This document shows, in pieces, positions 1-30,695 of a DNA stretch of 30,695 nt. This DNA comes from a virus. The notes under the pieces are model-generated. The model was given only the letters and a program-made list of their open reading frames with translations. It ran no database searches and had not been told where the DNA came from. Within the stretch, counting starts at the first letter, position 1. Each line of letters begins with the position of its first letter. The stretch covers positions 1-30,695 of the IMG/VR virus record IMGVR_UViG_3300027901_000022, one strand, 5' to 3'. A program made the translations under genes and the position numbers.

Positions 1-740
1 GCTTTTGTTTCTACGTCATCATTGAAGACAATGTACCTAGCCTTGTAAGGAACAAACTTACATTTAGCAGTAGGATGTATTTTCTGCACAAGTGCCTTTC
101 TTGATTCGTTATCCTCTTCCTCATCTATTTTCCTTATTCTGAAATAGACACCCATCATGGAAGCGCAAAATATATTGGCTATTTGAACCAGAAAGCGGAT
201 TCCGAAAAGTAGTAAAATGTTTATCAAAGCTACTCTTCCAGTATCCGTTTTCACGTCTGATTGTTTGAATAGATTTTTTAGATCCTCTACAATTTTCTTC
301 CTTTCCATTGTAGAGATCGCTGTACGTGTCTTTTGCTTCTGTTTATCGAATATGGCTCTATCTTCTTTTAAAGTCTCATATTCTTCTTTTAATATTTCTG
401 CTAGTTCTTCCTTCTGGCTTATTTGAGCCAAACTTTCCAGGGTGGGATTAACCGCTTGCATACCAGCCGCAAAAATAATAGCAGAAAAAACACCTATCAT
501 AATAAACTTCTGAACGGCATGAAATACCTTTGATTTCCCTATCTTAATTACTGCTAGCACCAGTACAAACAGTTCCAGCAAAGCCGCTAAATACAATGGT
601 TGCCAAGCACCTTGTTCATAGAAATGTACATAATACCTAGCAGACTCCGTTATCATAAAAAATGAAGCAAAGGCAATGATAATAGATAAGATGCCGACAA
701 ATATAGATTTCTTCCAATTTATTTTTTTTAAAAAGTTCAT
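1..740 (-). CDS. Membrane protein with central coiled coil (3' end cut by window)
   Basis: The frame is open from an ATG at 740 to the window edge, so the C-terminus is missing. A GGAGAG ribosome site lies 4 bases before the ATG. The protein has hydrophobic segments at about residues 12-30, 44-63 and 70-90. A charged, Glu/Lys-rich segment likely to form a coiled coil follows (about 95-155), then a fourth hydrophobic stretch (about 165-195, around VALINILLLFGIRF) and a charged tail. This suggests an integral inner-membrane protein with a roughly 60-residue coiled coil between membrane segments 3 and 4. I do not recognise the family. It is transcribed divergently from the glycosyltransferase-like gene. 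A spanin, holin or superinfection-exclusion role is possible but unsupported. Confidence 0.8.
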   Translation of the reverse strand, partial: MNFLKKINWKKSIFVGILSIIIAFASFFMITESARYYVHFYEQGAWQPLYLAALLELFVLVLAVIKIGKSKVFHAVQKFIMIGVFSAIIFAAGMQAVNPTLESLAQISQKEELAEILKEEYETLKEDRAIFDKQKQKTRTAISTMERKKIVEDLKNLFKQSDVKTDTGRVALINILLLFGIRFLVQIANIFCASMMGVYFRIRKIDEEEDNESRKALVQKIHPTAKCKFVPYKARYIVFNDDVETK

Positions 741-756
741 GTTACTCTCCTCTTTA

Positions 757-764
757 TATTTATA
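757..764 (-). promoter_or_regulatory. T4-late-type TATAAATA box, leftward
   Basis: The minus strand reads TATAAATA 17 bases before the ATG of the leftward membrane-protein gene. T4 late promoters consist essentially of this octamer at about -13 to -6. The leader would be only about 11 bases but still includes the ribosome site. Proposed by analogy; a chance AT-rich match is possible. Confidence 0.35.
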
Positions 765-770
765 TTTTTT

Positions 771-778
771 TATAAATA
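771..778 (+). promoter_or_regulatory. T4-late-type TATAAATA box, rightward
   Basis: TATAAATA sits 38 bases before the ATG at 816. Predicted transcription starts near 784, which lies at the alternative ATG at 786 and therefore favours 816 as the true start. It forms a divergent pair with the minus-strand octamer at 757-764. Confidence 0.45.
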
Positions 779-815
779 AAGATAGATGAAATATAAATTT
801 GTGGGGGTATATCTC

Positions 816-1823
816 ATGGTAGCAACTAGTGATAGATTTACAGAAAACAATCCTCTATCGGATTCAAATATGGCTATAATTGTCACGTCATTTGACGGAC
901 ACATGATGTTTTTAAAAAATACCTTATTAGGGTATAAGTCTTCTGGTAAATACGTAATATGCTCATTTGACAGGCATCATGCAACTATTCCAGAGGACAC
1001 TTTTAAGATTCCTCACTCATGGACATTTAAACATAAAACCTACGGAGCAGAGAAGAGAAACGGCTGGTTATGGGATATCGTTTACGGTGCTGGAGTAATT
1101 AATCTTTTTGAAAATTTTGAGTATGTCTTCACGGTAAACGGAGATTGTGTATGGGATAAACCGCAAGGAGTGGAAGACGTTATCAAATTACTAGGAGACA
1201 ATGATATAATGTCTTCAAGTTCTAACGGAATAATTCATACGTGTAGTGTTATCTGGAAACGACCAACCTTTTTAGGCTTTGTATCTTATATAAGAAAGAT
1301 GCTAAAGAAAAACACACCAAAGTCTCACTCACCAGAAGTACTTCTTAGAGATTGGTCTATAAATAACAAGATAAAAGTTAAGGTTCCTCCAGTTCAAGCT
1401 AGGTATCCAAAAGGACATCTACACGCTGGAGCGATAGACCATTATAGCTCTTATCACCAAGACAGCACATGGAAAAGACTTTTAGGATATAGGAATTTAG
1501 GTGGAGAACACAAGTGGTCATGTCTTGAACATCTTGAACCAGTTCCGAAAAGATATTTCGATTTAAGGGAAAACGGAAAGTATTTGAGCAAGCATGAAAA
1601 AGACACACTCCTAAATTTCTATCTTACACAAGATAGAAGGTGGCTCTACATGTACTGGGATCAAGGAGAAGATTCTTGGTACAATAGAAAGTATCATCCT
1701 CTTGAGCACTACGGAAATAAACCTTTACATGATGACTCAAGAAGGAAAGAACTTGGGCCAGATTCAGAAAGAAAGGGATTGTTTGACAGGTTCAATTTGG
1801 ACTTTGTTAACAAGGAGGACTAA
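816..1823 (+). CDS. Glycosyltransferase-like protein A
   Basis: This 335-residue protein has an N-terminal beta-alpha pattern (NMAIIVTSFDGH, then residues like KYVICSFDRH) and a central VFTVNGDCVWDKP motif. These resemble the nucleotide-binding start and the DxD-like acidic site of GT-A glycosyltransferases. The same FEYVF..NGDC...KP block is found in the protein at 3065-3988, so the two are paralogues. I chose ATG 816 because GGGGG lies 8 bases before it; ATG 786 has no ribosome site and would overlap the predicted transcript start. The stop TAA overlaps the next ATG (TAATG). Possible roles are modification of virion proteins, DNA or host glycans. The glycosyltransferase assignment is by motif shape only. 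Confidence 0.6.
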   Translation: MVATSDRFTENNPLSDSNMAIIVTSFDGHMMFLKNTLLGYKSSGKYVICSFDRHHATIPEDTFKIPHSWTFKHKTYGAEKRNGWLWDIVYGAGVINLFENFEYVFTVNGDCVWDKPQGVEDVIKLLGDNDIMSSSSNGIIHTCSVIWKRPTFLGFVSYIRKMLKKNTPKSHSPEVLLRDWSINNKIKVKVPPVQARYPKGHLHAGAIDHYSSYHQDSTWKRLLGYRNLGGEHKWSCLEHLEPVPKRYFDLRENGKYLSKHEKDTLLNFYLTQDRRWLYMYWDQGEDSWYNRKYHPLEHYGNKPLHDDSRRKELGPDSERKGLFDRFNLDFVNKED

Positions 1824-2695
1824 TGAAATACAAATTAGATTTATTGAAAGATGAGTATGATGAAAGGGATTACATGTTAGAGGATTCAATATGTCCTAAG
1901 TGTGGATATCCTATGGGGTCTGATTTACATGAATTAGAATGTGAAGACAAAGTTAGAGTAACAAGTGCTGATGTTAATGTAGTAGATTGGACTCCGTATA
2001 TGAGTCCTGTGAAGGATCAAGGTGGACTTGGATCTTGTGTAGGCTTTGCTGTAGCGGCAATGAAAGAATTTCAAGAACAGAAAGAACACTATGAAGAAGT
2101 AATGAACGGAAAGAAGTACAGAAGGGAACAGGATCATTATGACTTATCGGAAGCATGGGTTTACTGGAACTCAAAGAAGATAGATCCTTGGCCCGACTCA
2201 GAAGGAACAAGTATCAGATGTGCAATGAGAGTGCTTCATAAGATAGGAATTCCATGTGAAGCTGGATGGGAGTATGACGATAGATTTAAAGGAGAACCTA
2301 AGTCATGGGCGCATCTTGTAGCCAAATGGGGTCTAATTGATTCTTACTGGAGAGTAAATGGATTAGATGACTTGAAACTTGCTTTGAATGATCAACCAGT
2401 AGTAATCGGAGTGGCTTGTTTCCGAGAAATATTTAGCCCTGTTAACGGAGTAGTTTCTTATCCAGCTAATCCAAATGAATTACTAGGTGGTCATGCTATT
2501 TGTATAGTTGGATATAATGACGATAAACAACTAGTCAAGTTTAAAAATAGCTGGAGCACTTACTGGGGAGAAGAGGGATATGGGTATCTCCCTTATGAAT
2601 ATATTAACGATTTTATGTGGGATGCTTGGGTTGCCAAGGATCTTAGAGTAACAAGAAAAATTCTACAAGAAAGAGCAGGAGATGATTTAATATGA
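1823..2695 (+). CDS. Papain-like (C1-type) cysteine protease with N-terminal zinc motif
   Basis: This 290-residue protein shows the complete papain triad. Gln66 and Cys72 lie in DQGGLGSCVGFA (the family's QGxCGSCWAF site), His224 in GGHAICIVGY and Asn242 in KNSWSTYWGEEGYG. It has no signal peptide. Residues 24-40 hold a C-x2-C...H...C set (CPKCGYP...HELEC), a likely small zinc-binding module ahead of the protease domain. AAGGAGG precedes the ATG, which overlaps the upstream TAA, and its own TGA overlaps the next ATG. C1-family proteases occur sporadically in large phages. The substrate is unknown; lying between glycosyltransferase-like genes and virion genes suggests virion protein processing or host surface degradation. 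Confidence 0.85.
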   Translation: MKYKLDLLKDEYDERDYMLEDSICPKCGYPMGSDLHELECEDKVRVTSADVNVVDWTPYMSPVKDQGGLGSCVGFAVAAMKEFQEQKEHYEEVMNGKKYRREQDHYDLSEAWVYWNSKKIDPWPDSEGTSIRCAMRVLHKIGIPCEAGWEYDDRFKGEPKSWAHLVAKWGLIDSYWRVNGLDDLKLALNDQPVVIGVACFREIFSPVNGVVSYPANPNELLGGHAICIVGYNDDKQLVKFKNSWSTYWGEEGYGYLPYEYINDFMWDAWVAKDLRVTRKILQERAGDDLI

Positions 2696-3090
2696 GCCAA
2701 TTTACTACACCTTGCAGAGTGGAAGTAATTGGAAAAAATCTATTTAAAATAATAGAGCCGTTTGAATATCACGTAGGAACGTATCCATCGGAAGAAATAA
2801 TATCAGTACCAGTAAATTTTATAACTGATTTTGCATCTGTACCAAGAATTTTTTGGCCCATTATTTCTCCAATAGACGAACATGCTAAAGCGGCAGTAAT
2901 ACATGATTGGATGTATAAATACAACTATGCCAAAAAATCAAGATGTGAAGAGATATTTAATGAAGCCATGAAAGTACTAGATGTTCCAGATTGGAAGAGA
3001 ATCTGCATTTACTGGAGTGTCTATACTTTTGGATGGTACACATGGATACGATATAGGAGGATGTATGATTACAAGAGAATATGTGTCTAA
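2692..3090 (+). CDS. DUF1353 family protein
   Basis: This 132-residue protein carries the DUF1353 signature: VNFITDFASVPRIFWPI, then AAVIHDWMYKYN. These give the conserved TDFASVPR and HDWxY blocks. DUF1353 proteins are common in tailed phages, usually near structural or lysis genes, and have no established activity. The gene starts in an ATGA overlap with the protease gene, so it is translationally coupled to it. Its last 26 bases overlap the start of the next gene. Confidence 0.9.
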   Translation: MSQFTTPCRVEVIGKNLFKIIEPFEYHVGTYPSEEIISVPVNFITDFASVPRIFWPIISPIDEHAKAAVIHDWMYKYNYAKKSRCEEIFNEAMKVLDVPDWKRICIYWSVYTFGWYTWIRYRRMYDYKRICV

Positions 3091-3988
3091 GTTAAATGAG
3101 GGGCCAGAAAAGGATTATGCGAGATATGTACTAAAAGGATATATGGACAATGATAAATGGGCTACTAAAGCATTGAAAAATGTAGGAGTGCTTTTGACTA
3201 GTCATCCAAGTAACAGACCATTTTTAAAGGCTTCTGTAGAGACTCATAAAAAATTGGGATTCTGGTTAACGGTAGTCTATGATAACTACTGGAATCCAGA
3301 ACATAAAGATATCACTTACGATAAGTACATGCCAAGAAGAGAAGTATTCGATGAAATTGATACCTTTCTAATTTCTCACCATCAAACTTGGGGAGGAGTT
3401 TTATATCCCTATTTCTGGTGTCTGTCATTGGGTCTACAAACAATGGGAGGATTTGAGTATGTCTTTTGCTCTAACGGAGATTGTATCTTGGAGAAGCCAG
3501 AGGGATTTCCTAAGATCATGGAAATGCTAGGAGATGCTGATATCATGGGGTGTGGATGGGAGAACAATAACGGAAGAGAACTTTTCAATACTACTTCATG
3601 GATTGCAAAGACTAAAGCCGCTCAAGCAATGATGAAGCATTTTCAAGATCATTTAATTCCTATAGACAATTATGAAAAATACGGAGAACGATTTGGGAAT
3701 ACTGAATCAAGATTTGCTATAGCAATTAAAGAGTTGGGATTGAAAGTAGTAAAAGTTCCTAAAAATCCTCCAAGTACTCAGGTGCATAAGCCTGGGGGTA
3801 CGTGGAATGAGATCTTAGGATTCAGGCATATACACGGTGAATGGAACTATGCTCATCGGTATAAAGACATTCCTCCTCCAGCAAAATACATAGATCCTAC
3901 TTACTGGAAGAAGAAAAGAGAACTTGTAGAAAACTACTATAAGACTAAAGATAAGAAATTTTTGAATCAATGGTATAAAACTAGATAA
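3065..3988 (+). CDS. Glycosyltransferase-like protein B
   Basis: This 307-residue protein is a paralogue of the one at 816-1823. Both have an early VLLTSHPSNRPFLK / IIVTSFDGH segment, FEYVFCSNGDCILEKPEG with the acidic NGD site, and a following GDADIM / GDNDIM block. The C-terminal half also shares a WNEILGFRHIHGEW / WKRLLGYRNLGGEH segment, so homology spans the protein. ATG 3065 was chosen because AGGAGG lies just upstream; an earlier in-frame start at 2981 would run deep inside DUF1353. Function is inferred as for copy A. The two may act on different acceptors. Confidence 0.6.
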   Translation: MITREYVSKLNEGPEKDYARYVLKGYMDNDKWATKALKNVGVLLTSHPSNRPFLKASVETHKKLGFWLTVVYDNYWNPEHKDITYDKYMPRREVFDEIDTFLISHHQTWGGVLYPYFWCLSLGLQTMGGFEYVFCSNGDCILEKPEGFPKIMEMLGDADIMGCGWENNNGRELFNTTSWIAKTKAAQAMMKHFQDHLIPIDNYEKYGERFGNTESRFAIAIKELGLKVVKVPKNPPSTQVHKPGGTWNEILGFRHIHGEWNYAHRYKDIPPPAKYIDPTYWKKKRELVENYYKTKDKKFLNQWYKTR

Positions 3989-3993
3989 AATAT

Positions 3994-4001
3994 TATAAAT
4001 A
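3994..4001 (+). promoter_or_regulatory. T4-late-type TATAAATA box
   Basis: The octamer lies in a 51-base non-coding gap, 38 bases before the ATG at 4040. That spacing is the same as for the box at 771-778. It would drive the virion gene block beginning at 4040. Confidence 0.5.
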
Positions 4002-4039
4002 TAAAAGAATAGGAATACTTATATAAAGGAGGGGAGAAG

Positions 4040-4882
4040 ATGACAGGCATAGAAGTTACTTATGTAAATGCTACTACATTTACTATAGATGGAAACTTAA
4101 CAGATATCTTTGTCGCTGGCAAAAATATAAAGGCAGATTGCGGAGCAGATGGATTTAAATTCGGCAAGGTTGCATCCAGTTCATGGGCTAGTAATACTAC
4201 TACTGTAATTCTAACTACGGAATCAGATGATTTGACTAGTAATTTAGACCAAGTATGGTATGAAGCTGAACCACATATGGATGATGGTAGACCTATAGTT
4301 AGAGCGGATACACGTCCTATAGATACCGAGACATATTTCACTATGGCTGGTGATGGTGTTGGAATCGGTGACGGAAAACATCTTGAATGGGATTTCACAA
4401 ATGACGATGACTTATATGATGGGCCAGAAGTTCCTAGTGGAATGAAATGCAAAAAAATAGAACTTACCTTTCATTGTCCAGTATATTTGAAAGATGGTAC
4501 GATTTACTTCTTCAATGCTCTATTTGGGTCTTATATTGATATGGATGTAGTGGTTCCATCTGGAGCTTACTACCCAAATCCTGCTGGCTCCATTCCAGCG
4601 GCTAATTTGGGTCTATCGGGAAACAAGATGTATGCTCAAGCAAACGGAGATGTAGTATATCAAAGATACGTAAACAAACATCATATGAAAGAAGATTGTC
4701 CAATGGGAGATGAGCTAAATGCAGAAGGAGCGGCAATTAGTCCAATCCCTCCAGGGTGGAAAATAAGAGGACTTATTATTGTTCCAGAAGATGACACTTC
4801 AAGCAAAGGATATGGATCTCTTGAAATGTATAGATGTCACACGGTTTTACTACCTGGAGAGACTCTAGAAACTATTCATTAA
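4040..4882 (+). CDS. Putative virion structural protein
   Basis: This 280-residue protein follows a strong AAAGGAGGGG site. Residues 1-75 form a Thr/Ser-rich beta pattern (TYVNATTFTIDGN...IFVAGKNI...TTTVILTT) of the kind often seen in phage fibre or baseplate attachment modules. The remainder is Gly/Pro/Asp-rich with few charged helices. There is no signal peptide or membrane segment. It opens the block of fibre-like genes and follows a late-type promoter, so a virion role is likely. The precise component cannot be named. Confidence 0.6.
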   Translation: MTGIEVTYVNATTFTIDGNLTDIFVAGKNIKADCGADGFKFGKVASSSWASNTTTVILTTESDDLTSNLDQVWYEAEPHMDDGRPIVRADTRPIDTETYFTMAGDGVGIGDGKHLEWDFTNDDDLYDGPEVPSGMKCKKIELTFHCPVYLKDGTIYFFNALFGSYIDMDVVVPSGAYYPNPAGSIPAANLGLSGNKMYAQANGDVVYQRYVNKHHMKEDCPMGDELNAEGAAISPIPPGWKIRGLIIVPEDDTSSKGYGSLEMYRCHTVLLPGETLETIH

Positions 4883-4895
4883 GAGGTAACACACA

Positions 4896-5303
4896 ATGAC
4901 TTGGAAAGGATACGAACAAGACAAATGGAGTGGTAAGACATCAGATAAAAAATGGTTTCCTCATACAGTTGATAGAAACGATATACAAAAAATAGAAGAC
5001 ACTCTTAACAATGAGAGTACTCTTGTGTACTTTGAATTCAATGATATCAACGGTAAAATAAACAGGATTAGGAATTTAGGAAAAGCAACAAAAAAATATA
5101 TAACAGTAAAAATAAGACACGAACAATCACTAGCTCCTAATTGGGTAAGAGTATATTACATTACTCCAGACAAAGATGGTGTTGACAAGTCTACAATAGA
5201 TTTCTTTGTAAATGTTAAAGATTTCTATCTAGTAAAAGATAAAGGAAAATGGATATTGGATAGTAGAACTTCTATTAATATTACAGAAGATACCATTGAA
5301 TAA
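4896..5303 (+). CDS. Hypothetical protein, fibre cluster
   Basis: This 135-residue soluble protein has mixed charge and alternating beta-type stretches (STLVYFEFND, KYITVKIRHEQ, WVRVYYIT). AGAGG lies before the ATG, and the gene sits 13 bases after its upstream neighbour and 3 bases before the next gene. I do not recognise the family. Its position inside the fibre block suggests a virion component or chaperone. Confidence 0.6.
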   Translation: MTWKGYEQDKWSGKTSDKKWFPHTVDRNDIQKIEDTLNNESTLVYFEFNDINGKINRIRNLGKATKKYITVKIRHEQSLAPNWVRVYYITPDKDGVDKSTIDFFVNVKDFYLVKDKGKWILDSRTSINITEDTIE

Positions 5304-5306
5304 AAA

Positions 5307-6431
5307 ATGGCTATAAGTATATTAAATCAAACAGTTATCACTAGAAGCGCACCTCTAAGTACTACTGAGACATATTCACATACTGTTAGTGCAGGAAGTG
5401 ACACTTTACTTCTTGTTCAAATAACAGGGCAACCAGAAGAAACTGGTGTTACTTTTAGTTTAGTATGGGATGCCGCAGGAGCAAATGAAGCTCTTACGGA
5501 AATAGGTTCTGGTTTCCAAGATGAAAATGATGCTTTAGCTCATTCCTTTTATCTAGTTAATCCAACCCCAGGTAATTCGTTAATTACCGTAACCATGAAT
5601 ACCACATGGAGTACTCCTGCTACTATAAGCGTAATTGCTTATACGTTAGAGGGTGTGGATCAGTCAAGTCCAATAAGAGATTCTGATGGAGATGCAGGAG
5701 ATGACGATACCTTTTCTGGTACGGTAACTACCGTTTCTGGTGACTTTCTTGCTGTTGCCACTATTCAAGAAAACACAGCTACTACTTTTACTTTAGATGA
5801 CTCTACATTTACAGTTACCTATCTTCAAGATCAAGTTGAAATTGGGATAGATGCTACATATTCTTCTGGTTATGGTACGGCAGATACCACTAGTGAAACA
5901 GGTACAGTTACTTCATCTGATACAGATCATACAGCTATATTTGTAGTTGCAGTTGCTCCTGCCGCTTCTAGTAGTTCATCCTCAAGCTCAAGCTCCGTAA
6001 GCTCTTCGTCAAGTTCAAGCTCAAGCTCCAGTTCTCTAAGCTCCAGTTCTCTAAGCTCTTCGTCAAGCTCCGCAACTCCAGCAACTAAAGTATGGGGTCA
6101 ACAAACAGGAACAGAAGAAGATCATCAAAATACGTTTACAGGAAATTGGACTACTAGCGGAGGATGGTTTCCTTCTGGAAGCGGAGATACAGAGACTTTA
6201 CAAACTTCGGCAGGATGCCTACAAGTCTCCATTTGCCAAGATTGGTACTTAGGAGCATTTGAAGCAATAATTTTTGTAGACAAATATCGTACAGGTAGCG
6301 GCCCTGCTCCGATAATTTACTATAAGACAGCCGCTCAAAGAACAGGTTTATCATCTGCAACATGGACTCTTTATAACGGAGTAAGTTTTACTAGTTTGGG
6401 ATGGGTAAGATTAAAAATCATACATGCATAA
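5307..6431 (+). CDS. Serine-linker virion surface/fibre-like protein
   Basis: This 374-residue protein has three parts. Residues 1-220 form a Thr/Ser-rich beta-sandwich-like domain. Residues about 222-255 are a poly-Ser linker with occasional Val and Leu. Residues 258-374 form a C-terminal module beginning KVWGQQTGTEED and ending FTSLGWVRLKI. That module recurs inside the next, giant protein (VTWGHDTGVEED ... FTSLGWVQIRI). It has no signal peptide. The start ATG has no clear ribosome site and follows the upstream TAA by 3 bases. Likely a fibre, decoration or adhesion protein; the domain duplication shows that surface modules are exchanged between neighbours. Confidence 0.65.
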   Translation: MAISILNQTVITRSAPLSTTETYSHTVSAGSDTLLLVQITGQPEETGVTFSLVWDAAGANEALTEIGSGFQDENDALAHSFYLVNPTPGNSLITVTMNTTWSTPATISVIAYTLEGVDQSSPIRDSDGDAGDDDTFSGTVTTVSGDFLAVATIQENTATTFTLDDSTFTVTYLQDQVEIGIDATYSSGYGTADTTSETGTVTSSDTDHTAIFVVAVAPAASSSSSSSSSSVSSSSSSSSSSSSLSSSSLSSSSSSATPATKVWGQQTGTEEDHQNTFTGNWTTSGGWFPSGSGDTETLQTSAGCLQVSICQDWYLGAFEAIIFVDKYRTGSGPAPIIYYKTAAQRTGLSSATWTLYNGVSFTSLGWVRLKIIHA

Positions 6432-6441
6432 GGAATAAGTA

Positions 6442-9400
6442 ATGCCAGTTTCACAAGCTACAGCTACAGCAAGTACTACTACAACATCTGCAACATATGG
6501 ATTGTTGTCTGGTATGACTCTGACTCCAGGTGCAGGAAACTACATCCTTTCATTTGATGCATCTGCTCAATGTAGTGATGAATCCAGAGTATTCTTTCAA
6601 GTATTTGTTAATGGTGTGGCTGTAGGACATACCCAAAGAGTCTTCTTTATGGAAGGTTCTATTGTCAATAGACAAACTAGTGTAAAGATTTATGCTTACC
6701 TTCCAAATGTTGGTGCTGGACAAGCAGTAGAAATTAGATGGTATAGGGATACCGCTGGAACGGCTACTTGTTATGATAGAACATTAGTTTTACAAAAAGT
6801 TAATGCATCTGATATCAGTCAAGCAACCGCAACCGCTCTGACAAATACTACCAGCACTACAAACGTACAGATGAACAGCATGACTCTGACTCCAGGGGTT
6901 GCTGGTAATTACATAATTTACTTCTCCTCATCCATATACGGAACATCGGAAGCAGATAATTATCTTTCTGTTTATATCAACGGAGTACAGGTTACTCATA
7001 GTATAAGAAGAAATTTTCAAGATGCTTCTACTCCTAATACTGAATATATTTTCGGTCTTGTCATTGGTGCATCCGTTGGGGCTAGTGATACAATAGAAAT
7101 CCGCTGGAGAACTTCTTCTGGTGACACGGCATATGCACGTAGCAGAACTTTAATAGCTCAAAGAATAACTAGTTATAATCAAGTAACTGGCACATCCACG
7201 CTTCAAACTACTTCTGCTACCTATGGCTTAATGGGGTCAATGGCAATCACTCCTGCCGCTGGAAGCTACATTGCGTTCTTTACTACAAGTGTATATCTAA
7301 GTACATCAACCAATTCAGAGATACGGTATACCTTATATAGTGCAGGAGCGCAAATTGCTCATACGGCACGTATATCTGAATATGATTCTTCATATGACCA
7401 GATAACTCCTCTTCCAGCCGCTACTCATGCGTATATAACAGGTCTTACTGGATCACAGCAAGTTGATGTTAGATGGAATAGGGAAACTGGTACTGCAAAT
7501 GTGATTAACCGTACATTTGTTCTTGTTCCAGCGGAAGTAAGCTCTTCTTCAAGTTCTACTTCTTCGTCAAGTTCAAGCTTTAGTGGTTCAAGCTCATCTT
7601 CGTCAAGCTCCAGTTCTCTAAGCTCTTCGTCAAGTAGCTCATCTTCATCGTCCAGTTCGTCAAGCAGTTCCTCTTCGTCATCGTCAAGTTCCTCTTCGTC
7701 ATCGTCAAGTTCCTCATCCTCAAGCTCTTCGTCAAGCTCTACAAGCTCTTCTTCAACTTCTTCTTCTTCTGCTTCAAAGGCTACGGTAACATGGGGTCAC
7801 GATACAGGAGTAGAGGAAGATGTTGCCAGAGATTTTTCTGGAAACTGGGAACTATCTAACGTCACAGTAAGCGGTTCGGGTGATTCTGAAACATTAACCT
7901 TCTGGTGTCCTACAGCTACAGCTATTTCAGAGGAATGGCTTTTAGGAGCAATGTCTTCTGCTCAAATCGTTTTAGACAAATATGATGCCTTGGCAGAGGG
8001 GCCAGCAATCGGAGTAGAATATAAAACTTCTACAACAAAAATAGGATTAGGTAGTATAGGGTGGACTCCGTATAACGGAAATGAGTTTACTAGTTTAGGA
8101 TGGGTGCAGATAAGAATTTTCAAAGGTCTTGACGTACATGCGGAAGCAGGAATACTGGGAAGTACTGCTACTGACTCTGTATCCGCTTCCATTTCAATAC
8201 CTCCATCTGGTTACTATGCTGAACCTTGTGGATGTCCTTTAAATAGAGTAGTTGTGGCTGGTGTGTCATGGGAAGATGCATCCACAGGAAGTTATGTTGC
8301 TTCGTGTCAATTTAACGGCATAGACATGACTTTAATATCTGGTGCGGAAGCAGTAGCTCCTAATAGCAGAATAAGCAATATTCAGCTTTATGCAATTTAT
8401 GAAAACCAGTTACCATCTGTAGGTGGAGAGTATACTATAACCGCTCAGATTTCTGGAGCTAATGAACCAGATGTTCAACCATACTTAACTGCCGTAGTTC
8501 TACAGGATATTAAACAAAGAATACCAGAAGTAAGTAAAACGATAGAAATACAAAGAGCGGCTGGTTTACAAACATTTTCTCATTCTGTACCAGTAAGTGC
8601 TGGTGACTCATTTAGTCATATAATTCTACATCATTTGATCAATAGTGAAGGAATTGGAGATTCCCCACCTAGTGGTGGTGTGTATTTATCTCATAGTAAT
8701 AGTCAAATTGAAGTATTTAATGAAGCTAATGATAACAGTACAGTAGGATTAACTTATAAAACAGTTCCATCTGGTGGTGGCACATATACATGGAGTCATA
8801 CTTTAAGTAGTGGTGTAATAATTCAAAGACATATGATTTTCGCAAGTCTATGGGATAGGGAACCATGCTTAAATCCCACTACTATAGATGACGTTACTCT
8901 GACAAGCTCATCTTCGTCAAGCTCAAGTGAATCATCTTCGTCAAGTTCTTCGTCAAGCTCCAGTTCTCTAAGCTCTTCAAGCTCTTCTCTTTCATCTTCA
9001 TGTCCTCCTACTATTATAGAAGATATAGGTCTGCAATCCTCATCCTCAAGCTCCAGTTCATCTAGTCAATCGTCTTCGTCAAGTTCGTCTTCGTCATCTA
9101 GTAGTTCGTCAAGTTCAAGCAGTTCGTCTTCGTCCAGTTCGTCCTCTTCAAGCTCAAGCTCCAGTTCCAGCGAATCTTCGTCCAGTTCGTCCTCAAGTTC
9201 TTCTTCTTCGTCCAGTTCCAGTTCGTCCAGTTCGTCCTCAAGTTCTTCTTCTTCGTCCAGTTCCAGTTCGTCCAGTTCGTCAAGTTCATCCTCATCGTCA
9301 AGCAGTTCAAGCTATAGCTCATCCTCATCGTCAAGTTCTTCTTCGTCCAGTTCCAGTTCGTCCAGTTCGTCCTCATCGTCAAGTAGCTCTTCTTCGTCAT

Positions 9401-12400
9401 CTAGTAGTTCGTCTTCGTCTTCGTCAAGTTCAAGCGAGTCATCTTCAAGTGCTGTTCCGTTTGGTTGTCCTGTAGATGTTACAATGAACACATGTACAAT
9501 AAGCGGAGGAGATCACATTTCTCTATGCAATTGTTTTGATGACGATGTGTTATGTATTAATGAATGTACTGGTGCTCCAGGTTTTGATGCTGATTTTACT
9601 TTTGAAGGATTGAATCCTTCTTTTCAATATACAGTTACTATAAGATTTAGATATAATCCTGCCAATCCTGCTCATATTATAAAATTAAGAATATATAACT
9701 ACAATACTCTTTCTTATGATAACGTAACGGCAGATTCTACAGATTTCCCACAAAATGCTAACTACCAGACTAAGGTATTTAACTTACCTAGTACAATGAC
9801 TAATTACGTTAGTGGTGGTGTGGCTGTACTTAAAACCATACATACGTCACCTGGAAATACACTTCACAAATTTTGTATAGACTGTATGAATTTAGCTGTA
9901 GGGTCATCTTCGTCAAGTTCATCCTCATCGTCACTTAGCTCTTCGTCAAGTTCCAGTAGCTCTTCATCCTCAAGTAGTTCGTCCTCAAGCTCTAGCAGTT
10001 CGTCAAGTAGCTCAAGCAGTTCGTCCTCAAGTTCTAGTAGTTCGTCCTCATCGTCAAGTAGCTCCAGTAGCTCATCTTCATTTTCTAGTAGCTCATCCTC
10101 AAGTTCAAGTAGTTCGTCTTCGTCATCCTCAAGTTCAAGTAGCTCCAGTAGCTCATCCTCAAGTTCAAGTAGCTCCAGTAGCTCATCCTCATTTTCTAGT
10201 AGTTCGTCTTCGTCTTCATCGTCAAGTAGCTCATCCTCAAGTTCAAGTAGCTCATCCTCATCCTCAAGTTCTTCTTCATTTTCTAGCAGTTCGTCCAGTT
10301 CGTCAAGTAGCTCATCGTCAAGTTCAAGTAGCTCATCGTCAAGTTCAAGTAGCTCATCGTCAAGTTCTAGTAGTTCATCCTCAAGCTCAAGCTCATCCAG
10401 TTCCAGCGAATCTTCGTCAAGTAGCTCAAGTAGCTCATCGTCAAGTTCTAGTAGTTCGTCAAGCTCAAGCTCCAGCGAATCTTCATCCAGTTCCAGCGAA
10501 TCATCGTCAAGTAGCTCAAGTAGCTCATCGTCAAGTTCTAGTAGTTCGTCAAGTTCAAGCTCCAGCGAATCTTCGTCAAGTAGCTCAAGTAGCTCATCGT
10601 CAAGTTCAAGTAGTTCGTCAAGTTCAAGCTCCAGCGAATCTTCGTCAAGTAGCTCTTCATCGTCAAGTAGCTCATCGTCAAGTTCCAGTAGCTCATCGTC
10701 AAGTTCCAGTAGTTCGTCTTCGTCATCGGAAAGTTCAAGTAGCTCTTCATCGTCAAGTAGCTCTTCCTCAAGTTCTAGTAGTTCGTCCTCAAGTTCAAGT
10801 AGCTCATCGTCAAGTTCCAGTAGTTCGTCTTCGTCATCGTCAAGTTCCAGTAGTTCGTCTTCGTCATCGGAAAGTTCAAGTAGCTCTTCATCGTCAAGCA
10901 GTTCGTCCTCAAGTTCTAGTAGTTCGTCTTCGTCAAGCTCCAGCTTTAGTAGTTCGTCAAGTTCAAGTAGCTCATCTGAAAGTTCAAGTAGCTCAAGTAG
11001 TTCGTCTTCGTCATCCTCAAGCTCAAGTAGTTCGTCTTCATCGTCAAGCAGTTCAAGTAGCTCATCGTCAAGTTCAAGTAGCTCAAGCAGTTCAAGTTCT
11101 TCCTCTGAAAGTTCAAGTAGTTCGTCTTCGTCATCGTCAAGTTCCAGTAGTTCGTCTTCGTCATCGTCAAGTTCAAGTAGCTCATCGTCAAGCTCTAGTA
11201 GTTCATCTTCGTCAAGCTCCAGCTTTAGTAGTTCGTCAAGCTCTTCATCAGAATCATCTTCCTCAAGTAGCTCCAGCGAATCAAGTAGCTCATCCTCAAG
11301 TTCAAGCAGTTCGTCCTCAAGTTCTAGCAGTTCGTCTTCGTCAAGCTCCAGTAAATCAAGTTCAAGTAGCTCAAGTAGCTCATCTGAAAGTTCATCTTCG
11401 TCAAGCAGTTCGTTCTCTTCGTCAAGTAGCTCAAGTAGCTCATCCAGTTCGTCAAGCAGTTCGTCCTCAAGCTCCAGCGAATCAAGTAGTTCAAGCAGTT
11501 CGTCCTCAAGTTCTAGTAGTTCCTCCTCATCTTCTTTTAGCTCATCCTCATCCAGTTCATCAAGCAGTTCGTCCTCAAGTTCTAGTAGTTCGTCAAGCTC
11601 AAGCTCCAGTAAATCAAGTTCAAGTAGCTCCAGTAGCTCATCTGAAAGTTCATCTTCGTCAAGTAGCTCATCCAGTTCGTCAAGCAGTTCGTCCTCAAGT
11701 TCTAGTAGTTCGTCTTCGTCAAGCTCTTCAAGTAGCTCATCCTCAAGTTCAAGTAGCTCATCCTCAAGTTCAAGTAGTTCGTCTTCGTCAAGCTCCAGTT
11801 CTCTAAGCTCTTCAAGCTCTAGTAGTTCATCCAGCGAATCATCTTCGTCAAGCAGTTCGTCCTCAAGTTCTAGTAGTTCGTCTTCGTCAAGCAGTTCATC
11901 CTCATCCAGTTCTTCCTCATCTGAATCATCTTCAAGCTCAAGCGAATCAAGCTCAAGCTCCAGTATTAGTTCATCTTCAATTTCTTCTTCCTCATCATCA
12001 GTTAGCTCATCGTCAGTTAGCTCATCGTCATCTAGTAAATCTTCGTCAAGTGAATCTTCGTCAAGTTCGTCAAGTTCGTCTAGCGAATCAAGTTCTAGCA
12101 GTTCCAGTTCTGTTAGCTCAAGCAGTTCGTCACGGTCATCTTCGTCAAGCTCAAGTTCGTCAAGCTTTAGCAGTTCGTCAAGCTCAAGTTCGTCAAGCGT
12201 AAGCAGTTCTTCTTCTTCGTCCAGCGAATCAAGTTCAAGCAGTTCAAGTTCTTCCTCTGAAAGTTCATCCTCTTCATCAAGCTCCAGTTCGTCAAGCAGT
12301 TCTGAATCATCCTCTTCAAGCTCAAGTTCGTCAAGCAGTTCGTCCTCATCCAGTTCTTCCTCAAGTTCGTCAAGCAGTTCCAGCGTGAGCAGTTCCAGTA

Positions 12401-13146
12401 GTTCTGTATCTTCGTCAAGTTCCAGCGTGAGTTCTTCTTCAAGTAGTTCCTCATCTGTGAGTTCTTCTTCGTCAAGTGAAAGTTCATCTTCGTCTTCGTC
12501 CAGTTCGTCTTCGTCTTCGTCAAGCTCCAGTTCCGTAAGTTCCTCATCCAGTTCATCTTCGTCAAGTAGCTCATCGTCCTCAAGCTCAAGTTCTTCAAGT
12601 TCAAGTTCCTCAAGTAGTTCGGTTAGCTCATCTTCAAGCTCTGTATCATCTTCTTCTTCGTCATTTAGTTCATCCTCATTTAGCTTTAGTTCTTCAAGCT
12701 CCAGCTTGTCTTCAAGCTCTTCGTCTAAGTCATCGTCTTCCTCATCATTTAGAGAAGAAGGAGGAGGAGGATATCCTGTATATCCTGTAGCACCAAGAAG
12801 ACCAGAATTTATTTGGTTCGATATTTCTTCCTCTTCGTCAAGTAGCTCTTCGTCAATATCCAGTAGCTATAGCAGTAGTTCATGGTCATCAACCTCAAGC
12901 TCTTCAAGTGTGAGCAGTTCTTCAAGCTCAAGTGCTATCAAAGTTACTGTACAGATACCAAAGAAATTTAATAAACAAATGATAATAAAGGTAACGGAGC
13001 CTAAGAGGAAGAAACCAAAGAAAGAAATTAGAATCAATGTTACCTTGAAAGAAGAAGTAAAAGAAGATTTGATTAAAGCCATACCAGCAAAGGAGAAAAC
13101 AAAACAAGCGATTGGAATAGATATAAAAACGATCAAATCTAGTTAA
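6442..13146 (+). CDS. Giant modular poly-serine virion protein (2234 aa)
   Basis: AAGGAA precedes ATG 6442. Order of modules: three tandem repeats of about 120 residues (roughly 3-122, 127-244, 247-365), each with an (S)QATATA/TSTL start, a LTPGAGNYI-like block and an EIRW near its end; a Ser linker; a WGHDTGVEED module shared with the upstream gene; a Cys-containing beta-rich domain (about 560-815); Ser linkers; a Cys-rich domain (about 1010-1150); roughly 950 residues of almost pure Ser with scattered Glu, Phe, Val, Leu and Lys; a Gly/Pro/Tyr patch (EEGGGGYPVYPV); a last Ser linker; and a basic C-terminus (EPKRKKPKKE). No membrane anchor or LPXTG motif is seen. Very probably an extended surface fibre with globular domains on flexible Ser stalks. 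Confidence 0.75.
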   Translation: MPVSQATATASTTTTSATYGLLSGMTLTPGAGNYILSFDASAQCSDESRVFFQVFVNGVAVGHTQRVFFMEGSIVNRQTSVKIYAYLPNVGAGQAVEIRWYRDTAGTATCYDRTLVLQKVNASDISQATATALTNTTSTTNVQMNSMTLTPGVAGNYIIYFSSSIYGTSEADNYLSVYINGVQVTHSIRRNFQDASTPNTEYIFGLVIGASVGASDTIEIRWRTSSGDTAYARSRTLIAQRITSYNQVTGTSTLQTTSATYGLMGSMAITPAAGSYIAFFTTSVYLSTSTNSEIRYTLYSAGAQIAHTARISEYDSSYDQITPLPAATHAYITGLTGSQQVDVRWNRETGTANVINRTFVLVPAEVSSSSSSTSSSSSSFSGSSSSSSSSSSLSSSSSSSSSSSSSSSSSSSSSSSSSSSSSSSSSSSSSSSSTSSSSTSSSSASKATVTWGHDTGVEEDVARDFSGNWELSNVTVSGSGDSETLTFWCPTATAISEEWLLGAMSSAQIVLDKYDALAEGPAIGVEYKTSTTKIGLGSIGWTPYNGNEFTSLGWVQIRIFKGLDVHAEAGILGSTATDSVSASISIPPSGYYAEPCGCPLNRVVVAGVSWEDASTGSYVASCQFNGIDMTLISGAEAVAPNSRISNIQLYAIYENQLPSVGGEYTITAQISGANEPDVQPYLTAVVLQDIKQRIPEVSKTIEIQRAAGLQTFSHSVPVSAGDSFSHIILHHLINSEGIGDSPPSGGVYLSHSNSQIEVFNEANDNSTVGLTYKTVPSGGGTYTWSHTLSSGVIIQRHMIFASLWDREPCLNPTTIDDVTLTSSSSSSSSESSSSSSSSSSSSLSSSSSSLSSSCPPTIIEDIGLQSSSSSSSSSSQSSSSSSSSSSSSSSSSSSSSSSSSSSSSSSSSSSESSSSSSSSSSSSSSSSSSSSSSSSSSSSSSSSSSSSSSSSSSSSSSYSSSSSSSSSSSSSSSSSSSSSSSSSSSSSSSSSSSSSSSSESSSSAVPFGCPVDVTMNTCTISGGDHISLCNCFDDDVLCINECTGAPGFDADFTFEGLNPSFQYTVTIRFRYNPANPAHIIKLRIYNYNTLSYDNVTADSTDFPQNANYQTKVFNLPSTMTNYVSGGVAVLKTIHTSPGNTLHKFCIDCMNLAVGSSSSSSSSSSLSSSSSSSSSSSSSSSSSSSSSSSSSSSSSSSSSSSSSSSSSSSSSSSSFSSSSSSSSSSSSSSSSSSSSSSSSSSSSSSSSSSSSFSSSSSSSSSSSSSSSSSSSSSSSSSSSSFSSSSSSSSSSSSSSSSSSSSSSSSSSSSSSSSSSSSSSSSSSESSSSSSSSSSSSSSSSSSSSSSESSSSSSESSSSSSSSSSSSSSSSSSSSSSESSSSSSSSSSSSSSSSSSSSSSESSSSSSSSSSSSSSSSSSSSSSSSSSSSSSESSSSSSSSSSSSSSSSSSSSSSSSSSSSSSSSSSSSSSSSSSSSSSESSSSSSSSSSSSSSSSSSSSSSSSFSSSSSSSSSSESSSSSSSSSSSSSSSSSSSSSSSSSSSSSSSSSSSSSSSSSSESSSSSSSSSSSSSSSSSSSSSSSSSSSSSSSSSSSSSSFSSSSSSSSESSSSSSSSESSSSSSSSSSSSSSSSSSSSSSSSKSSSSSSSSSSESSSSSSSSFSSSSSSSSSSSSSSSSSSSSSESSSSSSSSSSSSSSSSSSFSSSSSSSSSSSSSSSSSSSSSSSSKSSSSSSSSSSESSSSSSSSSSSSSSSSSSSSSSSSSSSSSSSSSSSSSSSSSSSSSSSSSSSSLSSSSSSSSSSESSSSSSSSSSSSSSSSSSSSSSSSSSSSESSSSSSESSSSSSISSSSISSSSSSVSSSSVSSSSSSKSSSSESSSSSSSSSSESSSSSSSSVSSSSSSRSSSSSSSSSSFSSSSSSSSSSVSSSSSSSSESSSSSSSSSSESSSSSSSSSSSSSSESSSSSSSSSSSSSSSSSSSSSSSSSSVSSSSSSVSSSSSSVSSSSSSSSSVSSSSSSESSSSSSSSSSSSSSSSSSVSSSSSSSSSSSSSSSSSSSSSSSSSSSSVSSSSSSVSSSSSSFSSSSFSFSSSSSSLSSSSSSKSSSSSSFREEGGGGYPVYPVAPRRPEFIWFDISSSSSSSSSSISSSYSSSSWSSTSSSSSVSSSSSSSAIKVTVQIPKKFNKQMIIKVTEPKRKKPKKEIRINVTLKEEVKEDLIKAIPAKEKTKQAIGIDIKTIKSS
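9904..12753 (+). repeat. Poly-serine-coding low-complexity tract
   Basis: About 2.85 kb encodes nearly uninterrupted serine, using all six Ser codons intermixed (TCN and AGY). Non-Ser residues are single substitutions, chiefly Glu (GAA), then Phe, Val, Leu and Lys. Shorter tracts lie at about 5965-6070, 7532-7773, 8906-9000, 9034-9450 and 12824-12938. The frame is maintained throughout, although antisense and alternate frames are also largely open. Confidence 0.9.
10402..10655 (+). repeat. 69-bp tandem repeats inside the serine tract
   Basis: The landmark TCCAGCGAATC (Ser-Ser-Glu-Ser) starts at 10402, 10471, 10492, 10561 and 10630. The spacings are 69, 21, 69 and 69 bases, i.e. 23-codon units plus one 7-codon partial duplication. 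Sequence between landmarks is near identical, indicating recent in-frame duplication. Confidence 0.8.
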
Positions 13147-13151
13147 AATTT

Positions 13152-13159
13152 TATAAATA
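13152..13159 (+). promoter_or_regulatory. T4-late-type TATAAATA box
   Basis: The octamer begins 5 bases after the stop of the giant serine gene and ends 35 bases before the ATG at 13195, similar in spacing to the other boxes. It would start the head/scaffold-type operon. Confidence 0.5.
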
Positions 13160-13194
13160 TTAATGAAAGCTTATACATTTTAGGAGAAGTAATT

Positions 13195-13806
13195 ATGAAT
13201 ATCAAAATAAATGAACCTAAAACATTAGAATTTAACGTAGATACAAAAGGATGTAAAGAAGAGGATCTTAAAGGATATTTAAGATTTGTCTTTGAAGATG
13301 TAGAGTATGGATTTCCTGCTACTTTTAAATCTGGCACTATTAGAGTAAAAGTTCCAGCTTTCCAAACTCTTTTAAGTAATCGTCTTACAGAATCTATTTC
13401 TAATCACAAAGAAGTTACTGTAAATGCTCGACTAGACATTGTGGCTAACAATGAAGCTTTCGTGACTCCTTGGGAAAATGAAATAGACATTGAGGTTCCT
13501 GTAGACATTCAAGTTAAAGAAGAGAAGAAGTCTGTTATCACAGAGAAGAAAAAAATGAATGTCAACGATCCTAAGTTATTTGAAGCATTTGACGATGCCG
13601 TTAAAACCAGCAAGTTTAAAGATGCATTGGAAAAGGACATCAAACCAGAAGTGAAAGTGGATGAACCTAAAGAAGAAGACGTAGATGAGATGTGTGGAGC
13701 GGATCATAAGAAGAAGAAAAAGAAAGTTAAAGAAGATCCAGATCCAGTTCCAGTCAAATCTAGGTTAGCTCAATCACTAGCTGAAATTTACGTTAAGGAG
13801 AAATAA
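13195..13806 (+). CDS. Putative head/scaffold-associated phage protein
   Basis: This 203-residue protein follows GGAGAAG. Residues 1-105 look like a compact beta domain (GYLRFVFEDVEYGFPATF, GTIRVKVPAF, an EVTVNARLDI strand and TPWENEIDIEVPV). The C-terminal half is highly charged, Lys/Glu-rich and probably disordered or helical, with a K-run (residues about 172-178) and a single Cys. This layout is common for phage prohead core or accessory head proteins, but I cannot name a homologue. First gene of the operon that contains the tagged small proteins. Confidence 0.55.
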   Translation: MNIKINEPKTLEFNVDTKGCKEEDLKGYLRFVFEDVEYGFPATFKSGTIRVKVPAFQTLLSNRLTESISNHKEVTVNARLDIVANNEAFVTPWENEIDIEVPVDIQVKEEKKSVITEKKKMNVNDPKLFEAFDDAVKTSKFKDALEKDIKPEVKVDEPKEEDVDEMCGADHKKKKKKVKEDPDPVPVKSRLAQSLAEIYVKEK

Positions 13807-13808
13807 TT

Positions 13809-14030
13809 ATGCCAGTCAAACCAGAGAAAGGACAAAAGAGATGGCAGTATATGGATAAGTGTATGCATGAGATCACTCATAAATCAAAAAAAGAAAGATC
13901 ACATGAACAAAGACTAGCCATTTGTTTAGGACAATGGGCTGAATTCTCTAACGAAGATGCCATATTGAATAAATTTGATTTACTTCTAATTGGAGAAGAG
14001 ATGAAATGTCCAGAAGGACAAAAATACTGA
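13809..14030 (+). CDS. Small head-region protein; frame probably continues past its TGA
   Basis: The conventional frame gives 73 residues. Residues 1-47 are basic, with KKERSHEQRLAICLGQW, a pattern seen in small phage head proteins (HEQ..AICL..W). Residues 50-63 (AILNKFDLLLIGEE) match the tag found at the N-termini of neighbouring proteins, here internal and ending in I-G-E. The frame then reads KCPEGQKY and meets TGA at 14028. After it the same frame continues PVKGECVPVGTG and runs to a TGA at 14118 that overlaps the next gene's ATG. The sibling at 14556-15020 carries the unbroken version (CPKGQVW...RKCVP). The full product would therefore be 103 codons including the recoded one. Confidence 0.65.
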   Translation: MPVKPEKGQKRWQYMDKCMHEITHKSKKERSHEQRLAICLGQWAEFSNEDAILNKFDLLLIGEEMKCPEGQKY

Positions 14031-14120
14031 CCAGTTAAAGGTGAATGTGTACCAGTTGGTACAGGAAGAAAAATCAGACAAAGACAAAGACAAGGCAATG
14101 GAAAGGGAATGGGAGAATGA
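14028..14120 (+). other. Probable UGA-readthrough extension of the preceding gene
   Basis: The in-frame TGA at 14028-14030 is followed by C, the leakiest bacterial stop context. The 29 codons after it keep the C-x(n)-C spacing of the CPxGQ...CVP motif, end in a basic Gln/Arg/Gly tail, and stop in an ATGA overlap with the gene at 14117, the same coupling used throughout this operon. The decoded residue is unknown; the sibling has Trp-Asp near this position. Confidence 0.55.
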
Positions 14121-14518
14121 CTCTAATTGATAAAATAGACAGATTACTAGTAGAACGCTATAGTGGGCCTACCGTTACTGTTACATGGGAGTTATGTGAT
14201 CCTAAAGACTGGGATGGAGACACATGTACAGAAGTAGACATTAATCTTGGATTCTATCACACACCAGAAGAAAAAGAAATGGGATATATAAGAGTTCCAG
14301 AAACCTTTGAATTAGAAACAGTAGAGTTCGCTGAAAATATTACATACATGGGAAAGAAATATCGCTATGGACAAGCATTTCCAAAGCAATTAAGAAAACA
14401 TGTCATGCAGTTTAGAGATCCTGTAGGACGTGCTGGATTCAAAAAAGGAAACTGGGAGTCATTTGTTAATAGGCAATTGTATGAAAAACTTGGTGTAGAA
14501 CATAGATACATAGCGTAA
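14117..14518 (+). CDS. Hypothetical protein with N-terminal tag
   Basis: This 133-residue protein begins MTLIDKIDRLLVERYSG, the tag shared across this operon, with L-V-E as the possible protease site. The body contains TVTVTWELCDPKDWDGDTC, GFYHTPEEKEMGYIR and a basic C-terminal half (RKHVMQFRDPVGRAGFKKG). Start 14117 overlaps the upstream TGA (ATGA); an earlier GTG at 14045 is rejected because the tag defines the N-terminus. I do not recognise the body. A capsid-internal or head-associated role is inferred from the tag. Confidence 0.65.
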   Translation: MTLIDKIDRLLVERYSGPTVTVTWELCDPKDWDGDTCTEVDINLGFYHTPEEKEMGYIRVPETFELETVEFAENITYMGKKYRYGQAFPKQLRKHVMQFRDPVGRAGFKKGNWESFVNRQLYEKLGVEHRYIA

Positions 14519-14526
14519 ATAGTTTG

Positions 14527-14555
14527 TTTACATTTACTTCCGAGTGGGGTATAAT
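14527..14555 (+). promoter_or_regulatory. Sigma70-type promoter overlapping a start codon
   Basis: TTTACA (14527-14532), 17 bases, TATAAT (14550-14555). The -10 box abuts the ATG at 14556, so transcription should start near 14562, inside the downstream gene. It may therefore feed genes from 15020 onward rather than the one it touches. Confidence 0.5.
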
Positions 14556-15020
14556 ATGGACATCATTAATAAAATAGATAAACTACTAGGAGATCAAACT
14601 TCTGGAGCCACCACTACAGGTAACGTAGCAACTAACCTAGCTAAAGGACATGTAGATGTTATAGGTGGTGTACGTAGAGGAGTGAGTAGTATAGGTTATC
14701 AATGTCCGAAAGGTCAAGTATGGGATAAGACTACAAGGAAATGTGTTCCTTCAAAGAATGAGTCAAGTGTTGTGGGAGGATCATATATAGCTGGAAGTAC
14801 AGTTAACATTGTGGGATCTGGACAAACCAGAGTTTGGGGAGACAGGCTCAGATGGATGATTGACCTTGATAGGAAAGAACCAGTAGAAGAAGAAATACCA
14901 GATAAAGCAGAACAAAATATTGAGATGAGGAAAGGATTAAAGTTTAACAACATATTAGGAGCCTACGTTCCGCAAGGAGATACGGAGATTGAGCCAAGAT
15001 ATGTTGAAGGAGAAGTATGA
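14556..15020 (+). CDS. Tagged protein with CPxGQ...CVP motif
   Basis: This 154-residue protein has N-terminus MDIINKIDKLLGDQTSG, closely matching the operon tag but with Gly-Asp in place of xE. It continues through a Gly/Thr-rich linker and a YQCPKGQVWDKTTRKCVPS motif at about residues 48-66, then a Gly/Val-rich stretch and an acidic region (PVEEEIPDKAEQ). The Cys motif also occurs in the gene at 13809. ATG 14556 is chosen over an upstream GTG at 14544 because the tag starts at Met-Asp. The stop TGA overlaps the next gene's start. Family unknown; head-associated by context. Confidence 0.6.
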   Translation: MDIINKIDKLLGDQTSGATTTGNVATNLAKGHVDVIGGVRRGVSSIGYQCPKGQVWDKTTRKCVPSKNESSVVGGSYIAGSTVNIVGSGQTRVWGDRLRWMIDLDRKEPVEEEIPDKAEQNIEMRKGLKFNNILGAYVPQGDTEIEPRYVEGEV

Positions 15021-15235
15021 TGAACTTAGTAGACAAATATTTGAAAGAAGACATGATTATTGAAGCTAGTAAAATGTATAAAAGCTTTGCTGATAGAATA
15101 AAAAGAGCCAAATCTGCTAAAGACATAACTAAGGTTTTAGGAGATATCAAAAAAGCCGTTAATACTAAAGATATAGACCAGAAAGAAGCTATAAAATTAG
15201 CTGATATGGCAGATGATAGATTGGAGGAAGTATAA
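15020..15235 (+). CDS. Small helical protein with N-terminal tag
   Basis: This 71-residue protein begins MNLVDKYLKEDMIIEA, the tag with L-K-E as possible cleavage site. The rest is Lys/Asp/Ala-rich and strongly helical (FADRIKRAKSAKDITKV, KEAIKLADMADDRLEEV). Two consecutive ATGs (15017 and 15020) are available. AAGGAG is 4 bases before the first and 7 before the second, so 15020 is preferred. Possibly a scaffold or internal head protein. Confidence 0.6.
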   Translation: MNLVDKYLKEDMIIEASKMYKSFADRIKRAKSAKDITKVLGDIKKAVNTKDIDQKEAIKLADMADDRLEEV

Positions 15236-15532
15236 ATGTCTGATATAGATATTCTAGACAAAATTGAAGTAGAACAGTTAATCCAAGACACAAAAGAATT
15301 CATGGAAGATCCAGAGCTTGCAGAAGCCGCTGTTAAAACCGCTGGCTGGACAAAATCTTCTGTAGAAAAATTTGGGAAGACAATCGGAAAAGAACCTGGG
15401 AAAAAAGGATTCTTTGATGCATGTGTTATGAAGATGAAGGGAAGGGTAAACGATCCAGAAGGATTTTGTGCAAGTCTTAAAGACAAATACTACGGAAATA
15501 CGGACTGGAGAGGAAAAGACAAAGAGAAGTGA
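15236..15532 (+). CDS. Phage head-region protein with KMKGRV..PEGFCASL motif
   Basis: This 98-residue protein follows GGAGG. The N-terminus MSDIDILDKIEVEQLIQ resembles the operon tag, shifted by three residues. The C-terminal half has FFDACVMKMKGRVNDPEGFCASLKDKYYG, matching a small conserved block common in phage head operons (MKGK...P.AFCAWLH.K). Its TGA stop at 15530 overlaps a GTG that begins the possible extension of the next gene. The function of this block is not established to my knowledge. Confidence 0.65.
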   Translation: MSDIDILDKIEVEQLIQDTKEFMEDPELAEAAVKTAGWTKSSVEKFGKTIGKEPGKKGFFDACVMKMKGRVNDPEGFCASLKDKYYGNTDWRGKDKEK

Positions 15533-15576
15533 AGCTAAAGCAATTTCTTAAAGAAGGTCAATGACCGCTTCAAACC
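15529..15576 (+). other. Probable N-terminal tag of the next protein, separated by an in-frame TGA
   Basis: In the frame of the gene at 15577, a GTG at 15529 (overlapping the upstream stop as GTGA) reads VKLKQFLKEGQ, then TGA (15562-15564) followed by C, then PLQT and the Met at 15577. The peptide before TGA resembles the tags nearby (compare MRLKEYL on the minus strand) and ends with L-K-E. ATG 15577 itself has no ribosome site, supporting initiation upstream with UGA decoded. Confidence 0.45.
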
Positions 15577-16263
15577 ATGTACGGTGAAATGCCTACAGGT
15601 GGTAGGTTTGGCCCTTATACAGAATATGAATTAGCCGCTCAAAACATGGCAGAAGCGGCACATTGCATACTTGGATCATTGGCTAAGTTAAATAGTAATA
15701 CTCCTTTTTGGATGGAGAAAGGACACATTAAAGAAGAAATGGGTATTATAGAAAGAGCCATGAAAGAGTATACTAGAGATGTTTATCTTGGACGTGTCTT
15801 TAGACCTGAAAATGCTAAGAAAACAATAGAGTCTGTTAAGAAAGCCGCTCCTAGATTAGAAAAAGATGCAATGAGCGCAAGACGTAGAGTAAGTAAAAAT
15901 CTACCAAAGGAAATACAGGATCTAGCAAAATATGCATATGATTTTTTAGTTCTTTTAGCAAGAAAGCTTTTAGATAGTGTAGAGCAAATAGAAAAAGGAA
16001 ATATGGTAAACGCTTATAGAAATACTATACTACAAGCTTCTGTTAAAAATCTAAGAAAAATGGTAGATAGGTTTTTGAAGTTATCAGATGAAGGAACAAT
16101 AGAAGATCCATATGTAAAACCACAACCCAAGCTAAAAGTTAAACGTGTTCCTAAAGGAACCATAGCAAAGATGACAAAGAAACAAAAAGAAGAGCAAAAG
16201 AACAGAAGAAAAGAATTAGAAAAAATGGACATAATGGATCTGCTATTCAAAAAGGATATATGA
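15577..16263 (+). CDS. Helical head-region protein
   Basis: This 228-residue protein, counted from ATG 15577, is largely alpha-helical. It begins YGEMPTGGRFGPYTEYELA and continues with amphipathic helices (LAAQNMAEAAHCILGSLAKL) and a Lys/Glu-rich C-terminus (KMTKKQKEEQKNRRKELEK), ending DLLFKKDI. The lack of a ribosome site at 15577, and the tag-like peptide upstream in frame behind a TGA, suggest that the native protein starts at GTG 15529. The stop overlaps the next ATG. Family not recognised; a head scaffold or internal protein is plausible. Confidence 0.65.
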   Translation: MYGEMPTGGRFGPYTEYELAAQNMAEAAHCILGSLAKLNSNTPFWMEKGHIKEEMGIIERAMKEYTRDVYLGRVFRPENAKKTIESVKKAAPRLEKDAMSARRRVSKNLPKEIQDLAKYAYDFLVLLARKLLDSVEQIEKGNMVNAYRNTILQASVKNLRKMVDRFLKLSDEGTIEDPYVKPQPKLKVKRVPKGTIAKMTKKQKEEQKNRRKELEKMDIMDLLFKKDI

Positions 16264-16736
16264 AGAAGAAGTTAAAAATAGACGAAACAATTTGGTCTGC
16301 TTATAACTATCCAGATGACGGAAGAGGAATATCAACTGATGACGATAGACCACCAGGGAATATCCTCATAGGCACTAAGTTTAAGCCTACCGACTACTTC
16401 AACAAATTGACTACATTTGCTAGAAACTGGGATTACGATGATGGTGAATGGACATGGGATCATTTTGAAATGGCTGGAGGAATGGAGGATTACGATAACT
16501 ATTCTCAAACACTCCAAGCTATGAAATCATTGTTTCCAGAAGAAACATGGAAAAACATTTGGAAGCGAATGACTCAAGTAGGTGATAAAGAAACCACTAG
16601 AGATTTTGCGAAAGCTGGACAACCCCACAGAGATGCGAGTACTCAGTTAGGAAAAGACAAGGAGGATGTAGCTTTACCTCCAAAGGAGATTCAAGCAGAG
16701 GACTTGGTAAAGAGAATTGATAAACTCACCTTGTAA
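16260..16736 (+). CDS. Hypothetical protein with tag-like C-terminus
   Basis: This 158-residue protein is coupled to the upstream gene by ATGA. The N-terminus MKKKLKIDETIW contains an I-D-E site. The middle is Asp/Trp/Tyr-rich (NWDYDDGEWTWDHFEMAGGM). The C-terminus, AEDLVKRIDKLTL, matches the hydrophobic-KID-LL core of the neighbouring N-terminal tags. Body family unknown. Confidence 0.6.
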   Translation: MKKKLKIDETIWSAYNYPDDGRGISTDDDRPPGNILIGTKFKPTDYFNKLTTFARNWDYDDGEWTWDHFEMAGGMEDYDNYSQTLQAMKSLFPEETWKNIWKRMTQVGDKETTRDFAKAGQPHRDASTQLGKDKEDVALPPKEIQAEDLVKRIDKLTL

Positions 16737-16875
16737 TAGATGCAAGATGTATTGGGAAGATGTGAAATATTGCCCACATAAAAAAATATTTCTACCCAAA
16801 GAAAAATGTAAGGATTTTGAAGTGAAAGAAGAAGATCCAAATAAACATGTTATTAGGAGGTCACTATATGAATAA
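16717..16875 (+). CDS. Small Cys-rich (zinc-type) protein
   Basis: This 52-residue frame starts at TTG 16717, inside the end of the previous gene, and overlaps the next gene by 8 bases. It reads INSPCNRCKMYWEDVKYCPHKK then KCKDFEVKEEDPN. The C-x2-C, C-P-H and CKDFE pieces resemble the short zinc-knuckle proteins common in phages. A start at ATG 16747 would lose the first Cys pair. No good ribosome site is visible, so existence is likely but the start is uncertain. Confidence 0.45.
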   Translation: MINSPCNRCKMYWEDVKYCPHKKIFLPKEKCKDFEVKEEDPNKHVIRRSLYE

Positions 16876-18199
16876 AAAACAAAGAATAGAAGAGGAATAT
16901 TACAAAGATCCAGATTTTAATAGAAGAAATTTAGCCAAAGAACTAGATGTAGACGAAGCATATATAAGAAGCATAATTAGACCATTAAAGAAAAACACAA
17001 TTAGACAAGGACATAAACCTCCAGAGGAATTTAGGGAGTTCAATAGAACATCAGAAAACAGAGCAAAACTTGACCTTCAATCAATTACAATTACTACTTT
17101 AGAACAAGCCTTGGAAGTAGCAGAAGTAGATTTGACTCAATGGAAAGTAGACAGGTATCATATTGGTAGCTGGCAAGTAACTATGAAACTCCGTAAAGAG
17201 ACTGGGGAATATGATAAACAAGGAAGACCGATTTATGTAGATGAGCCTAAAACAGTAACCATGTATAAGATTCAAGTATGGCTAGTCAAACTCCATAACA
17301 TGGAATGGGTAGAAGCCATTAGAAATCTTATTAAAGAAGTACCAAAGATGAGGACTCCGAAAGTAACACGTCCAGAAATTGAAGATCTTGGAAGATACCT
17401 TTTGGAAGTAGCTTTGATGGATGTTCATTTTGGTATGCTGGCATGGGGAAAAGAAACAATGCATGATTACGATATAGACATTGCTGAAAATCTTTTTCTA
17501 TATGCAGTTGAGGACTTACTAAATAAATCGGCTGGATACAATCCGTCAAGAATTCTATTTCCATTTGGGAATGACTTCTTGCATATTGATGATCCAACAA
17601 ACTTAACTCCACAAAACCGCAATCCACTTGATACAGATTCACGTCTAATCAAAATCTACACCAGAGCCAAGAAAGCAGTAATTAAAGCTATTGACTACTG
17701 TAGACAAGTAGCACCTGTAGATATTGTATGGATTCCAGGCAACCATGATCCGAATGTCTCATATTATCTATGTGACGTTATCTCTGAAATTTTTGCACAT
17801 GATGAGTACGTAAACGTGGATGTCGGGCCTAAGTGGAGAAAGTTCTATCCTTGGGGAGAATCTTTAATTTGTTTTACTCATGGAGTAGAAGAACCTATCA
17901 GAGATCTTCCAAGTATTATAGCTACAGAGCAACCTAAACTTTGGGGAGATTCTAAATACAGAGAAATCCATATTGGACACAAGCATAAGAAACAAGAAAT
18001 CAGATGGGTCAATGTGGACACTCATGCTGGAACAGTCGTTAGAATGATTCCCAGTATTGCTACAGAGGATTCATGGCACTATAGAAAGGGATACATCAAA
18101 GGATATCATGCCGCTGAATCTTACATTTGGGATATGAGCTTTGGAATGATAGGTCAGTTCACTAGTTATATTGATTATGAGGAGATGGTGGATGATTAA
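16868..18199 (+). CDS. Calcineurin-like metallophosphoesterase with N-terminal HTH
   Basis: This 443-residue protein follows GGAGG. Residues about 15-38 form an HTH-like segment (RRNLAKELDVDEAYIRSII). The catalytic domain has the full metallophosphoesterase series: D185-x-H187 (LMDVHFG), GND 234-236, GNHD 291-294, HG 338-339 and GHKH 370-373. It should be a two-metal phosphodiesterase, probably acting on nucleic acid or nucleotides. Similar HTH-phosphoesterase proteins are frequent in phages and their substrates are mostly unknown. Its stop codon interlocks with that of the convergent uvsW-like gene (shared TTAA). Confidence 0.85.
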   Translation: MNKKQRIEEEYYKDPDFNRRNLAKELDVDEAYIRSIIRPLKKNTIRQGHKPPEEFREFNRTSENRAKLDLQSITITTLEQALEVAEVDLTQWKVDRYHIGSWQVTMKLRKETGEYDKQGRPIYVDEPKTVTMYKIQVWLVKLHNMEWVEAIRNLIKEVPKMRTPKVTRPEIEDLGRYLLEVALMDVHFGMLAWGKETMHDYDIDIAENLFLYAVEDLLNKSAGYNPSRILFPFGNDFLHIDDPTNLTPQNRNPLDTDSRLIKIYTRAKKAVIKAIDYCRQVAPVDIVWIPGNHDPNVSYYLCDVISEIFAHDEYVNVDVGPKWRKFYPWGESLICFTHGVEEPIRDLPSIIATEQPKLWGDSKYREIHIGHKHKKQEIRWVNVDTHAGTVVRMIPSIATEDSWHYRKGYIKGYHAAESYIWDMSFGMIGQFTSYIDYEEMVDD

Positions 18200-19662
18200 A
18201 GAGGTAACATTTTTTCTAAATCATAATTTTGCTCCATAGTGTTAAACGTAATTTGCTCAACATCGAAGCCTTCGTTTTCATAGAAGTACTCACGTTCTCT
18301 GGCATGTTTTGCTAGATATTTAACGTCATCTACTATATCGAAAACGAAGGCTCCTTTTTCTTTACTCTCATGTTGTCTCAAAGCACGTCCTATGCTCTGG
18401 ATAACTCTTATCTTTGATTTAAACGGAGCAGTTAATACCAAGTATTTAAGATTGGGTATATTAATTCCTTGCTGGAAAATTCCATATGTAGCAATTAGAG
18501 CAATGTTCTTTTCGTGGATCATCTTCTGTCTCCAATCCTCTCTTAGATCAACGTCATCTTTACCAGATAAAAACACAACACTTCTTTTTGTGTAGTTCTC
18601 AAGATGGTATCTTAATAAATTTCCTTCCCTATGAAATCCAACTAGAAGTAAAACATTATCGTCTAAGTAATTCACAAGATCCTTTATTAATCCCAGTCTG
18701 AATCTATGCTCAAATGTTTCTCTTTTAACGTCATCGTAATACTCTGCTTCCAGTCCTAAGTGATATTCAACATTTAACATTTTCACATTACACTTTGCTA
18801 TATATCCTTGTTCTCCTAAGAGTCCAGATGGATATTCTCTTAAAACTGGGCCAAGGAAAGCCTTTGTATTAAGCGTTTCCAGTTCATCGAAAGGCATTGT
18901 ACCAGTAAATCCAAGTCTGTACCTTGCTTTGGATTTTGAGAATATCTTCTTTAGTTCATGGGCTTTTACTTGGTGACACTCATCTCCAATTATAGCGTCA
19001 TAGTCATCCAGTTTTTTCATATTGTTTTTCAAGGATTGCCATGTAGTAATTACAATTGTTTTAGCCCATTGAACAGGTTTGTTTTTTATCTTGTCATATA
19101 TCCTGCCGATATACTTCTCCTTGATTCCATATTCCTGCATGTCTGTATAGAACTGCTCAACTAACTGCTTTGAGGGAACTATAATCAAGGCTCTTCTAAC
19201 TCTTGTGATTGGTCTATTATCAAGTAGTGTCTTTATTATATAGGAGATGACAAGTGATTTTCCAGAAGCGGTAGCACTCCTGATAATTCCTTTGGTGTAT
19301 CTTAAACAATATTCAATTGCTTCCTTCTGGTAGGGATGTGGGAATAGAGACAGATCATAGTTAATCTCTAACTCTTCTCCCTTGAATAAATTTTTTACTT
19401 CGTCATCTACTTCTAGCTGTACGTCTTTGTGTTTCTTGTGCTCTCTCAAATAGTCCAATAGCAGACCATATGGAAATGTACCAGCTTTAGTGATCAGGGA
19501 TGTTTCACCATTCCAAACTCCAGCTTGATATGTCGGCATCCAATAGTAATCCTTTACCTTATGAGTAAAGGCTTTCTTCATTGCTTTCATATACTCTGGT
19601 GAATTGGTATGAATTTTTATTCGTATGTCTTTATATAATTCCAGTCTCGCTTTAGATGCCAT
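18196..19662 (-). CDS. uvsW: UvsW-like SF2 helicase
   Basis: This 488-residue protein has the T4 UvsW layout. An N-terminal accessory domain (about 1-95, with YQAGVWNGETSLI...FPYGLL, as in UvsW's FRYGNWDGRIRLL...LPFGLV) is followed by SF2 helicase motifs: Walker A SATASGKS 129-136, DECH 227-230, TGT 253-255, and motif VI QSIGRALRQH near 425. UvsW unwinds branched DNA, promotes branch migration and helps switch T4 replication from origin- to recombination-dependent. It starts inside the end of the uvsY-like gene (11-base overlap), so the pair forms a small leftward operon within otherwise rightward genes. Confidence 0.9.
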   Translation of the reverse strand: MASKARLELYKDIRIKIHTNSPEYMKAMKKAFTHKVKDYYWMPTYQAGVWNGETSLITKAGTFPYGLLLDYLREHKKHKDVQLEVDDEVKNLFKGEELEINYDLSLFPHPYQKEAIEYCLRYTKGIIRSATASGKSLVISYIIKTLLDNRPITRVRRALIIVPSKQLVEQFYTDMQEYGIKEKYIGRIYDKIKNKPVQWAKTIVITTWQSLKNNMKKLDDYDAIIGDECHQVKAHELKKIFSKSKARYRLGFTGTMPFDELETLNTKAFLGPVLREYPSGLLGEQGYIAKCNVKMLNVEYHLGLEAEYYDDVKRETFEHRFRLGLIKDLVNYLDDNVLLLVGFHREGNLLRYHLENYTKRSVVFLSGKDDVDLREDWRQKMIHEKNIALIATYGIFQQGINIPNLKYLVLTAPFKSKIRVIQSIGRALRQHESKEKGAFVFDIVDDVKYLAKHAREREYFYENEGFDVEQITFNTMEQNYDLEKMLPL

Positions 19663-20065
19663 GTCTTTCTCTATCCGTATATGTCTTCATTCTCCAGCCT
19701 TGCTGTTCAAAGGCTTTGTAGCACATTTCAAAAAATCTAACTCTTATTTTTTGTTTCTTCAATATCTTCTTCATTTGGATTATTTTCTTATCGGCTGGTA
19801 GACAGTATTTCTCAATTTCTGGTTTGCTCCATTCTTCATCTTGGTTGAACCTGTAATGTTTATACTGATTCCCTGTTAAAGCTTCCATTTTTCTTTCAAG
19901 CTCCTCATATATGTCAAGCTCTTTGTAGTAAAGCTCTTTATATTTTATGACTTGAAAAGTATTATCCTGTAGCTTCTCTTGGATATTAGTCTCATCGAAC
20001 TTTACCATTTCTTCAATGGGATGTTCTTCTATCAGTCTTTCAAATATTTCTTTTTCACTAGGCAT
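19652..20065 (-). CDS. uvsY: UvsY-like recombination mediator
   Basis: This 137-residue protein, the same length as T4 UvsY, has a matching overall pattern: an acidic N-terminus, a helical YKELYYKELDIYEELERKM segment, a YKHYRF / GDEF-like turn, ADKKIIQMKKIL (UvsY: SADKDVLKVDT) and a terminal helix with FEQQGWRMKTYTDRE (UvsY: IKSRGFAIKHIQDMRAFE). UvsY loads the UvsX recombinase onto ssDNA coated with gp32. ATG 20065 is chosen because AGGAG lies 8 bases upstream; a GTG at 20074 would be too close to it. The assignment rests on pattern, length and adjacency to the UvsW-like gene. Confidence 0.75.
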   Translation of the reverse strand: MPSEKEIFERLIEEHPIEEMVKFDETNIQEKLQDNTFQVIKYKELYYKELDIYEELERKMEALTGNQYKHYRFNQDEEWSKPEIEKYCLPADKKIIQMKKILKKQKIRVRFFEMCYKAFEQQGWRMKTYTDRERHGI

Positions 20066-20183
20066 AGACACCACTCCTATTATAAATATTTACATTATCA
20101 ACATACTAACATAAGTAAAATAAAAAGTAAACTCACAAAATTTAATATGTTTACAATTGAGCCAATTCTGGTATAATACCCAC
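20066..20183. promoter_or_regulatory. Divergent intergenic control region
   Basis: This 118-base AT-rich gap separates uvsY (-) from the helicase gene (+). Rightward it holds the sigma70 promoter described separately, and also a TATAAATA at 20081-20088 far from the gene. Leftward, TTTACT-17-TAGTAT (about 20104-20132 read on the minus strand) is a possible uvsY promoter. Confidence 0.4.
20150..20177 (+). promoter_or_regulatory. Sigma70 extended -10 promoter for the helicase gene
   Basis: TTTACA (20150-20155), 16 bases, TATAAT (20172-20177) with TGG directly before it (extended -10). The -10 lies at the centre of a perfect 11-base palindrome GGTATAATACC (20171-20181), a possible operator. Transcription should start at about 20184, the A of the ATG, so the message may be leaderless. 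Confidence 0.65.
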
Positions 20184-21551
20184 ATGGAACGTGTAAATTC
20201 TGATTATCTAGAAAAAATTATTGTCAAAGGTATGACAAGTAATAAGGACTTCTTAGTTCTTGTGTCTTCTGTATTTGAAGCCAAGTATTTTGATGATCCT
20301 CACATTAGACATACCTTTGATTTCTGTAAGAACTATTTTGGTGAATACAATGAACTTCCCTCTAGAGACTCTATAATAAACTCTTCTGAGGAGGAAGTAG
20401 AAGGACTCAGAAACTTAATAGAAGAAGTAGAAACTTTGGAGTTTGATGTAGCGGAGGGATATCAGTTCTTATTGGAACAATCGAATGACTATTTAAAAGA
20501 GAAAGCCCTTAAAAGTGCAATCCTTGAATCTGTAGATGAAGTAGAAGATCCAGAAAGACGTAATAGAATACGTGACAGGATAGAAGATGCACTAGTCAAA
20601 GATCTAAAAATAAATTTGGGATTACATTATTTTAGACATCTACAAGACAGATTAAGAAGGATCTTTACTGCAAGCGAAAACAGAGTTCCCACCTTTTTCC
20701 CAATATTTGATGAGTTCATTAATAACGGCTTTCCTCCTTTTACTCTAAGTATTTTAACTGCAAAAATTCATGGTGGTAAGAGTAACACAATGGCTAATTT
20801 TGCCGCAAGACAAGCCATTAACGGCTTAAATCCAGTAGTAATTTCTCTGGAAATGGGTGAGGATGCTTTTGCTCAAAGGTTCGATGGTATCTATTCTTTG
20901 ATGGATATAAACAGGATGTACCTTTCACGTCCTAACAAACAAAGATTGATAAGCAGACTAAATGAAATTGGAAGAAGAGAAGGAAGAGGAGAAGTATTCA
21001 TCAAACAGTTTCCTACTGGAGAAGCTTCTGTAATAGATTTCAAGGTATTTTTGCGTGAATTGATAATGAGAGATATTACTCCGCATATACTTTATGTTGA
21101 CTACATTAACTTAATGAAAACAGCTTACAAGGTTGAGAATAACATGTATTCAGTAGTCAAGAGAATAGCGGAAGAGCTTAGAGCATTGTCATTTGAATTT
21201 GAGATCCCTGTAGTATCTGTATCACAGCTAAATAGACAAGGAACATTTGTTAATTTTGAAGCCCTTGACTTTAACTACGTAGCAGAATCTCTAGGTGTTC
21301 CTGCTACCGCTGATTTCATGGCTATACTGGGAACAGACGAAGACCAGATGATTTATGAAAATGAAATTCTTTACAAGATAACTAAAAATAGACTTGGAGG
21401 AAGAGTGGGGCAATTCGATAAATTTTATCTGGATGCTAAGAGTTTAAAAATGTATGATCGTAGTGAAATGGATGAATGGATTCAGGATGCTGAAATTTCA
21501 GGAGATGAAAGAAGATCAGTAGACCACGATAGTAGAGAAGGAAATGATTAA
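20184..21551 (+). CDS. Replicative DnaB/gp41-type DNA helicase
   Basis: This 455-residue protein has an N-terminal helical domain (about 1-140) followed by a RecA-like ATPase domain. Walker A-like AKIHGGKSN lies near residues 194-202, VVISLEMGEDAFAQR follows, Walker B is HILYVDYINLM and the DnaB motif is VSVSQLNRQG. It would be the hexameric 5'-3' helicase that unwinds the fork with the polymerase encoded at 22749. ATG 20184 is chosen because the only upstream in-frame start (TTG 20157) lies within the promoter. There is no ribosome site before the ATG, consistent with leaderless initiation. The end overlaps the next gene by 8 bases. Confidence 0.9.
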   Translation: MERVNSDYLEKIIVKGMTSNKDFLVLVSSVFEAKYFDDPHIRHTFDFCKNYFGEYNELPSRDSIINSSEEEVEGLRNLIEEVETLEFDVAEGYQFLLEQSNDYLKEKALKSAILESVDEVEDPERRNRIRDRIEDALVKDLKINLGLHYFRHLQDRLRRIFTASENRVPTFFPIFDEFINNGFPPFTLSILTAKIHGGKSNTMANFAARQAINGLNPVVISLEMGEDAFAQRFDGIYSLMDINRMYLSRPNKQRLISRLNEIGRREGRGEVFIKQFPTGEASVIDFKVFLRELIMRDITPHILYVDYINLMKTAYKVENNMYSVVKRIAEELRALSFEFEIPVVSVSQLNRQGTFVNFEALDFNYVAESLGVPATADFMAILGTDEDQMIYENEILYKITKNRLGGRVGQFDKFYLDAKSLKMYDRSEMDEWIQDAEISGDERRSVDHDSREGND

Positions 21552-21837
21552 TCAATTATTAGGGCTTTCTTTAGGAGCAATAACTGGAGTTATTGGTAAA
21601 TTTGTGGGAAATTTATCTGGAGAACATCAATTATATTCAGACTACCAAAGAAGAATATTGGATGAAATGGAGGACTATGAACATTCTTCTTCTATGTCTT
21701 GGTTTTCGTCTTCTGCTTCTTCAACTACTGATGACATGGAAAGTGAAGCTTTAGGAACTCCTTATTTTGCAAGTATTAAAAAGAGACTTGGGGAAGAAGA
21801 AGAGTTTTTCAAAAAGGAAGAATTCGATGTTGAGTAA
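21544..21837 (+). CDS. Small protein with FKKEEF tail
   Basis: This 97-residue protein starts MINQLLGLSLGAITGVIGKFVG, a Gly-rich hydrophobic N-terminus that may insert in or associate with the membrane. A Ser/Thr-rich middle follows (SSSMSWFSSSAS), then an acidic end, EFFKKEEFDVE. That tail matches the ends of the next two proteins. It overlaps both flanking genes. I do not recognise a family. Placement among replication genes and the shared tail suggest interaction with a common replication partner. Confidence 0.6.
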   Translation: MINQLLGLSLGAITGVIGKFVGNLSGEHQLYSDYQRRILDEMEDYEHSSSMSWFSSSASSTTDDMESEALGTPYFASIKKRLGEEEEFFKKEEFDVE

Positions 21838-22462
21838 AAAGCAAATAAGACTTTTGCAATTACTAGATACTCAATTTGTCAATTGCAAAAAATGTACGCT
21901 GTATCCTAACGGAATGGCAAAACCTCTATGGAATCCGTTCAATAGATTTGCGATTATAGGAGAAGCCCCTGGTTTCAATGAGGTAAGAGGAGGAGAACCA
22001 TTTGTAGGAGAAGCAGGAAAGATATTAACTGATAATATACTAAAACTTGGATTTAAAAGGAGCGATTTTTTAATTATCAATTCTGTTAATTGCAGATGTG
22101 TTAAAGCTGGAACTAACGCTAATGGAAAACCTACCAGATCTCAGCTACATGCTTGCCAAGACTGGCTCAGAAAATATTTGAAAGTAGTGAATCCAGAGAA
22201 GATACTTTGTCTAGGAAACTTTGCTAAGTACTACTTTACAGAAAGTTGGGATGGAATAATGTCTCAAAGAGGAACATTCAGGCAGTATAAGCTTGACGAA
22301 ACAAGTAGAGACTTTCCTGTTTTATTTACTATTCATCCTGCTTTCCTGATATACCAAGAAGAGAGGATTAAAGAGTTACAAGCAGATCTGGCACTATTCA
22401 AGGAGTTCAAAAATACAGTAGAAGAAAATTGGACTTTCAAAGAAGAGGAATTCGCTATATGA
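21827..22462 (+). CDS. Family 4-type uracil-DNA glycosylase
   Basis: This 211-residue protein has the hallmark GEAPGFNE (45-52) and EPFVGEAG (57-64) motifs of family 4 uracil-DNA glycosylases. It also has a C-x2-C pair (20, 23) and further Cys at 89/91 and 110 that can ligate a 4Fe-4S cluster, and IHPAF (H170-P171) for the catalytic HP block. It would excise uracil from DNA. ATG 21827 was chosen because AAGGAAG precedes it and the Cys pair begins at residue 20. The C-terminal FKEEEFAI is beyond the usual domain and matches its neighbours' tails. Coupled to both neighbours by overlap. Confidence 0.85.
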   Translation: MLSKKQIRLLQLLDTQFVNCKKCTLYPNGMAKPLWNPFNRFAIIGEAPGFNEVRGGEPFVGEAGKILTDNILKLGFKRSDFLIINSVNCRCVKAGTNANGKPTRSQLHACQDWLRKYLKVVNPEKILCLGNFAKYYFTESWDGIMSQRGTFRQYKLDETSRDFPVLFTIHPAFLIYQEERIKELQADLALFKEFKNTVEENWTFKEEEFAI

Positions 22463-22707
22463 GCATAATAGATGATTATAGCAAGTTTGTATTTGCCAAG
22501 GGAAGACAGATGGGTAAAACTGAAATGACTAGAATGACTATTCCTCTTATACGAAAAGTGTTCCCTAAACTAATGGCAGAAGAACTGGTTGGTGTACAGC
22601 CAATGGAGGGGGTGAATTATGGAAAGATAATAGAAGCATTAAAAATAATAGACCAGACAAATAAATTTATAGAATTTTTTAAAGAAGAAGAATTTACCAT
22701 AGAATAA
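22459..22707 (+). CDS. Small mosaic protein with Walker A-like and capsid-like stretches
   Basis: This 82-residue protein starts in an ATGA overlap with the glycosylase gene. Residues 10-23 (FVFAKGRQMGKTEM) look like the Walker A region of a phage terminase or helicase. Residues 28-50 (IPLIRKVFPKL, then ELVGVQPMEG) look like the VGVQPM region of T4 gp23-type major capsid proteins. The end, EFFKEEEFTIE, matches the tails of the two preceding proteins. It is far too short for either parent fold. It could be a small adaptor, a recombination product or a coincidence of motifs. Confidence 0.6.
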   Translation: MSIIDDYSKFVFAKGRQMGKTEMTRMTIPLIRKVFPKLMAEELVGVQPMEGVNYGKIIEALKIIDQTNKFIEFFKEEEFTIE

Positions 22708-22748
22708 GCCGATGGGATGAAGAAATCCATAACGCTTGAGGAGGTATC

Positions 22749-25451
22749 ATGTTTAAAAATTGTTATTATGACACACAAACTTCAACTATCCATCTTTGGG
22801 AGCAATTAGAAGGAGAAGATCTAAAAACCGAAATTCCTTGGACACCTTATCTTTTCTTACCTTCCAGAAAATCAGACATCAAAACAATCTACGGAAAACC
22901 AGTACACAAGAAAGAATTTGAGAATTACTTTGACTACCATAAATTTCATAAAGCTAACAATGCCAGTCATCTTTATGAAAACAATGTGAAGTTTGAGACT
23001 CAGTTTCTTGCAGAAAGATATCATGGGATACCAGACGAAGATATCTATGTTCCAATTTTGAGAACCTACTACATAGATATTGAAGTCTACTCTAAAGACG
23101 GAGGATTTCCAGATCATAGAAATCCAAAAGATCCCATAACCGCTATCTCCATAAGAGATAGTAGATCTTCAAAAGTGATGACGTTTGGATTTAACTACGT
23201 CAATAATAGAGTCAAATATACTGGTAACAGAATAGAAGGATTAACGTATGTTCATTGTGAATCGGAAGAAGAACTTTTGAGAAGGTTTCTGAAATTTTTA
23301 CATTACGAAGATGGTAAAAATGCACCAGACGTTTATAGCGGCTGGAATATTTGGGCTTTCGATTTACCTTACATAATCAATAGAACAAAGAATATTTGGG
23401 GAGATCAAGAAGGAGCGGAGATGTACAGTCTCATGTCTCCTATAAAGAAGGTCAGTATTTGGAAGCAAAAACTTTCCAATGATATTAACATTGACATGGG
23501 AGGAGTTACTATTCTGGATTACTACAATGTGTATCGCTGGTATGGAAAGAAGCTTGAGAGATACACACTTGAGTATGTCTGCCAAAAAGAACTAGGCAAG
23601 GGAAAACTTGACTGGTCAGAATATAAGAACCTAAATGAGTTAATGGAGAATGACTGGAATACCTACATTGAATACAATGCCATTGATACCATACGTGTGC
23701 ATGACTTGGAAAACAAGCTAGGGTATATCCGAATGATCCAAGCTTTAAGTCTTCTTTGCAAAGCTCCTATGAAATTCTACAACGCTCAAACCCAGTTGAT
23801 TGACGGTTTGATGTTAACTCACTACAGGAGAAATAATCTTTGTGCTCCTCATTTCTATGGAGGAAATCAGGAACCATTTCAAGCGGCACATGTTAAAGAT
23901 CCACACGTAGGATTGCACCAATGGGTAGTGGATGTTGATATCACAAGTAGCTATCCATCCCATATTATCACATTGAACATGTCTCTTGAAACCTTTGTTG
24001 GTAAAGTCTCTGGTATGCCTGAATATCAGGTAGTCAAAAATGTTGCCAGAAGAGAATTCGGTGAATTTAAAATGTTGAAAGAAGAAAAAGGAGAATGGAA
24101 AGTTGTAAAAGTTGACAAATTTAAATTGGAAAAATTTAACACCGCTCTGAAAAGAGGACTATTGGCTATTGCACCTAACGGAGCTATATTCTCCACTACT
24201 AAAGAAGGAGTTGTGGCACAAGTCGAGAAGAATGTGTTCTTTAAACGAAAAGAAGTAAAAGGCAAAAGAGATGAACATGGACACAAAGCAAATGAGACAG
24301 AAGGTAAAGAACAGCAAAGACACAAAGAGCGTGAAAGAGAACTTGACTCATTGCAAAGTGCTCTCAAAATTATGATGAACGCTTTCTTTGGTATTATGAG
24401 TGTTCCGTATTCCAGATACTTTAATGTTCATATTGCTTCTGCTATTACCGCTGGAGGAAGACACACCATCAAACAGGGAGAAGTATTTTGTAATGAGCTT
24501 CTAAATGATCCAAACGAAGATCTTATAGAGATCTTGAAGGACTTGGGATTTATTGGTGCTCCTCCAGTTCTAGATAAGGATTACGTAAAGTACATTGATA
24601 CTGATTCTCTATTTGTTGGATTGGGAGAATGGATTAAAGATTATGGACTAGGTGATGCATGGAGTAATTTTGATAGAGAAGAAAAAATAATGTGGATTAA
24701 GAAAATCTCTAGCATCATTGAAAAGTACATTGACGATAGGATCTTCAATGAAGTCCAGTTGAGAGATTACAATTCTCAAGTACATGATTTTAAGATAGGA
24801 TTCAAACAAGAGATTATCGCTCAATCCGCTCTATTCGTGAAGAAGAAGAAATACTCTTACTATCTTGTAGATAAAGAAGGAGTACCAAAGGATGAGCTAA
24901 AGACTACAGGATTAGAGATTGTTAGAAGCGATAGCTCAGAAGCCATTAGACCACGTTTGAAAAAAGTAATGGAGATGATTGTTAAACAGGAACCAGATAA
25001 AAACATAACCGCTACCATCCGTAAGTATCGCAAGGAACTAAGGGAGATGTCTCCAGAGGAGCTAGCCGCAAACGTAGGAATAAACAATATCCGCAAGTAC
25101 ATTAAACCAGCCGATGGACATCCTCATGGAAGACCAGTAAAGGGAACTCCTTGGCATGTCAAGGGAGTCTACAATTACAGGACTCTTTTAGATCATTTGG
25201 ATATCAAGGATAAGTATGAGGACATTCAAGAAGGTCTAAAAGCAAAGGTTATCTATGTCAAGAAGAATCCGTTTGAAGTTGACACCATAACATTTCAAGA
25301 ATGGCCCATTGAGTTTAATGACGTGCTCCAGTATGATCACGAAACCATGATTGAAAAATTTTTCGTCAACAAAATAAGGACGCTTCTTGAGCCGCTAGGC
25401 AAGGAGCATATCATTGACCATGACGAAGAAAAATTGAAGGTTTTTTTCTAA
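22749..25451 (+). CDS. Family B DNA polymerase, T4 gp43-like
   Basis: This 900-residue protein is close to T4 gp43's 898 and follows GAGGAGG. Proofreading exonuclease motifs: Exo I D110-I-E112, Exo II N200...D205 (GWNIWAFD), Exo III Y309...D313 (YNAID). Polymerase motifs: A, D397 in DITSSYPS; B, K540...N544...G548 (KIMMNAFFG); C, D617-T-D619 (YIDTDS). All catalytic acids are present. A charged segment (about 500-530, Lys/Glu/His-rich) lies before motif B. This is the phage replicase, downstream of its helicase, uracil glycosylase and two small proteins in one rightward operon. The end is marked by 11-bp repeats and a terminator. Confidence 0.95.
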   Translation: MFKNCYYDTQTSTIHLWEQLEGEDLKTEIPWTPYLFLPSRKSDIKTIYGKPVHKKEFENYFDYHKFHKANNASHLYENNVKFETQFLAERYHGIPDEDIYVPILRTYYIDIEVYSKDGGFPDHRNPKDPITAISIRDSRSSKVMTFGFNYVNNRVKYTGNRIEGLTYVHCESEEELLRRFLKFLHYEDGKNAPDVYSGWNIWAFDLPYIINRTKNIWGDQEGAEMYSLMSPIKKVSIWKQKLSNDINIDMGGVTILDYYNVYRWYGKKLERYTLEYVCQKELGKGKLDWSEYKNLNELMENDWNTYIEYNAIDTIRVHDLENKLGYIRMIQALSLLCKAPMKFYNAQTQLIDGLMLTHYRRNNLCAPHFYGGNQEPFQAAHVKDPHVGLHQWVVDVDITSSYPSHIITLNMSLETFVGKVSGMPEYQVVKNVARREFGEFKMLKEEKGEWKVVKVDKFKLEKFNTALKRGLLAIAPNGAIFSTTKEGVVAQVEKNVFFKRKEVKGKRDEHGHKANETEGKEQQRHKERERELDSLQSALKIMMNAFFGIMSVPYSRYFNVHIASAITAGGRHTIKQGEVFCNELLNDPNEDLIEILKDLGFIGAPPVLDKDYVKYIDTDSLFVGLGEWIKDYGLGDAWSNFDREEKIMWIKKISSIIEKYIDDRIFNEVQLRDYNSQVHDFKIGFKQEIIAQSALFVKKKKYSYYLVDKEGVPKDELKTTGLEIVRSDSSEAIRPRLKKVMEMIVKQEPDKNITATIRKYRKELREMSPEELAANVGINNIRKYIKPADGHPHGRPVKGTPWHVKGVYNYRTLLDHLDIKDKYEDIQEGLKAKVIYVKKNPFEVDTITFQEWPIEFNDVLQYDHETMIEKFFVNKIRTLLEPLGKEHIIDHDEEKLKVFF

Positions 25452-25488
25452 TAGATTTCTAATAGATTTCTAATAGACGCTAATAGAA
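25445..25488 (+). repeat. 11-bp tandem repeats (TTTCTAATAGA) at the polymerase stop
   Basis: Three perfect copies (25445-25455, 25456-25466, 25467-25477) and one degenerate copy (CGCTAATAGAA, 25478-25488). The first includes the polymerase stop TAA TAG, and because 11 is not a multiple of 3 the repeated TAATAG supplies stops in every frame. Confidence 0.85.
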
Positions 25489-25535
25489 GGTGACGCAAAT
25501 TGTTGTCAAAGTGACAATTTTTGTCACCTTTTTTT
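25487..25535 (+). terminator. Rho-independent terminator after DNA polymerase
   Basis: The outer stem AAGGTGAC/GTCACCTT (25487-25494 with 25523-25530) encloses an inner hairpin TTGTCA-AAG-TGACAA (25503-25517). A run of T to 25535 follows. Confidence 0.8.
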
Positions 25536-25580
25536 ATGGTATATCTCCGTAAGTATCTGATTTTATTACAAGTGGGTGTT

Positions 25581-25596
25581 TGGCACGAAACTTGCT
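25581..25596 (+). promoter_or_regulatory. Sigma54 (-24/-12) type promoter
   Basis: TGGCACGAAACTTGCT matches the sigma54 consensus TGGCACG-N4-TTGCW at every conserved base. It lies just after the terminator and before the antirestriction gene. No activator site was identified. An alternative reading is a T4 MotA-like box around TTGCTTA. Confidence 0.5.
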
Positions 25597-25638
25597 TATA
25601 TAATAGATTAGAATAAATAAATTAATTCTAAAAAAAGC

Positions 25639-25667
25639 TTGACAATGTACCTTATATAAGATAGAAT
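25639..25667 (+). promoter_or_regulatory. Sigma70 promoter for the accessory island
   Basis: TTGACA (25639-25644), 17 bases, TAGAAT (25662-25667): a consensus -35 with near-consensus -10. Transcription would begin at about 25674, leaving a leader of about 50 bases to the ATG at 25726. Confidence 0.75.
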
Positions 25668-25725
25668 GAAATTAGAAACGATGGAAAAAAACCAAAACCA
25701 CAAACCATTAAATAGGAGAAAAAAA

Positions 25726-26577
25726 ATGAGTAACAAAGTCTACGAAATTGTAACTCAGAGAATCCTTGAAAGTCTTGAAAATGGTGAGATTCCCTGGCAT
25801 AAACCTTGGAAAGCCGCATGGAATGTACGTATGCCGCATAACCTTGTTTCAAAAAAAGCCTACAGAGGAATCAACGTGTTCTTGCTGGCTTTCGCTCCGT
25901 TTGATTCACCTTACTGGTTGACCTTCAACCAATGCCGTAAGCTTGGTGGCAAAGTCAAGAAGGGTGAAAAATCCAGACTGGTTGTTTTCTGGAAAGTCTA
26001 TGATAAAGAGGTAGAGACAGATGACGGTAGCGAAATGCAGAAACGCTTTGTGCTCCGCTACTACAATGTCTTCAATACGGAGCAATGTGAAGACTTGGAT
26101 CTTAGCAAGGTTCAAAACGATACTGACCAGATTGACTTCAATCCGATTGAGGAATGTGAAGAGATCGTAAACAACATGCCTAATCTACCGACCATCAGGC
26201 ATCAGGGATCTTCCGCTTATTATCGGAGAAGTGAAGATTTGGTTAACATGCCGCCTAAAAATTCTTTCGATTCAGAAGAGAATTACTACAATACCAAGTT
26301 TCACGAATTGGCTCATTCTACGCAACATGAAAGCCGCTTGAATCGTCCAGATGAAGAGGATCATGCTTACAGCAAGGAAGAGCTTGTAGCCGAAATGACA
26401 GCCGCTATGCTTTGTGGAATGGCAGGAATCGAAACTAAAGTAATTGATAACTCTGCCGCTTACATTCAGCATTGGAGCAAGGCTTTCAAAGACAATGTAA
26501 AGCTGGTTGTGGAAGCCGCTCAAAAAGCGCAAAAAGCCGCTGACTACATTCTTAACAAAAACGAAAACAATAGCTAG
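25726..26577 (+). CDS. ArdC-like antirestriction protein (ssDNA-binding plus zincin)
   Basis: This 283-residue protein has the ArdC two-part layout. The N-terminal ssDNA-binding domain (about 1-130) includes IPWHKPWKA and YWLTFNQCRKLGGKVKKGEKS. The C-terminal metallopeptidase domain has HELAH at 193-197 (the HExxH zinc site) and HSTQHESRLNR. ArdC proteins protect incoming DNA from restriction. AGGAGAA precedes ATG 25726; earlier in-frame ATGs lie in the -10 box or lack a ribosome site. Arg codons are about half CGN, whereas the polymerase and neighbours favour AGA, so it was probably acquired recently. Its own promoters suggest early expression. Confidence 0.85.
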   Translation: MSNKVYEIVTQRILESLENGEIPWHKPWKAAWNVRMPHNLVSKKAYRGINVFLLAFAPFDSPYWLTFNQCRKLGGKVKKGEKSRLVVFWKVYDKEVETDDGSEMQKRFVLRYYNVFNTEQCEDLDLSKVQNDTDQIDFNPIEECEEIVNNMPNLPTIRHQGSSAYYRRSEDLVNMPPKNSFDSEENYYNTKFHELAHSTQHESRLNRPDEEDHAYSKEELVAEMTAAMLCGMAGIETKVIDNSAAYIQHWSKAFKDNVKLVVEAAQKAQKAADYILNKNENNS

Positions 26578-26583
26578 AGGATG

Positions 26584-26640
26584 GGGAACAAGAAATCCAT
26601 TTGGGAGAGATTCAGGGAACAAGAAATCTGAATCTCTCCC
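26584..26640 (+). promoter_or_regulatory. Hairpin with direct repeat between accessory genes
   Basis: A perfect 13-bp inverted repeat GGGAGAGATTCAG / CTGAATCTCTCCC (26603-26615 with 26628-26640) encloses a 12-base loop. The 14-mer GGGAACAAGAAATC occurs at 26584-26597 and again across the loop at 26615-26628. No T-run follows, so it is not a standard terminator. It may be an RNA processing, stability or translational control element for the gene at 26661. Confidence 0.55.
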
Positions 26641-26660
26641 CCTCTACGAAAGGAAATAAA

Positions 26661-27107
26661 ATGAATTGCAAACATGAACATAAAAAAGACTTCTCCTGCT
26701 ACTCATTCGGTGAACAGAAAAGAATTGAGCATGAATATTGTCCAGATTGCAAAGGACATTTTTTCAAGGGTGTCTTCTGGTCAAAAGAAGAGTGGGAGAA
26801 ATGGATTAACGATGATCCTACCTTCGATACTGGAAGTCAAGACAAGGGATTCAATAACGTCAAGACTTTAGGAGAAGCCAAAGAGATCTTCGCTAAACAC
26901 ACCGCTCCGTATGTAGACATTGTACAGAATCGTTTCACCAAACAACGGAGATGGGGTCAGGAAGGTTATGACTTGGGCATCCATCAGTACTTCATTGACA
27001 AGGACGGAGATGAGCTTGGTTACTACACTCCGATAATGCAAACCGTAATGATCTTTGCTGTTCCAAGGAAAGTAGGAATCAAGCAGGATCTAATCTCTGT
27101 GAGGTAA
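26661..27107 (+). CDS. Hypothetical protein with N-terminal Cys/His motif
   Basis: This 148-residue protein follows AAAGGAAA. The N-terminus contains MNCKHEHKKDFSCYSFG and EYCPDCKGHFFKG, a Cys/His set suited to one zinc site. The body is mixed (WGQEGYDLGIHQYF, then IMQTVMIFAVPRK). I do not recognise the family. Its place between ArdC-like and NADAR genes suggests an accessory or counter-defence role. Its start is preceded by the 26584-26640 hairpin. Confidence 0.65.
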   Translation: MNCKHEHKKDFSCYSFGEQKRIEHEYCPDCKGHFFKGVFWSKEEWEKWINDDPTFDTGSQDKGFNNVKTLGEAKEIFAKHTAPYVDIVQNRFTKQRRWGQEGYDLGIHQYFIDKDGDELGYYTPIMQTVMIFAVPRKVGIKQDLISVR

Positions 27108-27136
27108 AAAATGTTTCAGGAGAAGAAAGAATTATA

Positions 27137-27589
27137 ATGGACATTGGATCTAAAAAAGGATATCCCTCAAGTGCTTTGTCAAACTTCTCTCCTCATCCTT
27201 TTGTCTTCGATGGGATTGAATGTGCAAGCATGGAAGGTTTACTACAAGCGTTTAAATTCAAAGATGCAAACGTACAGGTAGAAGTCTGCAAGCTGGTAGG
27301 TCTGAAAGCCAAGTACAGAGGGAAGAAGCGAAACAAGGCATGGAAGCGAGTACAGACTCTATGGTGGATGCACAAGGAATACAAAAGGGATAGTGACGAA
27401 TACCAAAAGCTTCTTGACAGGGCTTATGATGCGCTTGCTACCAATACTAAATTTCAAAAGGCTTTACTGGCTTCTGGCAATGCAGTTTTAAAACATACAA
27501 TCGGTTCAAGTGATCCATCTAATACGGTTTTGACTAGACAAGAGTTTTGCTCACGTCTAACTAAAATAAGAGAAAGGCTGGAAAAATGA
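27137..27589 (+). CDS. NADAR (YbiA/DUF1768) family protein
   Basis: This 150-residue protein has the NADAR signature. SNFSPHPFVFDGIECASMEGLLQAFKF is read across residues 15-41, with the conserved SNF and the ECASMEGLLQAFKF-type block. It is followed by WWMHKEYKRDSDEYQKLLDRAYDAL, LLASG...LKHTIG and VLTRQEFCSRLTKIRERL. Family members act on ADP-ribosyl/NAD-linked groups; some remove ADP-ribose from DNA or counter NAD-linked defence. AGGAGAAG precedes the ATG. It sits with ArdC in what looks like a counter-defence island and is coupled by ATGA to the small protein that follows. Confidence 0.85.
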   Translation: MDIGSKKGYPSSALSNFSPHPFVFDGIECASMEGLLQAFKFKDANVQVEVCKLVGLKAKYRGKKRNKAWKRVQTLWWMHKEYKRDSDEYQKLLDRAYDALATNTKFQKALLASGNAVLKHTIGSSDPSNTVLTRQEFCSRLTKIRERLEK

Positions 27590-27702
27590 CTCTAACATTG
27601 GTTATAATTCTTACTACTGTATTGGTTGAATGTGCCATTGTTAAGTATGGCATGAAATATGGATTTGCTTCTTACAAACGGAAGGTAAAAACTAAAAAAT
27701 GA
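27586..27702 (+). CDS. Small single-pass membrane protein
   Basis: This 38-residue protein starts in an ATGA overlap with the NADAR gene. A hydrophobic segment (TLVIILTTVLVECAIV) is followed by a basic tail (SYKRKVKTKK), predicting cytoplasmic C-terminus. AAAGG lies before the ATG and a terminator hairpin begins within the stop. Function unknown. Confidence 0.55.
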   Translation: MTLTLVIILTTVLVECAIVKYGMKYGFASYKRKVKTKK

Positions 27703-27731
27703 GGGAGAGTGCTTCGTCTTCACTCTCCCTC
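27701..27731 (+). terminator. Hairpin ending the accessory island
   Basis: A perfect 11-bp stem GAGGGAGAGTG / CACTCTCCCTC with a 9-base loop lies at the end of the rightward genes. No strong T-run follows directly, so termination is inferred from position between convergent operons. Confidence 0.6.
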
Positions 27732-27740
27732 TGCTCCTCT

Positions 27741-27775
27741 CATGGAAGGGGCTTCCTCTTTACCACACTTCCATG
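27741..27775. terminator. Second hairpin in the convergent gap
   Basis: CATGGAAG (27741-27748) pairs with CTTCCATG (27768-27775); a competing small hairpin GGAAG-GGG-CTTCC lies inside. With the preceding hairpin it fills the 109-base gap between convergent operons. Confidence 0.4.
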
Positions 27776-27811
27776 CTTCCTCAATACTATTTATATTTTT
27801 TTATCGGTTAT

Positions 27812-28303
27812 TTACATTTTTCTTAAAAGTTTTTCTATTTCCATCTTTGCATCATACTGATTTGGGAATTGTCTCATCTTAGATTTTTTAACTCTCTTGT
27901 TTCCTTTCCATATTTCATAATCCCATCCGTAGTCATTTCCTCTAAGCTCAACTTTATGTCCTTTATGTGTAACTGTTTGACCACCTAGCATTGGTTTCCA
28001 TTGAAAATTACTACCTTCATTCGTCATTGTCTTCATAAATTTTTCAAAACCTTTATTTTTTTTTAGAAATAACCAAGACATTTTTCTAGCCGCATAATCA
28101 GCTTTTACTCCAGCTAGTCTTTGCTTTGAACTTGTAGGAGTAAAATATCTAGATGGATCTATTTTCCTGTTAGCGTTATTTTTGATTACTTTTTGGATTT
28201 CTCCTGTACCTTCATCATAGATAAGCCAATCATTAGGCCCGATTTTTTCATAGTCAATTGTAGGTATCTTTGCTTCTCCAATATATTTGTCTATTAAATC
28301 CAT
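27812..28303 (-). CDS. Hypothetical protein with N-terminal tag
   Basis: This 163-residue protein begins MDLIDKYIGEAKIPTID, a clear example of the recurrent tag with I-G-E followed by Ala. ATG 28303 is chosen (AGGAG 7 bases before) over ATG 28309 (1 base). The body is basic and Trp/Tyr-rich (GPNDWLIYDEGTGEIQK, KVELRGNDYGWDYEIWKG), with a C-terminal helix ending EKLLRKM. I do not recognise the body. Last gene of the leftward operon. Confidence 0.6.
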   Translation of the reverse strand: MDLIDKYIGEAKIPTIDYEKIGPNDWLIYDEGTGEIQKVIKNNANRKIDPSRYFTPTSSKQRLAGVKADYAARKMSWLFLKKNKGFEKFMKTMTNEGSNFQWKPMLGGQTVTHKGHKVELRGNDYGWDYEIWKGNKRVKKSKMRQFPNQYDAKMEIEKLLRKM

Positions 28304-28313
28304 TTTCATTCTC

Positions 28314-28571
28314 CTAAAAACTGAAACTACGTTTTTTGATTAATCCTCCCTTTTCGGCATCCTTCTTTAAATTCTTTACAGCCGTATGAAGCCTACCAGC
28401 TATTCGCTTTTGAATGTCCAGCGTTTTTAGAGCATTGTCATAGTCTCCCTGTTCTAAACGGTCATGTGCAAACTTCATGGAGTCAAACCATATAGTCATT
28501 TCTCTAAGAACAAGGTTCTTATTATAGTCAGCGTAGTTTTCCTCATTTAAATATTTGTCTGTTAAATCCAT
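28314..28571 (-). CDS. Small helical protein with N-terminal tag
   Basis: This 85-residue protein begins MDLTDKYLNEENYADYN (tag with L-N-E). A helical body follows (MKFAHDRLEQGDYDNALK), with a basic C-terminus (KKDAEKGGLIKKRSFSF). GGGAGAA precedes the ATG. Possibly an internal head protein by analogy with tagged neighbours. Confidence 0.6.
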   Translation of the reverse strand: MDLTDKYLNEENYADYNKNLVLREMTIWFDSMKFAHDRLEQGDYDNALKTLDIQKRIAGRLHTAVKNLKKDAEKGGLIKKRSFSF

Positions 28572-28572
28572 T

Positions 28573-29277
28573 TTATTCTCCCTCTGACATAGATTTCATC
28601 ATAGCTCTATCTTCTATGTCCTGCATTTTCTGTTTGTCTTGCAACTCTTTTAATCTTGGCAGATCCGCAACGCCAAATTTATTATTTATCTTCTTTACTT
28701 CCTCATCCGATAATATTCTAACTACTTTCATTGCACCACTAATCAACCATGATCCTGTCATATTAGGATTTGTCTTGTATTTATAATGTCCACCTTTAGG
28801 TATCGTATCTGTGATATGTGCTGTTCTAGCAATGACCTTTCCTTTCTTAGTTTTCTTAGCTCTTTTCATTGCTTCTGCTTGCCAGTTTACATCGTCTGGT
28901 ACTAGTACTTCTGCCCAAACTTGATCATCAGGTCTATAGTCTGGTGCTTTCAATTTATTATCAGATTTACCACCAATATGTGTAGCTATAGGCATATTGC
29001 CTGAGTGCCATCCAGGTCTAAAAGCAAGTTTACCTATTTTTGATTTTACTTTTCCATCTGGTGTCAGATGTCCAACGTCTGCTTCAACCCATACACCTAC
29101 AGGTATTTTCTCTTTTGCTTTGACAAACAACGGAAACAGGCTTCCTCCTTTTTTCACGAAAAGTTTATATGCCTTGACTGTTTTCTTAGGAACCATATCT
29201 AGTTTTTCAACTTCGCATATTTCCTTAAAATGATTATCGTCATATTCTGTAGTAGTTAAATATTCTTTTAGTCTCAT
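28573..29277 (-). CDS. Conserved-looking phage protein with RPGWH motif
   Basis: This 234-residue protein begins MRLKEYLTTTEYDD, a looser version of the tag (compare VKLKQFLKE at 15529). The central domain has KAYKLFVKKGGSLFPLF, IPVGVWVEADVGHLT, LAFRPGWHSGNMPIATHIGG and DDQVWAEVLVPDDVNW. This compact fold-like pattern resembles domains I have seen in large phage and polyvalent proteins but cannot name. Conserved His, Trp and Arg in RPGWHSG could be catalytic. The C-terminus is a charged helix. The domain may be an enzyme delivered or assembled with the virion. Confidence 0.6.
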   Translation of the reverse strand: MRLKEYLTTTEYDDNHFKEICEVEKLDMVPKKTVKAYKLFVKKGGSLFPLFVKAKEKIPVGVWVEADVGHLTPDGKVKSKIGKLAFRPGWHSGNMPIATHIGGKSDNKLKAPDYRPDDQVWAEVLVPDDVNWQAEAMKRAKKTKKGKVIARTAHITDTIPKGGHYKYKTNPNMTGSWLISGAMKVVRILSDEEVKKINNKFGVADLPRLKELQDKQKMQDIEDRAMMKSMSEGE

Positions 29278-29281
29278 GTCT

Positions 29282-29530
29282 TTAATTTAACCTTTTTAGT
29301 CTTTTTCTTGGTTTTCTTCTATAGTACCAAATATCTCCAAATCCTCCGAAACATCTGACAGGGATAAACTCTCTAGACAACGGAGCACTAGGATCTACGC
29401 TTGGATATATGTTTGCTTTAACGGGATTATAGAGATAACGCAACTTTCCTCCGCAATGATCACATGGATGGTGCATCATTAAGTAGTGTTCAAATTTCCT
29501 CTTACACTTATTGCATTGGAATTCGTACAT
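29282..29530 (-). CDS. Zinc-ribbon protein
   Basis: This 82-residue protein begins MYEFQCNKCKRKFE, with the second pair in PCDHCGGKLRYLYNP, giving C-x2-C...C-x2-C as in FmdB-type zinc ribbons. A basic C-terminal tail (YRRKPRKRLKRLN) suggests nucleic-acid contact. Unlike its neighbours it lacks the N-terminal tag. Confidence 0.7.
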   Translation of the reverse strand: MYEFQCNKCKRKFEHYLMMHHPCDHCGGKLRYLYNPVKANIYPSVDPSAPLSREFIPVRCFGGFGDIWYYRRKPRKRLKRLN

Positions 29531-29547
29531 CTCATGTTTACCTTCTC

Positions 29548-29748
29548 CTACAGTTTATGTGAGAAATACAAATCTTCTAGCAAAGGAACAATGGTGTTCA
29601 TTGCTATTCGGTCTTTGGGATTTACCTTATCATCCACAAACCCTGTTTTAATCAGAGCTTTCATAATTTCTTGTGCTGTATGGTTAATCTTTTGACTAGG
29701 CTTCATTGCTTCTACCATAGTCTCATATGCTTCTAATATTTTATCCAT
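29548..29748 (-). CDS. Small protein with tag-like N-terminus
   Basis: This 66-residue protein begins MDKILEAYETMVEAMKPSQ. The M-V-E-A stretch could be a cleavage site like those of its neighbours. The rest is helical (TAQEIMKALIKTGFVDDK, IVPLLEDLYFSHKL). GGGG lies before the ATG. Family unknown. Confidence 0.55.
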   Translation of the reverse strand: MDKILEAYETMVEAMKPSQKINHTAQEIMKALIKTGFVDDKVNPKDRIAMNTIVPLLEDLYFSHKL

Positions 29749-29749
29749 T

Positions 29750-29908
29750 TCATTTCCCCTCTATCATTTTCTGTACCGCTACAGATATTTCGCCTTGTCT
29801 ATCCATTGATAGGTTTTTAAATTCAGGTATCTTTTCTAAAGCTTTATAGATCTTATCTACAAGCTTGGCTTCATTCAGTTTGTTATCTATTTTTTTTAAG
29901 ATGCTCAT
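29750..29908 (-). CDS. Small tagged protein
   Basis: This 52-residue protein begins MSILKKIDNKLNEAKLVDK, the tag with L-N-E followed by Ala. The remainder is helical (IYKALEKIPEFKNLS, ISVAVQKMIEGK). AGGGAA precedes ATG 29908; the further upstream ATG at 29932 would lie within the adjacent small gene. It overlaps that gene by 26 bases. Confidence 0.55.
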   Translation of the reverse strand: MSILKKIDNKLNEAKLVDKIYKALEKIPEFKNLSMDRQGEISVAVQKMIEGK

Positions 29909-30053
29909 ATTTTTTTCCCTTATGTAATCCACATGTATTGTATGTAAAATTGTTTTCTTTTATTTTATACTTAACAGGTCTTCCACATGGTTCTCCTTTA
30001 CGTTTACCTCTCATAAGAATAACACTACAATACTTATCCCAAAATTTTTTCAT
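29883..30053 (-). CDS. Small CGxxC/CGLH zinc-binding protein
   Basis: This 56-residue protein contains YCSVILMRGKRKGEPCGRP and YNTCGLHKGKKYEH. The C...GKRKGEPCG...CGLH arrangement is that of small zinc-knuckle proteins found in phages and large DNA viruses. GAGAAAG lies before ATG 30053. Its end overlaps the following gene by 26 bases in another frame. It is strongly basic and probably binds nucleic acid. Confidence 0.6.
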   Translation of the reverse strand: MKKFWDKYCSVILMRGKRKGEPCGRPVKYKIKENNFTYNTCGLHKGKKYEHLKKNR

Positions 30054-30069
30054 GCACTTTCTCTTTATT

Positions 30070-30695
30070 TTATTTAACTTTATTATACAAAGGAATATTA
30101 TTAACTTTTATCCACTCCATATAGAGTTTTATTTCATCTTTTGGAATTAACCTTATTAAACTTGGTTCGACCTCTAACATATATGTAATCTCTTTGAATG
30201 TTGATCTTGTATGATATGTTAAATCACTTCCTCCAAATCCTAATGACATTAATGCTGGATCTTCTTCTGTAAATCTCTTTTTATTTTTTTTCAATCCATG
30301 TATTGCCTTTTTAAGATCTCTTTCTAATCTTTTTGGATCTTCTCTCCAAACATCTTCCAAAGTTTTTTCGTCTAATGCTTCTCTCATCTTTTTATTTTTT
30401 CTTTTCTTCTTTCCATTGGTGTCTCTATGGAATACATAACACCGTTTGCCAGTAACAGGATCTTCCTGCTCCTTCATAGCTTTCTCAAACGGAGTCATTA
30501 GTTTAAATTCGTATTCTTCTTTTTTCTGGAACTGCGGAGGTACTTTCTTTTTCTTCTTCTTATCCTTTCCCTCCTCATCTTCCTCTGGTGGTGGTTCCTC
30601 ATCTTTTGGTTTCTCCTCTGGTGGTGGCTCTTCTTCTTCTGGTGGAGGATTCTGTACATCAGGATCATCGTCCTGCCGCTGTTCGGGTGGGATAT
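30070..30695 (-). CDS. Pro/Glu-rich structural-type protein (5' end cut by window)
   Basis: The frame is open to the window edge, so the N-terminus is missing; at least 207 residues are visible. The first 50 or so are low-complexity Pro/Glu/Asp repeats (PPPEEEEPPPEE, PPPEEDEEGKD) followed by a Lys run. A domain of about 145 residues follows, with FEKAMKEQEDPVTGKRCYV, DVWREDPKRLERDLKKAIHG and MSLGFGGSDLTYHTRSTF. An internal Met at 30498 is not the start. Similar acidic-linker layouts occur in phage head and baseplate proteins; no specific name is justified. Confidence 0.65.
   Translation of the reverse strand, partial: IPPEQRQDDDPDVQNPPPEEEEPPPEEKPKDEEPPPEEDEEGKDKKKKKKVPPQFQKKEEYEFKLMTPFEKAMKEQEDPVTGKRCYVFHRDTNGKKKRKNKKMREALDEKTLEDVWREDPKRLERDLKKAIHGLKKNKKRFTEEDPALMSLGFGGSDLTYHTRSTFKEITYMLEVEPSLIRLIPKDEIKLYMEWIKVNNIPLYNKVK

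Follow-up and report, generated by a model that had tools for sequence, protein, structure and literature searches.

Does the TGA at 14028–14030 of this phage DNA end a gene, or does it encode an amino acid? The window analysed here (the whole stretch of 30,695 nucleotides) covers 30.7 kb of a virus record and is a fragment of a phage genome whose replication set is T4-like and includes a family B DNA polymerase, a UvsW-like helicase, an SbcD-like exonuclease and a DnaB-like helicase. Within it, an open reading frame starting at the ATG at 13809 runs for 73 codons up to the TGA and then continues in the same frame. Our analysis suggests that this TGA is very probably a selenocysteine (Sec) codon, which would be decoded by the host through a SECIS-like hairpin, and that the UGA of a second gene at 15562 is read likewise (Table 1).

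Table 1. Positions of the two putative selenoprotein genes of the window and of their elements.
Feature	Position	Strand	Remarks
Putative selenoprotein gene 1	13809..14120	+	ORF read through one TGA; TGA kept in the L014, L015, L016 and L019 orthologues
In-frame TGA, proposed Sec codon 1	14028..14030	+	13 distinct sequences have it; TAA, TAG and TGG never occur
bSECIS-like hairpin 1	14048..14063	+	TGTACC-AGTT-GGTACA, loop start 23 nt downstream of the TGA
ATGA overlap, gene 1 stop and next gene start	14117..14120	+	
Putative selenoprotein gene 2	15529..16263	+	Start GTG 15529; proposed Sec is residue 12
In-frame TGA, proposed Sec codon 2	15562..15564	+	TGA in L019; TGT in L015, L016, L018 and L187
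bSECIS-like hairpin 2	15591..15607	+	GCCTAC-AGGTG-GTAGGT, loop start 32 nt downstream of the TGA

The preliminary description had read CPEGQKY-TGA-PVKGECVPVG in one frame, and the TGA is indeed in frame with the ATG of gene 1. Beyond it the frame holds 29 codons (PVKGECVPVGTGRKIRQRQRQGNGKGMGE) and ends at the TGA at 14118–14120, inside the ATGA overlap with the next gene, as had also been stated. The product of gene 1 would be a protein of 103 residues with the proposed Sec at residue 74, in which an N-terminal Cys-pair helical domain is combined with a CPxGxxY-U-PxxxxCVP motif. Its predicted structure is poor (pLDDT 69), and the motif appears there as a weak beta hairpin. The motif was correctly said to be shared with the gene at 14556–15020, which carries the Asp version (CPKGQVW-D-KTTRKCVP). 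The match of this gene to the chitin-binding family CBM_14 stays below threshold, and its orthologue in the related contig L017 has Cys at the motif position.

The bases of the TGA are the same in six further contigs, which come from six metagenome records and are 98.6–99.98% identical to the window, and a sequencing error at 14028 is thereby ruled out. These near-identical contigs are distinguished by indels within a poly-serine stretch; it belongs to a 2234-residue protein (6442–13146) with enormous poly-serine tracts. The window also encodes a papain-family (C1) cysteine protease at 1823–2695 (Pfam PF00112).

Divergent relatives were gathered by a scan with the neighbouring exonuclease. The four gene 1 orthologues named in Table 1 share 58–65% identity and the same TGA, which is followed in all four by an additional domain of roughly 60 residues. 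In L017 the motif is absent, yet both domains are joined in one uninterrupted ORF. L021 and L022 have the TGA motif in another protein, at its C-terminal end, and scanning IMG/VR with the pattern brought in L030, L031, L032, L033, L044, L046 and L048, where the motif again lies in other proteins; these additions include contigs of 86, 120 and 248 kb. Two further matches of the pattern scan, L047 and L049, were discarded as chance. The TGA is codon 22 in L044 and codon 13 in L031, in proteins of about 180 residues. Thus 13 distinct sequences, from divergent phages and in several proteins unrelated to one another, keep the same TGA, and the codons downstream of it show a dN/dS of about 0.1–0.3, indicating purifying selection. 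This conservation is far more than chance would give, and the claim that coding continues past the TGA is strongly supported.

To see which codons occupy this position, any codon was allowed in one survey. Among the matches listed (at least 120), Asp was the usual residue at the position, followed by UGA and a small number of Cys codons, and UGA was the only stop. The Asp version corresponds to a CPxGxxYDPxxxxCVP motif widespread in other phages. In a complete scan of IMG/VR for T-purine-N codons at the position, TGA was found in 20 contigs and Cys in L014 and L017, and TAA, TAG, TGG and Tyr codons were all absent. The other Cys matches of that scan were set aside, three of them (L079, L127 and L136) being one unrelated chance sequence and one more being a chance match. 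Among the family 1 orthologues of the window gene, none carries Cys at precisely the TGA position; in this family Cys occurs only in other copies of the motif, in L014, in L017 and in gp114 of cyanophage S-CAM8 (L055), which reads CPEGTKW-C-P. L014 carries the motif twice, about 300 bases apart (5972 and 6283), once with Cys (TGT) and once with TGA, and the Cys copy sits in the gene preceding the TGA copy. A scan of cellular genome contigs revealed no copy of the UGA motif, since its matches all looked like chance and lay outside similar genes. Homologues of the gene 1 or gene 2 protein were not detectable in isolated phages.

The observation made at 14028 was borne out but was incomplete, because another in-frame TGA of this kind is present in the window. 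An unfiltered six-frame scan for UGA was swamped by antisense frames, and a filtered search isolated two sense sites. The second lies near the start of gene 2, whose GTG start codon sits in a GTGA overlap with the gene ending at 15532; plain ORF calling starts gene 2 at 15577. The N-terminus of the window protein, VKLKQFLKEGQ-U-PLQTMYGEM, has the counterpart MKLKRYLKEQ-U-PLQTMYGEM in L019 (U being TGA in both), and L015, L016 and L018 have MKLKKYLKEQ-C-PLQTQYGEM or a close variant, in which Cys is encoded by TGT. The TGT codon is also present in L187, which is 44% identical. The six near-identical contigs keep the TGA. Exchange of UGA and Cys between orthologues is a classic sign of selenocysteine, and this second site removes most of the doubt about Sec.

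Both TGAs are followed by a hairpin. In the bSECIS model, a stem of 4–16 bp carries a loop of 3–9 nt with a G among its first two bases, the distance from UGA to loop is 16–37 nt, and the free energy is at most -7.5 kcal/mol (PMC13188914). A hairpin was present at 14 of the 14 family 1 UGA sites tested, with the loop 23–26 nt downstream and the loop sequence AGUU, GUU, GGU, GGC, GUA, GGG or CGGGU. The geometry of the model (loop, upper stem of at least 4 bp, loop G and distance) was found at all 14 family 1 sites and at both family 2 sites. The energy limit was reached by the window (-7.5 kcal/mol), by 7 other family 1 sites and by both family 2 sites, and the remaining 6 of the 14 family 1 hairpins were weaker (-6.3 to -7.3 kcal/mol). 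UGA sites averaged -7.3 kcal/mol (n=14) and non-UGA sites -3.1 kcal/mol (n=74; p=6e-6), and the hairpins of non-TGA versions were weaker or absent. No Rfam family matched the hairpins.

Synonymous recoding was used as a control. The diverged family 1 lineages gave p values of 0.02–0.06, and the close group of the window together with L022 gave 0.22–0.40. Combined over family 1, the synonymous shuffles gave p=3e-5, a value that is optimistic, as combined p values are here, because the lineages are related. In the window lineage the family 1 hairpin is no more stable than its synonymous shuffles (p=0.30), and the signal comes from the diverged lineages. When stem arms were swapped between lineages the pairing was lost (p=8e-4 with seven lineages, 1e-5 with nine); the arms were set by hand for this count because MAFFT failed to place the loop gap. 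The gene 2 hairpin gave p=0.026 in the window and 0.014 in L019, and three Cys versions of gene 2, which have no hairpin, gave 0.41–0.73. The L019 hairpin, GTCCAC-AGGTG-GTGGAC, differs from that of the window by two compensatory double changes.

Three causes had been offered for the interrupted frame in the preliminary description, namely readthrough, stop reassignment and a recent nonsense mutation, and of these only readthrough keeps some plausibility. Programmed readthrough would use the hairpin and the UGA-C context to let a near-cognate tRNA (Trp or Cys) decode the UGA part of the time, so that a short and a long product are made. Hairpins can act as readthrough elements, and the long C-terminal extension in L014–L019 is under selection. 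The UGAC context is also constant, but the scan pattern itself required CC after the TGA. Readthrough leaves unexplained why the orthologous codon of family 2 is Cys, why TAG, TAA and TGG are absent, and why the hairpins follow the bSECIS rule for loop G and spacing. With the UGA at codon 22 in L044 and codon 13 in L031, the short product would be only a stub. Readthrough might be expected to be indifferent to the inserted residue and to use stops interchangeably, unless its signal is specific for UGA; only UGA was found, and Cys is the sense alternative among T-purine-N codons and in family 2. Sec is favoured over plain readthrough because only UGA occurs as a stop, Cys stands at the family 2 codon and the SECIS-like hairpin covaries, and we consider readthrough unlikely.

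Reassignment of UGA to Trp or another amino acid, in the phage or its host, is highly improbable. Coding does run through the UGA, and its Trp or Tyr neighbours lend some plausibility to a Trp reading. However, TGA terminates seven other genes of the window, several of them in tight overlaps, and Trp is encoded there by 145 TGG codons, a codon that the T-purine-N scan never found at the site. Coding density is high under table 11 and changes little when TGA is read as sense. The relatives carry tRNA-Trp(CCA), and no suppressor tRNA with a UCA anticodon was found in the tRNA-rich stretches of related contigs, which are mostly fragments; the pattern of code 4 type reassignment, with UGA widely used as sense and a UCA suppressor tRNA, is thus not seen. 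Some related large phages (L162 16785, L165 3167, L166 14299 and L169 3422) have near-complete tRNA sets, some with tmRNA. The same phages carry a tRNA with a CUA anticodon, called tRNA-Pyl by ARAGORN and a possible amber suppressor; TAG is still a stop in them, and their coding density shifts only modestly when TAG is read as sense. Finally, a lone TGA in one motif would look like a mutation if only one genome were known, but a nonsense mutation, a sequencing error or a decayed gene with a relic frame is refuted by the relatives, since the TGA is conserved in six other contigs and across diverged phage lineages, the codons past it are under purifying selection, and it recurs in a second family.

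The reading as selenocysteine accounts best for coding on both sides of the codon, conservation as UGA only, the Cys of family 2 and the covarying stems, all of which were established by sequence comparison. Against this reading weigh, for family 1, the predominance of Asp in other phages, the missing orthologous Cys, the six hairpins that are weaker than the energy limit and the unremarkable stability of the hairpin in the window lineage. The hairpin, lying downstream within the coding sequence, would recruit SelB and Sec-tRNA of the host, and the ribosome at UGA 14028 would insert Sec rather than terminate, yielding a phage protein of 103 residues that contains a Cys-Sec-Cys motif. Gene 2 would be decoded by the same mechanism. 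The full-length product would then depend on selenium through the UGA. Neither a tRNA-Sec above the Rfam cut-off nor an EF-Tu/SelB GTPase or SelA was found in 17 related contigs, mostly fragments; therefore decoding would rest on the host, which would presumably supply SelA, SelB, SelD and tRNA-Sec. Sec-using bacteria are common in anoxic sediment of the sulfate-methane transition. One of several source metagenomes (3300002052) comes from anoxic estuary sediment of a sulfate-methane transition zone (PMC4411801).

The function of the two proteins can be suggested only in outline. Neither has a Pfam match above cut-off. The gene 2 protein is predicted as a bundle of helices whose N-terminus, where the proposed Sec lies, has low confidence, and no fold matched this model at E<=0.001. 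They may be small phage proteins that use Sec together with a neighbouring Cys (C-U-C in family 1) for redox chemistry or for cross-linking, and the virion is one possible place of action. More broadly, it is likely that these phages have selenoproteins of their own, with a cassette of UGA and SECIS (CPxGxx[YW]-U-PxxxxC[VI]P) placed in different proteins, Cys and Sec exchanged in a second family, and output tied to the selenium and Sec machinery of the host. If confirmed, phages exploit the Sec pathway and their hosts are restricted to Sec-decoding bacteria, which provides a new signal for host prediction. It would also account for genes that pipelines truncate at UGA, and make testable why a phage protein needs selenium.

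Bacteria, archaea, eukaryotes and a few animal viruses all have known selenoproteins. No phage selenoprotein was found in the open PMC literature (subscription papers and preprints were outside its scope), and phages are unmentioned in the prokaryotic selenoproteome reviews examined, including PMC13188914. Predicted tRNA-Sec genes have been reported in huge wastewater phages (PMC10747093). A link between phages and Sec is suggested there by tRNA genes only, whereas the present contigs yielded UGA genes but no tRNA-Sec. The S-CAM8 gp114 motif (CPxGxxWCPxxxxC) and the Asp version, which weakly resembles CBM_14, have the same spacing of Cys, Gly, aromatic residue and Pro, but Cys or Asp replaces the UGA. 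The two genes resemble bacterial selenoprotein genes of the fdhF type in having a UGA within the ORF, Cys homologues, and a hairpin 16–37 nt downstream with G in the first two loop positions. Unlike that type, they are phage-encoded families without a Pfam match above cut-off, and several of their hairpins are short and weak. The selenoproteins of poxviruses (glutathione peroxidases; PMC8310308) are likewise virus-encoded and rely on host machinery. However, those are captured host enzymes of eukaryotic viruses with a eukaryotic SECIS, whereas the present genes belong to bacterial viruses and encode these viruses' own proteins, for which no known enzyme is a match. The Sec mechanism itself is already known; the apparent novelty is that phages use it, in new protein families.
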